This document shows positions 1 through 64,000 of a DNA stretch of 64,000 nt, piece after piece. The position numbers were made by a program, and so were the translations under genes. Source of the stretch: Lachnospiraceae bacterium. GTDB lineage: Bacteria > Bacillota > Clostridia > Lachnospirales > Lachnospiraceae. The notes under the pieces are model-generated. The model was not told the DNA's origin. It worked only from the letters and a program-made list of their open reading frames with translations, and did no database searches. Every line of letters begins with the position of its first letter. Within the stretch, counting starts at the first letter, position 1. Where the stretch lies: the NCBI GenBank assembly GCA_017441295.1, contig JAFRYA010000035.1, positions 1-64,000 of the forward strand. Reading direction: 5' to 3'.

Positions 1-47
1 GTGTTGTTTAAACTACAAAAGTTATTATACCATTTTTAATTTAAATA

Positions 48-56
48 TGATACTAT
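48..56 (+). promoter_or_regulatory. Extended -10 promoter of the MATE gene
   Basis: TGA-TACTAT (TG at 48-49, hexamer 51-56) lies 10 bases before the ATG at 67. No Shine-Dalgarno sequence lies between them, so transcription would start at or just before the start codon. No good -35 box is visible, as is usual for extended -10 promoters. See the leaderless-mRNA finding. Confidence 0.5.
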
Positions 57-66
57 TACTTTCGTT

Positions 67-1434
67 ATGAAAAGTTCGTTTTTTATTAAAGATAAAACAT
101 TCTATAAAGCACTCTTCTCAATGATGATCATCGTCACCCTGCAGAATCTTGTGGCATACTCCGTAAATATGGCTGACAATATCATGCTTGGAAGGTTCAG
201 TCAGGAAGCATTGTCCGGTGCTGCAACTGTCAACCAGATATTTTTTATTGTCCAGCAGTTCGCCCGTTCTTTCGGCAATGCCCTTGTTGCCCTGTCTGCC
301 CAGTACTGGGGAGAACACAGGGTCAGACCGATCAGAACAATTACAGGCATCACGCTTAAAGTAGGCTGTGCAGTCGGAATAGTTCTGGTTGCGATCTGCA
401 TCATTATTCCAGGGCCTCTGCTCAGGATTTTCACAAGTTCTGAAGCGATCGTGAATGAAGGCAAAAGCTATCTGGCCATCATTGTATGGACATTCCTGCT
501 CTTTATCATTTCTCAGATCCTGATGGCTGCTCTGAGAGCTGTTGGTACTGTTAACATTTCATTCTATATTTCCATCGTTTCTCTGATAATCAACGTTGGA
601 ATCAACTATGTGCTGATCTTCGGTAAGTTCGGCTTCCCTAAGATGGGCATCGTCGGCGCCGCCATCGGCACACTTATAGCACGTATTGTAGAGCTGGCTA
701 TTGTCATACTTTATATGGCCTTTAAGGACAAGAAGCTTGAGCTCTTCAAGGGCGGCATGTTTGAAAGAAACAAACTGCTCTGGAAAGACTACGTCAAGAT
801 CTACATCCCGATCATGTGTGCTTCCGTACTGTGGGGATTCTCTGTTCCGCTGCAGACGGCCGTTCTGGGACATTTGTCCACGGACGCGATTGCTGCGAAC
901 TCGGTTGCCACGACCTTCTACCAATATCTTAAAGTTGTTGTAATGGCTGTATCATCCACATCCGCTGTAATAATCGGCCAGACTATCGGCAAGGGCGACC
1001 CTGAGAAAGTCAAGGCTGCCGGCAGGAGCTTATCTGTCATTGACATTGCCATTGGAGTCATTATGGCCGCGCTGCTTGTGGCTCTCAAGAACCCACTTCT
1101 CTCTCTGTACACTCTGAATGACAACGCTATGACGATGGCAGGAAACCTGATCCTGATCATGGCTGTAGTCATGGTCGGCATGTCATATCAGATGCCTGTC
1201 AGCTTCGGTATTATCCAGGGAGGCGGCGATGCCAAGTTCACTATGAAGATGAACCTCATCAGCACATGGCTGATCGTTGTGCCTCTTACATTCATGGCTG
1301 CGTTCTGGTGGAAGCTGCCGGTTGAATGGGTCGTTGTTGTCGTACAGTCCGACCAGATATTCAAATGTCTGCCGACATTCATCAAGTTCAGGAAATACAA
1401 CTGGTTCAAAAAGCTTACCCGTGAAAATGCATAA
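67..1434 (+). CDS. MATE family multidrug/toxin efflux transporter
   Basis: A 455-residue polytopic protein with about 12 hydrophobic helices in two halves, the usual MATE size and layout. The N-terminal NMADNIMLGRFSQEALSG segment and the later VPLQTAVLGHLSTDAIAANS segment are the two homologous helix-1/7 regions of the family. Family members exchange cations (Na+ or H+) for drugs or metabolites across the cytoplasmic membrane; the substrate cannot be read from sequence. The gene stands alone on the plus strand, ends in a strong terminator, and its ATG has no ribosome site but a -10 element 10 bases upstream, suggesting a leaderless message. Confidence 0.93.
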   Translation: MKSSFFIKDKTFYKALFSMMIIVTLQNLVAYSVNMADNIMLGRFSQEALSGAATVNQIFFIVQQFARSFGNALVALSAQYWGEHRVRPIRTITGITLKVGCAVGIVLVAICIIIPGPLLRIFTSSEAIVNEGKSYLAIIVWTFLLFIISQILMAALRAVGTVNISFYISIVSLIINVGINYVLIFGKFGFPKMGIVGAAIGTLIARIVELAIVILYMAFKDKKLELFKGGMFERNKLLWKDYVKIYIPIMCASVLWGFSVPLQTAVLGHLSTDAIAANSVATTFYQYLKVVVMAVSSTSAVIIGQTIGKGDPEKVKAAGRSLSVIDIAIGVIMAALLVALKNPLLSLYTLNDNAMTMAGNLILIMAVVMVGMSYQMPVSFGIIQGGGDAKFTMKMNLISTWLIVVPLTFMAAFWWKLPVEWVVVVVQSDQIFKCLPTFIKFRKYNWFKKLTRENA

Positions 1435-1440
1435 ATAAAG

Positions 1441-1465
1441 GCTGCCGCATCCGCGGCAGCTTTTT
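1441..1465. terminator. Bidirectional terminator between MATE and CBS genes
   Basis: GCTGCCGC-ATCC-GCGGCAGC (1441-1460) followed by TTTTT on the plus strand. On the minus strand it follows the CBS stop codon at 1464 directly and is followed by CCTTTATTT. It can serve both converging genes. Confidence 0.85.
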
Positions 1466-1871
1466 ATTTGTTGTTTCTTTCCCCCATCATCATGTTCAGG
1501 ATGTCTTTTCTCTTGACAATTCCAATGTACATATTACGGTCATCCACAACAGGTACAAAGTTCTGTTCCAGTGCGAGAGCAAATATCTCCTCATCACTTA
1601 CATTGTTGACACAAGCCTTGTATGGACGGTACTTTTCTATGGATCTGACCTTAACCTTTTCTGCCTTTTCAACATCAAATTTCGCCTGATTTTTAATATA
1701 TCTCAGTATGTCGCCTTCCGATACTGTTGTGAGATATGTGCCATCCTTGGCAATCAGAGGAACAACGCTGAATTTGTGGTAGTCAAATTTCTCAAGAGCC
1801 TGCCTGATAGTCACATCTTCAGTCAAATAATGTGTTTCAATCTTAGGCGTAATTATACTAAATAAACTCAT
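1464..1871 (-). CDS. CBS-domain pair protein
   Basis: A 135-residue protein made only of two CBS motifs (about residues 8-62 and 72-130). The first ends in TVSEGDILRYI and the second in GIVKRKDILNMM, the typical CBS end helix. CBS pairs bind adenine nucleotides and act as energy or ligand sensors, sometimes in trans. No enzymatic domain is attached, so its target is unknown. GGAGG six bases before the ATG fixes the start. It is monocistronic, between the tRNA-Pro terminator and the shared terminator. Confidence 0.85.
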   Translation of the reverse strand: MSLFSIITPKIETHYLTEDVTIRQALEKFDYHKFSVVPLIAKDGTYLTTVSEGDILRYIKNQAKFDVEKAEKVKVRSIEKYRPYKACVNNVSDEEIFALALEQNFVPVVDDRNMYIGIVKRKDILNMMMGERNNK

Positions 1872-1925
1872 ATTAACCTCCTATTTTTTGATAATATAAA
1901 ACATCTTTATGTCAAAATTATGTTC

Positions 1926-1950
1926 AAAAAAAGACTGTTCTAATGAACAG
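1926..1950 (-). terminator. Terminator of tRNA-Pro transcript
   Basis: On the minus strand CTGTTC-ATTA-GAACAG (1935-1950) is followed by TCTTTTTTT. It lies downstream of tRNA-Pro(CGG) and upstream of the CBS gene. Confidence 0.75.
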
Positions 1951-2061
1951 CTCTTTATGTATCAGAATGGATGATCCTGAAGCCAATATTGCCTTATTTT
2001 TGTTCCATCAAGCAAGACAATATCATACAGATTTTTATAATTCTTAAGAGAAATAAAAAAA

Positions 2062-2135
2062 TCGGTGCGACAGGATTTGAACCTGCGGCCTCTGCGTCCC
2101 GAACGCAGCGCTCTACCAAACTGAGCCACGCACCG
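2062..2135 (-). tRNA. tRNA-Pro (anticodon CGG)
   Basis: Complete cloverleaf on the minus strand: a 7-bp acceptor stem (CGGTGCG with CGCACCG) and discriminator A, a D arm with GGCTCAGTTTGGTAGAGC, the anticodon arm CTGCG-TTCGGGA-CGCAG with anticodon CGG, and a T arm with GGTTCAAATCC. CCA is not encoded. It reads CCG codons. A second proline tRNA (GGG) lies at 40061-40135. Confidence 0.95.
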
Positions 2136-2160
2136 ATTGCAACGTTTTTGCAACGTTGCT

Positions 2161-2188
2161 ATTATAACATGAAATTTTTATTTATCAA
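2161..2188 (-). promoter_or_regulatory. Promoter of tRNA-Pro(CGG)
   Basis: TTGATA (2183-2188), 16-bp spacer, TATAAT (2161-2166) on the minus strand, inside the last codons of the phosphofructokinase gene. A short GCAACGTT/AACGTTGC stem-loop lies between the -10 box and the tRNA 5' end. Confidence 0.65.
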
Positions 2189-3422
2189 TCAATATTTTCT
2201 GTAATCTGGCATATCTTGGAAGTGATTTGTACTTCGGAATGTCAGGCTCGCCCTGGATAAGAGGCATTACGTAATCCAGGAACTCTTTCTCAATGCCGTT
2301 GCCTTCCTTGGTGATCCACTCCAGAGGAACCTTTTTCTCCTCATTAGCTACGTCAGCCAGATCCAGCAGTTTAACGTTGCAGACATAATTGCCATCAGCG
2401 TCGTACTGGCGTTCGAAACCGATCATCTTGTCAGTGATGCCGCCAACCGCGCAGTTAACAGCAGCCTCGCCTGCCATGTAAGCTTCATTGATATCTGTCT
2501 GTGAAGCAAGGTGCGCGCCGCATCTCTGCAGCAGTGAGAGCTCGATAGGTCTGACCTTGGCATGAGTTCTGTCAGCAGCTACGAATGCCAGAAGTGATGC
2601 CAGACCGCCCAGCTGTGCATGTCCGAAACCGTCTGTAGCTGATGTCTTGGCATTGGATACGAATGATCCGTCAGCATAGTGAACGCCCTCGGATACAGCT
2701 ACCATGCAGTAGCCTTTCTGCTTGTAAATAGCCTCAACATCATCCAGGAATGTATCCATATCAAACGGAATCTCCGGCAGATAGATAAGGTCCGGTCCGC
2801 AGCCCATAGATGTAGCGATAGCTGATGCAGCTGTCAGCCAGCCTGCGTGACGTCCCATGATCTCGATAATGCAGATTTCGCCTGTATCGTATACATGGCA
2901 GTCATTGAAAACTTCCATGCAGCTGGTGGCGATGTATTTAGCAGCTGAACCGTAGCCCGGGCAATGGTCTGTGCCGAACAGGTCATTGTCGATGGTCTTA
3001 GGTACGCCCATAACGCGGCACTCGTAATTCATCTTCTGCATATACTTGGAAATCTTGTTGCAGGTATCCATTGAATCATTGCCGCCGTTGTAGAAGAAAT
3101 ATCTGACGTCATATTTCTTGAAGATCTCGAGGATCCTCTTGTAATCTGTATCATCCTTATCAGGGTCTTTCATCTTGTATCTGCATGAGCCGAGAGCTGA
3201 TGAAGGTGTATATAATAACCTTTTCAGTTCATCAGGGTCTTCCTTGCCCATATCAAAGAGCCTGTCATTTAATATGCCTTTGATGCCGTGTTCAGCTCCC
3301 AGAACCCTGGTAATGTTAGGGTTATTAAGTGCTGTATTGATTACTCCGTATGCACTGGCGTTAATAACGGATGTTGGTCCGCCTGACTGTCCAATAATGC
3401 ATGCTCCTTTTAATGCTTCCAT
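2178..3422 (-). CDS. Pyrophosphate-type 6-phosphofructokinase
   Basis: A 414-residue phosphofructokinase of glycolysis (fructose 6-phosphate to fructose 1,6-bisphosphate). Motifs: QSGGPT near the N-terminus, GGNDSMDT where ATP-type enzymes have GGDGS, and PKTIDNDL where ATP enzymes have PGTIDND. An Asp at the position of Escherichia coli Gly104 together with the Lys before TID is the known signature of pyrophosphate users, so PPi dependence is inferred from residues. IMGRHAGW is the sugar-phosphate site. The start has GGAGG upstream. It diverges from the class II aldolase, the next enzyme of the pathway. Confidence 0.9.
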   Translation of the reverse strand: MEALKGACIIGQSGGPTSVINASAYGVINTALNNPNITRVLGAEHGIKGILNDRLFDMGKEDPDELKRLLYTPSSALGSCRYKMKDPDKDDTDYKRILEIFKKYDVRYFFYNGGNDSMDTCNKISKYMQKMNYECRVMGVPKTIDNDLFGTDHCPGYGSAAKYIATSCMEVFNDCHVYDTGEICIIEIMGRHAGWLTAASAIATSMGCGPDLIYLPEIPFDMDTFLDDVEAIYKQKGYCMVAVSEGVHYADGSFVSNAKTSATDGFGHAQLGGLASLLAFVAADRTHAKVRPIELSLLQRCGAHLASQTDINEAYMAGEAAVNCAVGGITDKMIGFERQYDADGNYVCNVKLLDLADVANEEKKVPLEWITKEGNGIEKEFLDYVMPLIQGEPDIPKYKSLPRYARLQKILIDK

Positions 3423-3453
3423 AATTGTTAACCTCCAAATTGTGTTCCCATCA

Positions 3454-3481
3454 ATAATATCATAATCACTGATTATTTCAA
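3454..3481 (-). promoter_or_regulatory. Promoter of PPi-phosphofructokinase
   Basis: Minus strand TTGAAA (3476-3481), 16-bp spacer, TATTAT (3454-3459), about 30 bases before the start codon. Confidence 0.6.
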
Positions 3482-3501
3482 TCTAAATGAAGCGTTGTTT
3501 G

Positions 3502-3529
3502 TTGATTTTTATGCCTTTTGTGCTAATAT
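3502..3529 (+). promoter_or_regulatory. Promoter of fba
   Basis: TTGATT (3502-3507), 16-bp spacer, TAATAT (3524-3529), followed by AAAGGAGG and the fba ATG. Confidence 0.55.
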
Positions 3530-3557
3530 ATGTTAAGAACAAAAGGAGGTAATAATT

Positions 3558-4493
3558 ATGCCATTAGTTACTAGTAAAGAAATGTTTGAAAAAGCTTACA
3601 ACGGGGGGTATGCAATTGGTGCCTTCAACGTTAACAATATGGAGATTGTTCAGGGTATTACCGAAGCTGCTGCTGAGCTGCAGGCTCCGCTCATCCTTCA
3701 GGTTTCCAAGGGTGCCCGCGCATATGCTAACCACACATATCTGATGAAGCTGGTTGAGGCCGCTGTTATTGAGACAGGCCTTCCTATCTGCCTGCACTTA
3801 GACCACGGCGACAGCTTTGAGACATGCAAGAGCTGCATCGACGGCGGATTCACATCAGTTATGATCGACGCTTCTTCCAAGCCATTTGAGGAGAACATCG
3901 CCATCACCCGTCAGGTAGTTGAGTATGCTCACGACAGAGGCATCGTTGTAGAGGCTGAGCTCGGCACACTGGCCGGCATCGAGGATGATGTTAAGGTAAA
4001 CGCTGAGGATTCATCATACACACATCCTGAAGAAGTTGAAGAATTCGTATCCAGAACAGGATGTGACTCACTGGCTATCGCTATCGGTACCAGCCACGGC
4101 GCATACAAGTTCAAACCGGGAACAAAGCCACAGCTGAGATTCGACGTTCTCGAAGAAGTATCCAAGAGACTTCCTGGCTTCCCTATCGTACTTCACGGAT
4201 CATCATCAGTTCCACAGGAATTCGTTGAGAAGATCAATAAATACGGCGGCAACATGCCTGGCGCTATCGGCGTTCCTGAAGACCAGCTCCGCAAGGCTGC
4301 TTCCATGTCAGTCTGCAAGATCAACATCGACTCTGACCTTCGTCTGGCAATGACAGCAACTATCCGTGAGTTCTTCGTTGAGCATCCGGAGAAGTTTGAT
4401 CCACGTGAGTATCTGAAACCTGCACGTGCTGCTATCAAGGCAATGGTTGCACATAAGATTGTTGACGTACTTGGCTGCGATCATAAAATCTGA
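3558..4493 (+). CDS. fba: Class II fructose-bisphosphate aldolase
   Basis: 311 residues. Cleaves fructose 1,6-bisphosphate to dihydroxyacetone phosphate and glyceraldehyde 3-phosphate with a catalytic zinc ion. Visible motifs: HLDHGDSFE (catalytic Asp and zinc His), EAELGTLAG, GTSHGAYK (zinc His), LHGSSS and KINIDSDLR, covering the zinc and phosphate sites in the order expected for the family. GGAGG lies before the ATG. It faces away from the PPi-phosphofructokinase across a 135-bp shared promoter region, so the two consecutive glycolytic steps can be controlled together. Confidence 0.96.
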   Translation: MPLVTSKEMFEKAYNGGYAIGAFNVNNMEIVQGITEAAAELQAPLILQVSKGARAYANHTYLMKLVEAAVIETGLPICLHLDHGDSFETCKSCIDGGFTSVMIDASSKPFEENIAITRQVVEYAHDRGIVVEAELGTLAGIEDDVKVNAEDSSYTHPEEVEEFVSRTGCDSLAIAIGTSHGAYKFKPGTKPQLRFDVLEEVSKRLPGFPIVLHGSSSVPQEFVEKINKYGGNMPGAIGVPEDQLRKAASMSVCKINIDSDLRLAMTATIREFFVEHPEKFDPREYLKPARAAIKAMVAHKIVDVLGCDHKI

Positions 4494-4506
4494 GAAATGT
4501 AATTAA

Positions 4507-4537
4507 TAAGAGCCGCCATAAGGCGGCTCTTATTTTT
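4507..4537. terminator. Bidirectional terminator between fba and thioesterase
   Basis: GAGCCGCC-ATAA-GGCGGCTC (4510-4529) followed by TTATTTTTATTT on the plus strand and by TTATTAATT on the minus strand. Confidence 0.85.
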
Positions 4538-4949
4538 ATTTTGTTTGCAGGTTTTCGTCCAGATTGAAATATGTCGCTGTCAGTTTGATAAGCTTCTTGC
4601 CATTCTCATCTGTTACCACTACTTCTGATACTGTGGTCTTGCGTCCGTGCTTCAGTACGTCTCCGTATGCATAAAGTGTCTTGGTACCTATACCCGGTGA
4701 CATATATACAATATTGCTGGACATTGTGGTGCAGGCCTTCTCTCCTGTGGAACGTACGGCTACGCCGCCTGCCACATCTGCTATAGTAAACAACAGTCCT
4801 CCATGCAGTGACTTCATGTGGTTAAAGAATTCCGGTCTGACATCCAGTTTGACTTCTGAATGGCCATTTTCAATTTTAACTATCTCGAGTCCCAGGAACT
4901 GGTTGAACCCGACCATCTTCTCGCTTCTTTCCAACTCAGTCATAGGCAT
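4536..4949 (-). CDS. PaaI-type hotdog thioesterase
   Basis: 137 residues with a single hotdog domain: NHMKSLHGGLLFTIADVAG is the typical substrate-loop and helix motif of PaaI/YbgC-like acyl-CoA thioesterases. The expected activity is hydrolysis of an acyl-CoA; the substrate is not predictable. Its ATG overlaps the TAA of glyS by one base (TAATG), so it is the last, translationally coupled gene of the long rbgA-to-glyS operon, and it runs into the terminator at 4507-4537. Confidence 0.85.
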   Translation of the reverse strand: MPMTELERSEKMVGFNQFLGLEIVKIENGHSEVKLDVRPEFFNHMKSLHGGLLFTIADVAGGVAVRSTGEKACTTMSSNIVYMSPGIGTKTLYAYGDVLKHGRKTTVSEVVVTDENGKKLIKLTATYFNLDENLQTK

Positions 4950-6346
4950 TAAAACTCGAATTTATGTCTGAAGTACTCTTCCAGACTGTCGATTGATACT
5001 CTCACCTGCTCCATTGAGTCACGCTCACGGATGGTTACGCAGTTATCTTCAAGTGAGTCAAAGTCGAATGTAATGCAGTAAGGTGTGCCGATCTCGTCCT
5101 GACGGCGATAGCGCTTGCCGATGGTGCCTCTGTCGTCGAACTCGCAGTTATAGTACTTGCTGAGCTGTGCGTAGATCTTCTCAGCGCCTTCGTTAAGCTT
5201 CTTTGAAAGAGGAAGAACACCGATCTTAACAGGTGCCAGTGCCGGATGGAAACGCATAACTGTACGGATGTCAGGTTTCTCCTCTGTGCCGAGGTTCTCC
5301 TCGTCATAAGCACTGCAGAGGAATGCCAGAACGACACGGTCAGCGCCCAGTGAAGGCTCAACAACGTATGGAATGTATTTGATATTCTTCTCATCATCGA
5401 AGTAATCCATTGGCTCGCCTGAGAATGTCTGGTGCTGAGTCAGGTCATAGTCGGTTCTGTCAGCAATGCCCCAGAGCTCGCCCCAACCGAACGGGAATGT
5501 GAACTCGATGTCTGTGGTAGCCTTTGAATAGAATGAAAGCTCTTCCGGATCATGGTCACGCAGGCGGAGTTCTTCATCCTTGAGGCCTAATGATTTAAGC
5601 CAGTTGATGCAGAAACCTCTCCAGTATGTGAACCAATCCAGGTCTGTGTCAGGCTCGCAGAAGAATTCCATCTCCATCTGCTCGAACTCACGTGTTCTGA
5701 ATGTGAAGTTACCAGGAGTGATCTCGTTTCTGAAAGATTTACCGATCTGGCAGATGCCGAACGGGATCTTCTTTCTGGATGATCTCTGGATATTCTTGAA
5801 GTTTACGAAAATACCCTGGGCTGTCTCAGGACGCAGATAAACAACATCCTTGGCATCCTCAGTAACGCCCTGGAAAGTCTTGAACATCAGGTTGAAATGT
5901 CTGATCGGTGTAAAGTTGCTCTTGCAGCATGATGGACATGGAACCTTATTGTCAATGATGAACTGCTCCATCTTCTCATCACTCCAGCCGTCTACCGAGC
6001 CCTCAAGCTCGATGCCATGCTCCTGCGCGAAATCTTCGATAACCTTATCAGCGCGGAATCTCTCCTTGCATTCACGGCAGTCCATTAAAGGATCTGAAAA
6101 GCTGCCGATATGACCTGAAGCTTCCCATGTCTTTGGATTCATAAGGATGGCACAGTCAACGCCTACATTGTATGGGCTCTCCTGTACGAACTTCTGCCAC
6201 CATGCTCTCTTGACGTTGTTCTTGAGCTCAACACCTAAATTGCCGTAATCCCATGTATTTGCCAGGCCGCCATAAATCTCTGAACCCGGGAAAATGAATC
6301 CTCTGGCCTTACAAAGAGAAACGATCTTATCCATTGTCTTTTCCAT
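4949..6346 (-). CDS. glyS: Glycyl-tRNA synthetase (single-chain, alpha2 type)
   Basis: 465 residues, class II synthetase of the homodimeric type rather than the two-subunit GlyQ/GlyS type. It charges tRNA-Gly. Visible: the N-terminal [19 protein letters not shown] segment, a zinc-finger-like [10 protein letters not shown]...CPSCCKSNF insertion, RPETAQGIF (motif 2 region), [10 protein letters not shown], and the C-terminal anticodon-binding domain ([10 protein letters not shown] onward). The start has GAGAGG upstream. I see no T-box leader in the 48 bases before it; transcription probably comes from the upstream recO end or a short promoter there. Confidence 0.96.
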
Positions 6347-6394
6347 AATTCAACCTCTCTAAACCTCTATTTTCAGCTTAATAACTTAGCTATA

Positions 6395-7081
6395 TTACTC
6401 TAAATCTCCTATGCTTTCAAGCATATTAAGAGAATTAAATTTTTTGTCAACCGTCAATGAAATCAGCGATTTCGCCAAAGCACAGAATTCATTCAGTACG
6501 CTCTCGGTCAGCCTGAATGTGAACAGCTTATCTATCGGGCTGGAAATAACGAACTGCAGCGCATATGCGCATGATTCACTTATGCCCTTACCGAACGAGA
6601 ACTGCCCCTCGCCCTGGATGATCCTGTCAGCAGGCGGACATACACCGTTTATTGCCAGCATTTTAATCTCATAAATGGCTCTTACGAGTCTGTTGTCATA
6701 ACTCTCGTGCATCAGCGCCCTGAGCGACTGATAAAGGAGTTTTAATACCTGACCGGCCTCGACATTCTCTCTGGTGAAATACTGCGCCAATTCCAGGAAA
6801 TACGAGCCGTAAAACGTAAGCACAATGTCTTCCGACAGTTCAGTAAAATAATTTGTTATCTTGGCGGAATTCACATTATATGAGGACTTGCCGCGGAATA
6901 ATTCAAACTGTCCGAACGCAAACAGCCTGCTAACGGAAACCAGCGAAGAAGAGGGTTTCCGTGCCCCCTTCGCAAAGGCGCTGATCCTGCCGTACTCATC
7001 GGTCAGGATTTCCAGCCTTCTGTCATATTCACCTATCGGCATGGAGGAAATGACCATGCCTCTGACTGAAATATTATCCAT
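6395..7081 (-). CDS. recO: DNA repair protein RecO
   Basis: 228 residues. RecO loads RecA onto single-stranded DNA in the RecFOR recombinational repair pathway. The N-terminal OB fold (residues 1-80: RGMVISSMPIGEYDRRLEIL and GRISAFAKGARKPSS) and the following helical domain match the family. The zinc-binding cysteines of many RecO proteins are missing: only isolated Cys residues are present in the C-terminal half. The start overlaps the era stop by 8 bases, the usual era-recO arrangement in Firmicutes. Confidence 0.93.
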   Translation of the reverse strand: MDNISVRGMVISSMPIGEYDRRLEILTDEYGRISAFAKGARKPSSSLVSVSRLFAFGQFELFRGKSSYNVNSAKITNYFTELSEDIVLTFYGSYFLELAQYFTRENVEAGQVLKLLYQSLRALMHESYDNRLVRAIYEIKMLAINGVCPPADRIIQGEGQFSFGKGISESCAYALQFVISSPIDKLFTFRLTESVLNEFCALAKSLISLTVDKKFNSLNMLESIGDLE

Positions 7082-7985
7082 TATTCCTTGGATCGTATCC
7101 GAAGTTCTTCAGCTGTGTATCTGAATCCCTCCACTCTTTTCTGACCTTAACCCAGAGTTTCAGGTTTACCTGGCGCTCTGTAAGTTTTTCAATATCAATA
7201 CGTGCGCTGGAGCCTATCTTCTTGAGCATCGCGCCGCCTTTACCGATTACGATTCCTTTATGTGAGTCGCGCTCGCAGATGATGGTCGCATCAATGTCAA
7301 CCATGTCTCCTGAAGGTCTCTCATGATATCTGTCAATTACAACAGCGATTCCGTGAGGAACTTCATCGGACAGGTTGTAAAGGGCTTTCTCTCTGATGAT
7401 TTCGGCAACGATCTGCTTCATAGGCTGATCTGTCAGGGTATCTTCATCATAGAACATCGGTCCATATGGCAGATACTTAAACAACTGCTCCAGAAGGGTG
7501 TCCACATTTGTACCTTCTCTGGCAGATAACGGCACGATTTCCGCGAAATCATAAACCTTACGATAAGCGTCGATGAAGCCGAATACGTCATCACGGTTAA
7601 CTGAGTCCACTTTGTTCATTGCCAGGATCACCGGCTGTTTGTGTTTCTTCAGTTCCTCGATAATAAACTGCTCGCCTTTGCCAATGAAATCGCTTGGCTC
7701 TACGATCCACATGATCACGTCCGCGTCAGCAAGTGTACTGACAGCTGCTCCCAGCATGTATTCACCCAATTTATTTTTAGCCTTATTAATGCCCGGAGTG
7801 TCCAGGAATACAATCTGTCCGCGATCATCTGTATAGACAGTCTGGATGCGGTTCCTGGTCGTCTGCGGCTTGTTGGATGTAATGGCGATCTTCTGTCCGA
7901 TAATCCTGTTCATCAGCGTAGATTTGCCTACATTGGGCCTGCCGATAATGGCTACATATCCTGATTTGATAGATTCGTTATTCAA
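7074..7985 (-). CDS. era: GTPase Era
   Basis: 303 residues. Essential GTPase that binds the 3' end of 16S rRNA during 30S subunit maturation. G1 GRPNVGKSTL, G3 DTPG, G4 NKVD and G5 SARE are all present, followed by a KH RNA-binding domain with GKGGAMLKKIG near residue 245. Overlaps recO (8 bases) downstream and the M16 peptidase gene (8 bases) upstream. Confidence 0.97.
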   Translation of the reverse strand: MNNESIKSGYVAIIGRPNVGKSTLMNRIIGQKIAITSNKPQTTRNRIQTVYTDDRGQIVFLDTPGINKAKNKLGEYMLGAAVSTLADADVIMWIVEPSDFIGKGEQFIIEELKKHKQPVILAMNKVDSVNRDDVFGFIDAYRKVYDFAEIVPLSAREGTNVDTLLEQLFKYLPYGPMFYDEDTLTDQPMKQIVAEIIREKALYNLSDEVPHGIAVVIDRYHERPSGDMVDIDATIICERDSHKGIVIGKGGAMLKKIGSSARIDIEKLTERQVNLKLWVKVRKEWRDSDTQLKNFGYDPRNNG

Positions 7986-10950
7986 ATAATGTCCTCACAT
8001 TCTTAAAGAGTGCCTTATCCTCGTCAATATCCTTTTCAGTTCCCACTGCGCAGATATTGCCTTCATCAAGCGCTTTCCTGAAATTCTTTGCCAGTTTTCT
8101 GATGTCTTCGCAGGTGCAGTGGATCATCTCACGTCTGATGCGCTTGGTGAATTCGATATCAGTACCTGCCAGATAATTGATAATATCCCTGCTGCCCTTG
8201 CCTCTCGCAGTCAGCGGAATATCCGCCTCGCTCATTGTTCCGATGACGAATTTGGTCATCTCTCGCTCATCCACGTCGAAATTCTCCAAATATTCAGGAA
8301 CACCCTCGAAGACTTCATTGCTTCTGGCAATATGCGGGTCCCTGAACGTTGCGAAGAATGTATCACCGTCCAGATTGCTCCTGTTCAGGCAGCCGTATGC
8401 TCCGCCCTGAACACGGATGTTGAACCAGAGATACTCAAATCCCATAATGCTTCTCAAAACGTTGACTGCTCCGGTATATTCGTCAACAGAGTCAATATAT
8501 TTGCCTGCCCTGGCAACGAAATTAACGGTGCCCAGGGTCTTGAATGCTTCATTCAGCTGTTTCAATTCAAAGCCTTTGCCTTTGAAATCGAATGTTCTCT
8601 CCCTGACAGGCGGCTGGAATGAGGTTTCCCCGCGTCCGTTGGATGCAGCGAACTCATTCAGGCGCTCGCGGAATCTGCCAAGGCGCTTCTCCAGGATGCC
8701 TGTGCCTGCATCGTCAGCTGTGCAGCTGATGATGATATTATCCGGTGTTAAGATCTTAGCCAGGATTGACTTCAGTGTTTCGGAAAGCTTCTCCTTTTCT
8801 TCATCAAAGTTCTTCTCAAGGTTCTCAATGAATTTATAAAACTCAATTCCGCCCAGGATTTCCTTAAGATGGCCGGTCTCTGAGAAGTAAGACATTGCCC
8901 TCATATAAGCAGCTGCATGGCCTGAAAACTCCAGATAAGTCCTGGACTTGCTCTTCAGTTCGACAATGATCTCATAAAGTCTCTTGTAATCGTCATATTT
9001 GCCCGAAAACAGCGCTTCTTCTATCAGGTCGAAGGATTTGTCCAGATTCTCATAAAACGCCTTAAATGTCAGATCTGTGAGCAGGGAGTACTTGCTGCGG
9101 TCCGCGTAATCAACGCAGTAAACTCCGCATCCGGCGCCGAATGAACCTGTAGTGATATTTATCTCATCGTTCAGCTCAGCGAATGTGTAATTATCAGTAT
9201 CCACAAAGCTGATCACAGATTTAAGCAGTCCCATGTACGGGAGTTCTTCCTTAGTGACCATATTAGAGTCAAACAGCAGGCTGACATAAGCGATGCGGCT
9301 GGTATTATAATCATGCTGGATCACAGGGATGCCTGCCGAGAATCTGCTCTTATTATTGTAAGGCTGAGGAAGAGGTGAAATATCGCTGACGTCCAGGAGC
9401 GGAATGCATTCCAGCTCTTCACTGGTCGGCTCTTCTTCCTGATAAGCGGCCAGTTCTTTGGTATCAGCGACCATCTGCTCTATTTCTTCCGGTGAAAGGC
9501 TGGCTTTATATGCAGCCAGCTTTTCAGCCAGTTCTTTTTCTTTGATGGCTGTCAGCTCCTTACGTGGTTTAAGCACAACAAAAGAAGTATGTGTGCTGCC
9601 AAGGAGCTTTTCAGCGATCAGCTGCTCAAAATATCCGCTGTCTATCTTATTTCCCAGATCATCCAGGATATCATTTATCTCAATACTCAGGAATGGCTTA
9701 TCTTCGTTAAATATCCAGCTGTCAAGCATTGTCAGGCCATAGATCAGGCCTTTTGGTTCGCTGCCATAGTCTGCCTCTCTGAACCTGAATTTGATCTGAT
9801 CCAGGCTGGCCAGGAGTGATTTCCTGTTCAGCGCGCCATTGGCTGCTTTTCTTAACTCATCTCTGATGATTTCAATAAAACGGTCCTTGTCATAGAGGTT
9901 GGAATTCTTGGCCTCAATAAAAAGATATGGCTGCATTATTCCGCTGTCATATCCGGGAATTACGTCCTTGCAGACGTCTTCATCCAGCAGTCTCTGTCTG
10001 ATCGGCGCGCCCTGTGTATCAGCCAGCGCATAAACGAGCATCTGCATCGCCAGACACTCTTCAGGATTGGAGATGTCGCCGCAGACAATGTTGTATGACA
10101 TATAAGCGTTATCTTTCTCTTCCTCGTCGTCAGAGATCGGATACTCAAGTTCCAGAGTTTTCAGCTCTCCGAACGGCTCCTGACGGTCTATATGTGAATC
10201 AATGTCTGCGTAATCATATTTACTCAGATATTCACGGTCCATCCAGTCGAGTCGCTCTTCAATATCCATGTTTCCATACAGGAAAATAAAAGAGTTCGAC
10301 GGATGGTAAAACTTTCTGTGGAAATTCAGGAACTGCTCATATGTAAGGTCCGGAATGAAATTAGGCTCTCCGCCGGATTCGAATCCGTAAGCAGTATCAG
10401 GGAATAATGAACTCATTATTTCCCTCTCAAGGAAGCCTTCACATGAAGAATAGGCGCCCTTCATCTCGTTGAAAACGACGCCGTTATATGTGATATCGTC
10501 ATCGGGGCTTTCCAGATTGTAATTCCAGCCTTCCTGCCTGAATATTTCAGAATGCTTGTAAATATTCGGATGAAAAACAGCATCCATATATACGCTCATC
10601 AGGTTCGCGAAGTCCTTGTCATTGCAGCTCGCAACCGGATAAACAGTCTTGTCCGGATAAGTCATTGCGTTTAGGAATGTATTCATAGAACCCTTTGCCA
10701 GCTCAATGAACGGATCCTTAAGCGGATATCTTTCAGAGCCGCACAGGACTGAATGCTCCATGATATGGGCTACGCCGGTGCTGTCTTCAGGCGGTGTACG
10801 GAAACCTATATAAAATACTTTATTATCATCATCGTTTGACAGGATGCTGATTCTGGCGCCTGTCTTTTTGTGCTTTAACAAATATCCCCTGGAATTGACG
10901 TCAGGTACATCCTTATCTATTAAAACTTCGTAATTTGCGTTATTTATCAT
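7978..10950 (-). CDS. M16C zinc metallopeptidase (PreP/Cym1-like)
   Basis: 990 residues, full length for the presequence-protease branch of the insulinase family: two M16 halves joined by a hairpin. The inverted zinc motif HIMEH (about residues 82-86) and the distal Glu in the FNEMKGAYSS region are intact. Family members degrade short unstructured peptides in a closed chamber. There is no signal peptide, so it is cytoplasmic. Its start shares one base with the ftsY stop (TAATG), placing it inside the rbgA-ftsY-era operon. Confidence 0.92.
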   Translation of the reverse strand: MINNANYEVLIDKDVPDVNSRGYLLKHKKTGARISILSNDDDNKVFYIGFRTPPEDSTGVAHIMEHSVLCGSERYPLKDPFIELAKGSMNTFLNAMTYPDKTVYPVASCNDKDFANLMSVYMDAVFHPNIYKHSEIFRQEGWNYNLESPDDDITYNGVVFNEMKGAYSSCEGFLEREIMSSLFPDTAYGFESGGEPNFIPDLTYEQFLNFHRKFYHPSNSFIFLYGNMDIEERLDWMDREYLSKYDYADIDSHIDRQEPFGELKTLELEYPISDDEEEKDNAYMSYNIVCGDISNPEECLAMQMLVYALADTQGAPIRQRLLDEDVCKDVIPGYDSGIMQPYLFIEAKNSNLYDKDRFIEIIRDELRKAANGALNRKSLLASLDQIKFRFREADYGSEPKGLIYGLTMLDSWIFNEDKPFLSIEINDILDDLGNKIDSGYFEQLIAEKLLGSTHTSFVVLKPRKELTAIKEKELAEKLAAYKASLSPEEIEQMVADTKELAAYQEEEPTSEELECIPLLDVSDISPLPQPYNNKSRFSAGIPVIQHDYNTSRIAYVSLLFDSNMVTKEELPYMGLLKSVISFVDTDNYTFAELNDEINITTGSFGAGCGVYCVDYADRSKYSLLTDLTFKAFYENLDKSFDLIEEALFSGKYDDYKRLYEIIVELKSKSRTYLEFSGHAAAYMRAMSYFSETGHLKEILGGIEFYKFIENLEKNFDEEKEKLSETLKSILAKILTPDNIIISCTADDAGTGILEKRLGRFRERLNEFAASNGRGETSFQPPVRERTFDFKGKGFELKQLNEAFKTLGTVNFVARAGKYIDSVDEYTGAVNVLRSIMGFEYLWFNIRVQGGAYGCLNRSNLDGDTFFATFRDPHIARSNEVFEGVPEYLENFDVDEREMTKFVIGTMSEADIPLTARGKGSRDIINYLAGTDIEFTKRIRREMIHCTCEDIRKLAKNFRKALDEGNICAVGTEKDIDEDKALFKNVRTLFE

Positions 10951-11822
10951 TACTGCTCCTCTGCGGCGAAAAGGTTTTCAACATATTCATCCGGGTCGAA
11001 TCTCTTGATATCATCGATGCCTTCACCCACGCCGATATATTTTACCGGAACTCCCAATTCGGAAGTGATGGCTACAGCAATGCCTCCCTTGGCAGTGCTG
11101 TCCAGTTTAGTCAGGATGATGCCGTCAATCTTCATGACTTCTTTGAATTCCTTGGCCTGCTGCATAGCGTTCTGACCCGTTGTGGCATCAAGAACAATGA
11201 TATTCTCCCTGACAGCCTCAGAAAGCTCAGCTGAGAGGATCTTATCCAGCTTGGCGAGCTCGTTCATAAGGTTCTTCTTGTTGTGGAGCCTGCCTGCGGT
11301 ATCACAGATGAGCATGTCTGCTTTTCTGGCTCTGGCTGACTGCGCGGCATCATAAATAACGGATCCCGGATCGGCGCCTTCATTACCTGCGATCATCATA
11401 CAGCCGGCTCTGTCAGCCCAGACTTTCAGCTGATCGATGGCAGCCGCCCTGAATGTATCTGCGCCTGCGAGCAGTACCTTCTTGCCCTGCTTCCTGTACT
11501 GATTAGCCAGCTTGCCGATGCAGGTGGTCTTGCCTACGCCGTTAACGCCGATAACTATCATTGCGCAAGTCTTGTTCTCGAAATCATAAGCGTCCTCAGG
11601 CTGCTTCATAATGCCTTTGACATAATCAATGATCAGTCTTCTGGCATCTTCAGTCTTCTTAAGGCCGCGGTATTTGATCTCATCCTTAAGATAATCCATG
11701 AGTTCCATGGTTGTATTAACGCCCATGTCACCCAGGATCAGCTGTTCTTCCAGTTCATCATAAAAATCATCATCTATTTCTGAAAATCCGCTGAATAATC
11801 TTGCGAAAAATCCTTTAGCCAT
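10950..11822 (-). CDS. ftsY: Signal recognition particle receptor FtsY
   Basis: 290 residues, N and G domains of the SRP-type GTPase, without the long acidic A domain of enterobacterial FtsY. Motifs: GVNGVGKTTCIGKLA (G1), DTAGR (G3), TKLDSTAKGG (G4/G5). It docks SRP-ribosome complexes at the membrane. Overlaps rbgA by 8 bases. Confidence 0.97.
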   Translation of the reverse strand: MAKGFFARLFSGFSEIDDDFYDELEEQLILGDMGVNTTMELMDYLKDEIKYRGLKKTEDARRLIIDYVKGIMKQPEDAYDFENKTCAMIVIGVNGVGKTTCIGKLANQYRKQGKKVLLAGADTFRAAAIDQLKVWADRAGCMMIAGNEGADPGSVIYDAAQSARARKADMLICDTAGRLHNKKNLMNELAKLDKILSAELSEAVRENIIVLDATTGQNAMQQAKEFKEVMKIDGIILTKLDSTAKGGIAVAITSELGVPVKYIGVGEGIDDIKRFDPDEYVENLFAAEEQ

Positions 11823-12666
11823 TTGGTCCCTCCAGAGATATTTTTCCTATTTTTCCATTTCTGTAATTTTCAAGTATCAGATTAGCTGCTTTAAGATAGT
11901 CCAGTTCTGCGCCGGCCTTTATGCAGCCCCTGGCACGCGCTATTTTCTCTAAGATTACAAGCGCGCTGTCAGTCTCTTCAATGCCTGCTTCATAATACTT
12001 TTCAAGCATTCCCGGATATCTCTCCTGAAGCATCTTAATAAGTTCCAGAGAAAGCTCTTCAATATTCATGATCTCATCTTTTATCGAACCGATGAGAGCC
12101 AGTTTAAGGCCCACGCTCTGGTCCTCAAACTTAGGCCATAAAATGCCCGGTGTATCCAGGAGCTCCAGGTTGCTGCCCAGTTTGATCCACTGTTTGCCTT
12201 TTGTAACACCCGGCTTGTTGCCTGTTTTAGCAGCTGCCTTCCTGGCATATGTATTAATGAATGTGGACTTGCCTACGTTCGGGATGCCAACAACCATAGC
12301 CCTGACAGGCCTGTTCCTGATGCCGCGCTTTTTGTCTCTTTCAATTTTGGCTGCGCATGCCTGCTGAACAATAGCGCTGATCTGCTTCATGTCGGCAGCA
12401 TTACGGGAATTAACCTTGCAGACATATAAGCCCTGATCAGTGAAATATTTATACCACTCATCAGTTACACTGCTGTCAGCCATATCGCTTTTGTTCAGCA
12501 GAATAAGACGGGATTTACTGCCTGCAATCTCGTCTATATCAGGGTTCCTGCTGGCAAGCGGAACACGGGCATCAAGCAGTTCAATAACAAGGTCAATGAG
12601 CTTGATGTCCTCCTGCATCATTCTTTTAGCTTTGGTCATATGACCAGGGTACCATTGAAAATTCAT
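11815..12666 (-). CDS. rbgA: Ribosome biogenesis GTPase RbgA (YlqF)
   Basis: 283 residues. Circularly permuted GTPase needed for late 50S assembly. The G motifs come in the permuted order: NKSD (G4), GIPNVGKSTFIN (G1), DTPGILWPK (G3), followed by a helical C-terminal domain. First gene of the operon running to the thioesterase. The ATG lacks a ribosome site; a TGATATAAT element ends 9 bases upstream, so the mRNA is probably leaderless. Confidence 0.96.
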   Translation of the reverse strand: MNFQWYPGHMTKAKRMMQEDIKLIDLVIELLDARVPLASRNPDIDEIAGSKSRLILLNKSDMADSSVTDEWYKYFTDQGLYVCKVNSRNAADMKQISAIVQQACAAKIERDKKRGIRNRPVRAMVVGIPNVGKSTFINTYARKAAAKTGNKPGVTKGKQWIKLGSNLELLDTPGILWPKFEDQSVGLKLALIGSIKDEIMNIEELSLELIKMLQERYPGMLEKYYEAGIEETDSALVILEKIARARGCIKAGAELDYLKAANLILENYRNGKIGKISLEGPNG

Positions 12667-12675
12667 AACTAGATT

Positions 12676-12684
12676 ATTATATCA
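12676..12684 (-). promoter_or_regulatory. Extended -10 promoter of the rbgA operon
   Basis: Minus strand TGA-TATAAT, a perfect -10 hexamer at 12676-12681 with an upstream TG, 9 bases before the rbgA ATG. No clear -35 box is seen. Confidence 0.65.
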
Positions 12685-12704
12685 CATTTTTCCTGTTAGC
12701 TGTC

Positions 12705-12742
12705 ATAAAAAAGAGGACCGCCGCAGTCTCTGCGACAGTCCT
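12705..12742 (-). terminator. Terminator of rplS
   Basis: A 13-bp stem on the minus strand (AGGACTGTCGCAG with CTGCGGCGGTCCT, 12714-12742) followed by CTTTTTT. It separates rplS from the rbgA operon. Confidence 0.88.
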
Positions 12743-12758
12743 TTAAGATTATCAATAA

Positions 12759-13106
12759 TTAGCGAAGAACTTCTTTAACTTTTGCTCTCTTGCCAACTCT
12801 GTCTCTTAAGTATGTAAGCTTAGCACGTCTTACGCGGCCTTTTCTTACTACCTGTACAGAAACAACTGATGGGGAATGAAGAGGCCAGGTCTTCTCTACA
12901 CCGATACCGTTAGATGACTTTCTAACTGTAAATGTCTCACGTGCTCCGCCGTTCTGTCTCTTAATGACAACGCCTTCGTATACCTGAATTCTTTCTTTCT
13001 CGCCTTCCTTGATCTTGGCTGATACTCTAACTGTATCACCTACTCTGAAGTCGTCAACTTTCTCTTTAAGCTGACCTGCCTCGATCTTTCTAATAATCTC
13101 GTTCAT
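12759..13106 (-). CDS. rplS: 50S ribosomal protein L19
   Basis: 115 residues, full length for L19, with [16 protein letters not shown] near the N-terminus and the basic [20 protein letters not shown] tail. A structural protein at the 30S/50S interface. A canonical AAGGAGGT ribosome site precedes the ATG. It is monocistronic, with its own promoter, structured leader and terminator. Confidence 0.97.
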
Positions 13107-13202
13107 GTGTGACCTCCTTAAATAAATATTCGATGTTCTTAATACTTAATCGGCTCACATGAAGCCTCGTAACAGCGGACCATCTGTTTCACAGCGTGAA
13201 TT
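13107..13202 (-). promoter_or_regulatory. Structured 5' leader of rplS (candidate L19 autoregulatory leader)
   Basis: The roughly 95-base leader contains three small stem-loops in series on the minus strand: TTCAC-GCT-GTGAA, AACAG-ATGGTCCG-CTGTT and GGCT-TCATGTG-AGCC. L19 leaders that bind the protein are known in Firmicutes; whether this one matches that family needs a covariance-model search. Confidence 0.45.
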
Positions 13203-13231
13203 ACTATAGCACAAGCATTTTCCTAATGCAA
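13203..13231 (-). promoter_or_regulatory. Promoter of rplS
   Basis: TTGCAT (13226-13231), 17-bp spacer, TATAGT (13203-13208) on the minus strand. Confidence 0.7.
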
Positions 13232-13244
13232 GGAAAAATTTGTT

Positions 13245-13847
13245 TTATTTACGGGATTTTTTCGTATTTGTCTGCTCATCCAGAGTCAGATAATATCCAG
13301 GCAGGAAATTTTCAATGAAGAAATCTGCTTCCGGCATTTTCAGCTCCTTGATCTTCTTCATCGTAGATTCCTTGGCCATCTCAAAATCACGGTTACCTGC
13401 CCGCTCTTCTTCAATGCATTTAATAAGGGCTGACAGTTTATCAGCGGCCTTGACATATTTCATGAGCACTTCGTCCTCAGCGTTCATGAGATCATCATAG
13501 CTGGCCTGCATTTCTTCAGGCAGCTGGGAGATCATCTTGGCCTTGGCTGCGCCTTCTACCTTGTCATATGCCTTCTTGATGGCAGGATCATAATACTTGA
13601 CAGGTGTTGGCAGATCGCCGGTAATGATCTCCGGCGCGTCATGGAAAGCTGCCAGCAGTGCTGCCCTGCCTTCGTCCAACTTGGCTCCGAAATATGTATT
13701 GGCAACAACTACCAGCGCGTGTGTAATAAACACCACGTCCAAAGTATGGTCAGAAAGAGACTCTTTACGAGAGTTCCTCATAAGGCCCCATCTGTCCACA
13801 TATTTCATTCTGGATAGTATTGCGAAAAAGTTGCTGTTTCCGTTCAT
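13245..13847 (-). CDS. yfbR: HD-domain 5'-deoxynucleotidase (YfbR-like)
   Basis: 200 residues, very close in layout to YfbR, a metal-dependent 5'-deoxyribonucleotidase that dephosphorylates dNMPs. Visible: FFAILSRMKYVDRWGLMRNS at the start, the first metal His in SDHT, HDAPE (HD pair), TGDLPTPVKYY, and DKL with the last metal Asp. It shares one base with the nagB stop (TAATG), so it is the last gene of the glmM-nagB operon, although its nucleotide-salvage role has no evident link to amino sugars. Confidence 0.88.
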   Translation of the reverse strand: MNGNSNFFAILSRMKYVDRWGLMRNSRKESLSDHTLDVVFITHALVVVANTYFGAKLDEGRAALLAAFHDAPEIITGDLPTPVKYYDPAIKKAYDKVEGAAKAKMISQLPEEMQASYDDLMNAEDEVLMKYVKAADKLSALIKCIEEERAGNRDFEMAKESTMKKIKELKMPEADFFIENFLPGYYLTLDEQTNTKKSRK

Positions 13848-14578
13848 TATTTGATATATCCGATTTCCTTGGCAAGCGCCTCTTCAATAACTACTGTAGC
13901 GTCCCTGTGCATTCTCATAAATGTTGCCGGACACATCGGGTCGATCTTGTCCTCCATGAGGAGTCTGGATGCGGCTTCAGGCTTATGTCCGCCGATGATC
14001 ATCAGCAGAGCCTGTGCTCTCATGATATTGCCCATACCCATTGTAACAGCCTTGGTAGGAACATCTTCCTTGGAAGCAAAGAATCTCTTGTTAGCTTCGA
14101 TTGTTGAATCGTCAAGAATCTCCATATGAGCGCCGTCACGCATGAATGCTCCCGGCTCATTGAAGCCGAGATGTCCGTCAGGGCCTACGCCCAGGACCTG
14201 GATCCTGATATCAGTCTTGTCAAGGACTGCGTTGAACTCCTTAAGATTCTCTTCAATGTCGCCCGTTCCCTTGGCAACATATGTATTAGCTTTATCAATA
14301 TTAATATGGTCAAAGAGATTGTCGTTCATGAAATATCTGTAGCTCTGATCATGTGTCGGCTCAAGTCCTACATACTCATCAAGGTTTACAGAATGGATCT
14401 TTGAAAAATCCAGTCCCTCATCTGCGCATCTGCGGGCAAGCTCCTGATACATGCCGACCGGTGATGAACCGGTAGCCAGACCCAGTGTGCATTCAGGTTC
14501 TTCACGAACGATCTTCTCAATAATATCTGCTGATACTTTGGCAGCTTCTGCCGCGTCTTTAACGACTAATACTCTCAT
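13847..14578 (-). CDS. nagB: Glucosamine-6-phosphate deaminase
   Basis: 243 residues. Converts glucosamine 6-phosphate to fructose 6-phosphate and ammonia. Motifs: ATGSSPVGMYQEL (phosphate loop), NLDEYVGL (active-site Asp), GVGPDGHLGFNEPG. I chose the ATG at 14578 rather than the in-frame ATG at 14590, because GGAGG lies between them and would serve the downstream one. It is cotranscribed with glmM, which acts on the same sugar phosphate. Confidence 0.95.
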   Translation of the reverse strand: MRVLVVKDAAEAAKVSADIIEKIVREEPECTLGLATGSSPVGMYQELARRCADEGLDFSKIHSVNLDEYVGLEPTHDQSYRYFMNDNLFDHINIDKANTYVAKGTGDIEENLKEFNAVLDKTDIRIQVLGVGPDGHLGFNEPGAFMRDGAHMEILDDSTIEANKRFFASKEDVPTKAVTMGMGNIMRAQALLMIIGGHKPEAASRLLMEDKIDPMCPATFMRMHRDATVVIEEALAKEIGYIK

Positions 14579-14589
14579 AATGTCCTCCA

Positions 14590-15252
14590 TTATTTTTTAG
14601 GAACAATATTGTCCTTATCTTTATAAATACTGCACTCAGGAACGACGCCGCGTACGCATGATGTAGGATAAATATTTGAGTCTCTGCCAACTACTGTTCC
14701 CGGATTAAGTACACTGTTGCATCCGACCTCTACTCTGTCTCCAAGCATAGCGCCGACTTTCTTGCGGCCGGTCTCATATGACGCATCCTTGTCCTTTACT
14801 ACTACTAGAAGCTTGTCGCTCTTAACATTGGAAGTGATGGAGCCTGCACCCATGTGAGCCTTGTATCCCAGGATGGAATCACCCACATAATTGTAATGAG
14901 GCACCTGAACATTATCAAACAGGATAACATTCTTAAGCTCTGTAGAATTGCCTACTACGCAATTGTTGCCGACCAGAGCGTTTCCGCGTATGAAAGCAGA
15001 AGGTCTGACCTCAGTCTCGTGGCCGATGATGCAAGGCCCTTTGATATATACATTTGGGTAAACCTTAGCATCATTGGCAATCCAAACATCCTCAGAGATG
15101 TTGTTGTATTCATCTTCAGGAAGAGTTGCCCCGAGAGCCTTGATAAAGTCAGATATACCTGCCAGTGCCTCCCATGGATATGTAAAACCTTTTAAGTAGT
15201 CTGCAGCCAGTGTGTGCTCCAGATCATACAGATCGTTTATTTTAACACTCAT
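14590..15252 (-). CDS. Left-handed beta-helix sugar nucleotide acyltransferase (GlmU C-domain-like)
   Basis: 220 residues. After a helical N-terminal part (1-50) the rest is hexapeptide-repeat left-handed beta helix (NVYIKGPCIIGHETEVRPSA, LVGNNCVVGNSTEL, VEVGCNSVLNPGTVVG). It resembles the acetyltransferase half of GlmU without the pyrophosphorylase half. Acyl transfer to a sugar phosphate is plausible from its place between glmM and nagB. It may act with a separate nucleotidyltransferase not in this window. Exact substrate unknown. Confidence 0.75.
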   Translation of the reverse strand: MSVKINDLYDLEHTLAADYLKGFTYPWEALAGISDFIKALGATLPEDEYNNISEDVWIANDAKVYPNVYIKGPCIIGHETEVRPSAFIRGNALVGNNCVVGNSTELKNVILFDNVQVPHYNYVGDSILGYKAHMGAGSITSNVKSDKLLVVVKDKDASYETGRKKVGAMLGDRVEVGCNSVLNPGTVVGRDSNIYPTSCVRGVVPECSIYKDKDNIVPKK

Positions 15253-15260
15253 TTTCTCAC

Positions 15261-16628
15261 CTACTTCTTGATCTCAATAAGGTGTCCAGATGCAGCCATG
15301 GCACCTACAACATAATCAACCTTTTCGATAGCGTCCTGCGCGTTTACAGCCTCACTCATTACACGGATTACAGGCTCTGTACCGCTCGGACGAACGAGCA
15401 TTCTGCCAGAATCACCCAGCTCAGCCTTGCACTGCTCGATGGCTGCGATAACCTTAGGATCAGCCATAGTGCCTTCCTTGCTGTCGATTACAACGTTCTT
15501 TCTGGCCTGTGGAAGTTCTTCACAGCCTTTGGCCAGCAATGACAGCGGCAGCTGTGTCTTGATCATGACATTCATGATCATGATAGCTGTCAGGATACCG
15601 TCACCGGTGCGCGCGTGCTGTCTGAAAATAATATGTCCGGATTCCTCACCGCCCAGCGCATGTCCGTTCTTCTTCATGTTTTCATATACATTCTTGTCGC
15701 CTACATCAGTGACTTCAGTCTTAATGCCGGCCTTTTCAAGAGCCTTAATGAGTCCGAGATTAGACATAACTGTTACGACAACGGTGTCGTTTGGCAGCTG
15801 GTTGCGCTCTTTCATGTATTTGCCGCAGATGTACATGATCTTGTCACCATTGACCAGATTACCTTTCTCATCTACTGCAAGACATCTGTCAGCATCGCCA
15901 TCGAAAGCGAAGCCCACGTCGAGCATATTGTCTACAACATATTTCTGGAGTCCTTCGATATGTGTGGAACCACAATTTTTATTAACGTTTGTGCCGTCAG
16001 GCTGATTATTTATAACATTCGTCTTGGCACCCAGAGCATCAAATACGGCTCTGCCTATCATCCAGGCGCTGCCGTTAGCGCAGTCAATACCTACGCGGCA
16101 GTTCTCAAATGACTTCATAGCCTGGCTGACCAGATATCCGATGTATCTGTTTCTGCCGAAATAATGGTCTTCTGTCTTGCCTATCTTATCTTCTACGGCA
16201 TAAGGGATATAATCCTCAGCGCTGTCCAGGTATTTCTCAACCTCAGCGATAACTTCGTCTTCCATTTTCTCGCCTTCGCCGTTCAGCAGCTTGATGCCGT
16301 TGTCATAGAACGGATTGTGGCTGGCGGATACCATAATGCCGCAGTCAAAGTTTTCGTCTCTTGTTATGAAGCTAACGCTCGGGGTAGTTGTAACATGAAG
16401 TAAAAATGCATCAGCGCCGGAAGCTGTAATGCCGGCAGAGAGCGCGTTTTCAAACATATAGGATGAACGTCTTGTGTCTTTGCCTATAACAATCCTGGCA
16501 CGGTTGCCGTCAGTATGGTTCTGACCATAGTACCAGCCCAGGAATCTGCCTATCTTGTATGCATGTTCTGCATTAAGGGCTCCGCCTGCTTTTCCGCGGA
16601 ATCCATCTGTACCAAAGTATTTACCCAT
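15261..16628 (-). CDS. glmM: Phosphoglucosamine mutase
   Basis: 455 residues from the ATG at 16628, chosen because AAAGGAG stands directly before it and the family begins with MGKYFGTDGFRG. Interconverts glucosamine 6- and 1-phosphate for UDP-GlcNAc and peptidoglycan synthesis. Motifs: SASHNPFYDNG (phosphoserine loop), DGDADRC (magnesium site), GGEESGHI and RPSGTEPVIRVM. First gene of the glmM-acyltransferase-nagB-yfbR operon. Confidence 0.95.
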   Translation of the reverse strand: MGKYFGTDGFRGKAGGALNAEHAYKIGRFLGWYYGQNHTDGNRARIVIGKDTRRSSYMFENALSAGITASGADAFLLHVTTTPSVSFITRDENFDCGIMVSASHNPFYDNGIKLLNGEGEKMEDEVIAEVEKYLDSAEDYIPYAVEDKIGKTEDHYFGRNRYIGYLVSQAMKSFENCRVGIDCANGSAWMIGRAVFDALGAKTNVINNQPDGTNVNKNCGSTHIEGLQKYVVDNMLDVGFAFDGDADRCLAVDEKGNLVNGDKIMYICGKYMKERNQLPNDTVVVTVMSNLGLIKALEKAGIKTEVTDVGDKNVYENMKKNGHALGGEESGHIIFRQHARTGDGILTAIMIMNVMIKTQLPLSLLAKGCEELPQARKNVVIDSKEGTMADPKVIAAIEQCKAELGDSGRMLVRPSGTEPVIRVMSEAVNAQDAIEKVDYVVGAMAASGHLIEIKK

Positions 16629-16711
16629 TTCGTCATCTCCTTTTAAAAAATACTTAAAAATTTTACACCTTGAATGTTCAGTACGCAATATTTTTATTTT
16701 GATAATTTATA

Positions 16712-16720
16712 TGTTATAAT
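16712..16720 (+). promoter_or_regulatory. Extended -10 promoter of the epimerase/EFR1 pair
   Basis: TGTTATAAT: a perfect -10 hexamer (16715-16720) with an upstream TG, 32 bases before the epimerase ATG. The region upstream is AT-rich with a weak -35. Confidence 0.6.
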
Positions 16721-16752
16721 CCATCTAATTAAAATCTACTTAAGGAGCAGGA

Positions 16753-17748
16753 ATGGATAAAATATATATCGTAACCGGAGCTTCAGGTTATCTTGGCAGT
16801 GAAGTATGCCGTCAGCTCCTGAAGCGCGGAGATACCGTTCGCACGCTGTCCAGACAGAAAAAACACAGATCGCATATTCCTGAAGGCACAAAGGTTTACG
16901 CAGGCAATCTGCTTGACAGAAAATCCCTGGACCGTCTGTTTGAAACAGATGGCCCATGTGAGTTCATTGTGATCCACTGCGCTGCCAAGATTTCAGTCAG
17001 AAAGCATGATCAGTCCGGTTATCTGATAAATGTGGAAGGAACACGCAACATCATCAGCGCATGTAAGGAACATAATGTCACCAAGCTGGTCTATGTTGGC
17101 AGCGTGGATTCACTTTATAATCCCGGTAACGGAGCAACCATTTATGAACCTGCTGAATTTTATCTGTCCAAACCATCCATGGACTACGCCCGCGGCAAAT
17201 GCGATGCCGCTGCTCTGGCCATTAAGGCTGCCAGAGACGGGCTTAACTGCACAGTTGTTTTGCCTGCATGCATAATAGGCCCCGGAGATTACAACAGCGG
17301 ATTGATATCCATGATGTTCAAGATGTACCTTAAAGGCATGCCTCCTGTCAGCATTTCAGGCGGATATGATTTTGTTGATGTAAGGGATGTCGCCAAGGGT
17401 ATCCTGCTTGCTGTTGAAAAAGGCAAAAGCGGCAGTTCATACATACTTAGCGGCCATTACAGAAGTGTTACGGAGATATTCAACATTATGGCTGATGGGC
17501 TGAACAGGCACAAGACTCTGATAACTTTGCCGGCTAAGATTGTTTACCCTGCCCTGCCTCTGATTTCAGGTGCTGCTGCTCTGGCGCATAAGGAGCCTCC
17601 GATTACTCCAAATGCTCTGAAGCTGCTTGAAAGCCGCGCTGTCTTCTCACACAGGAAGGCCGAAAAAGAGCTGGGTTATACCATCAGGCCGATCAGGCGC
17701 ACGGTATATGATACCCTGGCATTTATAAAAAAGACCAATAACCTGTAA
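16753..17748 (+). CDS. NAD-dependent epimerase/dehydratase (extended SDR)
   Basis: 331 residues. Rossmann motif TGASGYLGSEVC at the N-terminus, YARGKCDA containing the catalytic Tyr-x-x-x-Lys, and VVLPACIIGPGDY, typical of extended short-chain dehydrogenases acting on NDP-sugars or on hydroxysteroid/dihydroflavonol-like substrates. The ribosome site AAGGAGCAGG precedes the ATG. It is followed 14 bases later by the EFR1 redox protein, so a reductive reaction is possible. Substrate unknown. Confidence 0.82.
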   Translation: MDKIYIVTGASGYLGSEVCRQLLKRGDTVRTLSRQKKHRSHIPEGTKVYAGNLLDRKSLDRLFETDGPCEFIVIHCAAKISVRKHDQSGYLINVEGTRNIISACKEHNVTKLVYVGSVDSLYNPGNGATIYEPAEFYLSKPSMDYARGKCDAAALAIKAARDGLNCTVVLPACIIGPGDYNSGLISMMFKMYLKGMPPVSISGGYDFVDVRDVAKGILLAVEKGKSGSSYILSGHYRSVTEIFNIMADGLNRHKTLITLPAKIVYPALPLISGAAALAHKEPPITPNALKLLESRAVFSHRKAEKELGYTIRPIRRTVYDTLAFIKKTNNL

Positions 17749-17762
17749 AGGATTGTTATTTT

Positions 17763-18686
17763 ATGAGTAAAAAATCAATTATCTACGTTTTTTCCGGAAC
17801 AGGAAATACATATATAGCCGCGCAGAAGATTGCTGAAAATCTTTATAAATACGGCTATGAAACCGTCATTTATCCAGTAGAGAAAAATAAAAACGGAGAG
17901 TTTGAGAACGTACCCGACCCCAATGACTTTGACGCTGTGGGCTTCGGTTATCCTGTGCATGCTTTCAACTCACCTAAATTCTTCCTGAATTTTGTAAAAA
18001 AGCAGCTGCCCGAAATGGATGAAGACAATTTCGGCAAAAGAGCCTTTGTTTTCAAGACTTCAGGTGAACCGCTCAAACTGAACAGTGCTTCCAGCCGCGA
18101 CCTGTGCGGCCTGCTGCGCCGCAAAGGAATGCTTCCCGGCATGGACTTCCATATGATCATGCCGCATAACGTAATGTTCAGCTGTCCTGATGCTATGGCC
18201 AAGCAGATGTATCTGCATACATGCCAGATGGCAGAGCTGGTCGCGTATTATGTAGCAAATGATATGTACAGGGATGTCAGATTCAATCCTTTGTTTTATT
18301 TTGTTTCAACAATTTTTAAGCTTCAGTGGCTCGGAGCCAAGCTCAACGGTCCATGGCACAAAGTTGATCATGAGAAGTGCGTGCACTGCAACCTCTGCGT
18401 TTCAGACTGCCCTGCCCGCAATATCAGCATTGTTGACGGATTTCCAAAGCAAGGCAATCACTGCATAATGTGCATGAGATGCTCCATGAACTGCCCTGCT
18501 CAGGCAATCAGTGCCGGCATTCTGAAACCATATCAGTTGTCTGGCGGATGGAACTTTGACGCACTGGCCGCAAATGAATCCCTGCCTGCAAACTACACAG
18601 ATAATAAAAAGATCGGCCGTTTCAAATGTTATAAGAAATATTACAACAGGACCTGGGCCGAATATGATAACGTGTTTAATTATTAA
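17763..18686 (+). CDS. EFR1 family flavodoxin-ferredoxin fusion
   Basis: 307 residues. The N-terminal flavodoxin-like domain has the FMN phosphate loop SGTGNT (about residues 12-17) and runs to about residue 170. It is followed by two 4Fe-4S clusters of the bacterial ferredoxin type: CVHCNLCVSDCPA and CIMCMRCSMNCPA. Such proteins are common in anaerobic Clostridia and carry electrons between an iron-sulphur source and FMN. It is presumably cotranscribed with the epimerase upstream. It ends at a strong terminator. Confidence 0.88.
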   Translation: MSKKSIIYVFSGTGNTYIAAQKIAENLYKYGYETVIYPVEKNKNGEFENVPDPNDFDAVGFGYPVHAFNSPKFFLNFVKKQLPEMDEDNFGKRAFVFKTSGEPLKLNSASSRDLCGLLRRKGMLPGMDFHMIMPHNVMFSCPDAMAKQMYLHTCQMAELVAYYVANDMYRDVRFNPLFYFVSTIFKLQWLGAKLNGPWHKVDHEKCVHCNLCVSDCPARNISIVDGFPKQGNHCIMCMRCSMNCPAQAISAGILKPYQLSGGWNFDALAANESLPANYTDNKKIGRFKCYKKYYNRTWAEYDNVFNY

Positions 18687-18702
18687 ATAATACCCTTCAA
18701 AC

Positions 18703-18735
18703 AAAAAACCGCGCCAAACGGCGCGGTTTATTTTT
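18703..18735. terminator. Bidirectional terminator
   Basis: AAACCGCGCC-AAAC-GGCGCGGTTT (18706-18729) followed by ATTTTTA on the plus strand and by TTTGTTTG on the minus strand. It separates the EFR1 gene from the converging exporter gene. Confidence 0.85.
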
Positions 18736-19231
18736 ATCCTCTGATCAGATATGGTATCAGGTATGTGATTATGCTCATGATCGCTGCCGCCAGGCAGATG
18801 CCTATCGCAATGGCGATTGAGGATTTCTTAATAGGGATGCCCAGGAGACTTGCCAGGAGCGCGCCTGTCCATCCGCCTGTACCAGGAAGCGGTATTCCAA
18901 CGAACAGGATCAGTCCCCAGAATCCGTACTTATCTATCTGCTTTCTCTTCTTCAGGGTTTTGTTCTCCAGCCAGGTTACAAATCTGCCTGCAGTCTTAAA
19001 TCTCTTCAGCCATGCGAATATCTTTTTGATAAACAGCAGGATGAAAGGAATCGGAATGATATTGCCGATCATACAAATGATCAGCGCACGGACATAAGGC
19101 ACATTCAGCAATGATGCAGCAATCAGACCACCCCTGAGCTCCAATATTGGGAGAAGAGATATGATAAAAATAACAATATTAGGATTTAACGCTGCGAATA
19201 CATTAGTCAGCCATTCTATGATCTTATTCAT
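18734..19231 (-). CDS. Small multidrug export family membrane protein (COG2426)
   Basis: 165 residues with about five hydrophobic helices. The conserved LPILELRGGLIAA near residue 30 and GIPLPGTGGWTGALLASLLG in the second half identify the Sm_multidrug_ex family. Function is not established in general; the export role is only a family name. Its start overlaps the thrC stop by 8 bases, so it is translationally coupled to threonine synthase, which hints at an amino-acid-related transport role, but that is inference. Confidence 0.8.
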   Translation of the reverse strand: MNKIIEWLTNVFAALNPNIVIFIISLLPILELRGGLIAASLLNVPYVRALIICMIGNIIPIPFILLFIKKIFAWLKRFKTAGRFVTWLENKTLKKRKQIDKYGFWGLILFVGIPLPGTGGWTGALLASLLGIPIKKSSIAIAIGICLAAAIMSIITYLIPYLIRG

Positions 19232-20720
19232 TTATTCCCAGGAATCCTTTAACCTTCTGCTCCATTTCGCCGATCTCACATACGGTATCATGTCTGATAT
19301 CAGCATCAATAATATCTTTAACAGCCTTCGGGATATCAACGTTTGATTTCCTGTTCAGTTCATCTATCAGCGCGAAATCGTCCAGTGAATCCAGTTCAGG
19401 ATCAATGGCTGTCATAACTGCCCTTGAGAACTTATATGGGCTGGCCGTTGACACGATAACAGCCGGCGTCCTGTCGCCTGTTTCGCTGACATATTTCTTA
19501 TAAACTGCATTAGCTACGCCGGTATGCGTATCAGTAATATAACCGGTCTGCTCATATGTCTCTTTGATGCCTTCAGCGTTTTCTTCTTCAGAAGCGAATC
19601 CGCCATAGAAGGCACTCAGCTGAGCTCTGCTTTCCTCAGGAATCTCATAACGTCCATTTTCAGAAAGTGACTTCATAAAAGCCTTGTTCTGCTCTTCACT
19701 GTTTCCGGAGATCATATAGATCAGCCTCTCCAGATTGCTGGAGATCAGAATGTCCATTGAAGGAGAACTTGTCAGAATAAACTCCCTGTTCTTGTCATAA
19801 ACGCCTGTCTTGAAGAAATCATATAAGACTTTATTCTCATTTGAAGCGCAGATGAATCTGTTAACAGGCAGGCCCATGAGGCTGGCGTAAAATCCTGCCA
19901 GAATATTGCCGAAATTGCCTGTCGGAACAACGAAGTTCACTTTGTCCCCTGCCTTGATCTCACCATTCTTAACCAATCTGGAATAAGCCCAGACATAATA
20001 AGCGATCTGCGGAACCAGACGGCCGATGTTGATTGAATTGGCTGATGAGAACTGGCACTTCTTTCCGTTCAAAAGTTCTTTAAGAGACGGATCATTGAAC
20101 ATCTTCTTGACAGCGCTCTGACAGTCGTCGAAATTGCCCTTTACACCTACTACGAATGTGTTGGCGCCTTTCTGGGTAACCATCTGAAGTTCCTGGATAC
20201 GGCTTACTCCGCCTTTTGGATAGAACACGATAATCTTAGTGCCCGGCACGTCCGCAAAGCCCGCCAAGGCAGCCTTGCCGGTGTCACCTGAAGTCGCAGT
20301 CAGTATAACAATATCGTTTGTAATATTGTTCTTACGGGCAGCGACAGTCATAAGATACGGCAGGATTGAAAGAGCCATATCCTTAAACGCGATCGTGGAT
20401 CCATGGAAGAGCTCCATGATGTAGGCATCTCCGATTTTTCTGACAGGTGCGATCTCTTCTGTGTCGAACTTACTGTCATAAGCATTGTCGATACAGTACT
20501 TAAGCTCCTGGTCAGTGAAATCAGTAAGGAACAGACGCATTACCTCAAATGCGACTTCCCTGTAGTCCATTTCAGCCAGTTTTTCCAGCGAAATATGCAG
20601 TTTTGGGAGGCTGTCCGGTACGAACAGCCCCCCATCATCTGATAATCCTTTTAATATTGCCTGAGACGCGGTTATCTTGGAACCGTCGCCTCTGGTGCTT
20701 TTATATAATATATTCATCAT
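19224..20720 (-). CDS. thrC: Threonine synthase
   Basis: 498 residues. PLP enzyme that converts O-phosphohomoserine to threonine. The long-form N-terminal extension (YKSTRGDGSKITASQAIL) is present, as are the PLP lysine in HGSTIAFKDMAL and the glycine-rich ATSGDTGKAAL loop. Two adjacent ATG codons (20720 and 20717) could both start it. Neither has a ribosome site, but a TTGCAG/TAAAAT promoter ends 8 bases upstream, consistent with a leaderless mRNA. A near-perfect dyad overlaps that promoter. Confidence 0.95.
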   Translation of the reverse strand: MMNILYKSTRGDGSKITASQAILKGLSDDGGLFVPDSLPKLHISLEKLAEMDYREVAFEVMRLFLTDFTDQELKYCIDNAYDSKFDTEEIAPVRKIGDAYIMELFHGSTIAFKDMALSILPYLMTVAARKNNITNDIVILTATSGDTGKAALAGFADVPGTKIIVFYPKGGVSRIQELQMVTQKGANTFVVGVKGNFDDCQSAVKKMFNDPSLKELLNGKKCQFSSANSINIGRLVPQIAYYVWAYSRLVKNGEIKAGDKVNFVVPTGNFGNILAGFYASLMGLPVNRFICASNENKVLYDFFKTGVYDKNREFILTSSPSMDILISSNLERLIYMISGNSEEQNKAFMKSLSENGRYEIPEESRAQLSAFYGGFASEEENAEGIKETYEQTGYITDTHTGVANAVYKKYVSETGDRTPAVIVSTASPYKFSRAVMTAIDPELDSLDDFALIDELNRKSNVDIPKAVKDIIDADIRHDTVCEIGEMEQKVKGFLGINE

Positions 20721-20723
20721 AAT

Positions 20724-20757
20724 CAGTTATTTTATCTTAAAACAACTGAATCTGCAA
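20724..20757 (-). promoter_or_regulatory. thrC promoter with overlapping dyad
   Basis: TTGCAG (20752-20757), 17-bp spacer, TAAAAT (20729-20734) on the minus strand. The dyad CAGTT-g-TTTTA-aga-TAAAA-t-AACTG (20724-20748) covers the -10 box and could be an operator. Confidence 0.55.
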
Positions 20758-20762
20758 CTAAT

Positions 20763-20915
20763 TTAACAGTCTCTGAATGTTCCGGCCAGAGCGCCTACAA
20801 CTCTTTTCCTCATTTCAGGATCTTCTTCCCAAGAGTCATCAGCAATCAGTCTGTCCAGTAATTCTTTTACTGTATATTCATCATTACCCGGCTGAATTTT
20901 ATCTTTAATATCCAT
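20763..20915 (-). CDS. Small hypothetical protein (50 residues) after the UROD-like gene
   Basis: An open frame of 51 codons that begins MDIKDKIQPGNDEYTV and ends GALAGTFRDC. It starts two bases after the UROD-like stop codon, and GGAAGGAGC, formed by the last codons of that gene, lies 5-6 bases before the ATG. The tight coupling and good ribosome site argue for a real gene. The product is acidic in the middle (DDSWEEDPEM) with a predicted short helix. I do not recognise it. By position it is the last gene of the molybdenum operon or a partner of the UROD-like protein. Confidence 0.65.
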   Translation of the reverse strand: MDIKDKIQPGNDEYTVKELLDRLIADDSWEEDPEMRKRVVGALAGTFRDC

Positions 20916-20917
20916 AA

Positions 20918-22147
20918 TTAGCTCCTTCCGTAAGAATACTCATCAGCGAACTCCCAGACTTCTTTGACAACTTCAGGTTTTGCATCTGCCGGAGAAAGAA
21001 GCGGCTTGTCCTGATAGAACATGAATCCGCCGCCGGGAGCCAGCTCGTCAAAGAGCTTTTTAACAATGTCCTTAAGGCTGGAGATGTCCTTGGTGTGAAT
21101 ATCCGCAGTTTTCAGGCCGCACATAAGAGTCTGATGGTCTCCGACTTTCTTTTTCATTTCAAAAGGATCGTCGGCATCAAGCTGGATTATTACGCTGCCC
21201 TTAGGCATTTCCTTGAATTTCTCAATAGTGTGTGAGAATGATCCCTCGCCTTTGATATAGATTTTCTTGCCGGCCTCAGCGAAAGGCATCATTATCCTCT
21301 TGAACGGACCGAACCAATATTTCTCGTAATCAGCAGGTGAAAGGAATGCAGCGCTGTGATAAATACCGAAGCACATTGGGAATGGATGTCCATCCGGTGC
21401 TCCTCCCATCATAGGAGGCATCTGCTTCATGTTATACTCACGAAGCTTTTCTATAGCAGCATCGAGTAAATCCCTGTTCTCTGCCAGATCTTCGAATGTT
21501 CCCATCATTCCGCGGTAGAAATCAAATATTGTATCGATATCCGCGAAATAAAATGGTCCAAACTGTCCATAATACTCATCAAGTCCTTCAAGCGGTGCGA
21601 AAGGGCCAGGTCCCATCAAAGGGACAATATCGTACCTGTTTACGCAGATATTCCTGATCAGGAATTCCGCTCTGTTCTGGACTGCTGTTCTTCTGGCTGC
21701 CTCTTTTAAGTGCTCATAAGCATCTTCTTTCGGCATCTTAAAGATCGGCACGTTTCTCTTTGGGAAGTATTCGTTAATGAAATATCCTGTATCATTAATG
21801 AGGATTTCATATTCGTCTTCCTCAATAAAGCCGCTTTCTGCCTGTGCATGCTGTACTGTAGTTTTGTCAGCGCATAATGTGTAGTGTGAGCTGCCCAGCG
21901 CCTGGTACACATCATAAGGAACATAATGACCCGTATTCATGGTATATTCAAATGGAATATCCTTCATGAAAGCGCAGTAAGCCTCTGCATGCTTAACAGG
22001 ATCATTAACAACCTCTTCAAGAGTTACGCCGGCATATCCATAAGGCCAGCCTATGTAGTCCATGCCTACAGGCACCTTCTCAGGTTCCCTGAAGCTGGAC
22101 GCATCAACAATATTTTTTACCCGTTTAAGATATCGTTCTGATGCCAT
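20918..22147 (-). CDS. Uroporphyrinogen decarboxylase-fold protein (MtaA/CmuA-like), function unknown
   Basis: 409 residues of the URO-D superfamily, more like the corrinoid-linked methyltransferases and unassigned anaerobe paralogues than true HemE. Visible: EPEKVPVGMDYIGWPYGY near the N-terminus, LMGPGPFAPLEG, FSHTIEKFKEM, and the terminal LAPGGGFMFYQDKPLL segment. The zinc cysteine expected in this last loop of MtaA-type enzymes is replaced. It starts 21 bases after the mogA stop behind AAGGAG, with no terminator in between, so it is probably cotranscribed with the molybdenum genes. Why is unknown. Confidence 0.72.
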   Translation of the reverse strand: MASERYLKRVKNIVDASSFREPEKVPVGMDYIGWPYGYAGVTLEEVVNDPVKHAEAYCAFMKDIPFEYTMNTGHYVPYDVYQALGSSHYTLCADKTTVQHAQAESGFIEEDEYEILINDTGYFINEYFPKRNVPIFKMPKEDAYEHLKEAARRTAVQNRAEFLIRNICVNRYDIVPLMGPGPFAPLEGLDEYYGQFGPFYFADIDTIFDFYRGMMGTFEDLAENRDLLDAAIEKLREYNMKQMPPMMGGAPDGHPFPMCFGIYHSAAFLSPADYEKYWFGPFKRIMMPFAEAGKKIYIKGEGSFSHTIEKFKEMPKGSVIIQLDADDPFEMKKKVGDHQTLMCGLKTADIHTKDISSLKDIVKKLFDELAPGGGFMFYQDKPLLSPADAKPEVVKEVWEFADEYSYGRS

Positions 22148-22168
22148 ACCATTTCTCCTTAAAAGTTT

Positions 22169-22669
22169 TTAATTTTTATTTTCCGGAGCTGCACATTCAC
22201 TGTCCAGTCCCAGTAAAATTTCGATGCCGTGCTTAAGAGGCTTGATAACGGCCTCCAGGTTCTCGACTGCTGCTTTCGGACTGCCCGGAAGCGTAATAAT
22301 AACGCTTTCGTCCCTTATTCCCGCATTTGCTCTGGAAAGCCATGCCTTGTCTGTGATCTGTGCACTGGCCAGGCGCATTGCCTCGCCAAATCCAGGGATC
22401 ATCCTCTGGCATACTGCCTGGCATGCCTCAGGAGTGACGTCTCTCTTTGAAAAGCCGGTTCCTCCTGTGCTGACGATCAATGTGATCTTCTGATCTGCCA
22501 GTTTAATGAACTCTGCTTCAATCTGGTCTTTTTCGTCGGGAATAATGTTTGTATAAACTACTTCATATCCGTTTTCGGATAAAAAAGAAGAAACCCTTGG
22601 GCCTGACTTGTCTTCTCTGAGCCCCTGGCTTCCTTTGTCACTGATAGTCAATACCGCAGCTTTGAACAT
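22169..22669 (-). CDS. mogA: Molybdopterin adenylyltransferase (MogA/MoaB family)
   Basis: 166 residues from the ATG at 22669, placed there because the conserved MFKAAVLTISDKGSQG begins at it and AAAGGA lies upstream. MogA adenylates molybdopterin before metal insertion by MoeA. Visible: STGGTGFSKRDVTPEA and LPGSPKAAVE, the pterin-binding loops of the MoCF domain. It is separated from modC by about 104 bases that contain two adjacent perfect palindromes, so it may have its own control point inside the operon. Confidence 0.9.
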   Translation of the reverse strand: MFKAAVLTISDKGSQGLREDKSGPRVSSFLSENGYEVVYTNIIPDEKDQIEAEFIKLADQKITLIVSTGGTGFSKRDVTPEACQAVCQRMIPGFGEAMRLASAQITDKAWLSRANAGIRDESVIITLPGSPKAAVENLEAVIKPLKHGIEILLGLDSECAAPENKN

Positions 22670-22680
22670 ATCGCACATCC

Positions 22681-22721
22681 TTTCATAATTCCTATGAAAT
22701 ACTGACAAAATTATTTTGTCA
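22681..22721. promoter_or_regulatory. Two adjacent palindromes upstream of mogA
   Basis: TTTCATA-ATTCC-TATGAAA (22681-22699) and TGACAAAAT-T-ATTTTGTCA (22703-22721) are both perfect. Neither is followed by a T-run, so they look like operator sites for a dimeric regulator rather than terminators. Confidence 0.5.
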
Positions 22722-22773
22722 TATCTCATATTTATTCGCTACTGAGAAATGGTTATGACACTATTATTAAAAA

Positions 22774-23823
22774 TTATTGTTTAAGAAGCAATACCTTTTC
22801 AGGAGGTATTTCTATTATGAGCTTATCAGCACGGATTTTGTTCCACTCAGACTTGTCCAGATCCATCAGAATATATTTAGAGCTGTCCAGGCCATCAGGA
22901 TGCAGCATGATCGAATACGAGAACGGGTTCTCAATTTCACCTGTCACTTTACAACTAAAACTGTTTACTGCAGTGGTATCGTTCTGATCCGCCAGAATAA
23001 TATCATGCATGCGGATTCCCACCGCCTTAATATCATCTGACACCTCAGGAACCATCAGTTCTAATCCCCAATCTTTGGCAAACACCTTGTCTGGCGCTTT
23101 TATATCTATTTCTGAAATGTTTTTGCACCCTGTCAGGATAGCTCCGCCTACAGTCATCGGCTCTGAAAAGACTTCATGCTTTTCTCCCATGCTGCTTAAG
23201 GCGCCGTTTTCCATAACAGCTATATTATCTGTCAGCCTGAACACCTCATCCCTGTCATGAGAGACGAAGATAACTGTGCCGCCAAACTCCTTTATTATGT
23301 TTTCAACCTGACGTTCAGTATTAAATCTCAGATGAGCGTCCAGCGCAGAAAAAGGTTCATCCAGAAGCAGCACCTTGGGTTCATTGACCAGGATCCTCGC
23401 CAGTGCGCACCTTTGCTGCTGACCGCCTGAGAGCTGGGATGGCTTCTGGTTTTCGCAGCCGTCCAGATGCAGTCTGGAGAGCATTTCCATGGCCCTCTGT
23501 TTCTTCTCTGCTTTGCTGCCGACTCTTACTCCGCATATAACATTCTGGAGAGCAGTCATATTTGGGAAAAGCGCGTACTGCTGGAAGAGATATCCTACCT
23601 GTCTTTTCTGTGGTTTCAGGTCTATATGTTTCTCTGAGTCGAAAAGAACAGTATCATCCAGGACTATCCTGCCTCTGTCAGGCTTTTCAATGCCGGCTAT
23701 GCACTTTAAAGTCATACTTTTGCCGCAGCCGGACGCGCCAAGAATAGCCAGCACTTCACTGCCGGCTTCAAACTTTACTTTCAGAGTAAAGCTGCTCAGA
23801 TGCTTTTCAATATCAACTGACAG
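22774..23823 (-). CDS. modC: Molybdate ABC transporter ATP-binding protein
   Basis: ATPase of the molybdate importer. Walker A GASGCGKS, Q-loop FQQYALFPN, signature LSGGQQQRC, Walker B VLLLDEPFSALD, H-loop VSHDRDE, then a C-terminal domain. The first ATG or GTG in frame (GTG at 23754) would leave Walker A only five residues from the N-terminus and remove the essential first strand. The frame stays open upstream and encodes LSVDIEKHLSSFTLKVKF, the normal ModC beginning, so the start must be a CTG at 23823 or ATA at 23829. An AAAGGAAGG site lies just upstream. Overlaps modB. Confidence 0.9.
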   Translation of the reverse strand: MSVDIEKHLSSFTLKVKFEAGSEVLAILGASGCGKSMTLKCIAGIEKPDRGRIVLDDTVLFDSEKHIDLKPQKRQVGYLFQQYALFPNMTALQNVICGVRVGSKAEKKQRAMEMLSRLHLDGCENQKPSQLSGGQQQRCALARILVNEPKVLLLDEPFSALDAHLRFNTERQVENIIKEFGGTVIFVSHDRDEVFRLTDNIAVMENGALSSMGEKHEVFSEPMTVGGAILTGCKNISEIDIKAPDKVFAKDWGLELMVPEVSDDIKAVGIRMHDIILADQNDTTAVNSFSCKVTGEIENPFSYSIMLHPDGLDSSKYILMDLDKSEWNKIRADKLIIEIPPEKVLLLKQ

Positions 23824-24493
23824 AGCTATTTGCGGCCTTCCTTTCCTTGCGTTCCAGCAGATTGACTGCCAGCAGCACTACAGCTGAAATCGCAATATTA
23901 ACCAGGACCCATTTGAATGCTTCTGAGTCCTGGTTATTCTTCCATAACGCATATACGGTTGTTGAAATGGTGGCGGTATGACCAGGTATGTAACCGGCGA
24001 TCATACTGGTAGCGCCATATTCGCCCAAAGCCCTGGCGAATGCCAGAACTGTTCCGGCCAGAATTCCCTGACGGCAGTAAGGCAGCCTGATCCGCCAGAA
24101 AATATATGAATTCGACAGACCCAAGGTCTGACCGGAATACATAAGAGTATTGTCGAATGATTCGAAAGCCCCTCTGGCGGTCCTGTACATCAGCGGAAAT
24201 ATTACTATAACCGTAACGATTATCGCGGACCACCAGGTCATGGGGATTGTAAAACCAAATATTGTCTGAATGAACTTTCCTATCACTCTTCTCGGCCCTA
24301 CCAGGCGAAGCACCAGATATCCTACTACTGTAGGAGGCAGCACTAATGGAAGCGTCAGAATAACATCCAGTATTCCCTTTATTACTTTAGGAAGCCTGGC
24401 AATATAGTACGCGAAAAAGAGTCCCAGAAAGAAAACCAGTACCGTACTTATCGCAGCTATTCTGAGTGAGTTTAAGAGTGGGAACAGATCCAT
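23813..24493 (-). CDS. modB: Molybdate ABC transporter permease
   Basis: 226 residues with about five transmembrane helices. The cytoplasmic coupling loop ARALGEYGATSMIAGYIPG carries the EAA-like motif of ModB. It forms the membrane channel for molybdate (or tungstate) with ModA and ModC. The start lies one base after the modA stop, and its 3' end overlaps the modC start. Confidence 0.95.
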   Translation of the reverse strand: MDLFPLLNSLRIAAISTVLVFFLGLFFAYYIARLPKVIKGILDVILTLPLVLPPTVVGYLVLRLVGPRRVIGKFIQTIFGFTIPMTWWSAIIVTVIVIFPLMYRTARGAFESFDNTLMYSGQTLGLSNSYIFWRIRLPYCRQGILAGTVLAFARALGEYGATSMIAGYIPGHTATISTTVYALWKNNQDSEAFKWVLVNIAISAVVLLAVNLLERKERKAANSSVS

Positions 24494-24494
24494 A

Positions 24495-25370
24495 TCAGTT
24501 TAATGCCTTGAATCCTACTGATTCAAAAATGGCTTTTGCTGTATCGCCCTTGAGATACTCAAGGAAAATCTGAGCGACTTCAGCGTTTTCACCTGTTTTG
24601 ATGAGTGCCGCAGGGTAAATTACCTTGCCGCCGGTCATCTCTTCGGTAGCAGTATCTACTGCGGTCAGACCTGCAGAATATGCGTCAGAGCCATAGATGA
24701 CTCCGGCCTGAGCAGTCGCCTCATCTACTGCTGAAGTAACTGCCTTAACATCTTCGCCGTAAGTAATCTTACCTGCCTGAGCCAGGGCTGCTTCATCCAG
24801 TCCCAGATATTCAAATATCTTCTGGGTATAAGCTCCGACAGGAACTGACTCTCCGCCCATAGCGAACAGGAATCCGTCAGTTTCAAACGCTGCCTTCAGG
24901 TCATCAAATGAATTGATATTTGCAGGATTGCCTTCCGGAACTGCCAGAACGCACTGGTTCTCAAGAAGGTCCAGTCTGGTTCCTTCCACTACAAAGTCAT
25001 TGCCGTCTTTATTGACTTCAGGGTCCGCTGTAATATCGATCATATTCATCTGCTTCTTGGCGGCTGAAACGAAAATGTCACATGCGGCGCCCTCAACGAT
25101 CTGGTCCTTAAGAGTTCCTGACGATCCATAGTTTGCTGTGATCTTAATACCCGGATATTCTTTATTGAATTCAGTAATGATCCGGTCCATTGACTCAGTC
25201 AGTGACGCAGCCGCGAATACCACAACATTTCCTTCAATTGTTTCTTCTGTTGCCTCAGGAGTTGTCTCCTCAGGCGTAGTCTGCTCTTCGCCTCCCTTAT
25301 TTCCGGAACAGCCTGCGAGAATAAGCGCAAGCAGACTTAAAACTGCAATAATACTGATTAATTTTTTCAT
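24495..25370 (-). CDS. modA: Molybdate-binding lipoprotein
   Basis: 291 residues. Lipoprotein signal with lipobox LALILAGC (Cys at about residue 21), then an acidic Thr/Glu/Pro linker (EEQTTPEETTPEATEE) and a type-II periplasmic-binding fold beginning VVVFAAASLTESM, the ModA oxyanion loop. Delivers molybdate to ModBC at the outer face of the membrane. Whether molybdate or tungstate is preferred cannot be decided here. Confidence 0.95.
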   Translation of the reverse strand: MKKLISIIAVLSLLALILAGCSGNKGGEEQTTPEETTPEATEETIEGNVVVFAAASLTESMDRIITEFNKEYPGIKITANYGSSGTLKDQIVEGAACDIFVSAAKKQMNMIDITADPEVNKDGNDFVVEGTRLDLLENQCVLAVPEGNPANINSFDDLKAAFETDGFLFAMGGESVPVGAYTQKIFEYLGLDEAALAQAGKITYGEDVKAVTSAVDEATAQAGVIYGSDAYSAGLTAVDTATEEMTGGKVIYPAALIKTGENAEVAQIFLEYLKGDTAKAIFESVGFKALN

Positions 25371-25379
25371 TTTTGCCTC

Positions 25380-26408
25380 CTAATTTGATCCAAAACTACA
25401 GTTTGGAAAATTACAATGTTCACATGACAGGCACAGGCCTCCATGTCCCAGCTTCACAAAATCCTTCTTTTCCAGACGCTCGCCTGATACTATTCTCGGC
25501 AGCATCAGATCAAATATGGTCGCTTTGGCATACATTACGCAGCCTGGCAGTCCCATTACCACCTTGCCATCGTCATAATATCCTAAAAGGAACATGGCTC
25601 CCGGAAGTACCGGTGCACCATAGGTTACAATCCTGGCTCCGCTCTCTTTGATCGCGCCAGGGGTCCTGTCGTCAGGGTCGACGCTCATTCCCCCGGTGCA
25701 GAGGATCATATCCGCATCTGTCTGTCTGGCTTTTGCAATAGCCTCTATAATAGACCCTGTATCGTCTTCGCAGGTCATGTGTTCAATAACTGAAATGTTA
25801 TATCCGGCGAGCTTTTCAACAACTACCGGTGTGAATGTGTCTTTTATCCTGCCCTTTGCCACTTCACTGCCTGTAGTGATAATGCATGCAAGCATCTGCT
25901 TAAACGGTCTGACCTCCAAAATCGGTTTTCCGCTGCAGGAAGCTATGGCCCTGGCAGCGTCCAGTCTGGATTTTTCAATAACCAGCGGCACTACGCGCAT
26001 AGCTGCTATCTTCTCGCCTTTTCGCACACATGTGTTGCTCCTTCTGGTGGCGATGACCATATCGTCAATTGAGTTGACGTCAAACAATGTCTTGGTATCC
26101 ACCTTGAGCAGTCCGTCGCATGTGGCTTTAATCTCTATCTTGCCTTCTGAAGGCTCTGAGGCCTCCATATTCGCGTTAAAACACAGGTCCTTTAGTATTT
26201 CCGCAGCCTCATCTTCATGGAGCATATCGGGCGTTTTCTCCCACACATAGATGTTTTCCTTGCCCATGGAAAGAAGCATCGGAATATCTTCTTCAGTAAC
26301 AATATGTCCTTTCTTGAACTGCGGTCCCTTCATCTCGCCGCGAACAATCCTTGTCATGTCATGGCAGAGCACGTGCCCTGCCGCATCTTCAGTCCTGATC
26401 AGCTTCAT
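25380..26408 (-). CDS. Molybdopterin-binding MoeA-like protein with Cys-rich tail
   Basis: 342 residues from the ATG at 26408, which overlaps the moaC stop (ATGA). The centre holds a MoCF_biosynth domain: [33 protein letters not shown], and [16 protein letters not shown]. Unlike MoeA it lacks the long N-terminal substrate domains of the classical protein and ends with a cysteine cluster [15 protein letters not shown] that could bind a metal or Fe-S cluster. A MoeA proper is encoded separately upstream, so this is a second MoeA-type protein, perhaps for a variant cofactor. Function unproven. Confidence 0.8.
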
Positions 26409-26890
26409 TTCTCTTCTCCGTAAATATAATGCCCGCTCTTTCCGCCTGATTTTTCCAGGAGATGAACTTCTTCGATCCTGATATCCCTCTGTACAGCCTT
26501 GCACATGTCATAGATAGTCAGTGCCGCAATAGAAACTGCTGTCAGAGCCTCCATCTCAACGCCTGTCTGGCCTGTGCATTTGCATACTGACGTTATCTGG
26601 ATCATGCATTCATCGTCATTTAATTCAAAATCAATATCCACTCCGGTGATCATGATCGGATGGCACATAGGGATCACGTCACTGGTCCGTTTGGCACCCA
26701 TTATGCCGGCCACCTGAGCAACTGCCAGAACATCTCCCTTTTTCATCTTGCCTTCTTTGACCAGTTCATAAGTCTCTCTGTTCATATAAACGCTGGCTGT
26801 TGCTTTAGCCACACGCTCGGTCTCCGCTTTGGCTGAAACGTCAACCATCCTGGCTCTGCCTGATTCATTGAAATGAGTAAGTTCTGCCAT
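26405..26890 (-). CDS. moaC: Cyclic pyranopterin monophosphate synthase
   Basis: 161 residues, usual MoaC length. With MoaA it converts GTP to cyclic pyranopterin monophosphate, the first step of molybdenum cofactor synthesis. Motifs: [15 protein letters not shown] and [20 protein letters not shown], which carry the active-site His and Lys/Asp residues. It lies one base from the moaA stop and overlaps the next gene by four bases. Confidence 0.96.
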
Positions 26891-26891
26891 G

Positions 26892-27851
26892 TCATCCTCC
26901 TATCTGATTCATGTTCCTGTCCGAACTGCTCGGATTGGAAACGCTTAGATCATAATTTCTTGGTTTGTTTTTTATTTCATTGATGATCGCCTCCCTGAGA
27001 GCATCGCCCTCCAGATCGATCACTGATGTTTCTTTATTGGAATGCAGGCATGCCTTCAGCTTGCCGTCAGCTGTCAGCCTGAGCCTGTTGCAAGTTGAGC
27101 AGAAATGATTGCTCAGCGGGCTGATGAGTCCGACCATGCCTTTATATCCCGGAATATTATATAAATGAGCCACTCCGCTCTCACCGCATGGTACCAGTTC
27201 TGGCACCTTCTCAAGCACGGTGCTGTTCGGAATAAATGTAGCTTTGTCCCAGCTTTTGGCCTCTCCGATAGGCATCAGTTCAATAAACCTGACCTGGAAG
27301 TCTTCGTCTCTGGTCAGTTCAACCAGAGATCTGATCTCATCATCATTTACACCTCCCAACAGAACGGTATTGATCTTGATGGTCCCAAAACCTTCCTTCT
27401 TGGCTGCTTCAATTCCTTCAAATATCTGCTTGATCGGATGTTCTGAGCAGGCGCATCTGGTAAGCTTTTTATACTTTTCTTCATCCAGCGTATCGAGGCT
27501 CACATTTAACCGGTCAACCCCTGCCAGCTTGAGGTCATGCGCGTATTTTTTCAGTAAGATGCCGTTTGTGGTAATGCACAGCTCCTCAATGCCCGGAATA
27601 GCAGAAATCCTATGGCAAATTTCAATAATGCCCCTTCTGACCAGCGGCTCGCCCCCTGTCAGCCTGACCTTTCTGGTACCCAGATCTGCGCATATCTTCA
27701 CTATTTCCTCAATCTTATCAACACTGATTATCCTGCTGTGATCGGCCTTTTCAACGCCGTGTTCAGGCATGCAGTATGTGCATCTCAGATTACACAGATC
27801 TGTAACCGAAACCCTTAAATAATCAATGCTTCTGTCATAACTGTCTCTCAT
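26892..27851 (-). CDS. moaA: GTP 3',8-cyclase (radical SAM)
   Basis: 319 residues. Radical SAM cluster [13 protein letters not shown] near the N-terminus, a second cluster in [10 protein letters not shown] plus ACLHS, and the C-terminal Gly-Gly (QIGG) that enters the active site. Converts GTP to 3',8-cyclo-H2GTP for molybdenum cofactor synthesis. Overlaps the mobB-moeA fusion by 17 bases. Confidence 0.96.
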
Positions 27852-29589
27852 AAATAACCTCTATTAATTCTCCTGCCAAAGGCTGCTGTCCCGGCTTAAT
27901 AATACCTACGGAATCGCTTTTGGCGTTTGCTTTGGTTGTGCCGTTTCCCGCTATTTTATTAGGCAGGAAAATGGCTTCTCCATTTTCTATTATCACCCTG
28001 CCGCGGATAAATCTTCCGCCGGGGCTTTTCTTCTTAATATCTTCACCCAGTTTCATTTTGGAAATAACCGGTAACGGACGGCATACACCTTCCAGTCTTC
28101 TGATAAGGGTCTTGCCAAACATGGTCATCGACATGGCCGCAGCTGAAGGATTGCCTGACAGACCGATTACCGGCCTGCCATTATATACTGCTGCCACAAA
28201 GGCCATTCCGGGCTTCATGCTGACCTTCCAGAAAAGAATTTCGGCGCCGATCATTTTCAAGGCGCTGATAACCAGGTCGTAGTCTCCTACAGACACCCCT
28301 CCTGTTGTAAATACTATATCAGAAGTACCGGAGGCCTTTATGATTGCTTTGGCTATCTCTTTCTCATCGTCAGATACAATGCCGTAATTAACTGCCTTCG
28401 CGCCGGCCTCCTCAGCCATGGCGCCTATTGTATAAATCGAGGAATTCCTGATCTTGCCATTAGGCAGTTCAGGTTCATCTGCATCAACCAGTTCGCTGCC
28501 TGTACTGAGCACCGCTGCAACAGGTTTTCTGTACACATTTACGCTGGCATATCCCAGCATAGCCAGAAGTCCTGCCTCAAAAGGTCCTATTCTGTTTCCT
28601 TTTTCAATCAGCAGTTCTCCTTTATGGTAATCCTCGCCGATAGGAACTACATTAGTATCCGCTTCATACTCTCTTGTAATAGTGAGAAGATCATCTTTAA
28701 CAGTACATACTTCGAATTTCTCTACAACATCAGCATTTTCAGGCAGAGGGGCTCCTGTTAATATCTTGGCCGCCTCACCCTTTTTAAGCGCATGCTCAGG
28801 GCTTTTGCCTGCAGGTATTTCCTCAACTATTTTGAAAGTGACAGGGTGTTCTCTGTCAGCCCCCTTGGTATCCTCATGGTTAAACGCGTATCCATCCAAA
28901 GGAGACCTTCTGAATGGCGGGAAATCCATTTCAGAAAGGCAGTTTTCAGCAGAAACCCTGCCGAAAGCTTCGTTTATATCCACATATTCTGTCTCAGGTT
29001 CAAGCGGGATGCTTTCAATTATTTCAAATGCCTTTTCCACGCTGACACCCCTTGAGAAATCGTCATTTGATCCAGATTCTGCAAAGCTTTCATCCAGCAG
29101 CCAGTCAGCCACGGCCTTCTCATCATCAAATCCAAATCTGACCGGATGCTTAAGATTGTCATCATCCGTAATCAGAGCTGCCAGATTTTTAACATCTACA
29201 GACAATCCTTTACCAGTGGCAACTCTGGATACTCCGATCTTAGGTATGGAACTTTCTCTGCATCCTTCGACAATTACTACATCGCTGCCTTCAGCCATAT
29301 TGATCAGCTCGTCCAATTTGGCCAGGCCGATCTTTTCAGTGCCATACGAAGAAACAACCGCGTAATTATTCTTTGAGAAAATAGAAACAAAGCCGGCTCC
29401 TGCCTGTTTATATCTGAATGTGTCCTTGCCTTCTTTGTCTATATCAAATTTATGGGCGTCATGTTTTATAACAGCAACACTCCTGCCGCGTGATTTCAGC
29501 TCTTTTATGAGTTTCTCTATGAACGTGGTCTTGCCGCTGCCTGAATATCCAACAAATGAAGTTATTATCTGGTTTCTGTATTTCTGCAT
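27835..29589 (-). CDS. MobB-MoeA fusion: molybdenum cofactor guanylylation adapter and molybdenum insertase
   Basis: 585 residues from the ATG at 29589, chosen because AGGAG stands 9 bases before it; the in-frame ATG at 29655 would translate the riboswitch region. Residues 1-165 are a MobB P-loop domain (GYSGSGKTTFIEKL, VIVEGCRESSIPK), a GTP-binding helper of MobA. Residues about 175-585 are MoeA, which inserts metal into adenylated molybdopterin (SPLDGYAF, FTTGGVSVGDYD, LSGNPSAA). The fusion is known in Clostridia. First gene of the operon, controlled by a Moco-type riboswitch. Confidence 0.93.
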   Translation of the reverse strand: MQKYRNQIITSFVGYSGSGKTTFIEKLIKELKSRGRSVAVIKHDAHKFDIDKEGKDTFRYKQAGAGFVSIFSKNNYAVVSSYGTEKIGLAKLDELINMAEGSDVVIVEGCRESSIPKIGVSRVATGKGLSVDVKNLAALITDDDNLKHPVRFGFDDEKAVADWLLDESFAESGSNDDFSRGVSVEKAFEIIESIPLEPETEYVDINEAFGRVSAENCLSEMDFPPFRRSPLDGYAFNHEDTKGADREHPVTFKIVEEIPAGKSPEHALKKGEAAKILTGAPLPENADVVEKFEVCTVKDDLLTITREYEADTNVVPIGEDYHKGELLIEKGNRIGPFEAGLLAMLGYASVNVYRKPVAAVLSTGSELVDADEPELPNGKIRNSSIYTIGAMAEEAGAKAVNYGIVSDDEKEIAKAIIKASGTSDIVFTTGGVSVGDYDLVISALKMIGAEILFWKVSMKPGMAFVAAVYNGRPVIGLSGNPSAAAMSMTMFGKTLIRRLEGVCRPLPVISKMKLGEDIKKKSPGGRFIRGRVIIENGEAIFLPNKIAGNGTTKANAKSDSVGIIKPGQQPLAGELIEVIYERQL

Positions 29590-29594
29590 AAAAA

Positions 29595-29651
29595 ATATCT
29601 CCTGTAAAAAGGAGATATAAAAGCAGCACAAATAGTGCTTTATACTCCTTT
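29595..29651 (-). promoter_or_regulatory. Riboswitch expression platform with mutually exclusive hairpins
   Basis: On the minus strand ATATCTCC (29611-29618) can pair with GGAGATAT (29595-29602), burying the mobB-moeA ribosome site and being followed by TTTTTT. Alternatively the same CTCC segment pairs with AAAGGAG upstream in a longer stem (AAAGGAGTATAAAGCAC, 29635-29651, with 29608-29629), which frees the site. The two folds cannot coexist. Confidence 0.65.
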
Positions 29652-29672
29652 TCAAAGATGGAAGGCATGTTC

Positions 29673-29751
29673 ATTTCTTAGCATACCCTGTGAAGTTTCC
29701 TTCAGGCTTATGGACCATAGCAACGCCTTAGGCACATAAGCTCGGAGAAAT
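29673..29751 (-). ncRNA. Moco (molybdenum/tungsten cofactor) riboswitch aptamer
   Basis: About 80 bases on the minus strand closed by ATTTCT/AGAAAT (P1). Inside are CTCCGAG, a GCTTATG/CATAAGC helix enclosing the GCC-TAA-GGC mini-hairpin and CGTTGC, then a GAAG-GAAA-CTTC hairpin and GGGTATGC. This arrangement and its place before a molybdenum cofactor operon fit the Moco RNA motif as I remember it; I could not run the covariance model. Confidence 0.75.
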
Positions 29752-29769
29752 ATTAATTTTTCTTTTTTC

Positions 29770-29798
29770 AATATATCACAATGGCCAGTGCTTTGCAA
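29770..29798 (-). promoter_or_regulatory. Promoter of the molybdenum operon
   Basis: TTGCAA (29793-29798), 17-bp spacer, TATATT (29770-29775) on the minus strand, about 20 bases before the riboswitch P1. Confidence 0.7.
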
Positions 29799-29805
29799 TA
29801 AAGCC

Positions 29806-31119
29806 TTATCTCAGGCCATCCGTCTCAAATCTGCACATCTGGTTGAGGCAGTTCATCAGGCTCATGTATCGGGCATCCCAGCTGCCGTCTTCAACAACAA
29901 CATCCAGTGAAACCGCAAAATCAGTGATCATCTTGTCCGTCAGCTTGCCTCCGAACTGTCTTAATATCTCACGTTTTCTCTTATAAGAGCGTGCGTCAAA
30001 GAATGCCTCATACAACTCTTCAACAGACGGATCGTCTGCCTTTGAAGCTGCAGCCACAGGCTTCGGTGCAGGTGCAGCTGTCTGCTGCTGTACAGGCTCA
30101 GCAGGCTTTTCTGCCACAGGTTCTCCCTCATAGAATGACCTGACCTTCCTGATGAACTCAAAAGTATTAAGAATATGCGGATTTTCAGCTAATGAATATG
30201 GAGCCATATCCCTCGTGATAAACCCTGCTTCAATACATCTGTAAACAGCATCCTCCATACGTACAGCCCACCTGAACAGCCAGTCATTCCTGTCCATGAT
30301 GCCCCTCATTCTAAGAGCTTTTGTCCATGAAAGAATGGTTGCAACGGAATTTGCTGAAGTTTCTTCGCCGTTCATATGCGCGCTGTACAGTCTCTGTCCC
30401 GTGCTGTGAGCAGCTTCAAAAATGTATTTTCCTGCTGCTGATGCCAGGCATCCTACCATCATTGCAGGCATTGAAAATGCTCCTGAAATAAAACCTGATG
30501 CGATGTCTGCGTCTGCATTTTTCATTGCCCAGATGAATCCGCCTTCTGTTTTAAGAGCCCTGGCAGAGCCTTCTGCAGGAGGCATGAATGAATATGTCAC
30601 ACCCGCTTCATTAAATGATTCCTTAAATTCAGAATCATAAGCCTCATCGAAGGCATCTTTATAAGCAGGCTCCCTGAAGCCTACCCAGAGGTCTTTCTTT
30701 TCAAGAAGCGCATATTCTAAGCAAGATATAGCGTATTCGCGGATACGATCAGCCTGGCATTCCCTGGCCAGTGTTACAGGCTCTTTCCAGCCAGTGATGC
30801 AGGCTCTGATACCTTTGGCAGCTACAGGGGTCTTAAAGTATCCTGCAGCATTAAGGCCTGATGCCAGGGATGTCCTGATTCTGGAAGCATTAACAGTGGC
30901 GCACTTTACACCCACGCCATAACGTTTTACAGCCTCTGCAGCGTCATTTAACACGCTTTCACCAGCCGTGCGCATATTTTCCTGTCCCAGGTCAAAACAG
31001 ACGGATTTCAGGTCAATAAAGGGCTCTGCGAGCTCATCCTTCACCATGTTCCAGATGATACGGGTCATCTCGTCGCCCTGCATTTCCACTATAGGTACCT
31101 GCATCTGAATCTTATCCAT
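29806..31119 (-). CDS. Degenerate isocitrate dehydrogenase paralogue with C-terminal extension (probable pseudoenzyme)
   Basis: 437 residues from the ATG at 31119, which has TTAGGAG upstream; the longer frame would run through the RNase P RNA. Residues 1-320 align with NADP-isocitrate dehydrogenase (VEMQGDEMTRIIW, EGGFIWAMKNADADI, MNGEETSANSVATILSW). The segment that carries the substrate Ser/Arg residues and the clasp is replaced or shortened, the metal site NYDGDVMSD became NADADIASG, and the NADP motif HGTVTRH became HSTGQRL. An Ala/Pro/Gln linker (about 332-360) leads to a helical domain (361-437) that I do not recognise. A true icd lies at 61859-63058. Confidence 0.75.
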   Translation of the reverse strand: MDKIQMQVPIVEMQGDEMTRIIWNMVKDELAEPFIDLKSVCFDLGQENMRTAGESVLNDAAEAVKRYGVGVKCATVNASRIRTSLASGLNAAGYFKTPVAAKGIRACITGWKEPVTLARECQADRIREYAISCLEYALLEKKDLWVGFREPAYKDAFDEAYDSEFKESFNEAGVTYSFMPPAEGSARALKTEGGFIWAMKNADADIASGFISGAFSMPAMMVGCLASAAGKYIFEAAHSTGQRLYSAHMNGEETSANSVATILSWTKALRMRGIMDRNDWLFRWAVRMEDAVYRCIEAGFITRDMAPYSLAENPHILNTFEFIRKVRSFYEGEPVAEKPAEPVQQQTAAPAPKPVAAASKADDPSVEELYEAFFDARSYKRKREILRQFGGKLTDKMITDFAVSLDVVVEDGSWDARYMSLMNCLNQMCRFETDGLR

Positions 31120-31124
31120 ATTTT

Positions 31125-31157
31125 CTCCTAAAAGATAAGCCCATCTGTGAGATGGGC
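31125..31157 (-). terminator. Terminator of rnpB
   Basis: GCCCATCT-CAC-AGATGGGC (31139-31157) followed by TTATCTTTT on the minus strand, between the RNase P RNA 3' end and the isocitrate dehydrogenase paralogue. Readthrough could express the downstream gene. Confidence 0.75.
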
Positions 31158-31170
31158 AATCTGAACTTTC

Positions 31171-31508
31171 GAGCAGGGCTGTAAGCCGGGTTCTGTCTGG
31201 AATGGTCATCTATCTTGTTTTACCGTTGCCGGCAAAATCTTCGCGACCTACCCGGGAACTGGACGGGCCGCCTTATACGTTCCCTGTTTGGTCTTGCTTC
31301 GGATGGAGTTTACATGTGCCCTTCATGTTACCATGGAGGCGGTAGTCTCTTACACTGCCATTTCACCCTTACCGGCACAGCCGGCGGTATATTTCTGTTG
31401 CACTGGTCCTGAGATCACTCTCGCCGGACGTTATCCGGCATCCTGCCCTATGAAGCCCGGACTTTCCTCACAGAGACTGCTCTCTGCGCGACCATTCACC
31501 CTGCTCTT
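31171..31508 (-). ncRNA. rnpB: RNase P RNA, bacterial class A
   Basis: About 338 bases on the minus strand. The 5' GAGCAGGG pairs with the 3' CCCTGCTC (P1). Conserved elements: GAGGAAAGTCCGGGC near the 5' end, the AGTGCAACAGAAA and GGTAAGGGTGAAA core, and ACAGAACCCGGCTTACAG near the 3' end. It is the catalytic RNA that matures tRNA 5' ends. Own promoter and terminator are visible. Confidence 0.97.
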
Positions 31509-31512
31509 GGTT

Positions 31513-31541
31513 ATGATAGTATTATTTAATGATTTTTTCAA
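31513..31541 (-). promoter_or_regulatory. Promoter of rnpB
   Basis: TTGAAA (31536-31541), 17-bp spacer, TATCAT (31513-31518) on the minus strand, placed about 5-7 bases before the RNA 5' end. Confidence 0.75.
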
Positions 31542-31551
31542 GGTTATGAAT

Positions 31552-32091
31552 TCACACTCTCACAGCCTTGATAACAGTATAGTTTTTCTTTTTATCAATG
31601 AATTCTTCCCTGACAGCTATTTCAAATCCGACTGATTCCACGAAATCAATAACGGTCTGCAGATCCCTGTGCGGAGACAGTATCAGTTCTTTAGCTGACC
31701 TGACAACAGCGATTCCATCGTTAAGGATACGCGTCATCAGCATGCCGCCCATGCCTGCAATTATAATTGACTCTGCCTCTCCAGGTTCAATTCCCGACAG
31801 TCCGTCAGAAAGCCTGAATTCGATCAGTTCTGACGAGGCAAATACAGGTTTTTTCTTTCTGCCATTGTATATATATTTTTCCTGAACCCCTTCAGCCAGA
31901 TGGAAATAAACCGCGTTCTCCTCTGCTTTCCTGAGCGAACCTTCGCTGACATCCACAGCAATTACCCTCGGCGCAATATTTTCCCTCAGCAGATATATAG
32001 GTACAAACCCATGGTCAGTACCTATATCTGCTGTTACATATCCCGGTGTAACTAAATCCGCTATCAGTTTTAATCGTTTGGAAAGACCCAT
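31552..32091 (-). CDS. trmK: tRNA (adenine(22)-N1)-methyltransferase, short form
   Basis: 179 residues. SAM-binding Rossmann domain with ADIGTDHGFVPIYLL (motif I) and IIIAGMGGMLM. TrmK methylates A22 of tRNA-Ser and related tRNAs. The usual protein is about 230 residues with a C-terminal coiled-coil domain; here the frame ends right after the methyltransferase domain (NYTVIKAVRV). It shares one base with the rpoD stop, the usual rpoD-trmK order in Firmicutes. Confidence 0.88.
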   Translation of the reverse strand: MGLSKRLKLIADLVTPGYVTADIGTDHGFVPIYLLRENIAPRVIAVDVSEGSLRKAEENAVYFHLAEGVQEKYIYNGRKKKPVFASSELIEFRLSDGLSGIEPGEAESIIIAGMGGMLMTRILNDGIAVVRSAKELILSPHRDLQTVIDFVESVGFEIAVREEFIDKKKNYTVIKAVRV

Positions 32092-33218
32092 TAATCAAGA
32101 AAATCTTTTAACTTACGGCTGCGGCTCGGATGACGGAGCTTTCTGAGTGCCTTGGCCTCAATCTGCCTGATACGCTCTCTGGTGACGTTGAATTCCTTGC
32201 CGACCTCCTCTAAGGTCCTGGCCCTGCCGTCTTCAAGTCCGAATCTCAGTTTCAATACTTCCTGCTCTCTGTCTGTCAGAGTGTAAAGTACTTCATTCAG
32301 CTGTTCCTTAAGAAGCACAAATGCGGCAGCGTCTGCAGGCGCCGTAATGTTTTCGTCTTTTATAAAGTCACCCAGATGTGAATCCTCTTCCTCTCCAATA
32401 GGAGTCTCCAGGGATACAGGGTCCTGGCTGATCTTCAGGATTTCTCTGACACGTGAAGCAGGAATATCCATTCTCTCCGCGATTTCCTCGTTGGTCGGCT
32501 CACGGCCGAGCTCCTGAAGGAGCTGTCTGGAAACACGGAGCAGTTTGTTGATAGTTTCAACCATATGTACAGGAATACGTATGGTTCTGGCCTGGTCCGC
32601 GATAGCTCTGGTGATGGCCTGGCGGATCCACCATGTAGCATAAGTTGAGAACTTATAGCCTTTCTTGTAGTCAAATTTCTCTACTGCTTTCATGAGGCCC
32701 AGATTGCCTTCCTGGATCAGATCCAGCAGCTGCATTCCACGGCCCACATATCTTTTAGCAATACTTACAACCAGCCTGAGGTTTGCTTCGGCCAGTCTGG
32801 CTTTCGCTGCCGGATCGCCCTTTTCCATCCTCTGTGCCAGTTCAATTTCTTCATCTGATGAAAGGAGGGAAACCTTGCCGATCTCTTTCAGATACATTCT
32901 GACATGGTCTTCAATGTTAACATTGTTCTCCAGATCAGAAAAATCCAGGTCGGCCTCAGTAATTTCCTCATCAAGATCATCAGGCTCAATGTCATCGCTA
33001 AGGTCTAGTATCAAAGAGTCATCATTCAAGTCTGTGCGAAGAACGTCAATGCCTTTGTCATCAAGGTAATCAATGATGCGTTCCATCATTTCATTATTCA
33101 GATCCATGCCCGGAAAGAACTTATAAATATCTTCATATTCAATGAAATTCTTCCTTTTCTCAGCTGTTGTTACCAGCTTTTCAAGGCACTCCTCATAACT
33201 TAAATTCTCATCTCCCAT
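32091..33218 (-). CDS. rpoD: RNA polymerase primary sigma factor (SigA/RpoD)
   Basis: 375 residues. Acidic region 1.1 (residues 1-90), region 1.2 [11 protein letters not shown], region 2 [19 protein letters not shown] and [16 protein letters not shown], region 3, and region 4 with the helix-turn-helix [19 protein letters not shown]. It directs transcription of housekeeping genes. Three bases separate it from dnaG, the classic macromolecular synthesis operon. Confidence 0.98.
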
Positions 33219-33219
33219 T

Positions 33220-34986
33220 TTACTGCCCTCCGGAGATCTGAATTTTTTTCAAATCTTCCTGTTGTTTCTTAATACTTAATATTTCTTCAAAACTCTGAGC
33301 CTCAGACAGTTTGGCGGACAGGTTATTGCTCTTGATCTTTATTACGCAGTCTGTCAGAACCTTGCCTATGTCATCCTCAAGGTTCTCCTTCAGAAAATCA
33401 TAATTAAAGATCGCTGCAGCCTTTTCCTGGTCCTCAGTCTCTTCGAATGAACTGACAATACCCGAGAAATTGATCTTACCATTTTGGAGTTGCCTGAACA
33501 TTATTTCAGCAATCCTGTCATATGGCGCTAAGGTAAAATCTCCGGCATCAATAATACTTGATATCTTGTCATAAAATGACGGATCCTTCGCCAGATATGA
33601 TAGAACTATCTCCATACATGTTCCAATGGCACTGCTTTTTACTTTTCTCTGTCTGTCAGCACTTCTTACAGGCTGTGCAGGTCTGATGTTATCACGGTTC
33701 AGAGCAAATCTCTTCGTTCTGTCCCTGATAAGGCTTAAGTCTATATTAAACTGACGGCTGATGGCGGACGTGTAATTGTCCCTCTCAATATCGTCAGTAA
33801 AATAACTCAGTCTCCTTGCGACTTCTGTCTCAAAACGGGTCTTCTCGTCCGGATCGTTCTGGTTATAGCCTTCTCTCAGAATGCTGATCTCGTAAACAAA
33901 GCTGTTCATCGCATTCCTGAGCCTGTTGCGGTACTCCTCCGCTCCTTCTGCCTTGATCAGCTCATCCGGATCCTTATATGGCAGCAGATTAACGACCTTA
34001 ACTGAAATGCCTGCGTCTCTGAGCTTAGGAATAGCTCTGAGCGTGGCATCCCTGCCTGCCAGGTCGCTGTCATATGAAATAATGACATTCTCCGTAAACC
34101 TCCTGAGCACTCCGACATTGCCATCGGTGAGGGCTGTTCCCAGTGAGGCTACAGCATTAGTAAATCCAGCCTGGTGGAGCGAAACTACATCCATGTATCC
34201 TTCTACCAGAATGAATTCCCTGCCTTTATATTTTCTGGCCGCGTTCAGGCCAAATAATGTTCTGCTTTTGTCAAAGCATACCGTCTCAGGCGAATTCAGG
34301 TATTTGGGCTCACCCTGACCCATTACACGTCCGCCGAAGCCGATAACCTTGCTGCGGACATCCATGATCGGGAACATTACGCGGTTCCAGAAATAATCAC
34401 GGGTGTCTTTCTCATTTATCACAAACAGGCCTGATTCCTTGAGAATCTCGTCGGAATAGCCTTTGGTCTTGATATATTTGTACAGGTCGTCCCTGTATTT
34501 GTCGGAATAGCCCAGGCCGAAATTCCTGATCGTCTCATCCGACAGCCCGCGCTCTCTAAGATAATTATATGCCTGAGTACCCCTGTTGGACTTCAGCAGG
34601 TGATAAAAGTATACGGCGGCCAGCTTGTTGACCTCGAGTATCTCCTCCCTGCGTTTGGCTCTGGCAGCGTCCGCCTGTGAATAGTCAGGTTTTGGAAGCG
34701 TGATGCCCGCCCTGTCAGCCAGAATCTTGAGAGCCTCAGAATATGTACAGTTCTCGTACTTCTGAATAAAAGTCAGGACTGATCCGCCTGTATGGCAGCC
34801 AAAGCAGTAAAACATCTGCTTATTGCCATTATCAGTTACTGAGAAGGAAGGGGTTTTCTCATTATGAAAAGGACAAAGGCCGAAATATGTGGAGCCTTTC
34901 TTGTTGAGCTTTACATAGCTGCCTATTACGTCCACAATATTATTCGCGTCTATAACCTGATCTATTACTTCCTGCGGATAAAACAT
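33220..34986 (-). CDS. dnaG: DNA primase
   Basis: 588 residues from the ATG at 34986, which overlaps the dgt stop (TAATG) with GGGAAGG upstream. N-terminal zinc finger ([11 protein letters not shown] and [10 protein letters not shown]), catalytic TOPRIM domain with LVEGYMDVV and [11 protein letters not shown], and a helicase-binding C-terminal region. It makes the RNA primers for DNA replication. Confidence 0.97.
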
Positions 34987-35984
34987 TACCTTCCCCAAAA
35001 CTCAGGAATATACAATTCCTTAAATACTGCAACTGAATAGTAATCCGTCATGCCGGAGATGTAGTCAGCGACTATCCTCTCAGGCTTTACATTATGTGTC
35101 TCCATAACTTTAAGATACTCCTTCGGGAGCTCCATTACATGGTCCAGATAATAGTTATAAAGCGTGATTATCATGGACTCAGCCTTGGATTCCTCCGACT
35201 TGCATACCGGATTAAAATATAAATTATCGAACAGAAACTGTCTCAGGTCTTTGAAAGCCTCAAAGACGTCAGGTGACATCCTGATCTCGTCCCTGTCATA
35301 TGAATTTGTAATAATATCGCTGATGAGACTGTCCAGTCTCTCTTTTCTGGTCTCTCCCAGCACCTTTCTGACACCTGCAGGAACGTCTGATTCCTTCAGA
35401 ATGCCCGCGCGCATGGCGTCATCCATATCATGGTTGATATAAGCAATCTTATCAGAAAGCTTGACCGCGCGGCCTTCAAGCGTGGCGGCCTCTCCATCTG
35501 TATGGTTTATAATACCATCACGTACTTCCCATGAAAGGTTCAGACCTTCTCCATCGCGCTCTAAAATGTCAACCACTCTGAGGCTCTGCATAGTATGGCT
35601 GAATTCTATGCATTTACTAAGTGCGCGCTCTCCGGCGTGTCCAAAAGGCGTATGGCCGAGGTCATGTCCCAGCGCGATGGCTTCAGTCAGGTCCTCATTC
35701 AGCTTGAGTGCAGACGCGATAGAACGGGCTATCTGGGATACCTCAAGAGTATGCGTCAGCCTGGTCCTGTAATGATCACCTGCCGGAGCCAGGAAAACCT
35801 GGGTCTTATGTTTCAGGCGCCTGAAAGCTTTGCAGTGGATGATCCTGTCTCTGTCACGCTGATAACATGTTCTGTAAGTGCAGGGTTCGATTGCCTTCTC
35901 CCTGCCCTTTGAATTCATGCTCAACGCTGCATATCTGCTTAAATACTGCTGCTCGTGCAGTTCCTTTTCTTCCCTGATATTCAT
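34986..35984 (-). CDS. dgt: Deoxyguanosinetriphosphate triphosphohydrolase-like HD protein
   Basis: 332 residues from the ATG at 35984, where the family sequence MNIREEKELHEQQYLSRYA begins; an in-frame ATG at 36005 lies within the preceding gene, and neither has a clear ribosome site. HD-domain metal residues are seen in RRLKHKTQVF, THTLEVSQIAR and GHDLGHTPFGHAGE. It hydrolyses dNTPs to deoxynucleosides and triphosphate. Placed upstream of dnaG-rpoD as in many Clostridia. Confidence 0.92.
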   Translation of the reverse strand: MNIREEKELHEQQYLSRYAALSMNSKGREKAIEPCTYRTCYQRDRDRIIHCKAFRRLKHKTQVFLAPAGDHYRTRLTHTLEVSQIARSIASALKLNEDLTEAIALGHDLGHTPFGHAGERALSKCIEFSHTMQSLRVVDILERDGEGLNLSWEVRDGIINHTDGEAATLEGRAVKLSDKIAYINHDMDDAMRAGILKESDVPAGVRKVLGETRKERLDSLISDIITNSYDRDEIRMSPDVFEAFKDLRQFLFDNLYFNPVCKSEESKAESMIITLYNYYLDHVMELPKEYLKVMETHNVKPERIVADYISGMTDYYSVAVFKELYIPEFWGR

Positions 35985-35985
35985 A

Positions 35986-36825
35986 TTAATTGTCGTTTGT
36001 GGCATTAGTCATGGAACTCATAACAACATAGAGGTTTCTAAGATCTGTATTTGATTCCAATGCCCCGTATAAACCATCCTGGGCAGCTGTCAGTATCGAC
36101 CTGATAGGATTGCGGAGTGAAATAAGTTTCATATAATTCCTGACTGAATTGTCAGAATACATTGATGTCAGAATCTGTATCCTGTTATTCTCAGTATCCA
36201 TTCGGATATAAAAACTGTCAACCGACGGCGCAGCCGTGGTGATATTGTTGAAATGGATCAGGTTATAAACGAAGCATACAACTTCGTTCTGGCTCAAGCC
36301 GGGTGTTACATAAACCTCCAGATCTGAATAGGAGTCAATGATTGTTGACAAAGCAGTAGAAATGTTCGCCTTGGACGGGTCATCATACATACCCTCCATA
36401 ACGGACGTATTGCCTTCTGCCTGCGCAGAATAAAAATCTTCAAAGAAAGTATTGATCGAATCGACATTGCATTCGACCACATCCTTCCTACGGGCCAGTC
36501 TCATAAGATTCTGCGGATCCCTGGAGACATCCTTCTCGATGCCTGCGCCCAGAATCATGGAAGCTGCGAGCGCAATAACCAGAACAGCCAGAATGCCGAA
36601 CAGAATGGGCACAGATCTCTTGCGATAGAAATTTGAACTCTTTTCATAGGTAGCGGATATAATATCCCCCACCTCGATACTCTTCTGAACGGCCGGGCTG
36701 GATTTGATCAATTCCTTGGTAATCTCTGCCCTGGAAATAGACTGCGTAACCGCCAGATCTATCTTCTCTTTGCCCTTGTCTTTAAACCCTGTTATTTTGT
36801 TTTTTAATTCATCAAAGAATTTCAC
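35986..36825 (-). CDS. Unknown single-pass membrane protein
   Basis: 279 residues from a GTG at 36825. I prefer this to the ATG two codons upstream because GGGAG is 7 bases from the GTG but only 1 from the ATG. A charged cytoplasmic N-terminus (1-75) is followed by one transmembrane helix (about 76-95, SVPILFGILAVLVIALAASM) and an extracytoplasmic domain of about 180 residues with an alpha plus beta pattern (FFEDFYSAQAEGN ... VVCFVYNLIHFNN) reminiscent of NTF2-like folds. I do not recognise the family. It is translated just upstream of dgt and probably heads the replication/transcription operon. Confidence 0.7.
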   Translation of the reverse strand: MKFFDELKNKITGFKDKGKEKIDLAVTQSISRAEITKELIKSSPAVQKSIEVGDIISATYEKSSNFYRKRSVPILFGILAVLVIALAASMILGAGIEKDVSRDPQNLMRLARRKDVVECNVDSINTFFEDFYSAQAEGNTSVMEGMYDDPSKANISTALSTIIDSYSDLEVYVTPGLSQNEVVCFVYNLIHFNNITTAAPSVDSFYIRMDTENNRIQILTSMYSDNSVRNYMKLISLRNPIRSILTAAQDGLYGALESNTDLRNLYVVMSSMTNATNDN

Positions 36826-36854
36826 AAACATTCTCCCAAGGTATAGTTATTAAA

Positions 36855-36883
36855 ATTTTACCAAAGCCAAGATTAAAAATCAA
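36855..36883 (-). promoter_or_regulatory. Promoter of the membrane protein-dgt-dnaG-rpoD operon
   Basis: TTGATT (36878-36883), 17-bp spacer, TAAAAT (36855-36860) on the minus strand. Confidence 0.65.
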
Positions 36884-36891
36884 GATACGCG

Positions 36892-36920
36892 AAAAAAAGA
36901 GGGCTGTGATGCAGCCCTCT
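36892..36920 (-). terminator. Terminator of upp
   Basis: AGAGGGCTG-CATCA-CAGCCCTCT (36898-36920) followed by TTTTTT on the minus strand. Confidence 0.88.
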
Positions 36921-36937
36921 TAAAAATCTATATAACA

Positions 36938-37558
36938 TCAGTCTGTGCCAAACAGTCTGTCTCCGGCGTCTCCAAGTCCCGGAACAATATATCCTCTCTC
37001 ATTTAATCCCTCATCCAGCGCGGCAAGTGTAATGTCTACATCCGGATGATCCTTCTCAATCCTCTCAACGCCCTCAGGAACGCCTACCAGACATACCAGC
37101 AGGATCTTCTGTGCTCCGCGCTTCTTGATATTGGTGATTGCCGCGGATGCGCTGCCGCCTGTAGCCAGCATAGGATCTGTAACGATTACGATGGAATTCT
37201 CCATTCCCTTAGGGAATCTGGCGTAATACTCATGAGGCTCGAGTGTGACTTCATCACGATACATTCCGATATGTCCGATCTTGGCTGTAGGAATAATATC
37301 TCTGAATCCGTCTACCAGACCGATTCCTGCTCTCAGGATAGGAACGAGTACCAACTGCTGGTCAACTTCATATCCGATAGTCTCACAGATAGGAGTCTTG
37401 ATCTTCTTTTCTTTGATAGGAATATTCCTGGTAACCTCATAAGCCATGAGCTTAGCTATTTCATCGAGGTTCTGTTTGAAAATATAAGTGGATGTTTTCT
37501 CCTCACGCATGATGCTGAGTTTATGTTTAATGAGAGAATGGTTTAAGACTGTTAACAT
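36938..37558 (-). CDS. upp: Uracil phosphoribosyltransferase
   Basis: 206 residues from the ATG at 37558, which has AGGAGG upstream. It salvages uracil to UMP with PRPP. The PRPP loop is VTDPMLATGGSASAAI and the C-terminal uracil-binding segment is YIVPGLGDAGDRLFGTD. Monocistronic with its own promoter and terminator. Confidence 0.96.
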   Translation of the reverse strand: MLTVLNHSLIKHKLSIMREEKTSTYIFKQNLDEIAKLMAYEVTRNIPIKEKKIKTPICETIGYEVDQQLVLVPILRAGIGLVDGFRDIIPTAKIGHIGMYRDEVTLEPHEYYARFPKGMENSIVIVTDPMLATGGSASAAITNIKKRGAQKILLVCLVGVPEGVERIEKDHPDVDITLAALDEGLNERGYIVPGLGDAGDRLFGTD

Positions 37559-37592
37559 ACTGACCTCCTGCAATATTTTTTTATCCCAAAAA

Positions 37593-37621
37593 AGTTTATC
37601 ACTATGAAAAGTTTAATGCAA
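37593..37621 (-). promoter_or_regulatory. Promoter of upp
   Basis: TTGCAT (37616-37621), 17-bp spacer, TAAACT (37593-37598) with an upstream TGA on the minus strand. Confidence 0.55.
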
Positions 37622-37654
37622 TGAAATATGAAAAAATTTTAGTCTCAAAACGCA

Positions 37655-37686
37655 TAAAAAAGACAGAGGCCAACAGACCCCCGTCT
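37655..37686 (-). terminator. Terminator of the ribbon-helix-helix gene
   Basis: An 11-bp stem with some G-U pairs (AGACGGGGGTC with GGCCTCTGTCT, 37661-37686) followed by TTTTTT, 20 bases after the stop codon. Confidence 0.7.
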
Positions 37687-37707
37687 TCCCCCGGTATATG
37701 ATACAGA

Positions 37708-37875
37708 TCAATACAGCTTCATCATCTCCACCCGGTCAAGCAGGGCGTGATAATCCCGCTCAATCTGTTCAAAAACAATCCTTCTGATCATCCTGGATAC
37801 GGTCTCATTATGGTATTGTGCGTACTTTTTCATTAGCACTCCATCCAGTTCAGAAACGCGCAGCGAAATTGTCAT
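37708..37875 (-). CDS. Ribbon-helix-helix protein (DUF6290/RelB-like antitoxin type), no toxin partner
   Basis: 55 residues. It begins MTISLRVSELDGVLMKKYA (ribbon strand and helix A) followed by the NETVSRMIRRIVFEQIER helix pair, the pattern of small RHH DNA-binding antitoxins. The ribosome site AAAGGAAG precedes the ATG. Partner toxins of this family usually follow the antitoxin, but here a terminator comes 20 bases after the stop and no toxin frame is seen on either side. It may be a solitary regulator. Three repeats at 21-bp spacing lie upstream. Confidence 0.75.
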   Translation of the reverse strand: MTISLRVSELDGVLMKKYAQYHNETVSRMIRRIVFEQIERDYHALLDRVEMMKLY

Positions 37876-37908
37876 GCAGATCACTTCCTTTCATGCTTAG
37901 TTGCTGTA

Positions 37909-37917
37909 AATATATCA
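37909..37917 (-). promoter_or_regulatory. Extended -10 of the ribbon-helix-helix gene
   Basis: TGA-TATATT on the minus strand (hexamer 37909-37914), about 34 bases before the ATG. The 21-bp repeats begin 30 bases further upstream. Confidence 0.4.
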
Positions 37918-37943
37918 TTGCTGCAATTCTTTTTTGGGAAAGT

Positions 37944-38003
37944 GACGCAGACAGTTTCTTAAAAGACGCAGACAGGCATTTATCCGACGCGGATAAACAC
38001 TAA
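37944..38003. repeat. Three tandem 21-bp repeats
   Basis: GACGCAGACAG starts at 37944 and 37965, and a diverged copy GACGCGGATAA at 37986, each exactly 21 bp apart. On the plus strand the repeats are an open frame encoding heptads of the form DAD-x-x-L-x that ends in TAA at 38003. They lie between the ribbon-helix-helix promoter and the LCP terminator. Confidence 0.8.
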
Positions 38004-38011
38004 AACAACGT

Positions 38012-38040
38012 AAAAAAACTGCTGCGGTATGCAGCAGTTT
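38012..38040. terminator. Terminator of the LCP gene (bidirectional)
   Basis: AAACTGCTGC-ATACC-GCAGCAGTTT (38016-38040) followed by TTTT on the minus strand, 10 bases after the LCP stop. On the plus strand it is followed by TGATTCTTT. Confidence 0.8.
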
Positions 38041-38050
38041 TGATTCTTTA

Positions 38051-40024
38051 TTAAGGCTCTTCGCCTTCTCCTCCGCCATCCTCAGCAGGAGTAGTCTCCT
38101 CAGGTGGTGCCTCAGGGGTAGTTTCTTCAGGCGGAGCTTCCGGGGTAGTCTCTTCAGGAGGTGCTTCAGTTGTAGTCTCTTCTTCGTATGGAGTGGTGTC
38201 TTCTTCACCGCCCTCATAAGGAGTAGTATCTTCTTCACCGCCTTCTTCGTAGTAGGTGTCTTCCTCACCGCCTTCATACTCTTCGGCCTCAGTGGTGGTT
38301 TCTACTTCTATCTCCATTTCCTCTTCTTCATCTTCACCGATGAATGAGTATCCGTCTGTATTCTTAGGACTTACAACATATGAATAATCGTCGCCTTCCT
38401 GAAGCTGCAGCTTCGTTACTTTCTCACCTGAAACCAGCTGAGCCAGCATGATCTTGACATTCTCAATGGATTTGTAGTAAGGCATTGTGACGCTGAGAAG
38501 CGAATTACCTACAACAAAGCAAGGCTGGTACATTGAATCGCCTTCTGCCTGTGCGGATGTTATCTCCCAGTGCGGGCTGTCAGCCAACTGCATCTTAATA
38601 ATAGCTGTAATATCGCTCTTGGCCATATTTGTAACAGCACAGTTTTCCAAAGCGTCAGTCAGAGCTGTATACTTGGTCATTCCTGTAGATGAGAACAATT
38701 TATCCATAATAGCAACAATTATCTGCTGCTGGTGGCGTCCTCTTGCAAAGTCACCATCCTGGAAAGCATGTCTCTCACGTGCGTAATGAAGAGCGTATGT
38801 TCCATCAAGATCCAGTGTGCCTTCCGGATAGTAATATCCGTCTACTGAAGTGAACGCAAATTCATTCTCTATTGTAACTCCTCCGATAGCATCTACTATC
38901 TCTATCAGTGATGAGAAGTTGACCTTGACATAGTACTCAATCTCATAGCCGTACAGATTCTCCATAGTGTCAATCTGCTCATCCATGCCATAGATGCCGG
39001 CATGAGTCAATTTGTCCCTTTCATCTCCTGTGATACCAGGGAATGTTACATAATAATCTCTCGGTGTGGACAGCAGCAGAACCTGATGTGAAACAGGATT
39101 AACAGCCACCAGCATGTTGACGTCGCTCCTGCTTGTCATGGACAGTTCACCATACTGATCACTGCCTGAAATATAAACTATGAACGGATTCTTGGTAACG
39201 TCAGCAGTGCCCTTTGGTTTTGTGTCAGCCTTTTTCTTAACTGTTATAACTTTAATGATCCTGACGTCCTTATCCCAATTCTCGTATCCTTCTTCGATGG
39301 TTGATGTGAAGGAATCATTGTAGATAATGACCTTTATCTGTTTCTTATACAGAGCCTCTGCCAGATGCCCAATGGAATCATAATTGGTAGTCTTGACAGT
39401 GGTTCCCATTTCTTTATTGAGTTCTTCAAGAGCGCTGTCAATGGTCTTGTCCAGATTCTTGCAGATACCGAATTTATAGTTCTTGGTATCTTCTAATTTT
39501 TCGGCAGGATCGTCCTTCAGAACAGCTACATTGTATGTGATAATGTCATAGCTTTCGGTATTGTCTGTAATCTTATCCAGCATTTCATTCGTCTTGTGCA
39601 GATAGAAAATGCCAAAACCCAGGACAATGCACAATAGTCCTCCGACGATCATGCCTGCCAGCTGCAGTTTGCTGCGTTTCTGCCTCTGTGTATAGATGAC
39701 AGCTGCTGTCAGTCCGCACAGAACGATGATGGCCGCAATAAGATATCCGATCGGGAGAATATCAAGAATAAACAGATAGATTAAAAAGACTATAGCAATA
39801 ACAGCTAAAGCAATGCCAATGGCCAGGCCTGCAATATATCTGCCTTTTGGAGAGAATTGACTGCTGCCCTTCCTGCTGCTCTTTTTCTTTGGTCTTTTAC
39901 TATTATTTTTGCCTGAATGTCCATTGCCGGATGAATGCGAATCGTTATTCTTCTCTTCAGGTTTGAGGGAATCGCCGCCCATTATATCCAGTTCAATGAT
40001 TTCAATGTCGTTTGAGTTGTCCAT
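38051..40024 (-). CDS. LytR-CpsA-Psr (LCP) family cell-wall glycopolymer ligase
   Basis: 657 residues. The cytoplasmic N-terminus is basic and Ser-rich (1-60), followed by three hydrophobic helices (about 64-150), an accessory domain and the LCP domain (about 290-460) with TSRSDVNMLVAVN, LLSTPRDYYVTF, GGVTIENEFAF and YARERHAFQDGDFARGRHQQ, which carry the conserved Asp and Arg residues that bind the lipid pyrophosphate. Such proteins attach teichoic-acid-like polymers to peptidoglycan outside the cell. The C-terminus is an acidic repeat tail: EGGEEDTTPY-like units followed by PPEETTPEA units. Confidence 0.92.
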   Translation of the reverse strand: MDNSNDIEIIELDIMGGDSLKPEEKNNDSHSSGNGHSGKNNSKRPKKKSSRKGSSQFSPKGRYIAGLAIGIALAVIAIVFLIYLFILDILPIGYLIAAIIVLCGLTAAVIYTQRQKRSKLQLAGMIVGGLLCIVLGFGIFYLHKTNEMLDKITDNTESYDIITYNVAVLKDDPAEKLEDTKNYKFGICKNLDKTIDSALEELNKEMGTTVKTTNYDSIGHLAEALYKKQIKVIIYNDSFTSTIEEGYENWDKDVRIIKVITVKKKADTKPKGTADVTKNPFIVYISGSDQYGELSMTSRSDVNMLVAVNPVSHQVLLLSTPRDYYVTFPGITGDERDKLTHAGIYGMDEQIDTMENLYGYEIEYYVKVNFSSLIEIVDAIGGVTIENEFAFTSVDGYYYPEGTLDLDGTYALHYARERHAFQDGDFARGRHQQQIIVAIMDKLFSSTGMTKYTALTDALENCAVTNMAKSDITAIIKMQLADSPHWEITSAQAEGDSMYQPCFVVGNSLLSVTMPYYKSIENVKIMLAQLVSGEKVTKLQLQEGDDYSYVVSPKNTDGYSFIGEDEEEEMEIEVETTTEAEEYEGGEEDTYYEEGGEEDTTPYEGGEEDTTPYEEETTTEAPPEETTPEAPPEETTPEAPPEETTPAEDGGGEGEEP

Positions 40025-40060
40025 CCAATAATATCCTTAAGAATGCTTATTTAATGTAAA

Positions 40061-40135
40061 TCGGGGTAACAGGATTTGAACCTGCGACCTCACGGCCCCC
40101 AGCCGTGCGCTCTAGCCAAACTGAGCCATACCCCG
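40061..40135 (-). tRNA. tRNA-Pro (anticodon GGG)
   Basis: Cloverleaf on the minus strand: acceptor CGGGGTA with TACCCCG and discriminator A, a D arm with GGCTCAGTTTGGCTAGAGC, anticodon arm CACGG-CTGGGGG-CCGTG with anticodon GGG, and a T arm with GGTTCAAATCC. It reads CCC and CCU. CCA is not encoded. It lies upstream of the LCP gene, and a TATAAT sits just before it within a 9-bp inverted repeat. Confidence 0.95.
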
Positions 40136-40137
40136 TT

Positions 40138-40172
40138 TAATTTCGTAATTATAAAGTATAAAAACGAAATTA
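40138..40172 (-). promoter_or_regulatory. tRNA-Pro(GGG) promoter inside an inverted repeat
   Basis: TAATTTCGT (40138-40146) and ACGAAATTA (40164-40172) are perfect inverted repeats 17 bases apart. On the minus strand the TATAAT -10 box lies between them, 9-14 bases before the tRNA. Confidence 0.45.
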
Positions 40173-40204
40173 TCTATTAAAAAATTGTGGTTTTTATGTT
40201 AACG

Positions 40205-41191
40205 TCACCGGTCTTCCCTGAAGTAACTCAGGCCTAAACTAGCAGGCGGCTGGTCCTCTCTTCTGTTTCTCAGTGAGGTGAAAATAAGAACGATAATAGT
40301 TACCACATAAGGGATTCCTTTGTAAAGTTCTTTAACTGCCAGGTTGGTTCCTGTAGGGATGAACATATGCAGGATGCATAATCCGCCGAACAGGATTGAA
40401 GCCCAGATTGAATGGCCCGGACGCCATATTGTGAAGATAACCAGAGCAATAGCCAGCCAGCCTCTGTCACCGAATGCGTCATTTGACCAAACACCGCTGG
40501 CGAAGTCCATTACATAGTACAGACCGCCAAGTCCGGCAATCATTGCGCCGATGCATGTTGCAAAGTATTTGTATTTAGTAACATTAATACCTGCTGCGTC
40601 AGCTGTTGCAGGGCTCTCTCCCACCGCTCTGAGGTTCAGGCCCATCTTGGACTTGGAAATCAAAACCGCCAGTACGATTGCCAGCACGATAGCCATATAT
40701 GCAAGGAAGCCGTATGAGAAGAATATCTTGCCGACCCAGCCCCAGTTCTTGGCGAACGGAAGGGTCGCGCTGATAAATCCATGTGTCCTTGACAGCGCAA
40801 TGGAAGGAACGTCCGCGCCTGACAGTTTGATAAGTGAACCTCCGAAGAAGTTGCCGATACCTACGCCGAAAGTGGTCATTGCCAGACCTGTAACATTCTG
40901 GTTGGCTCTTAAAGTAACTGTCAGGAAGCAGTAAATAAGTCCCATCAGCAGAGAGCCTGCCAGGCAGCATAGGATCGGAATGAGTATTGCCAGCGCCGCA
41001 ACCATCTTCGTGGCATTGTGTTCATAGAAGAAAGCTCCTATAACGCCGCAGATACCGCCGACATACATGATACCGGGAGTACCAAGGTTTAAGTTACCGC
41101 TTTTCTCTGTAATTGTTTCTCCAACGCAGCCGAACATCAGAGGGATGCCCTGTACTACTGCACGTGGAATGAAGGCAACAATATCAAACAT
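40205..41191 (-). CDS. Nucleoside ABC transporter permease (second)
   Basis: 328 residues from the ATG at 41191, with AAGGAGG in the end of the upstream gene. About nine hydrophobic helices. GETITEKSGNLNLGTPGIMYVGG at the N-terminus is the conserved motif of the BPD_transp_2 permeases paired with BmpA-type binding proteins. It forms the membrane channel with the permease encoded just upstream. Last gene of the operon. Confidence 0.9.
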   Translation of the reverse strand: MFDIVAFIPRAVVQGIPLMFGCVGETITEKSGNLNLGTPGIMYVGGICGVIGAFFYEHNATKMVAALAILIPILCCLAGSLLMGLIYCFLTVTLRANQNVTGLAMTTFGVGIGNFFGGSLIKLSGADVPSIALSRTHGFISATLPFAKNWGWVGKIFFSYGFLAYMAIVLAIVLAVLISKSKMGLNLRAVGESPATADAAGINVTKYKYFATCIGAMIAGLGGLYYVMDFASGVWSNDAFGDRGWLAIALVIFTIWRPGHSIWASILFGGLCILHMFIPTGTNLAVKELYKGIPYVVTIIVLIFTSLRNRREDQPPASLGLSYFREDR

Positions 41192-41192
41192 A

Positions 41193-42296
41193 TTACTGCA
41201 CCTCCTTATTCTTTCCATGGCGGAAATGAAGTTCATAATTCAGGAAGAATTCGCATCCGATAATGAAGAACAGAATTATTCCTGTGAGGATTGCGCCAAA
41301 TGAGTCATTCAGTCCGAACATGGTCGAAATCTCAGATGCTCCCCTGCCGAGGAATACCAGCACGAAGCTCGTGATGACCATGAAGAACGGGTTGAATTTA
41401 GCCAGCCAGGCAACCATAACGCCGGTGAATCCGCGTCCTCCGACAAGTGTGGTGGTCATTGTGTGGTCAGTGCCGCTGACAAGCAGGAATCCGGCCAGAC
41501 CGCAGATAGCGCCGGACAGGATCAGTGTTCTGATGATGACCTTTCTGACTTTGATTCCGACATAACGAGCTGTCGGTTCACTTTCACCGACAACTGAGAT
41601 TTCATAGCCGTGCTTGGAATATCTCATGTAAACGAACATTCCGACAGTCAGTAATACGGCTACGATAATGATCAGAATATATTTATTACCGCCTATTGTA
41701 GGCAGCCAGCCCAGCTGTGTACGCTGGTTGATGATACCGATCTTACTGGATCCCTTTGGGTTTTCCCAGAATACTACGAAATATGCAACCAGCTGAGTCG
41801 CTACGTAGTTCATCATAAGTGTGAACAGCGTCTCGTTCGTATTCCATTTTGACTTGAAGAAAGCCGGAATAAATGCCCACAGAGCTCCTCCGAACAGAGC
41901 CGCCAGCAGCATGCATATTATAAGCAGCCAGTTTGGCATTGAATCCCTGAACAGGATCATTATTGTGGTGGCACCCAGACATCCCATAAGGGCCTGTCCG
42001 TCACCGCCCAGGTTCCAGAATCTCATACGGAACGCCGGTGCCAGAGCCAATGAAATGATCAGCAGTATCGCCAGGTCCTGAAGCATAAACCAAATCTTTC
42101 TGGCAGTTCCGAAGTTGCCAACGACCATGGTCTTATATACATCGATAGGATTGGCACCTACCAGAAGCATGGTTACAATACCGCACAGAATAAGCGCCAT
42201 AATAACCGCTACAACTCTGACGATCCATGCTCTGTACCAGACAATATTTTTTCTTCTGGTTATATGAACAAGTGGAACTTTTACAGCACTATTCAT
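41193..42296 (-). CDS. Nucleoside ABC transporter permease (first)
   Basis: 367 residues, polytopic. FRMRFWNLGGDGQALMG is the conserved coupling region of the first permease of nucleoside uptake systems. Overlaps the ATPase gene by 8 bases and lies one base from the start of the second permease. Confidence 0.9.
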   Translation of the reverse strand: MNSAVKVPLVHITRRKNIVWYRAWIVRVVAVIMALILCGIVTMLLVGANPIDVYKTMVVGNFGTARKIWFMLQDLAILLIISLALAPAFRMRFWNLGGDGQALMGCLGATTIMILFRDSMPNWLLIICMLLAALFGGALWAFIPAFFKSKWNTNETLFTLMMNYVATQLVAYFVVFWENPKGSSKIGIINQRTQLGWLPTIGGNKYILIIIVAVLLTVGMFVYMRYSKHGYEISVVGESEPTARYVGIKVRKVIIRTLILSGAICGLAGFLLVSGTDHTMTTTLVGGRGFTGVMVAWLAKFNPFFMVITSFVLVFLGRGASEISTMFGLNDSFGAILTGIILFFIIGCEFFLNYELHFRHGKNKEVQ

Positions 42297-43833
42297 CCCT
42301 GCCGGAACCTCCTATTCTGGTCATCATAAGGCCGATTTCATTCTTTGTGGCTGTCCTGCCGTCTACTATTCCGCTGACACGGCCGCCGCACAGAACCATT
42401 ATTCTGTCGCAGAGTTCCAGCAGAACGTCCAGGTCCTCACCGACATAAACGACTGCTACGCCTCTTTCTTTCTGTTTGTTTATAAGATCATAAATGGTAT
42501 ATGACGAGTTAATATCCAGTCCGCGGACAACATATGCTGTCAGGAGAACTGTTGGTGATGACGCGATCTCACGTCCTACCAGTACTTTCTGGACATTGCC
42601 TCCTGATAATTTTCTGACCGGTGTAGATACACTAGGTGTATTGACCTCCAGCTCCTCTACTACATGCTCGGCCAGCTCATGAGGGGTCTTTCTGTCTGTG
42701 AAGACGCCTTTGCCTTTTCTGAAAGATCTGAGCATCATATTGTCAGCCAGGTCCATGTTTCCAACCAGGCCCATGCCCAGTCTGTCCTCAGGAACGAACG
42801 AAAGCGAAACGCCCATCTCAGCGATTTTAAGAGGATCTTTGCCTATCAGCTGTTCCTTATTGCCTTCATCGTCTATGTAGAAAATATTTCCATTTTCAAC
42901 GTGCTGCAGGCCTGCGATAGCTTCCAGGAGTTCCTTCTGTCCGCTGCCGGCAATGCCTGCTATGCCAAGGATTTCGCCGCTGTAAGCGTCAAAGCTGACG
43001 TCGCACAGTCTGACAACGCCGTCACTGCTTCTGACTGTCAGATTGGAGATTTCGAGCTTTTTCTTAGGATCCTTAGGCTCCGGGCGGGCGATGTTCAGGA
43101 CAACGCTGTGGCCTACCATAGCATCTGTAAGTTCCTGGACATTTGCCTGAGCAGTAATCTTGTCACAGATATACTGGCCTTTTCTGAGAATGGCTACACG
43201 GTCTGAAATGGACAGAACTTCCTGCATCTTATGGGTGATGATTATAACAGTCTTGCCATCCTTCTTCATGTTGCGGAGTACCGCAAAGAGTTTCTCTGTC
43301 TCCTGAGGAGTCAGAACAGCTGTAGGCTCATCCAGAATAAGGATATCAGCGCCTCTGTACAGAACCTTGACAATCTCTACGGTCTGTTTCTGGGAAACGC
43401 TCATATTGTAGATTTTCTGGTCGGGATCTACCTCGAAACCATAGAGGTCACAGATATTCCTGATCTTCTCAGCCGCTTTCTTAATATTTAATTTGCCTTC
43501 ATCAAGACCCAGTATGATATTTTCTGTAGCTGTCAGAACATCTACAAGCTTAAAATGCTGATGTATCATACCAATTTTCAGGTCAAAAGCCTCTTTCGGG
43601 GATCTTATGCTGACAGGATTGCCATTTACCAGTATTTCACCTTCGTCAGGATAATAGATACCGGAAATCATATTCATCAGCGTAGTCTTGCCGCTGCCGT
43701 TCTCGCCGAGCAGCGCCAGGATTTCTCCTTTATAGACACTTAACGAAACATTCTCATTAGCGACAACATCGCCGAAACGTTTCGTGATCCCTCTAAGCTC
43801 AAGCACAGGAGTTTTTATGTTCTCTGATGCCAT
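42289..43833 (-). CDS. Nucleoside ABC transporter ATP-binding protein (two domains)
   Basis: 514 residues with two ABC domains. The first is complete: GENGSGKTTLMN (Walker A), MSVSQKQTVEI (signature region), ILILDEPTAVL (Walker B). The second has LSGGNVQKVLVGRE but weak catalytic motifs (GSGQKELL, and TAYVVRGLDI where Walker B is expected), as in other sugar/nucleoside importer ATPases. It powers import through the two permeases downstream. Confidence 0.92.
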   Translation of the reverse strand: MASENIKTPVLELRGITKRFGDVVANENVSLSVYKGEILALLGENGSGKTTLMNMISGIYYPDEGEILVNGNPVSIRSPKEAFDLKIGMIHQHFKLVDVLTATENIILGLDEGKLNIKKAAEKIRNICDLYGFEVDPDQKIYNMSVSQKQTVEIVKVLYRGADILILDEPTAVLTPQETEKLFAVLRNMKKDGKTVIIITHKMQEVLSISDRVAILRKGQYICDKITAQANVQELTDAMVGHSVVLNIARPEPKDPKKKLEISNLTVRSSDGVVRLCDVSFDAYSGEILGIAGIAGSGQKELLEAIAGLQHVENGNIFYIDDEGNKEQLIGKDPLKIAEMGVSLSFVPEDRLGMGLVGNMDLADNMMLRSFRKGKGVFTDRKTPHELAEHVVEELEVNTPSVSTPVRKLSGGNVQKVLVGREIASSPTVLLTAYVVRGLDINSSYTIYDLINKQKERGVAVVYVGEDLDVLLELCDRIMVLCGGRVSGIVDGRTATKNEIGLMMTRIGGSGRDE

Positions 43834-43943
43834 GTTTTGTGCCCTTTCTGATTGTTTCTTTACAACACTTATTGCCTCACAAGGAAATACCCGAAGATAT
43901 CTTCTGGTGAAGCAATAAAAATAACCTCTTATGAATTACAAGC

Positions 43944-43970
43944 GGCAGGGAGCCTTAAAAGCTCCCTGCC
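43944..43970 (-). other. Intercistronic stem-loop between binding protein and ATPase genes
   Basis: A 10-bp perfect stem GGCAGGGAGC with GCTCCCTGCC (43944-43970), without a T-run, 10 bases after the bmpA-type stop. Such stems usually protect the 3' end of the abundant binding-protein message or cause partial termination. Confidence 0.7.
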
Positions 43971-43980
43971 AATATAAATA

Positions 43981-45276
43981 TTATTCGCCGAGTATTGTAA
44001 TTCCATCAATATCAATGTCGAAGTAAGGAGCTGAACGGTATTCAGACTCGTGGAAATATCCGTCAGAAATTACTTCTGTCTCCGGAGCGAAGTCGCCCAT
44101 GTCGTCAACGTCTGCAAGATATGATGTAAGAGTTTCGCCGCCTTTTGTGAAGTTAGCTGTATCAAATACATGAAGTGTGCCTGCCTGCATTTCAGCCTTA
44201 GCTGCTTCGATAGCTTCAACTGTTCCAGGAGCTGCAACTGCTTCGTTAACTTCTGTTAAGCAAACTGAACCGGTCTCAAGTGTACCAACATAATCAACGT
44301 CGATAGGCTGTCCGTTCTTTACGCAGTCGATTGCGTATCTGTAATATGGAGCCCAGTCGATTCTTGAAGAAACGATGAATGTGTTAGGTGCTGCTGAGAT
44401 AGTTGATCCATTGTAAGAAACGTTAGGAACGCCAGCTGCCTCGCAAGCTGTAGGAGCGCCCATAGAGTCAGCGTGCTGGCTGATAAGTACGCAGCCCTGA
44501 TCGATAAGGGTCTGAGCACCTGTCTTCTCTAAGGTCTCATCATACCATGAGTTGGTGAATGTTACTAACATTGTAACAGTCGGGCATACGCTCTTAGCGC
44601 CAAGGTAGAATGATGTGTAACCAGATTTAACTTCTGCGTATGGATAAGCTCCAACATAGCCCATCTTGGTCTGCTCCGGTGTGATCTTGCCTTCTTCGAT
44701 CATTGCGTTGATCTTCATACCAGCTGCGATACCAGCCAGGTAACGGCCTTCATAGATTGAAGCAAATGCGTTGTGATAGTTAGCAACGTTTTCGGTATGA
44801 GCCTTTGTTCCTGTTGCATGGCAGAACTGAACATCCGGGTTCTCGATAGCTGCCTGGAGCATGTAATCCTCATGACCAAAGCTGTCAGCAAAGATAATGC
44901 TGCATCCTGAGTCAACTAATTCACAAGCTGCCTGATAGCACTCTTCGTTCTCACCTTTGTTAACCTTGATGAAATAGGACTCACCTTCAACCAGTCCTAA
45001 TTCAGAGCAAACCTGCTTGAATGCGTTGATGAAGTTGAGGTCATATGTTGAGTTCTCATCATGCAGGCAGATAAGACCAACCTTAAGGGTTGTCTCTGCG
45101 CCGCCCTGCTCGCCGCCTTCTTCAGGAGTGGTCTGCTGCTCGCCGCCACCCTGCTCTTCGCTTCCCTGCTCGCCGCCGCCCTGCTGGCCGCCGCCATTGC
45201 CTGAGCATGCAGCAAGAATGCCAACTACAAAGATTGCAGCGAGAAGTAATGCAAGTACTTTCTTAAAGTTTTTCAT
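43981..45276 (-). CDS. BmpA-type nucleoside-binding lipoprotein
   Basis: 431 residues. Lipoprotein signal with lipobox VGILAAC, a Gly/Gln/Glu-rich linker of about 40 residues (GEQGSEEQGGGEQQTTPEEG), then a type-I binding fold (LKVGLICLHDENSTYDLNF onward, with a NVSYNGSTISAAP segment) of the Bmp/PnrA family, which captures purine nucleosides. It lies in an operon with xpt under a guanine riboswitch, which supports a purine substrate. Confidence 0.9.
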   Translation of the reverse strand: MKNFKKVLALLLAAIFVVGILAACSGNGGGQQGGGEQGSEEQGGGEQQTTPEEGGEQGGAETTLKVGLICLHDENSTYDLNFINAFKQVCSELGLVEGESYFIKVNKGENEECYQAACELVDSGCSIIFADSFGHEDYMLQAAIENPDVQFCHATGTKAHTENVANYHNAFASIYEGRYLAGIAAGMKINAMIEEGKITPEQTKMGYVGAYPYAEVKSGYTSFYLGAKSVCPTVTMLVTFTNSWYDETLEKTGAQTLIDQGCVLISQHADSMGAPTACEAAGVPNVSYNGSTISAAPNTFIVSSRIDWAPYYRYAIDCVKNGQPIDVDYVGTLETGSVCLTEVNEAVAAPGTVEAIEAAKAEMQAGTLHVFDTANFTKGGETLTSYLADVDDMGDFAPETEVISDGYFHESEYRSAPYFDIDIDGITILGE

Positions 45277-45345
45277 GTTTTCTCCTCCGTAAAATAATAT
45301 TTACAAGTTTTTATTTATCTTAAAGCTAAAAGCTTTCAGAACAGA

Positions 45346-45921
45346 TTAATCGATAAATACAATACCTTCCACAACATCCATGGACTTGATCCTTGCAAGT
45401 GATTCTATCCTGATGCCCTTTTCCCTGAGGCGTGTTCCGCCGTCCTGGAAGGCTTTTTCTATTACGATGCCGCAGCCAACAGCCCTGGCTCCTGCCATTT
45501 TAACGAGATCCAGGAGGCCTTCAAGAGCACATCCGTTAGCCAGGAAATCATCGAGAATAAGCACAACGTCATCCGGGCCCAGAAACTGCTTTTCAATTAT
45601 TACATTTGAAACGTTTTTGTGGGTATAAGATGTGACCTGTACTGTATATACATCGTCACCTATGTTGATGCCTTTGGATTTCTTGGCATATAAGACAGGA
45701 ACATTGAAAATGTTGGCAGTCAGACATGCGATGCCGATGCCGGATGTTTCAATAGTAAGAATCTTGGTGATAGGTTCATCTTTGAACAGATTATAAAACT
45801 CTTCTGCCACTTTATTCATGAACGGAACATCAATCTGATGATTAAGGAAGGCTCCAACCTTAAGTACCTGTCCCGGGTAAATCCTTCCTTCTTTTATGAT
45901 TTTCTCTTCGAGTAATTTCAT
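45346..45921 (-). CDS. xpt: Xanthine phosphoribosyltransferase
   Basis: 191 residues, the standard size. It salvages xanthine (and less well guanine) to the 5'-monophosphate with PRPP. The PRPP loop is VLILDDFLANGCALEGL. AGGGG precedes the ATG. First gene of the purine operon and directly behind the guanine riboswitch. Confidence 0.95.
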   Translation of the reverse strand: MKLLEEKIIKEGRIYPGQVLKVGAFLNHQIDVPFMNKVAEEFYNLFKDEPITKILTIETSGIGIACLTANIFNVPVLYAKKSKGINIGDDVYTVQVTSYTHKNVSNVIIEKQFLGPDDVVLILDDFLANGCALEGLLDLVKMAGARAVGCGIVIEKAFQDGGTRLREKGIRIESLARIKSMDVVEGIVFID

Positions 45922-45941
45922 TTATTCGTTCCCCTGAAAAT

Positions 45942-45973
45942 AAAAAAGCCGGCCTGACAAATGCTGCCACCGG
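45942..45973 (-). terminator. Riboswitch-controlled terminator upstream of xpt
   Basis: On the minus strand CCGG-TGGCA-GCATT-TGTCA-gg-CCGG (45949-45973) followed by CTTTTTT. Its arms overlap segments that can pair with the riboswitch P1 strands, so it would form when guanine holds P1 closed. Confidence 0.7.
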
Positions 45974-46003
45974 ATAAACAAACGCCAAAGCGATCTATGT
46001 GAA

Positions 46004-46073
46004 GCCGGTAGTCGTAGCTTATCGGCGCTACGGTAGAAACATTTGGACCATATCTATCCAAACCTATACTGGC
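46004..46073 (-). ncRNA. Guanine-type purine riboswitch
   Basis: About 70 bases on the minus strand. P1 GCCAGTA/TACCGGC, P2 TTTGGA/TCCAAA with loop TAGATATGG, joining TGTTTCTACC, P3 GTAGC/GCTAC with loop GCCGATAA, then GACTAC. The C in GACTAC, at the specificity position, indicates guanine (hypoxanthine) rather than adenine. It controls xpt and the nucleoside transporter. Confidence 0.92.
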
Positions 46074-46109
46074 AGATATTAAATTAAAGTGCAGATTTTC
46101 TACACGAAA

Positions 46110-46138
46110 ATACTACCATTGGCACCTACAAAAGTCAA
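46110..46138 (-). promoter_or_regulatory. Promoter of the xpt operon
   Basis: TTGACT (46133-46138), 17-bp spacer, TAGTAT (46110-46115) on the minus strand, about 37 bases before the riboswitch. Confidence 0.7.
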
Positions 46139-46200
46139 TTATGCACATTGTTCTTATTTATATACTTTTTTTGGTGTAAAATCATAATAATTAACAATAT

Positions 46201-46233
46201 AAGGGGGTGGAAAACCAGATTTTCCACCCCCTT
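46201..46233. terminator. Terminator of the COG2509 FAD enzyme gene
   Basis: A 14-bp stem AAGGGGGTGGAAAA / TTTTCCACCCCCTT (46201-46233). The T-run after it is weak in either direction (ATATTGTT on the minus strand), but the stem is very stable. Confidence 0.7.
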
Positions 46234-46275
46234 TATATGGTATATCAACAGTTTTTGTTCTACTAAATATAGAAT

Positions 46276-47649
46276 TTATATTCTTTCGGCGATGTCTCTG
46301 GCAACGAATACTCCGCTGGCTGAAGCGTGTGAAAGCGAATGGGTTACGCCGCTGCCGTCTCCTATCACATAGAGACCGCTGTATTTGGTCTCCAGATTAT
46401 GCGCCAGTTCTACCTGCATATTGTAGAATTTAACCTCTACACCGTACAGAAGAGTGTCGTCACCTGCTGTGCCAGGCGCAATCTTATCCAGTGCATAGAT
46501 CATTTCAATGATTCCGTCCAGGATTCTCTTAGGGATAACCAAAGAGAGGTCGCCCGGAGTTGCCATGAGCGTCGGTGTGGTAAAGCTTTCGTTGATCCTC
46601 TTGTATGTACTTCTCTTTCCGCTGATGAGATCTCCGAATCTCTGGACGATGACGCCGCCACCCAGCATATTTGACAGCTTAGCTATATTTTCCGCATAGG
46701 CAGTGCTGTCATCGAAAGGCTCAGTGAAATGTTTGGAAACCAGCAGCGCAAAGTTAGTATTCTGCGTATGCAGCGATGGATCCTCATAGCTGTGGCCGTT
46801 AACCGTAACAATGCCATTGGTGTTCTCATTTACTACTGAACCATATGGATTCATACAGAATGTACGCACCAGGTCATTGTATTTCTGGGTTCTGTAAATG
46901 ATCTTGCTCTCGTACAGCTCATCGGTCAGATGCGAGAATATCTCAGCAGGGAGTTCCACACGAACACCGATATCCACTCTGTTGCTGAGAGTCCTGATCT
47001 CGAGGTCTTTGCAGACCTGCTCCATCCATTTGCTTCCGCTCCTGCCTACAGAAATAATGCAGTACGTGCCAGTATAGGTCTCGTTCTCTGTTTTGACATT
47101 GTAGCCGGCATCAGCTTTTTCAACGCTTACGATCGGCGTGTTGAAGTAAAAGTCAATGCTGTCCTTCAGAATGTTATACAGATTATTCAGAACGACATAG
47201 TTCTTGTCTGTTCCCAGATGTCTGACAGATGCATCCATCAGATGCAGCTGGTTCTGCATGCACAGACGCTTGATAGGTGTATTAGTCGTTGAATACAGTT
47301 TGGATCCGGCGCCGCCGTATTTCATGTTGATGCTGTCAACGTAGTTCATGAGCTCTGTGGCTTTGCTCTTGCCGATGAACTCATGTAGTGTGCCGCCGAA
47401 TTCATTTGTGATATTATATTTGCCGTCTGAGAAAGCACCCGCTCCGCCGAAACCGTGCATGATGGCACATGTTTTGCAGTGAACGCAGCTGGTAATCTTC
47501 TCTCCGTCTATCGGGCACTTCCTCTGCTCAAGAGGTTTGCCGGATTCGAATATCGCAATCTTTAAATTCTTATTAAGTTTAATCAATTCATACGCGCTGA
47601 AAATGCCTCCGGGGCCTGCGCCTATGATAATTACATCATATCTGTTCAT
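46276..47649 (-). CDS. FAD-dependent dehydrogenase (COG2509 family)
   Basis: 457 residues from the ATG at 47649, where MNRYDVIIIGAGPGGIFSA begins. The N-terminal Rossmann dinucleotide fold is followed by a cysteine cluster (KCPIDGEKITSCVHCKTCAIMHGFGG), typical of this uncharacterised family, and a C-terminal GLYVIGDGSGVTHSL FAD motif. Substrate is unknown. GGAGG lies 14 bases upstream of this ATG, rather far. A TTGACA/TAATAT promoter with a flanking inverted repeat lies upstream. Confidence 0.85.
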   Translation of the reverse strand: MNRYDVIIIGAGPGGIFSAYELIKLNKNLKIAIFESGKPLEQRKCPIDGEKITSCVHCKTCAIMHGFGGAGAFSDGKYNITNEFGGTLHEFIGKSKATELMNYVDSINMKYGGAGSKLYSTTNTPIKRLCMQNQLHLMDASVRHLGTDKNYVVLNNLYNILKDSIDFYFNTPIVSVEKADAGYNVKTENETYTGTYCIISVGRSGSKWMEQVCKDLEIRTLSNRVDIGVRVELPAEIFSHLTDELYESKIIYRTQKYNDLVRTFCMNPYGSVVNENTNGIVTVNGHSYEDPSLHTQNTNFALLVSKHFTEPFDDSTAYAENIAKLSNMLGGGVIVQRFGDLISGKRSTYKRINESFTTPTLMATPGDLSLVIPKRILDGIIEMIYALDKIAPGTAGDDTLLYGVEVKFYNMQVELAHNLETKYSGLYVIGDGSGVTHSLSHASASGVFVARDIAERI

Positions 47650-47676
47650 TGTGTAAATCAATTCCTCCGTTATAAA

Positions 47677-47716
47677 ACACGGCTTTTATATTATTAGTAT
47701 AATTCCGCCGTGTCAA
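47677..47716 (-). promoter_or_regulatory. Promoter with inverted repeat upstream of the COG2509 FAD enzyme
   Basis: TTGACA (47711-47716), 17-bp spacer, TAATAT (47688-47693) on the minus strand. ACACGGC (47677-47683) and GCCGTGT (47707-47713) form a 7-bp inverted repeat that brackets the -10 box and overlaps the -35 box, which suggests an operator. Confidence 0.6.
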
Positions 47717-47747
47717 CCGATTTCCGCTTTTAATATTACTGCCATTA

Positions 47748-47756
47748 TGATATTAT
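47748..47756 (+). promoter_or_regulatory. Extended -10 promoter of the MFS gene
   Basis: TGA-TATTAT (hexamer 47751-47756), 7 bases before the ATG at 47764, with no ribosome site between. Confidence 0.5.
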
Positions 47757-47763
47757 CAACACC

Positions 47764-49008
47764 ATGGCGAATAAATTATGGACTAAAGATTTTACTATAA
47801 TCACTCTCGGAAGCGTTGTCTCCATGCTGGGCAACGCTATTTCAGGTTTCGCCATCAGTCTTTTGGTTCTGGACTTCACCCGGTCCAATCTGCTGTACGC
47901 GTTATTTATTGTAGCATATACACTGCCTCAGGTGATCATGCCTGTTTTCTCAGGCGCCATTCTGGACCGGTTTTCCAGAAAGAGGACAATATACAGCCTG
48001 GACTTTATTTCAGCCGGAATGTACTGTTTCGTTGCTGTTGTCATGCTCCTGGGAGGCTTTAATATTGTATTCTTCCTGATCTACGCTTTTGTAGTCGGCT
48101 CGATCAACAGCATATATATGGTTGCATATGAGAGCTTCTACCCGCTCCTGATCAGCGAGGGCAATTACCAGAAGGCTTATTCCATCGCCAGCGTGCTTGA
48201 AACACTGTCAGCTGTAATGATCCCGGTTTCAGCCTTCCTGTATAACTCTATCGGCATTGAGCCGCTGTTCTTTATCAACGCGGGATGCTTCCTTATTGCC
48301 GCAATAATGGAGACTCAGATCAAGACTGAGGAGAAATACATTGAACAGCAGAAACAGGCAATAGAGGGCGAAAACGTAGGTCACGTTAAGCGTATGCTCA
48401 TGGATACCAAAGAAGGCTTTAAGTATCTTAGTGTGGAAAAGGGACTTTTGGCTGTTGCAATCTATTTTACGTTCTCAGCTTTTTCAGGCGGAGCGTCATC
48501 AGTCATCACCCTGCCGTATTTCAAATCTAATTATAATAACGGCGAATATATTTATATGCTGGTCTGGGGAATGAGCGTGGTAGGCAGAGCCATAGGCGGT
48601 CTGGTCCACTACAGGCTGAAGATTCCTGCCAAATTCAGATATATGACAGCTTTTGCTGTATACTGCATCATCTCAGTACTGGAAGGCAGCTATCTGTTCC
48701 TTCAGATTCCTCTGATGATGATCATGTGCTTTATGATCGGATTGGGCGGTGTCACCAGCTTCACAATCAGAGTTTCTGCTACACAGAGCTATGTTCCGGA
48801 CGAAAAAAAGGGTCGTTTCAACGGCGCCTTTAATATGCTCAATACTGTCGGTAGCGTAGCCGGTGAAATGATCGCCGGCGCGCTGACAGTTATCATAGAA
48901 CCGAGACTGGTTCTCTCGGGATTTATGTTTATTAATCTTCTGGCCGCACTATTCGTAATAGGCCGCGGCAGGAAACATATCGAACCTATCTACAACAGGC
49001 AGCAATAG
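47764..49008 (+). CDS. MFS transporter
   Basis: 414 residues with about 12 hydrophobic helices. The loop between helices 2 and 3 reads GAILDRFSRKRT, the major facilitator signature. It resembles the MFS_3-type efflux group; the substrate is unknown. It ends one base before the stop of the converging DUF1836 gene, with no terminator between. The ATG lacks a ribosome site (leaderless candidate). Confidence 0.9.
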   Translation: MANKLWTKDFTIITLGSVVSMLGNAISGFAISLLVLDFTRSNLLYALFIVAYTLPQVIMPVFSGAILDRFSRKRTIYSLDFISAGMYCFVAVVMLLGGFNIVFFLIYAFVVGSINSIYMVAYESFYPLLISEGNYQKAYSIASVLETLSAVMIPVSAFLYNSIGIEPLFFINAGCFLIAAIMETQIKTEEKYIEQQKQAIEGENVGHVKRMLMDTKEGFKYLSVEKGLLAVAIYFTFSAFSGGASSVITLPYFKSNYNNGEYIYMLVWGMSVVGRAIGGLVHYRLKIPAKFRYMTAFAVYCIISVLEGSYLFLQIPLMMIMCFMIGLGGVTSFTIRVSATQSYVPDEKKGRFNGAFNMLNTVGSVAGEMIAGALTVIIEPRLVLSGFMFINLLAALFVIGRGRKHIEPIYNRQQ

Positions 49009-49623
49009 CTACCTGTTTCTTTTTACGACTTCGATGCTTCCGCCGTTTTCCAGGTCTTTGCCGTCCAGCATGAGCAGCTTTTCAGCCAGCAGCTTAGTAA
49101 GACCGCAGACAGTAATGCTGTCGATCAGCAGATTGACTGTATCGTCTGAAGCATTATTCTTTTTGCTGCTTTCTTCCAGGATAGGCTTAGCAACGTATCT
49201 GACGCCCTGCAGGAAGGCTAATGTGATTTTCCTATGTTCTTCCTGATAAGCGCAGTAAAATTTCTTAAGGTCCTCTTCAGCAATATCAGCAGGAACCATC
49301 TTGGAAATTGAGCTGATGCTGATGCACTGCTTCATTGTCAGAATGATCAGAAGCAGAGCCAGATGCCTTCTGTAATATCTCTTGCGGTCCGGCATCGGCA
49401 ATATTTTCTTGCGGACATAATTGTTAATTGTTGAAGGTGTCAGCGAGAGCTCGCTGTCAAGTTCAGGCGGTATGTAGTCTAAAAACTTCTTAAGATAATC
49501 AATGACCTGCTCCATATAGAGGCCAAAATCCGGGATTTCGTTCCATTTCGGCAATTCGTAATCTTTAAGATAACCTTCCCATCTAAAAAGTTTTCCAGCT
49601 ATAAGATTTCTATCGTAAACCAT
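49009..49623 (-). CDS. DUF1836 protein, putative DNA-binding regulator
   Basis: 204 residues of DUF1836. Residues about 60-80 (LTPSTINNYVRKKILPMPD) form a MerR-like winged-helix recognition segment, followed by a long helical domain. GGAGGACGTC precedes the ATG. The regulatory target is unknown; by position it could control the MFS transporter, with which it converges, or be independent. Confidence 0.75.
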   Translation of the reverse strand: MVYDRNLIAGKLFRWEGYLKDYELPKWNEIPDFGLYMEQVIDYLKKFLDYIPPELDSELSLTPSTINNYVRKKILPMPDRKRYYRRHLALLLIILTMKQCISISSISKMVPADIAEEDLKKFYCAYQEEHRKITLAFLQGVRYVAKPILEESSKKNNASDDTVNLLIDSITVCGLTKLLAEKLLMLDGKDLENGGSIEVVKRNR

Positions 49624-49802
49624 GACGTCCTCCTATCAGCTTTTATAATTTTTATTATTATATCAAAGTGTGGATTATTTGACAACCACCCTATTATTAT
49701 GTCTCTTAGTCTTTTAGATTAGATGAGGGCGTTTAATGGGTAAGTAGTGAAGGCGTGACGCCATGGTTGTTTTTATTGGTAGAAATGTTCATATTTCGCC
49801 GG

Positions 49803-49808
49803 TATAAT
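49803..49808 (+). promoter_or_regulatory. Candidate -10 of the CDP-alcohol phosphatidyltransferase gene
   Basis: A perfect TATAAT about 45 bases before the start, with a weak -35. The rest of 49624-49853 shows only a short GGCGTGACGCC hairpin and a TTGACA at about 49680 without a partner -10. Confidence 0.4.
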
Positions 49809-49853
49809 AAACAAAAAGAACCGGGCTTTGGTCTTAAAAAGGAATAATGCAAA

Positions 49854-50345
49854 ATGGCAAATATCATAACTGGAATCAGAATAATTATCAGCACATCTCT
49901 GATGTTTTGTCCGGTGTTGTCTCCTGCATTTTTTGTGTTATATATAACAGCCGGAATCACCGATATAATAGATGGCGCAGTGGCCAGGAAAACTGGTACT
50001 GTCAGTGATTTCGGTTCAAAGCTTGATACAGCTGCAGATATCGTTTTTGTATCTGTATGCCTGATTAGATTGTTGCCTGTGATGCATTTTCCGGTCTGGC
50101 TTTATATATGGATTGTGATCATTACTATGATTAAGCTGACAAATATCGCAATAGGATTAATTCGTCAGAAAGAATTCATATCTGTGCATTCCATAATAAA
50201 CAAGTTGACTGGTGGGCTGCTGTTCATTTTTCCTTTGTCGCTGGGAATTATAGACTTTAGATACAGTGCCGCAGCTGTATGTATGATTGCGACTATAGCA
50301 GCTGTTTATGAAGGATATTTGATTCAAACAGGAAGAACAGCTTAA
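49854..50345 (+). CDS. CDP-alcohol phosphatidyltransferase family protein
   Basis: 163 residues with about five hydrophobic helices. The full family motif D-x2-DG-x2-AR-x8-G-x3-D-x3-D is present in DIIDGAVARKTG through GSKLDTAAD. It transfers a phosphatidyl group from CDP-diacylglycerol to an alcohol (for example glycerol phosphate or inositol phosphate); which one cannot be told. AAGGAAT lies about 10 bases before the ATG. Confidence 0.88.
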   Translation: MANIITGIRIIISTSLMFCPVLSPAFFVLYITAGITDIIDGAVARKTGTVSDFGSKLDTAADIVFVSVCLIRLLPVMHFPVWLYIWIVIITMIKLTNIAIGLIRQKEFISVHSIINKLTGGLLFIFPLSLGIIDFRYSAAAVCMIATIAAVYEGYLIQTGRTA

Positions 50346-50384
50346 GCCAAAAAGCTTTTACTGTTTGAATCAAAGGCATTGATT

Positions 50385-50414
50385 AAAAAAGAGCCGCCAC
50401 AAAAGTGACGGCTC
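50385..50414 (-). terminator. Terminator of the GGGtGRT operon
   Basis: GAGCCGTCAC-TTTT-GTGGCGGCTC (50391-50414) followed by TTTTTT on the minus strand, 19 bases after the stop codon. Confidence 0.85.
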
Positions 50415-50432
50415 TCTAATTCATAATATAAA

Positions 50433-51434
50433 TTATTTATTCATAGCTTCTGCAACTGCAACTGCTACTGCAACGGTGGCTCCAACCATCGGGTTATTGC
50501 CCATGCCGATGAGGCCCATCATCTCAACATGTGCAGGAACTGATGAAGAACCAGCGAACTGAGCGTCTGAGTGCATACGTCCCATGGTGTCGGTCATACC
50601 ATATGAAGCAGGACCTGCTGCCATATTGTCCGGATGAAGTGTACGGCCTGTGCCGCCGCCTGATGCAACCGAGAAGTACTTCTTGCCCTGCTCGATGCAT
50701 TCCTTCTTATATGTGCCTGCTACAGGATGCTGGAATCTGGTAGGATTGGTTGAGTTACCGGTAATGGAAATGTCAACTCCTTCCTTGTGCATGATCGCAA
50801 CGCCTTCCATAACGTCATTAGCGCCATAGCAGTTTACCTTGCCTCTGACACCGTCAGAATATGACTTTCTGGAGATTTCCTTGAGCTCGCCTGTCTTGTA
50901 ATCGAGTTCGGTTCTGACATATGTAAAACCATTGATTCTGGAAATAACCTTGGCTGCGTCTTTGCCGAGACCGTTCAGGATAACACGGAGCGGTTTCTGT
51001 CTTACACGGTTAGCCTTCTCAGCGATACCAATAGCGCCTTCAGCTGCGGCAAATGACTCATGTCCTGCCAGGAAGCAGAAGCACTCTGTCTCTTCTTCCA
51101 GAAGCATCTTGCCCAGATTACCATGGCCCAGGCCAACCTTTCTCTGGTCAGCAACGCTGCCCGGAATGCAGAATGACTGCAGGCCTTCGCCTAATGTAGC
51201 AGCAATGTCTGCAGCTCTGGTCTGACCCTTGGTGATAGCGATAGCTGCGCCAACTGTATATGCCCAACATGCGTTTTCAAAGCAGATAGGCTGGATGGAT
51301 CTGACGATGCCTGCAACGTCAAGACCCTTTTCTTTAGTAATTCTTTCGCAGTCTTCTATGGAAGAAATGCCATAGTCAGCAAGAACTGCGTTTATTTTAT
51401 CAATTCTTCTCTCGTATGATTCAAATAAAGCCAT
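50433..51434 (-). CDS. GGGtGRT family protein (function unknown)
   Basis: 333 residues of the family named after its motif, here SGGGTGRTLHPDNMAAGP near residue 255. Other conserved stretches: CFENACWAYTVGAAIA, LGHGNLGKML and CFCFLAGHESFAAAEGAIG. There is no signal peptide or membrane helix. Starts 13 bases after the NifU-like gene stop behind AGGGG. The pair is widespread in gut Clostridia as I recall it, and its biochemistry is not described. Confidence 0.85.
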   Translation of the reverse strand: MALFESYERRIDKINAVLADYGISSIEDCERITKEKGLDVAGIVRSIQPICFENACWAYTVGAAIAITKGQTRAADIAATLGEGLQSFCIPGSVADQRKVGLGHGNLGKMLLEEETECFCFLAGHESFAAAEGAIGIAEKANRVRQKPLRVILNGLGKDAAKVISRINGFTYVRTELDYKTGELKEISRKSYSDGVRGKVNCYGANDVMEGVAIMHKEGVDISITGNSTNPTRFQHPVAGTYKKECIEQGKKYFSVASGGGTGRTLHPDNMAAGPASYGMTDTMGRMHSDAQFAGSSSVPAHVEMMGLIGMGNNPMVGATVAVAVAVAEAMNK

Positions 51435-51446
51435 TTCTTCCCCTCC

Positions 51447-52139
51447 TTACTCTTCTCTCGGGTCAATGATCTTGACCGCGTCTGCTACACGTCCGTACTG
51501 TCCTTTAGCCTTCTCCCAGGCTGTGTTCGGATCGTCGCCCTTCTTGATGAAATCAGTCATCTTGCCAAGGCTTACGAACTGGTATCCGATGATCTCGTTA
51601 TCTTCGTCCAAAGCGATGCCTGTTACATATCCCTCTGTCATCTCAAGATATCTCGGACCCTTTTCAACTGTGCCGTACATGGTACCGATCTGGCTGCGCA
51701 TACCTTTACCAAGGTCTTCAAGACCTGCGCCTACAGGCAGTCCGCCTTCAGAAAAAGCTGTCTGGCTTCTGCCGTAAACGATCTGCAGGAAGATCTCTCT
51801 CATTGCTGTATTGATAGCATCACATACAAGGTCTGTATTAAGAGCCTCCAGGATAGTCTTGCCCGGAAGAATCTCTGATGCCATAGCTGCAGAATGTGTC
51901 ATGCCGGAGCATCCGATTGTCTCTACCAATGCCTCCTGGATAATGCCTTCTTTAACGTTCAGCGTGAGCTTGCATGCGCCCTGCTGAGGTGCACACCAGC
52001 CAATACCGTGAGTCAGACCGCTGATGTCTTTAACACCTTTGACCTTTGTCCATTCACCTTCCTGCGGAATTGGCGCAGGACCGTGATCGCAGCCTGAAGC
52101 TACAGGACACATATGCTCTACTTGTGCTGTATAAATCAT
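51447..52139 (-). CDS. NifU-like (IscU-fold) protein paired with GGGtGRT
   Basis: 230 residues. The central part, LTLNVKEGIIQEALVETIGCSGMTHSA followed by LVCDAINTAM, resembles the IscU/NifU N-terminal scaffold. Additional cysteines stand at the N-terminus (CPVASGC) and in GWCAPQQGAC, which is not the standard scaffold arrangement. An Fe-S or other metal-related role is inferred. AGGAGG precedes the ATG; first gene of the two-gene operon. Confidence 0.75.
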   Translation of the reverse strand: MIYTAQVEHMCPVASGCDHGPAPIPQEGEWTKVKGVKDISGLTHGIGWCAPQQGACKLTLNVKEGIIQEALVETIGCSGMTHSAAMASEILPGKTILEALNTDLVCDAINTAMREIFLQIVYGRSQTAFSEGGLPVGAGLEDLGKGMRSQIGTMYGTVEKGPRYLEMTEGYVTGIALDEDNEIIGYQFVSLGKMTDFIKKGDDPNTAWEKAKGQYGRVADAVKIIDPREE

Positions 52140-52182
52140 AGTTTTTCCTCCTATATTTCGATTGGTAGTATTTTAACAAATA

Positions 52183-52191
52183 TGATAGAAT
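52183..52191 (+). promoter_or_regulatory. Extended -10 promoter of the FAD reductase gene
   Basis: TGA-TAGAAT (hexamer 52186-52191), 8 bases before the ATG at 52200, with no ribosome site. Confidence 0.5.
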
Positions 52192-52199
52192 TAAACAAT

Positions 52200-53276
52200 A
52201 TGATTTGGGATATTATTGTGATAGGTGCAGGTCCTGCCGGAAGCACCTTCGCCAGAGAGATTTCAAAACTGAATAAAACCGTGCTGGTAATCGATGGCCA
52301 GACAGCTGAGAAGTCCAAACCGTGCGGAGGACTGCTAGCTCCTGATGCACAGAAATTGCTCGCGCACTCAGATATGATACTGCCTAAGGACGTACTGGTA
52401 GACCCGCAGATTTTCTCTGTAAAAACCATGGACCTCGGCACCGGACTTACCAGATATTATCAGCGTTATTATATGAACATGGACCGCTATGCGTTCGACC
52501 TGCATTTAATGTCGCTGATACCGGAGAATATCTGCATTACCGAAGGCAGATGCACAGGAATTGCTCAGGACGATGGACTATTTACTGTTCAGGTTCATCA
52601 GTATGGTGATATTGCGCAGTTCAAATGCCGGAACATCGTTGGCGCTGATGGAGCTTCATCCATTGTAAGGAGGAAGTTCTTCCCTGATCGTCCTATAAGC
52701 AGATACACAGCTATTCAGCAGTGGTTCGCATATGACGGACAGGAAAAGCCTTTCTATTCATGCATTTTCGACCGCGAGACATCTGACAGCTGCTCATGGA
52801 CCATCCACAAAGACGGCTATCTGCTCTATGGAGGATGTTTTAAGTCAGAAGGATGCAGGGAAGCTTTCGAACTGCAGAAGGAGCGTTTCGAAGCATTCAG
52901 CGGCATTGAGCTGAATGAGCCAATACTCACAGAAGCCTGTCAGGCATGCAGGCCAAAGCACTTGCGTGATTTCGTAACAGGTGAAGGGAACTTATTCCTT
53001 ATCGGTGAGGCTGCCGGTTTCATCAGCCCCAGTTCTTTTGAAGGAATCAGTTCTGCCATTTTCAGCGGCAAAGCTCTGGCTGAAGCCTTTGCTGACAGTA
53101 ACGTTTCAGCGTCATACAGCAGGAAAGTCAGGCACTTAAAATATAAGCTCTATTTCAAAACATGGAAACGTGCTTTCATGTATACGCCATGGACCAGAAA
53201 GCTTATAATGAAATCAGGAATATCAAGCATTAAAGTATCAGAAAAGCAGGAAAACTATGAAGACGATCAATATTAA
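52200..53276 (+). CDS. FAD-dependent oxidoreductase (geranylgeranyl reductase-like)
   Basis: 358 residues from the ATG at 52200, where the Rossmann strand starts directly (MIWDIIVIGAGPAGSTF). KPCGGLLAP is the typical second motif of the geranylgeranyl-reductase/PHBH-like flavoproteins, VGADGASSIVRR and FLIGEAAGFISPSSFEG are the later FAD motifs. Substrate unknown. No ribosome site; an extended -10 lies 8 bases upstream. Overlaps dut by 20 bases. Confidence 0.82.
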   Translation: MIWDIIVIGAGPAGSTFAREISKLNKTVLVIDGQTAEKSKPCGGLLAPDAQKLLAHSDMILPKDVLVDPQIFSVKTMDLGTGLTRYYQRYYMNMDRYAFDLHLMSLIPENICITEGRCTGIAQDDGLFTVQVHQYGDIAQFKCRNIVGADGASSIVRRKFFPDRPISRYTAIQQWFAYDGQEKPFYSCIFDRETSDSCSWTIHKDGYLLYGGCFKSEGCREAFELQKERFEAFSGIELNEPILTEACQACRPKHLRDFVTGEGNLFLIGEAAGFISPSSFEGISSAIFSGKALAEAFADSNVSASYSRKVRHLKYKLYFKTWKRAFMYTPWTRKLIMKSGISSIKVSEKQENYEDDQY

Positions 53277-53694
53277 GAAATTAAATGAAAAAGCTATTCT
53301 GCCTACATACGGATCAGAATACTCAGCAGGCGCGGACCTCTATGCGTGTCTGGATGAGCCGGTAACAGTAAAATCCGGTGAAGCATATCTCTTCCATACC
53401 GGTCTGGCCATGGAGATTCCTGAAGGTTATGCAGGATTGATATTCGCACGTTCAGGGCTGGCCACCAAGAAAGGTCTGGCACCGTCAAACAAAGTCGGAG
53501 TGATCGATTCAGATTACCGCGGCGAGATCATGGTCTCTCTCTTCAACCATTCTAAAGAGGACCGGGTTGTGGAACATGGCGAACGCATTGCGCAGCTGGT
53601 GCTTACACCATATATCACCGCTGACTGGAATATCGTAGACGAACTGAATGAAACCGTCCGCGGCTCGGGAGGTTTTGGAAGCACAGGAAAATAG
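53257..53694 (+). CDS. dut: dUTPase
   Basis: 145 residues, trimeric all-beta type. All five motifs are present: SAGADLYA, ARSGLATKKG, GVIDSDYRGEI, GERIAQLV and RGSGGFGSTGK. It hydrolyses dUTP to dUMP and pyrophosphate, protecting DNA from uracil. The start lies inside the end of the FAD oxidoreductase gene, behind AGGAAAA. Confidence 0.97.
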   Translation: MKTINIKKLNEKAILPTYGSEYSAGADLYACLDEPVTVKSGEAYLFHTGLAMEIPEGYAGLIFARSGLATKKGLAPSNKVGVIDSDYRGEIMVSLFNHSKEDRVVEHGERIAQLVLTPYITADWNIVDELNETVRGSGGFGSTGK

Positions 53695-53719
53695 TTATTT
53701 CCTTAAACCGGCATTATAC

Positions 53720-53753
53720 AAAAAACAGAGGGTGTGAATTATCACACCCTCTG
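53720..53753. terminator. Terminator of the giant surface protein gene (bidirectional)
   Basis: A 12-bp perfect stem CAGAGGGTGTGA-TAAT-TCACACCCTCTG (53726-53753) followed by TTTTTT on the minus strand, 13 bases after the stop. It also lies 31 bases after the converging dut stop. Confidence 0.9.
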
Positions 53754-53766
53754 AATTATTAAGTTT

Positions 53767-56700
53767 TTATTTCTTAAGATCTTTCTTTCTGGACACCGCC
53801 AAAGTTACTATACCCGCTGTAAGCAGTGCATTCCATACAAGCAGTACAATAATAATCCACCATGGTACATTGCTATTTGCCGGTGTTTTAATTGTCTCCT
53901 CACCCGAAGCCGTTTCTATTCTGATCTCGCCGCCTGTCTTAGGTATACTCTCTTCTTTGATCGTGATCATTGATCCGTCTCCGTAAGACTCCACACTGTA
54001 TTCTTCTTCAGTAATCTCCTTGCCGTTAATATAAATCTTTGAGATTTCTGAACTTGAAGTATTGAAGTAGTAGGTCTTAACTTCACCTGAGGTTTTTATT
54101 GTCTGAGACTCTGACCTGACGTTTCCTGCGTTAATCTCTCTGCCGTCGCTAAGCGTAACGATCAGATCTCCATTTACAATGCGTACATCGGCAATTCCAA
54201 CTCCGTCCTTTCCATTTACGCCATCTTTGCCGTCCTGGCCGTTGGTGCCATTTCTTCCGGCTGCTCCGGTTGCACCTGTAGCACCTGTAGCGCCTGTTGC
54301 TCCTCTGGCACCGGTATCGCCTTTAGCTCCGGTTGCGCCTGTCGCACCGTTCTGGCCATCATTACCGTCTTTTCCGTTTTCACCATTTGCAACTGTATAA
54401 GTCGATGTGGTGCCGTCTGAATAAGTGATGGTGAATGTATCAATATTGCCTTCTGTAGCTGTTTTTTCAATTGAGACAATACCTCGTCCATCCTCACCTT
54501 TATCACCTTTCTCACCATCTTTTACATAATATGTATATGTAGTACCGTCTGAATACTTAAATGTATATTCAGTGGTCAGTTCATCTATTCTCTCACTGCT
54601 GATGCTTATCAGAGATATGCCTTCGCCCCTGAGAGACGCCAGCCATTCCAGAACGGTGCCTTCAAAACCATTTTCTACAGCCAGTTCATATGCGCTCTTT
54701 CCATCCACGCCGTCACGGCCGTTTCTTACGGTAAATGTATACATGTCACCATTTGACATCGTAATAAGATAGGTGTCGAGATATGGATCTGAACCGACCT
54801 CAACCTTTTCGATGGAAACAATGCCGTTGCCGTCTTTACCATTTGTGATTGTATAACTGAAAGTTTCTCCGTTGGAAAGCGTGATGGTGTATGTATCAAC
54901 CAGTCCGTCTTCTGATGTGCCGGTCTTCTCAATCTTTTCAACGCTTACTCCATCAGTGCCGTTGGTAACTGTGAAGGAATACTCCGTACCATCTGTCATG
55001 GTAATAGTGTATGTATCTTCATTTCCATTTTGTTCGGTTCTTTCAATTGAAGCAATTCCGACACCATCTACTCCGTTGGTTACATTAAATGTATAGCTGC
55101 TGCCATCGGTATAATAAATTGTATATGTATCAACCAGTCCGTCTTCAGATGTTCCGGTATGTTTAATGTAATCAACTCCAATGCCGTTTCCATGCAGCGA
55201 TGCGATCCATTCAGCAGCAGTTCCTTCAAAACCGTTCAGTACAGCAATTTCGTATGCGGACAGGCCGTCCTGGCCGTTTGCGCCATTTACTACTGTAAAA
55301 GTCTCTACAGATCCGTCGGTGTACGTAATCGTATAGGTATCTGTCAGGCCGTCTTCGGATGTTCCTGTCTTTTCTATCGAAGCGATTCCGACACCCTGTT
55401 CACCTTTCTCGCCCTGTTCGCCCTGTTCACCCTGGTCACCTTTCTCGCCATTAGTTACTGTAAATGTGTAGTAAGAACCATCAGTGTAATAAATTGCGTA
55501 TGTGTCGATCAGGCCATCTTCGGATGTTCCAATTTTTTCGATACGGTCAACTCCTATTCCGTTTCCGGTCAGGGATGCGATCCACTCCGCTTCTGTTCCC
55601 TCGAAACCATGCAGAACAGCTATTTCATAAGCAGACAGGCCATCTGTTCCGTTAGTAACTGTAAAAGTAGAAGTTGTTCCATCTGTATAAGTTACTGTAT
55701 AGGTGTCAACATTGCCCTCTGTTCCGGTCTTTTCAAACGATTCTATTCCACGTCCGTCTTCACCGTCTGCTCCATTGTTTACAGTGAATGTTGAATAACT
55801 GCCATCGGTGAAATATATTGTATATGTATCAATCAGCCCGTCTTCTGATGTGCTTGTCTTTTCAATCTTTTCAATACCTATTCCGTTTCCTGAGAGTGAA
55901 GCAATCCATTCAGCTACAGTACCTACAAATCCGTTTTCCACAGCCAGCTGATAAGCGGACTTTCCATCTTCTCCCTGAGGGCCCTGCTCACCCTGCGGAC
56001 CTTCCGGACCGCCGATTGCCGGTACATAGAAGACCTGATTGGACCAAATGCTTTCAAGCTCTTTTCCGCTCGGAAGATCAGTTGCTGATGTAACAACGAA
56101 CTGGTACAGATTGCCTGATGAGTCATCCAGATTGTCCTGAGATATTGTGAAGGAAGTTGTGCCTGCGGTAATACGTGTATCGTTCAGACGTATATATTCG
56201 CCGCCAACTACCTGATATAAATAATATCCATCAACTGAGTCCGCATGTTCATCTTCCCATGAAAGGATAAATGTTCCATCGTCATATGATACTGACAGTT
56301 CAGGAGGCTGCGGAGGCATTGAAAGCTGTGCTACCTTGTATCCGTATACAGGAACATGTGAGTTGTCCCATAAGCGTTCTTTCATTTCTTCAGGATCTTC
56401 AATATCATCATACGCGGTTCCGCCTCCGCCGGTACCCATATCAACGTACCAACGGCCAAAGGACCAGAAGAACTGATATGCACGGATAATATCATCTGTA
56501 AGTCCCATTTCTTTCAGCGCTCTCTCATCCAGGTCATTTACGGTACCTGATACTGTATTACCTCTTGTAGTGGTCTCATAATGGCATGTGCCCTTGAGGA
56601 AATCCGCTGATACATAGAAGCCTGCACGCGCGTCAACCAGACCTGCGAGGCCAACGCCCCATGTACTGGAGAAGTTGATTGAGAAGCCTCCCGAGAATCC

Positions 56701-59259
56701 TTCTCCTTCAGTAACATACTCCGAATGAGCATACTCCTGCGTCTTGGAAGTACCGCTGTATCCCAGCTGCATATCTCCCATATTAGACAGTTTCTCTGCA
56801 TCAGTCAGATCTCCGTTGTTCCAGTCATTAAGGTATTCTTCCGGATTGCCTTCGTTTCCGACAAGATACTCGCCGTTCTCAGTGCTGCTGGTGTCAGTAT
56901 CAACGATTTTCTTAAGCACAGGAGGTTTGTATGAGTAATTCTGTGCTTCAGCTTCTGCTTTAAGAGTCGCTGCCAATGCATCATATTCATCAACAAAACT
57001 GTTATAGTCTTTGACGCTGAGCTGACTCCAGACAGGTCCCAGAGGCATTGGTACCTGAACGAAGTTTTCAAGCCACTTACCATTTTCTGCGTCATACATA
57101 TCGTAGTTATATAAAACTATAGGTGTTCGCTGAATAAGAACAGTGTTCTGGTTTGTCGTCTCAAACACAGAATTGTAGCTTGTCTCCCAGCCTTTCTCCC
57201 ATTCCCAGGTGTAGTTGAATGCTGCGCCTGCTTCAATTGCCAACTTTGCAGACGCCAGGGCTGAAACCTCAGCTTCTCCAGAGAATCCTACACCCCAGTC
57301 AAGTGATGTGGTCGTATTGTCATTCTCTCCGTATGTAGTGTCTATAGAATATGATGTACTGCCCGGATCCTGTACCCCGTCAAAGAATGGTGCTGCCTGG
57401 AGCACTGCTTCGATCTTTGGATCGGTATAGATGTAATTCTTGCCCCTGTAGCGCAGACGCACACCATCTGTATCCTTGTCTATGGCCGTGACAATCGTAT
57501 GACAAGCACGCCAGTCACCACTGTCATAGCCATCAGCATCGTTCAGCAGGTAATCGTCATGATCAACATCAGTACAGTAGAATCCGCTGCCTGTTACGAT
57601 TCCCAGCATGTCATCAGTGTCGTTATAGGTGGCTCCGATCATACCTATCTTGTAGCCGTAGGCTTCCATTTCGTTATGCTTAAGTGCAACAACATAGTAG
57701 ACCTGTTCTCTGCCAATGTCGTTATGATCGAAATTACCTACTGCGACATCACTGACCCATGCATTTGATACTGATACACTTCCCATTCCAATGTCCGTGT
57801 GATTGAAGTATTCCGGGGTATAGGTGACAGATACGCCTCCATCAGGGTTGTAAGTCATAATCTGTCCGTTAAAGAATATCAGGTCCTTGCCGTTTTGGCC
57901 GTTAAATGCTACGGTTGCCACAGAGGCGCGCGGATGTGATCTGTCCTTCACGTAATATCCACGTGTGATCATCTTGTTCATTCCGGGATCAGTCAGGATA
58001 ACTTCCCGTACGCTATTACTGCTATTTAACTCATATATACCCAGAAGCTGGGCTTTTATATGCTGATATCTGCCACCGTCTTTACTGCGGAAGTGATATC
58101 CGCCTACTACAATCTCATTTGTGCCATCGCCGTCCACATCGCCTACGGATACTCCCGGTGACTGGAAGGTCAGACGATAAGAATTGCCGTCCTCTGAGTA
58201 GTCATTATAAAGATACTTTGTGGTGTGGCTGTGGCTAAAGACGGAGGAAGTGCTGTTTGGAACGCCGTAGTAAACATACATTTCGGTCTCTCCGTTCCCC
58301 TTCTTTGGCGCGGTGGTTCCCGTATCTGTCTCTCCGGTTTTTCCGGTTACAATTATCAGCTCGTCGGCATCGTCGCCGTTCAGGTCACCGGCCGCCAGAG
58401 AAACGGTATTGATATATTCAGTAGTACTCAAATGTTGAAGTTTCAATGATCCTATACGACTAAGCTCACGATTGATATGGTCATACTCAAACAGTATTGT
58501 ATACGATCCGGTTTCGTCGCTGTCGTCACGAGGCCTAAAAGTGGCTGCCATGACAAGAGTCTCATATCCACGGCCAAAGTCACCCGCGGTCACCGATATG
58601 AAAGCATTTGCCGCATAAAGATCATTTGTCCAGTCATCATTTCTGGTATAGATCGGCTTGTACTCTTTCCACGTACCAGCTGAATTCTTTTCCCATAGTT
58701 CAACCTTTGTACTTGTGGTTTCATTGTCTAATGACGGTTCGACCGTCCACAGATAGTAATCATTCTCCTCAGGATCGAAACCAGCGTAAGCTACAACGTC
58801 CCTGCGGCCGTGGCCTTTCTTGTCGAAGGCTACGCTTTGAATATAGGTCAGATTAGAGCAGCTGATCGGGAAAGTACCTGTGGAACCAAATCCGCTGAGG
58901 GCTTTGCTCTTCTCACTCCCTTTGTCCTTTTTGTACCATTTGAGTTTATGATAATCATTTTCATAATCCTCTACCAGCACTGCCAGCTCATTCCACGGAA
59001 GCATCAACGTTCCTTCGGATGTTCCATTCTCATCATAGGCTGCACCATAAGGGTTGCTGGTATCTCCTGGCGCAAAGCCTTCTGGATCTGTCCCGTCAAT
59101 ATTAAGCAGCTGGCTGCCTGTTACGGTCTCGGTTAGTTCTTCTTCCGAGGAATTATCTGCACGGGCAGTCGTCAGGCTTCCCGGGATTATGCCCAGTATC
59201 AGAGCCATAACCAGCAGTGGGCCAAATACCTTTTTCATCAAACTACTGTAGACTTTCAT
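53767..59259 (-). CDS. Giant repeat-rich surface protein (FG-GAP-like, fibronectin III, collagen-like repeats, C-terminal anchor)
   Basis: 1830 residues, secreted and membrane-anchored. Signal peptide about 1-35. Residues about 60-640 contain several FG-GAP/VCBS-like Asp motifs (AAGDLNGDDADELIIV, SVGDVDGDGTNEIVVGGYH), suggesting a calcium-bound beta-propeller. Residues about 660-960 are a Ser/Gly/aromatic-rich beta region, followed by a fibronectin-III-like domain (about 990-1085). Then come about ten 35-40-residue repeats of the form GIxSIEKTGTSEDGLxDTYT, four SAYELAVENGFEGT modules and collagen-like G-x-y stretches (GATGATGAKGD). A single C-terminal helix and basic tail anchor it. Start has GGAGGG. 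Overlaps the small membrane protein gene by 17 bases. Confidence 0.88.
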   Translation of the reverse strand: MKVYSSLMKKVFGPLLVMALILGIIPGSLTTARADNSSEEELTETVTGSQLLNIDGTDPEGFAPGDTSNPYGAAYDENGTSEGTLMLPWNELAVLVEDYENDYHKLKWYKKDKGSEKSKALSGFGSTGTFPISCSNLTYIQSVAFDKKGHGRRDVVAYAGFDPEENDYYLWTVEPSLDNETTSTKVELWEKNSAGTWKEYKPIYTRNDDWTNDLYAANAFISVTAGDFGRGYETLVMAATFRPRDDSDETGSYTILFEYDHINRELSRIGSLKLQHLSTTEYINTVSLAAGDLNGDDADELIIVTGKTGETDTGTTAPKKGNGETEMYVYYGVPNSTSSVFSHSHTTKYLYNDYSEDGNSYRLTFQSPGVSVGDVDGDGTNEIVVGGYHFRSKDGGRYQHIKAQLLGIYELNSSNSVREVILTDPGMNKMITRGYYVKDRSHPRASVATVAFNGQNGKDLIFFNGQIMTYNPDGGVSVTYTPEYFNHTDIGMGSVSVSNAWVSDVAVGNFDHNDIGREQVYYVVALKHNEMEAYGYKIGMIGATYNDTDDMLGIVTGSGFYCTDVDHDDYLLNDADGYDSGDWRACHTIVTAIDKDTDGVRLRYRGKNYIYTDPKIEAVLQAAPFFDGVQDPGSTSYSIDTTYGENDNTTTSLDWGVGFSGEAEVSALASAKLAIEAGAAFNYTWEWEKGWETSYNSVFETTNQNTVLIQRTPIVLYNYDMYDAENGKWLENFVQVPMPLGPVWSQLSVKDYNSFVDEYDALAATLKAEAEAQNYSYKPPVLKKIVDTDTSSTENGEYLVGNEGNPEEYLNDWNNGDLTDAEKLSNMGDMQLGYSGTSKTQEYAHSEYVTEGEGFSGGFSINFSSTWGVGLAGLVDARAGFYVSADFLKGTCHYETTTRGNTVSGTVNDLDERALKEMGLTDDIIRAYQFFWSFGRWYVDMGTGGGGTAYDDIEDPEEMKERLWDNSHVPVYGYKVAQLSMPPQPPELSVSYDDGTFILSWEDEHADSVDGYYLYQVVGGEYIRLNDTRITAGTTSFTISQDNLDDSSGNLYQFVVTSATDLPSGKELESIWSNQVFYVPAIGGPEGPQGEQGPQGEDGKSAYQLAVENGFVGTVAEWIASLSGNGIGIEKIEKTSTSEDGLIDTYTIYFTDGSYSTFTVNNGADGEDGRGIESFEKTGTEGNVDTYTVTYTDGTTSTFTVTNGTDGLSAYEIAVLHGFEGTEAEWIASLTGNGIGVDRIEKIGTSEDGLIDTYAIYYTDGSYYTFTVTNGEKGDQGEQGEQGEKGEQGVGIASIEKTGTSEDGLTDTYTITYTDGSVETFTVVNGANGQDGLSAYEIAVLNGFEGTAAEWIASLHGNGIGVDYIKHTGTSEDGLVDTYTIYYTDGSSYTFNVTNGVDGVGIASIERTEQNGNEDTYTITMTDGTEYSFTVTNGTDGVSVEKIEKTGTSEDGLVDTYTITLSNGETFSYTITNGKDGNGIVSIEKVEVGSDPYLDTYLITMSNGDMYTFTVRNGRDGVDGKSAYELAVENGFEGTVLEWLASLRGEGISLISISSERIDELTTEYTFKYSDGTTYTYYVKDGEKGDKGEDGRGIVSIEKTATEGNIDTFTITYSDGTTSTYTVANGENGKDGNDGQNGATGATGAKGDTGARGATGATGATGATGAAGRNGTNGQDGKDGVNGKDGVGIADVRIVNGDLIVTLSDGREINAGNVRSESQTIKTSGEVKTYYFNTSSSEISKIYINGKEITEEEYSVESYGDGSMITIKEESIPKTGGEIRIETASGEETIKTPANSNVPWWIIIVLLVWNALLTAGIVTLAVSRKKDLKK
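54190..56000 (-). repeat. Coding repeat array of the giant surface protein
   Basis: Roughly 110-bp units encoding the TDGSxxTFTVxNGxDG type beta repeat recur ten times, interspersed with four units encoding SAYE(I/L)AVxxGFxGTxxEW and with collagen-like triplets. The densest Gly-Ala-Thr triplet run is near 54265-54345. Repeats are diverged, not identical, at the DNA level. Confidence 0.8.
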
Positions 59260-59608
59260 TATCGTTCTCCCTCCTATTATTTTCTTCTTTGCCGGTAAAT
59301 GATTTTTCCTTTTTTTTCTTCTGCCAGTTTATACACAAAACGGTAAATATCACGGCAACCGTAAAAGCAATGATCGCGACTAGCACATAACCGCCCGTGC
59401 CTTCAAACAGCATTATCGATCCGCTGTACATTCCGGCTGCTCCGGCACTGTGCGTTCTGCCGGCAGTGAAAATCAACAGGAATAGGCATATGGTGAGCAC
59501 AACCCCGGCTGTACCGATAAGTGTTGTCTTCCGGCGGTTCTTCATGTTCTGCCTAGCATTCATTCGTACATGCAGGGCGTTGACTCTGTCTTCTGCCGTC
59601 CTCATCAT
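59243..59608 (-). CDS. Small two-helix membrane protein B (paralogue of the sigma-linked protein A)
   Basis: 121 residues. The cytoplasmic N-terminus MRTAEDRVNALHVRM matches MRTSEERVKELHYRM of the protein at 60947-61282. Two transmembrane helices (about 31-51 and 74-95) flank a short Gly/Ala/Ser loop (HSAGAAGMYSGSIMLFEGTGG). The tail is basic, then acidic. AGGAGG precedes the ATG, and the gene overlaps the surface protein start by 17 bases, so the two are translated together. An anti-sigma-like role is inferred from its paralogue; it could also be a chaperone or sensor for the surface protein. Confidence 0.75.
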   Translation of the reverse strand: MMRTAEDRVNALHVRMNARQNMKNRRKTTLIGTAGVVLTICLFLLIFTAGRTHSAGAAGMYSGSIMLFEGTGGYVLVAIIAFTVAVIFTVLCINWQKKKKEKSFTGKEENNRRENDNESLQ

Positions 59609-59649
59609 AAATTCCTCCTTCCTGAATAGTCTTTCACTTATTAAGTGTC

Positions 59650-59669
59650 AAAAAGCCGGGTAAAACCCG
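59650..59669 (-). other. Second hairpin in the leader of small membrane protein B
   Basis: CGGGT-TTT-ACCCG followed by GCTTTTT on the minus strand. A TTGACA overlaps its T-run, and the palindrome CACTTA-T-TAAGTG lies just downstream (about 59632-59644). Termination or promoter control here is possible. Confidence 0.4.
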
Positions 59670-59691
59670 AACCTCTGCCAAAAATTTTTTA

Positions 59692-59715
59692 TAAAAAAAA
59701 GCCCCTTACGGGGCT
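59692..59715 (-). terminator. Terminator after the PrsW gene
   Basis: AGCCCC-GTAA-GGGGCT (59700-59715) followed by eight T residues on the minus strand, 10 bases after the PrsW stop. It separates the sigma-PrsW operon from the surface-protein operon. Confidence 0.85.
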
Positions 59716-59725
59716 AATCTGTTTC

Positions 59726-60349
59726 TTAACTGATTCTTTTCCGGAAAAAGACCATATATAAGAGCACCAGTGTCATCGGGATAACACTGCCGATCCAGAA
59801 TACAACACCGGACTGATTAACGAAAATATTAAAAACAGCATGGAAAATAATTACAAAACACAGCAGCGCAAATGCACCTACTATCTGCAGCCATATCTTG
59901 TTCCACAGATAGAACAGGCCGACAGCAATGATCATTCCGCAGACGACATGCATAGCCCCGGTCCCAAAGCCGCGGATTATGAGACGCAGCAGATCCGAAG
60001 TGCCGTAATAAGTTATAAAGCATACATTTTCGAATGTTGCAAACCCTACTGCCACCAACAGGAATCCTGTAATGGCGACCTTCTTCTCCGGCTCAAATAC
60101 CAGAATAAAGAACAACATAGGAAGAAACTTAAGTATTTCCTCAACTACCGGAGAAATCTCATGGGAAGCCTCGATCAGATCTGCTCCCGCTGCACCAGCC
60201 AGAAATGTGTTGACGTATGCAGAAAGCAGGCAAACAGTCATACCAGCCAGCAAAAAAAGCAGAGCTCTGCGGCCTTCCCTTCGAAGACATATGATTGCCA
60301 GTATAAGTGGCGCGGCCAAACATATATAAATATTCTCAATATAATTCAT
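59726..60349 (-). CDS. PrsW family intramembrane metalloprotease
   Basis: 207 residues from the ATG at 60349, which overlaps the preceding stop (ATGA) and has GGTGG upstream. About six to seven helices. Family motifs are intact: E70-E71-x-x-K74 (VVEEILKF), E107 in FATFENV, H134 in FGTGAMHV and H170-x3-N174 in FHAVFNIF. In Bacillus subtilis PrsW makes the first cut in anti-sigma factor RsiW. The operon here contains an ECF sigma factor and a two-helix membrane protein, so the same role is the leading hypothesis. Confidence 0.88.
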   Translation of the reverse strand: MNYIENIYICLAAPLILAIICLRREGRRALLFLLAGMTVCLLSAYVNTFLAGAAGADLIEASHEISPVVEEILKFLPMLFFILVFEPEKKVAITGFLLVAVGFATFENVCFITYYGTSDLLRLIIRGFGTGAMHVVCGMIIAVGLFYLWNKIWLQIVGAFALLCFVIIFHAVFNIFVNQSGVVFWIGSVIPMTLVLLYMVFFRKRIS

Positions 60350-60963
60350 TCTTCCACCGCCTTTTTTGTTGCAGGAAGAAAGATTGCTGCACTGACTGTC
60401 AACAGGAAATCGAACCAATAGTATGGATTTGTTAATGTGTCCGAAGTCCAGAAGCATGACGCTGTCCATAGTCCATACTCCAAAAGACAGAACACCAGGA
60501 TCATAATTGATAAAAAAATCTGATTTTTATAAATCTTCCAGTCGATAAATCTACATATTACTGAGAAAAGCAGCAACCCCATCAGTGAAGCATATATAAT
60601 GTTGCTCAGAATCTCACCACGCAGGATAAAGAAGACCGCCATGGCCACAGAAAAAATAGGTCCCAGCCACGGAAGCGCGCGCAATCTACTGGTTTTGACC
60701 GGAGGTGCGGTCTGTATCAGCAGCATATATAGAAAGATATACATGGCATACCAGCTCAGGTCTGATACTACAGAAATCTTAGGCGTGTCGCCAAAGAAAA
60801 TCAGGCACACCAGCCAGTAAATATCTCCCAACAGAAAACTTCCATAGAAAAAGAACAATATCATCCATTCCCGGCTTTTTCTTGTAATAGTCGGGTACAG
60901 AGAAACAACAGCACAAATTATCAAAGCACCGATCTGCAGCGCGTTCTCAATGCTTTCGATCAT
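60346..60963 (-). CDS. Unknown polytopic membrane protein (about seven helices)
   Basis: 205 residues from the ATG at 60963, behind GGAGGG. Seven or so hydrophobic segments with many aromatics (YWLVCLIFFGD, WYAMYIFLYMLLIQ) and no recognised enzymatic motif. It is wedged between small protein A (17-base overlap) and PrsW (4-base overlap), so it is coupled to both. It could be a sensor for an outside signal or part of the proteolysis complex. I do not recognise the family. Confidence 0.7.
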   Translation of the reverse strand: MIESIENALQIGALIICAVVSLYPTITRKSREWMILFFFYGSFLLGDIYWLVCLIFFGDTPKISVVSDLSWYAMYIFLYMLLIQTAPPVKTSRLRALPWLGPIFSVAMAVFFILRGEILSNIIYASLMGLLLFSVICRFIDWKIYKNQIFLSIMILVFCLLEYGLWTASCFWTSDTLTNPYYWFDFLLTVSAAIFLPATKKAVEE

Positions 60964-61282
60964 TGTATTTTCCCTCCAGGTGCTTGCGCATCCTGTAACA
61001 GAACACTGTAACCAATGCCCCCAGACAGAATGCCACCAGGGCAATTATCACATAACCTAAGACTGCGTTGCCGGCAAAAATACTTGCCGAAGCGCCTGAA
61101 TTACCTGTAATCTGATATTGGATAGGAGTCTTGGAAACCGCGATTATTATTATGATAATCACTGCAGCGCAAAAAGCACATGCAGCAGCACATTGCAGCA
61201 TATATCTGCGTAATGCTTTACTTCTTTTCTTTATGTCCATGCGGTAGTGCAGTTCTTTCACACGTTCTTCAGATGTCCGCAT
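60947..61282 (-). CDS. Small two-helix membrane protein A, putative anti-sigma factor
   Basis: 111 residues. N-terminal cytoplasmic MRTSEERVKELHYRMDIKKR, first membrane helix (about 28-48), a short outside loop (PIQYQITGNSGASASIFAGN) and a second helix (about 72-95), then a basic tail. It begins 14 bases before the end of the sigma gene, with AAGGAGG inside that gene, which is the common position of anti-sigma genes. Paralogue of the protein at 59243-59608. No zinc HxxxCxxC motif of classical anti-sigma domains is present, so the role rests on context. Confidence 0.75.
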   Translation of the reverse strand: MRTSEERVKELHYRMDIKKRSKALRRYMLQCAAACAFCAAVIIIIIIAVSKTPIQYQITGNSGASASIFAGNAVLGYVIIALVAFCLGALVTVFCYRMRKHLEGKYNDRKH

Positions 61283-61826
61283 GAGTAATTCCCTCCTTCT
61301 CCAATTCCTTTCGAAGCCTTGCCTTTCCGTTCTTCAGCAGATCTTCAATTTTCTTTGTAGAGCCGCCCATAACTTTTGCAGCCTGAGCATAACTCATATC
61401 CATAAAATAAAACAGCCACAGCGCTTCCCTGTATTGCGGTGCAATACGGTTCAGGCACCGCTTTAGAACAGCATTTTGCTCACTTCTTAAGCAGTTATCC
61501 TCAGGAGAAATATCCCCGCTCGGAATCGCCTCATCCAATGCCTCATCCGGGCTGAACTCCTGCCTCTTAAATCTCATCTTCCATAAGTGATTTGCCTTGT
61601 TTCTGGCCATTTTGAACAGATAGGCCCGAAAGTGTCCTTCAGAGATCCTGGGCTTGTCCACCAAAATAATGGTGAAGCAGTCCAGCATCAGGTCTTCCGC
61701 ATCATGCGCATTATGGAGGAAAGCATCCAGATATGCTGTAAGCACATCACCATAACGGAGCATCAGCTCATCGCCGGCTTTTAAGTCGCCGGACAGATAT
61801 TTTTGATATAACTGATCATCCGTCAC
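61269..61826 (-). CDS. ECF-type RNA polymerase sigma factor
   Basis: 185 residues from a GTG with AAAGGAGGG upstream. Region 2 (about residues 10-85: NAHDAEDLMLDCFTIILV and GHFRAYLFKMARNKANHLWK) and region 4 (about 125-175: YREALWLFYFMDMSYAQAAK and GGSTKKIEDLLKNGKARLRK) are present, with no region 1 or 3, the ECF layout. First gene of the operon with small protein A, the polytopic protein and PrsW. It begins 32 bases after icd, with a TATAAT at 61847-61852. Confidence 0.88.
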   Translation of the reverse strand: MTDDQLYQKYLSGDLKAGDELMLRYGDVLTAYLDAFLHNAHDAEDLMLDCFTIILVDKPRISEGHFRAYLFKMARNKANHLWKMRFKRQEFSPDEALDEAIPSGDISPEDNCLRSEQNAVLKRCLNRIAPQYREALWLFYFMDMSYAQAAKVMGGSTKKIEDLLKNGKARLRKELEKEGITHADI

Positions 61827-61846
61827 AACCTTCCCTCCTTTCGCAT

Positions 61847-61852
61847 ATTATA
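61847..61852 (-). promoter_or_regulatory. Candidate -10 of the ECF sigma operon
   Basis: A perfect TATAAT on the minus strand, 20 bases before the GTG start and overlapping the intergenic region after icd. The -35 is poor (TAGCAG at 17 bp). Readthrough from icd is also possible, since I see no terminator between the two genes. Confidence 0.45.
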
Positions 61853-61858
61853 TCCTAT

Positions 61859-63058
61859 TTACAGATTATCTGCTATTCTATCAATGAATTCTTCTGTGTT
61901 CAGTACAGTTACTTTTTCAGGTTCTTCGGCAATATTGGCCAGATCCTTTGTCATAAAGCCTGCGTCCAATACTGTGAAGCATGCTTTCTCGAGCTTATCT
62001 CCAAAGGCCATGAGCTCCGGCAGGCCGTCCATCTCTCCCCTCTTCCTGAGCGCTCCGCTCCAAGCGAAGATGGTCGCGATCGGGTTCGTGCTGGTCTTCT
62101 CTCCGTTCAGATACCTGTAATAATGTCTCGTGACCGTTCCATGGGCAGCTTCATATTCGAATTTGCCGTCCGGAGAAACAAGCACTGAGGTCATCATCGC
62201 CAGTGAACCGAAGGCAGTTGAGATCATGTCGCTCATAACATCGCCGTCATAGTTCTTGAGCGCCCAGATGAAGCCTCCTTTTGACCTGACAACCCTGGCG
62301 ATCGCATCATCGATCAGCGTGTAGAAATATGTAATTCCGGCTTTTTCAAAGTCTTCTTTGTAATTCTGGAATTCTTCTTCAAAGATATCCCTGAACTCAC
62401 CGTCGTAAACCTTTGAAATAGTGTCTTTTGCTGAAAACCAGAGATCCTGCTTCAGGTTCAACGCATACTGGAAACATGATCTGGCAAATGATCTGATACT
62501 GGCCTCTTTGTTGTGCTGTCCCAGCCAGATGGTCCTGCCGTCTACTTTCTGCACGGAAAGCGTGGTAGTTTCACCGTCATCAGCCTTAAATGTCAGAGTA
62601 CACTCTCCCGGCTTATCTGTTACCAGGTCCACTGCCTTGTAAATATCTCCATATGCGTGGCGGGCAACTGTGATAGGCTGCTCCCAGCTCTTAACCATGG
62701 GTTTTACAGCATCGATAATGATCGGTGTCCTGAATACAGTACCATCCATGATAGCTCTGATCGTGCCATTCGGAGACTTCCACATTTCTGTCAGCTCAGG
62801 ATATTCCTCCATGCGCTTCTTGTTTGGAGTGATAGTGGCGCACTTAACAGCCACACCCAATTCTTTGGCTGCATTGGCTGCGTCCACAGTTACCTGATCC
62901 CTGGTTGCGTTTCTGTTTAAGAGGCCCAGGTCGTAGTACTCTGTTTTCAGGTCCACATAGGGCAGAATCAGCTTATCCTTGATCATCTGCCATATTATTC
63001 TGGTCATTTCATCCCCATCCATCTCTACCAGAGGGGTTGTCATTTTTATCTTTTCCAT
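61859..63058 (-). CDS. icd: NADP-dependent isocitrate dehydrogenase (type II)
   Basis: 399 residues. It converts isocitrate to 2-oxoglutarate. All catalytic features are intact: KSPNGTIR and GTVFRTPI (substrate Ser/Arg), LIDDAIA and NYDGDVMSD (metal Asp residues), HGTVTRHY (NADP binding). GGAG precedes the ATG. It follows the aconitase-family gene by 15 bases, so the two form the oxidative branch from citrate to 2-oxoglutarate, probably for glutamate synthesis. Compare the degenerate paralogue at 29806-31119. Confidence 0.97.
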   Translation of the reverse strand: MEKIKMTTPLVEMDGDEMTRIIWQMIKDKLILPYVDLKTEYYDLGLLNRNATRDQVTVDAANAAKELGVAVKCATITPNKKRMEEYPELTEMWKSPNGTIRAIMDGTVFRTPIIIDAVKPMVKSWEQPITVARHAYGDIYKAVDLVTDKPGECTLTFKADDGETTTLSVQKVDGRTIWLGQHNKEASIRSFARSCFQYALNLKQDLWFSAKDTISKVYDGEFRDIFEEEFQNYKEDFEKAGITYFYTLIDDAIARVVRSKGGFIWALKNYDGDVMSDMISTAFGSLAMMTSVLVSPDGKFEYEAAHGTVTRHYYRYLNGEKTSTNPIATIFAWSGALRKRGEMDGLPELMAFGDKLEKACFTVLDAGFMTKDLANIAEEPEKVTVLNTEEFIDRIADNL

Positions 63059-63073
63059 GAATAAATCTCCGAA

Positions 63074-64000
63074 TTATTTATTATTTGCTGCGTAATAGTT
63101 CATCAGGCATCCGTCTGTTACGATCTGCTTTTCTTCGCTGCTGAGACCGATGCACTGCAGCTTAATCTCCTTGATCTCGCCCGCTGCGTTCATAGCCTTC
63201 GCCGCGAATTCTTCCTGTCCGTTTAAGATGCCTTCCTTGATGCCCGGCACATAGATCCAGTCTCCGCTCTCAAATGTGAAATCGCCTTCAAATGTAAAAG
63301 GCACGATTCCCCAGTTGATGCAGTTGGAACGGTATCTCTTGGTGGCATAGCTGTGTGCAATATTGGCAAATCCTCCCAATACTTTCTGGCAGGATGCCGC
63401 CTGCTCTCTGGCAGAACCATCTCCCGGCCTGTTGGCATATACGCATGAGCCGATTGTTGTACTGCCTGCAGCTGCGTCAAACTTATCCAATACAGCCTGC
63501 AGCTGAGCATCAACCTGACCCTGCTCCCTCTGCTCTTCAAGTGCTCTGACCTTTTTAGACAGGCCGACATACTCAGGCACTCGTCTGGAAAGAGCAAACT
63601 CTGAAAGCGCGATCGGGTTGGATCTGTAGCTGGATGTTTCTCCGGACGGTATCAGTTCGTCTGTCGTCGTAACTTCATCGTGGATAACCGCGCAGAGCTG
63701 AACCAGCAGATTCTGCTCCAGTTCCGGCATCTTAGGCCAGTCCTTGATATTAGGACCAAGTCTCAGATCCAGATCCTTTTCAGCCTTGCCAAATCCGAAA
63801 TAGCATCGTTTCTCATAAATGCCATCGGTATATTTATATTTTCTGTCAGTAATTTCGTAATCAATGTCTGTAGCTGCTGTCAGAATTCCTCCATTAGCCG
63901 CTGTAGCTGCAATTGATCTGGCGTCCATCAGCGCAACTGCAGCAATCTGGCCGTTTGCCGGCTTGCTGCCTTCACGGTTAGCGAAGTTTCTGGTGGCATG
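63074..64000 (-). CDS. Aconitase-family hydratase, C-terminal part (gene runs off the window)
   Basis: 309 codons are visible; the frame stays open to the window edge, so the N-terminal part, including most of the Fe-S domain, is outside. RNFANREGSKPANGQIAAVA resembles the aconitase segment before domain 4. GDGSAREQAA and YRSNCINWGIVPFTF are the substrate-binding swivel-domain motifs (GxSRE and RSN-type). It probably interconverts citrate and isocitrate, matching the icd gene that follows by 15 bases. Another hydratase specificity is possible. Confidence 0.85.
   Translation of the reverse strand, partial: HATRNFANREGSKPANGQIAAVALMDARSIAATAANGGILTAATDIDYEITDRKYKYTDGIYEKRCYFGFGKAEKDLDLRLGPNIKDWPKMPELEQNLLVQLCAVIHDEVTTTDELIPSGETSSYRSNPIALSEFALSRRVPEYVGLSKKVRALEEQREQGQVDAQLQAVLDKFDAAAGSTTIGSCVYANRPGDGSAREQAASCQKVLGGFANIAHSYATKRYRSNCINWGIVPFTFEGDFTFESGDWIYVPGIKEGILNGQEEFAAKAMNAAGEIKEIKLQCIGLSSEEKQIVTDGCLMNYYAANNK

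Follow-up and report, generated by a model that had tools for sequence, protein, structure and literature searches.

A Moco-family riboswitch before a molybdenum operon in a Lachnospiraceae bacterium, with a hairpin that may merge terminator and ribosome site

The window (the whole stretch of DNA analysed, 64 000 nucleotides of contig JAFRYA010000035.1 from a Lachnospiraceae bacterium) contains genes of molybdenum cofactor (Moco) synthesis and molybdenum transport, all on the same strand and preceded by a riboswitch. The genes, from the riboswitch onward, are:

27835-29589, - strand, mobB-moeA fusion gene, 584 aa, ATG start (Pfam MobB and MoeA_N)
26892-27851, - strand, moaA (TIGR02666 above cut-off)
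26405-26890, - strand, moaC (TIGR00581 above cut-off)
25380-26504, - strand, MoeA/MogA-like molybdopterin-binding protein (PF00994; frame as listed)
24495-25370, - strand, modA, molybdate-binding protein (TIGR01256 above cut-off)
23813-24493, - strand, modB (TIGR02141 above cut-off)
22774-23754, - strand, modC-like ATPase (below the modC cut-off)
22169-22729, - strand, mogA/moaB-like protein (PF00994; TIGR00177 above cut-off)

The best NCBIfam model for the mobB-moeA product is the MobB/MoeA fusion, which scores below cut-off, and the mobB model TIGR00176 is above its own. A start at TTG 29655 was rejected: the 606-aa frame is open, yet no ribosome site is seen upstream by eye, and the MobB domain match begins at residue 10 of the protein that starts at ATG 29589. 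The true start of the MoeA/MogA-like gene is probably further in. Elsewhere in the genome there is a weak match to MoaE, above cut-off, and the domain search of the genome found no MoCoBD_1. The gene upstream of the riboswitch (29806-31209, - strand) has an isocitrate-dehydrogenase-like part (Pfam Iso_dh, matched only over profile positions 234-347) and a C-terminal part rich in proline and alanine; its frame as listed overlaps RNase P RNA (31166-31507), so its true start is probably further in as well. The window also holds a purine riboswitch (RF00167, 50.1 bits; 45989-46091, - strand), followed by a 191-aa xanthine phosphoribosyltransferase-like frame and then a basic-membrane-protein-type lipoprotein (both named by eye).

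The leader of mobB-moeA matches the Rfam covariance model of the Moco/Tuco family (RF01055) with 87.4 bits against a gathering threshold of 36 (E = 6.2e-20), covering the model in full (1-135) with all stems present. An earlier note on this DNA, made from the sequence alone, had named this riboswitch class and proposed a covariance search, and the match bears it out. No further copy was found in the 1.99-Mb assembly (90.5% complete), and the leader has no match among plasmid records; one genus-mate genome has five RF01055 matches. The elements of the leader, 5' to 3', are:

29770-29798, - strand, promoter-like TTGCAA-17-TATATT, TG preceding the -10 (agrees with the consensus at 9 of 12 positions)
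29629-29759, - strand, Moco/Tuco aptamer, RF01055 (covariance-model match, model 1-135)
29744-29747, - strand, CUCC1, 5' strand of aptamer stem P1 (RF01055 alignment)
29706-29741, - strand, P2 with CCUAAG...UAUGG (RF01055 alignment and fold)
29691-29704, - strand, P3, UGAAG-GAAA-CUUCA (RF01055 alignment and leader fold)
29662-29689, - strand, P4 with GAAA loop (RF01055 alignment and leader fold; mismatches in the upper stem)
29645-29648, - strand, GGAG1, 3' strand of P1 (RF01055 alignment), inside AAAGGAG 29645-29651
29607-29652, - strand, anti-P1 stem, AAAAGGAG (29652-29645) with CUCCUUUU (29614-29607) and further pairs (ligand-free state in folds)
29611-29614, - strand, CUCC2 (located in the sequence)
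29595-29618, - strand, off-hairpin AUAUCUCCU-UUUUAC-AGGAGAUAU (-10.5 kcal/mol), covering the ribosome site
29599-29603, - strand, AGGAG, the mobB-moeA ribosome site, with 9 bases to the AUG (GGAG2 = 29599-29602)
29590-29595, - strand, U-run (six U), adjoining the AUG
29587-29589, - strand, AUG of mobB-moeA (located in the sequence)

In the RF01055 alignment both the GAAA loop on P4 and the CCUAAG/UAUGG element of P2, which in sequence corresponds to the 11-nt GAAA-tetraloop receptor, are in place, with the upper P4 mismatched. The promoter described as strong in the earlier note is there as a sequence, 10 bases upstream of the aptamer match; 3.1 such matches are expected by chance in a 2-kb stretch, so the count does not set it apart, and what makes it a candidate is its place just before the aptamer.

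Two mutually exclusive stems can form downstream of the aptamer, as the earlier note had read from the letters, and CUCC2 is the segment for which they compete. In the off-hairpin it pairs with the ribosome site of mobB-moeA, just as that note had it. The stem has nine pairs, of which just three are G-C, few for a terminator, and is followed by the U-run up to the AUG; an independent scan chose it as terminator-like, a property of which the note mentions the T-run alone. With the start codon assigned by rule, the hairpin ends 5 nt before the ATG and holds AGGAG within its 3' arm. In the anti-P1 stem CUCC2 pairs instead with AAAGGAG. This had been taken for a decoy added upstream: the pairing holds, but the RF01055 alignment places its GGAG in the 3' strand of P1, so that it is part of the aptamer and not an extra element. 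GGAG1 was also considered as a working ribosome site, in the manner of genus-mates, and rejected, there being no ATG 5-12 bases from it.

Both stems are real and above the level of shuffled sequences. Pairing of the P1 3' strand to the platform gives -13.7 kcal/mol, a value that 15 of 2000 dinucleotide shuffles reach; folded on itself, the platform gives -16.9 kcal/mol (0 of 2000), and no shuffle out of 2000 reaches both jointly. Folding z-scores are -4.6 for the whole leader and -5.5 for the platform. The order AAAAGGAG-CTCCTTTT-GGAG is found once in the 64 kb, against no occurrence in 100 shuffles, for a pattern composed after the site had been seen.

In the energy models the outcome depends on P1. 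If P1 is enforced, the off-hairpin forms with a probability of 1.0 from the moment of its transcription. With P1 free, and with transcripts ending from 29606 to 29586 (the polymerase crossing the U-run), anti-P1 has 0.99 and the off-hairpin at most 0.01. Up to the AUG, the fold with P1 and off-hairpin has -47.0 kcal/mol against -52.2 kcal/mol for the ligand-free fold; binding of the ligand could make up this difference of 5.2 kcal/mol. In the ligand-free full leader, the off-hairpin has 0.58 and anti-P1 0.42, and the ribosome site is unpaired with a probability of 0.04; the platform folded alone prefers a third fold, which retains the off-hairpin. All models without ligand keep the ribosome site 96-100% paired, either to the 5' strand of P1 or, in longer transcripts, by a return to the off-hairpin. 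The ON state would thus depend on co-transcriptional timing, and is the weak point of the scheme: the models support it at the transcriptional level and leave it unproven for translation. The claim that the anti-P1 stem turns translation on is accordingly the weakest one of the earlier note, even though the stem itself stands.

RF01055 was looked for in four overlapping sets of genomes: among the relatives 30 of 195 carry it, and the figures are 28 of 397 for the family, 44 of 392 for the order and 54 of 391 for the class. The loci surveyed are a subset, taken mainly in score order from these lists, and the counts cover those with a profile-HMM hit, which leaves out weak Rfam matches among others; a simple rule set the start codons, and a pattern anchored P1. 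From 179 profile hits we obtained 168 distinct aptamers (10 duplicates and one short hit were dropped, and 13 were anchored by fallback). The sorting rule gives 100 with a terminator-like hairpin and 20 that are direct, their start lying no more than 20 nt from the P1 3' strand (some of these are doubtful TTG starts); six are flagged as dual and 42 are neither. A complement (a run of at least six bases) to the aptamer's own P1 3' strand lies downstream in 89 out of 148 non-direct aptamers, against 22 in a control of one mononucleotide shuffle. In a set of 109 distinct aptamers (eight duplicates dropped, six not anchored), 70 have a terminator-like hairpin whose 5' part could be paired with their own and with others' P1 3' strands: the own strand pairs better than the mean of the others in 55 (p = 5e-7, too small a value given the non-independence of related sequences), and none of 2000 permutations has as good a summed energy. 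For the off-hairpin studied here, 13 of 56 foreign P1 strands pair as well or better, because AAAAGGAG is common. The preference for the own strand points to a family habit of Moco RNAs, the exchange of P1 with a hairpin further downstream, to which this leader would add a twist, the 3' arm of the hairpin doubling as ribosome site.

It is likely that this Moco-family riboswitch turns off an operon of molybdenum-cofactor synthesis and molybdate uptake, and, by the anatomy of the leader, very likely that it does so through the exchange of P1 and anti-P1. With the cofactor bound, P1 (CUCC1 with GGAG1) would be stabilised and GGAG1 held in it, leaving CUCC2 free to form the nine-pair hairpin with GGAG2; this hairpin would keep ribosomes out and, followed by the U-run, would most likely also end transcription just before the AUG. 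With the cofactor absent, GGAG1 would leave P1 and pair with CUCC2, and if anti-P1 is present while the polymerase passes, the off-hairpin could not form and the operon would be transcribed. Since GGAG1 is the P1 3' strand, the OFF response to ligand follows from the anatomy, which puts the earlier note's guess in that direction on firmer ground. Given OFF by exchange, we lean towards control at both levels, transcription and translation; control mainly of translation is possible though rather unlikely, and control mainly of transcription somewhat less likely again.

The off-hairpin is best read, by analogy, as the 'dual' transcription/translation platform of Barrick and Breaker 2007, in which the terminator is so near the gene that the 3' side of the hairpin contains the ribosome site, with at most 10 nt from hairpin to start codon (PMC2258182). 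Here the distance is 5 nt and the ribosome site lies in the 3' side, as found with our own scan where PMC2258182 used the program Rnall. For the dual type the part of that paper drawn on cites TPP riboswitches from earlier work and holds no Moco example; among the titles and abstracts found in searches of open-access literature, none describes a dual platform on a Moco RNA. The leader is confirmed as a well-formed member of a known riboswitch class, and its platform reads as a known, less common type.

The Moco RNA of E. coli is an OFF switch (PMC2408646), and its moaABCDE leader shares with ours P1-P4 including P3, the GAAA loop and receptor, the control of Moco synthesis and a purine-rich, ribosome-site-like P1 3' strand. 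In E. coli the ribosome site lies inside P1 (PMC2408646), whereas here the P1 strand would act as antisequestor and a second GGAG is the ribosome site. Transcription termination has been reported for the E. coli switch too (TaRTLEt 2025, PMC12121620), CsrA acts on the E. coli aptamer (PMC7652899), and terminators occur in other Moco RNAs according to Regulski 2008 (PMC2408646).

The alternative that fares best, while still unlikely, is that the switch acts on translation only, the off-hairpin hiding a ribosome site that it covers exactly (AGGAG) and being too AU-rich for termination with its three G-C pairs. The U-run follows the stem immediately, however, and a terminator-like hairpin is found in 100 of the 168 distinct Moco RNAs sampled; the leader of another mobB-moeA gene (L008) has one too.

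We consider it doubtful that, conversely, only transcription is controlled, with the overlap of hairpin and ribosome site a by-product of compactness and translation alike in both states. CUCC1 pairs with GGAG2 with a probability of 0.64-0.97 in transcripts ending at 29596-29586, so that the ribosome site of the ligand-free leader is paired as well. But this five-pair helix closes a loop of ∼140 bases and is easily over-rated by nearest-neighbour multiloop terms, its probability drops to ∼0.2 in longer transcripts, and CUCC1 would find a partner in any ribosome site with GGAG, so the pairing is no mark of selection. Just as doubtful is a swap of partners among four segments, in which the ribosome site would be paired with CUCC2 when cofactor is present and with CUCC1 when it is not; if true, the decision would fall at transcription, and translation would stay low in both states or answer to a third input.

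As to the ligand, both P3 and the molybdate-type transporter favour Moco. The tungsten cofactor would be an improbable ligand: the genome has four AFOR_C matches, presumably to a family of tungsten enzymes, beside four Molybdopterin-oxidoreductase matches, but modA and modB are above the cut-offs of molybdate models, and the P3 stem UGAAG-GAAA-CUUCA is present, P3 marking the Moco rather than the Tuco type (Regulski 2008, PMC2408646). An ON switch, with anti-P1 favoured by the cofactor, is very improbable, as we found nothing for it except the closeness of the two states in ligand-free energies, and against it anti-P1 uses up the P1 3' strand that the aptamer requires, the operon is biosynthetic and the related RNA of E. 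coli switches expression off (PMC2408646).

Under the favoured reading, OFF control by exchange at both levels, relatives put one ribosome-site-like P1 strand to three uses (ribosome site, antiterminator and antisequestor), and in this leader it would be the antisequestor of a hairpin merging terminator and ribosome site. Being compact, the leader lends itself to testing whether dual platforms control transcription and translation alike; beyond the platform, the annotation is an ordinary one, a Moco-controlled molybdenum operon. Among the loci whose first gene is MobB, three from genus-mates (L010, L011 and L020) also have a Moco RNA upstream of mobB, but there the P1 3' strand is the ribosome site, its first G 9-11 nt from the ATG, and the P2-P4 interval seems by eye too short for P3. 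L008, from another genus of the family, resembles our leader in its P3-bearing Moco aptamer and terminator-like hairpin before mobB-moeA, and differs in that its ribosome site (AAGGAG before an ATG) is separate, ∼20 bases past the U-run. A scan for MobB-MoeA gave six loci, none matched by the Moco profile HMM, and in 14 genomes of the genus the only end-to-end match to MobB-MoeA is the leader's own protein. No second genome with the exact platform was found among the relatives.

The dual platform seems rare in our sample and apparently recurrent. Besides the leader itself (L001), the rule flagged five loci. L008, L069 and L121 are distrusted for their TTG starts, L008 having a better ATG further on. 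L138 has an off-hairpin nearly identical to that of the leader, and a second ATG in frame, behind GGGGG, points to a start further on; L209 has a GTG start by rule. L018 looks dual by eye and went unflagged owing to a bulge in its hairpin. In seven other loci (L002, L063, L117, L127, L128, L131 and L132) GGATTTGG or GGATTGGA follows the P1 A-run, with a CCAAA-type sequence shortly upstream of a strong ribosome site; these may represent another kind of translational platform. Tandem Moco-family aptamers, known from other species, lie on one strand in L045 (1267-1602) and L152 (509-1298).

Follow-up and report, generated by a model that had tools for sequence, protein, structure and literature searches.

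An 8-kb locus of a Lachnospiraceae bacterium, read within a stretch of 64,000 nucleotides (the window), raises the question whether an ECF-type sigma factor (SIG), two small membrane proteins (A and B), a PrsW-family protease and a giant surface protein (SURF) form one regulatory system. The original prediction, made from the letters alone, was that A holds SIG at the membrane, that PrsW destroys A upon an outside signal, and that SIG then drives B and SURF. All six frames on which it was built (the sigma factor, A, a polytopic protein, PrsW, B and the surface protein) are found on the minus strand at the positions and with the overlaps it gave (Table 1). In the direction of transcription they run SIG, A, C (the polytopic protein) and PrsW, followed by a terminator-like stem, a promoter, B, SURF and a second terminator; the stem-loop and T run at 59715-59700 agree with the terminator that had been placed between PrsW and B. 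The first four genes each run into the next (SIG into A by 14 nt), and B overlaps SURF by 17 nt. Thus the locus appears to consist of two translationally coupled units, SIG-A-C-PrsW and B-SURF. The assumed paralogy of A and B also held: a search with A matched B with an approximate E-value of 6.6e-10 and 30% identity over 103 aa.

Table 1. Features of the locus in order of transcription (positions in the window).
Feature	Position	Strand	Basis
Possible sigmaA-type -10 of the SIG operon, TATAAT; -35 weak	61847..61852	-	Read directly; weak match in the window
SIG, ECF-type sigma factor, 185 aa, GTG start	61269..61826	-	Open reading frame; Pfam Sigma70_r2 and r4_2 over cut-off; sigma70-ECF superfamily TIGR02937
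Protein A, 111 aa, two transmembrane helices (TM), basic 28-aa N-terminal segment with R..EERV..LH.RM	60947..61282	-	Open reading frame; topology from the positive-inside charge pattern in 66 relatives
Protein C, 205 aa, seven transmembrane helices, no Pfam family	60346..60963	-	AlphaFold2 pLDDT 94.7; kept in 55/56 loci
PrsW-family intramembrane metalloprotease, 207 aa	59726..60349	-	PF13367; catalytic residues invariant in 35
Intrinsic-terminator-like stem, then T run; end of the SIG-A-C-PrsW operon	59700..59715	-	Sequence
ECF-like promoter of the B-SURF operon: GGTTCGGG (-35 block), 11 nt, TTTTTGACACTTAATAAGTGAA (-10 block and start region)	59633..59673	-	Top-scoring site of the 64 kb; window left out of the training
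Protein B, 121 aa, two TM, paralogous to A (probable start 59605)	59243..59608	-	Open reading frame; search with A
SURF, secreted, membrane-anchored surface protein, 1830 aa	53767..59259	-	Open reading frame; signal peptide, domains, C-terminal TM
SURF residues about 87-600: seven-bladed beta-propeller (FG-GAP/integrin type)	57460..59001	-	AlphaFold2 model; VIA-align Z about 22; weak FG-GAP matches
SURF residues about 1100-1690: collagen-flanked surface repeats and collagen-like stalk	54190..55962	-	PF19079, PF01391
Terminator-like 12-bp stem-loop and T run after SURF	53726..53753	-	Sequence

Absence of a conserved neighbourhood in related genomes had been named beforehand as grounds for rejecting the prediction; the same gene order in fact recurs across the phylum. 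A search with A alone over 150 genomes of the same family identified eight genomes (its own possibly counted), mostly with two matches 1.7-2.1 kb apart, and gene maps around these matches showed the order of the window. A combined A and B profile gave strong matches in 20 of 396 genomes of the family, further ones in the order, and others in 8 of 343 genomes of a class sample and, besides the own genome, 2 of 348 of a phylum sample, mostly as pairs; the two same-genus genomes listed were without a strong pair, and the distribution of the cassette is patchy. About 30 other genomes gave weak profile matches (E 1e-6 to 1e-3), which were discounted: most of them cover just part of the profile inside a longer, unrelated frame, and they are clearly separated from the true ones. 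The order SIG-(A)-C-PrsW-gap-B-SURF was seen at about 35 loci in 25 genomes. By an independent route, a PrsW protein alignment was scanned over 84,980 species, which yielded 200 relatives; 80 loci were fetched, of which 56 had enough flanking DNA for the components to be counted. SIG was present at 53, A at 48, C at 55 and B at 46 of the 56, in the order of the window, and a large open reading frame followed B in 30 of the 39 with room for one; about ten of the loci with room had no recognisable B, and several no large SURF. The carriers are mostly rumen or gut metagenome-assembled genomes labelled Lachnospiraceae, Clostridiales, Solobacterium, Erysipelotrichaceae and Mogibacterium, with Butyrivibrio sp. 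INlla21 and Lachnospiraceae bacteria G11 and AD3010 as isolates. Two points correct the original prediction: the polytopic protein can be specified as a seven-helix protein, and A is missing from some otherwise complete loci.

Some loci depart from the simple layout. Lachnospiraceae bacterium G11 (L098, L176) has tandem cassettes, of which the first is without A and the second carries a small surface protein with DUF6273 as its cargo. In another genome (G134, L038) a complete cassette is accompanied by one whose SIG points away from C-PrsW-B and in which a full A was not seen, so the operon layout can break up though the set stays together.

The question of what SIG transcribes was approached with a promoter model of two blocks (8 nt, a 10-11 nt spacer and 22 nt) trained on sequences upstream of B. 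An ECF-like site lies 27 nt upstream of B, and under a model trained without the window it was the top site in all 64 kb, at 26.5 bits versus 13.2 for the next unrelated one. In leave-one-cluster-out runs the region upstream of B outscored all other 300-nt windows of its locus for 15 of the 32 clusters (combined p 6e-19), and at 49 independent loci outside the training set it held the top site of the locus in 40 (combined p 2e-39). Before SIG the picture is different: none of 70 SIG upstream regions reached 16 bits, the highest in the first set being 14.2. Thus the SIG operon is very probably not an autoregulated ECF operon, which would have the same promoter before the sigma gene. A good sigmaA-type promoter precedes the SIG operon in 12 of 35 relatives (10-12 of 12 positions matching TTGACA/TATAAT).

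The site was also looked for at genome scale. Across whole-genome scans of 21 genomes the B promoter was the first match in most, and in the own genome the -10 block was matched only once at three or fewer mismatches. Satellite B-SURF units that lack a SIG of their own have this type of promoter too, and the few additional sites checked include some before other secreted proteins in three genomes (L136 in G011, L138 in G533, L140 in G350); other weak matches of the model lie elsewhere. The genes at these three sites have no B and are likely extra regulon members. At a further locus (L155), also lacking B, the promoter (GGTTCGGG ... GGACAC) directly precedes a large secreted protein. One genome (G079) has one SIG cassette and two further B-SURF satellites (L031, L039, L041) with the same promoter and near-identical B; the three copies share the promoter, yet the DNA upstream of one of them (L039) differs, and the arrangement can be read as a one-to-several regulon. 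In some subclades the promoter signal is weak, and the -10 there differs (GACTCT type).

Moreover, the promoter follows the sigma factor in evolution. Once PrsW, C and B are controlled for, the promoter distance still covaries with SIG (r 0.32, p 0.001; the partial Mantel tests used here are liberal, and their p-values, like the E-values, approximate), while the same test leaves no residual link of the promoter to PrsW (0.05), C (-0.14) or B (0.02). The -35 covaries more with sigma4 than with sigma2 (0.25 versus 0.15), and the -10 more with sigma2 than with sigma4 (0.24 versus 0.10); in sigma factors, domain 4 contacts the -35 and domain 2 the -10. With a conserved promoter that covaries with the sigma factor, B-SURF has the marks of a sigma-dependent target operon. 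Since the promoter is conserved before B-SURF, absent before SIG and matched to SIG region by region, SIG very probably transcribes B-SURF and not itself. The claim that the sigma factor drives B and the surface protein thus passed a test that could have overturned it. Comparative evidence thus supports the gene order, the two transcription units and a SIG-dependent B-SURF promoter.

Two other explanations bear on this part of the argument. The conserved block before B might be a terminator or an RNA leader instead of a promoter, as its -35 part at 59656-59670 (minus strand) forms an inverted repeat followed by T (TCGGGTTTTACCCGG CTTTTTG), with similar structures at L208, L217, L198 and L200. 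However, many loci have the block without the inverted repeat, or with a separate terminator upstream; conservation extends 20 nt beyond the T run; the spacing is fixed; the two parts covary with sigma4 and sigma2 as described; and a search of the intergenic region against Rfam returned nothing of note. We regard this explanation as very improbable. The inverted repeat and T of the -35 part could double as terminator of the upstream PrsW operon. The neighbourhood as a whole might also be a chance gathering of ordinary membrane and surface genes, given that Clostridia commonly have ECF sigma factors, PrsW and large surface proteins. Against this stand about 100 loci in the same order across classes of one phylum, the specific promoter that they share, and the congruent distances of SIG, C and PrsW across loci (r 0.85-0.91), whose close agreement indicates that the set descends as a unit. 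Gene order, promoter and covariation already refute a chance gathering, to which we attach practically no weight.

If SIG serves B-SURF, what holds it back? A and B have no usable Pfam or NCBIfam family and no known anti-sigma domain over cut-off, and their weak matches to many unrelated TM families look like composition and were discarded. Both begin with a basic N-terminal segment averaging 27-30 residues; the two TM helices enclose an outside loop that is acidic and 24-28 residues long, and a slightly basic tail follows, a positive-inside pattern seen in 140 of 140 A/B proteins counted; thus both termini are predicted to be cytoplasmic. Conservation is concentrated in the N-terminal segment (R..EER...H.R) and from the outside loop into TM2 (ASIF...LGY in A, G..LL...GGYVL in B). 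A segment of this length differs from a class I anti-sigma domain (ASDI), a four-helix cytoplasmic domain (PMC7406223). The N-terminal segment of A is closer to B of its own locus than to other B proteins (z 8.2), and TM1 is not (z -0.7). This fits segments evolving in step, as expected with the same shared partner; gene conversion between the A and B segments would give an identical picture. In partial Mantel tests, again liberal, the N-terminal segments covary with SIG (A 0.17, B 0.24), and A covaries as strongly with PrsW (0.23), therefore covariation does not single out the sigma factor as the partner of A. Furthermore, 14 of 68 non-redundant SIG/B loci, dispersed across the tree, have no A; it was lost on at least five branches and, by parsimony, on up to twelve. 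Thus A is not indispensable and cannot be the sole inhibitor everywhere. It is B, not A, that stays with the target operon, satellite copies included. A and B are fairly likely to be anti-sigma factors; anti-sigma tethers cut by PrsW are the best reading, albeit unproven, and B may be a feedback inhibitor.

The protease itself is well preserved. Window PrsW scores 40.1 bits against PF13367 (cut-off 23.5), and the motifs that the original prediction called intact (EExxK, E, H and HxxxN) are all there, the second as FATFEN, in keeping with the family pattern of EExxK, FxxxE, H and HxxxN/D within membrane helices; the catalytic residues E70, E71, K74, E107, H134, H170 and N174 are invariant in 35 of 35 relatives. 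The genome also encodes one M50 site-2 protease. We consider it somewhat more likely than not that PrsW cuts A and B. PrsW-dependent toxin export, a type in which the PrsW domain is fused to a toxin or RHS protein (PMC3482391), was ranked low, as PrsW here is a stand-alone protein of 207 aa. A second, stronger PrsW-family protein (G000:C20:4906-5454; L001, L045) occurs in the genome, unlinked to a sigma factor.

Protein C has no usable Pfam or NCBIfam family, and profiles of C and of PrsW found no relative among PDB sequences. Its AlphaFold2 model has seven helices (pLDDT 94.7); among solved structures it comes closest to microbial rhodopsins and GPCRs (Foldseek TM 0.57-0.61, no E under 0.001; VIA-align Z 13.4, rmsd 4.0 over 181, about the level that helical bundles reach by chance). 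By eye, lysine is absent from the middle of the last helix, so C is probably not a retinal protein.

The target of the system is variable. Window SURF has a signal peptide, collagen-flanked surface and collagen repeats, and a C-terminal TM helix with an eight-residue tail. Among 77 SURF proteins, only about 18 besides that of the window share its first 1000 residues (24-70% identity); the remainder have MBG, Listeria-Bacteroides repeat, Big_2, fn3, LysM or DUF6273 domains, LPXTG ends, or nothing recognisable. Most SURF proteins have no C-terminal TM helix, or have LPXTG or LysM anchors; window SURF has IPKTGG near its end, well ahead of the TM helix, and other SURF proteins end in typical PNTGD/PKTGD. 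Thus the switch is constant, while the surface protein is exchanged between loci as cargo. In the AlphaFold2 model the N-terminal module of window SURF is an integrin-type beta-propeller, aligning with many propellers at Z about 22. The beta-rich part behind it includes two very long beta-hairpins with 30-35 residues per strand (residues about 634-701 and 838-908; 56536-57360), with low-confidence tips, weak amphipathic alternation and an uninformative fold search. A pore-forming role for the post-propeller region was considered but found no support, the beta-moment giving a mean z of just 0-1.8.

The same components could be assigned other roles. SIG might drive B-SURF while C, with PrsW, controls SIG, and A and B would be membrane chaperones or adaptors for the export or placing of SURF, cleaved by PrsW for that purpose. 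A is indeed evolutionarily dispensable and C nearly always present, B is translated with SURF and remains beside it in satellite units, and TM2 of A covaries with PrsW. But C is almost wholly membrane-embedded with short loops, which leaves little for sigma binding; A is encoded beside SIG and not beside SURF; B is related between loci at which SURF is unrelated, making a SURF-specific chaperone unlikely; and B also occurs without SURF (L038, L042). We consider such a division of labour unlikely, though it deserves attention. PrsW might instead shed or process SURF by cutting its C-terminal anchor, with the sigma factor merely setting the amount. Processing of exported proteins is a known or proposed task of PrsW (PMC3482391), and the TM anchor with its short tail in window SURF would suit this. 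Yet PrsW is invariant across loci where most SURF proteins offer no such anchor, and it sits in the SIG unit, with a terminator between PrsW and SURF; shedding is accordingly improbable.

We return to A and B as tethers of SIG. That they bind it, that PrsW cleaves them, what C does and what the signal is are all inferred, in the following scheme: i) SIG-A-C-PrsW would be expressed as one operon that is not under SIG's own promoter; ii) A (and B) would tether inactive SIG to the membrane through the short, basic segment at the N-terminus; iii) on a signal, for which the seven-helix C or PrsW itself is the probable sensor, PrsW would cut the outside loop of A/B; iv) the general M50 site-2 protease and cytoplasmic proteases would complete the degradation, freeing SIG; v) freed SIG would transcribe B-SURF from the ECF-type promoter; vi) B, made together with SURF, would recapture SIG and become the next PrsW substrate, giving negative feedback, and at loci without A, B alone would recapture SIG. 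Taken as a whole, we lean slightly towards this scheme, in which a membrane-gated sigma switch, complete in itself, serves a single surface protein.

Its parts have precedents. The SigW-RsiW-PrsW-RasP pathway of Bacillus subtilis, in which PrsW starts RsiW cleavage (PMC3482391), likewise relies on an ECF sigma factor, an inhibitor held at the membrane and two proteases, PrsW for site 1 and an M50 protease for site 2, and the release proposed here would likewise be by regulated intramembrane proteolysis. In contrast to that pathway, PrsW here lies within the sigma operon, which is without the sigma factor's own promoter; the candidate inhibitors are two two-TM paralogues without a zinc anti-sigma domain; one dedicated surface protein stands in place of a broad envelope-stress regulon; and there is an additional seven-helix protein. 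In another gut Clostridium, Clostridioides difficile, PrsW controls ECF sigma factors (CsfT-RsiT-PrsW; Ho and Ellermeier 2011, as cited in PMC7438776); an A/B pair, a C protein or a giant surface protein cassette is not known from that system. SigM of B. subtilis is restrained jointly by the small membrane proteins YhdL and YhdK (PMC6827917). Two small membrane proteins can thus share the restraint of one ECF sigma factor. YhdL and YhdK are encoded in one operon with SigM, whereas A and B are paralogues split between sigma operon and target operon, with PrsW alongside. For the short-peptide role of A/B, CnrH-CnrY offers a precedent: CnrY, of the class II anti-sigma type, is a small membrane protein whose very short cytoplasmic peptide can hold an ECF sigma factor (PMC7406223). 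CnrY, unlike A/B, uses two helices and works without PrsW, and a sequence relation between them was not found. SigI is not an ECF sigma factor, RsgI senses via its own large outer domain, and PrsW is not known from the SigI-RsgI cassette. The likeness there lies in a dedicated sigma factor with a membrane partner that controls surface or extracellular machinery, present in several paralogous copies per genome of cellulolytic Clostridia (PMC6056542).

The cassette is described in no paper that our literature search found, and the ECF group of SIG may already be numbered in a published classification. Tentatively, this widespread cassette might represent a new class of ECF control, with a 28-residue tethered peptide as the whole anti-sigma module, feedback from a constitutive A and a sigma-induced B, a seven-helix receptor with a PrsW gate, and use as an interchangeable driver for giant surface proteins. 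If the proposed switch is correct, a very small candidate anti-sigma peptide would be combined with a feedback design of one constitutive and one induced copy, and PrsW would be placed in a well-defined natural setting, a single 8-kb locus that also encodes the two candidate substrates and a candidate receptor and has a promoter that can be read. The promoter rule would make targets predictable from sequence, and gut and rumen Firmicutes would carry a recurring module that times the display of a giant adhesin-like protein.
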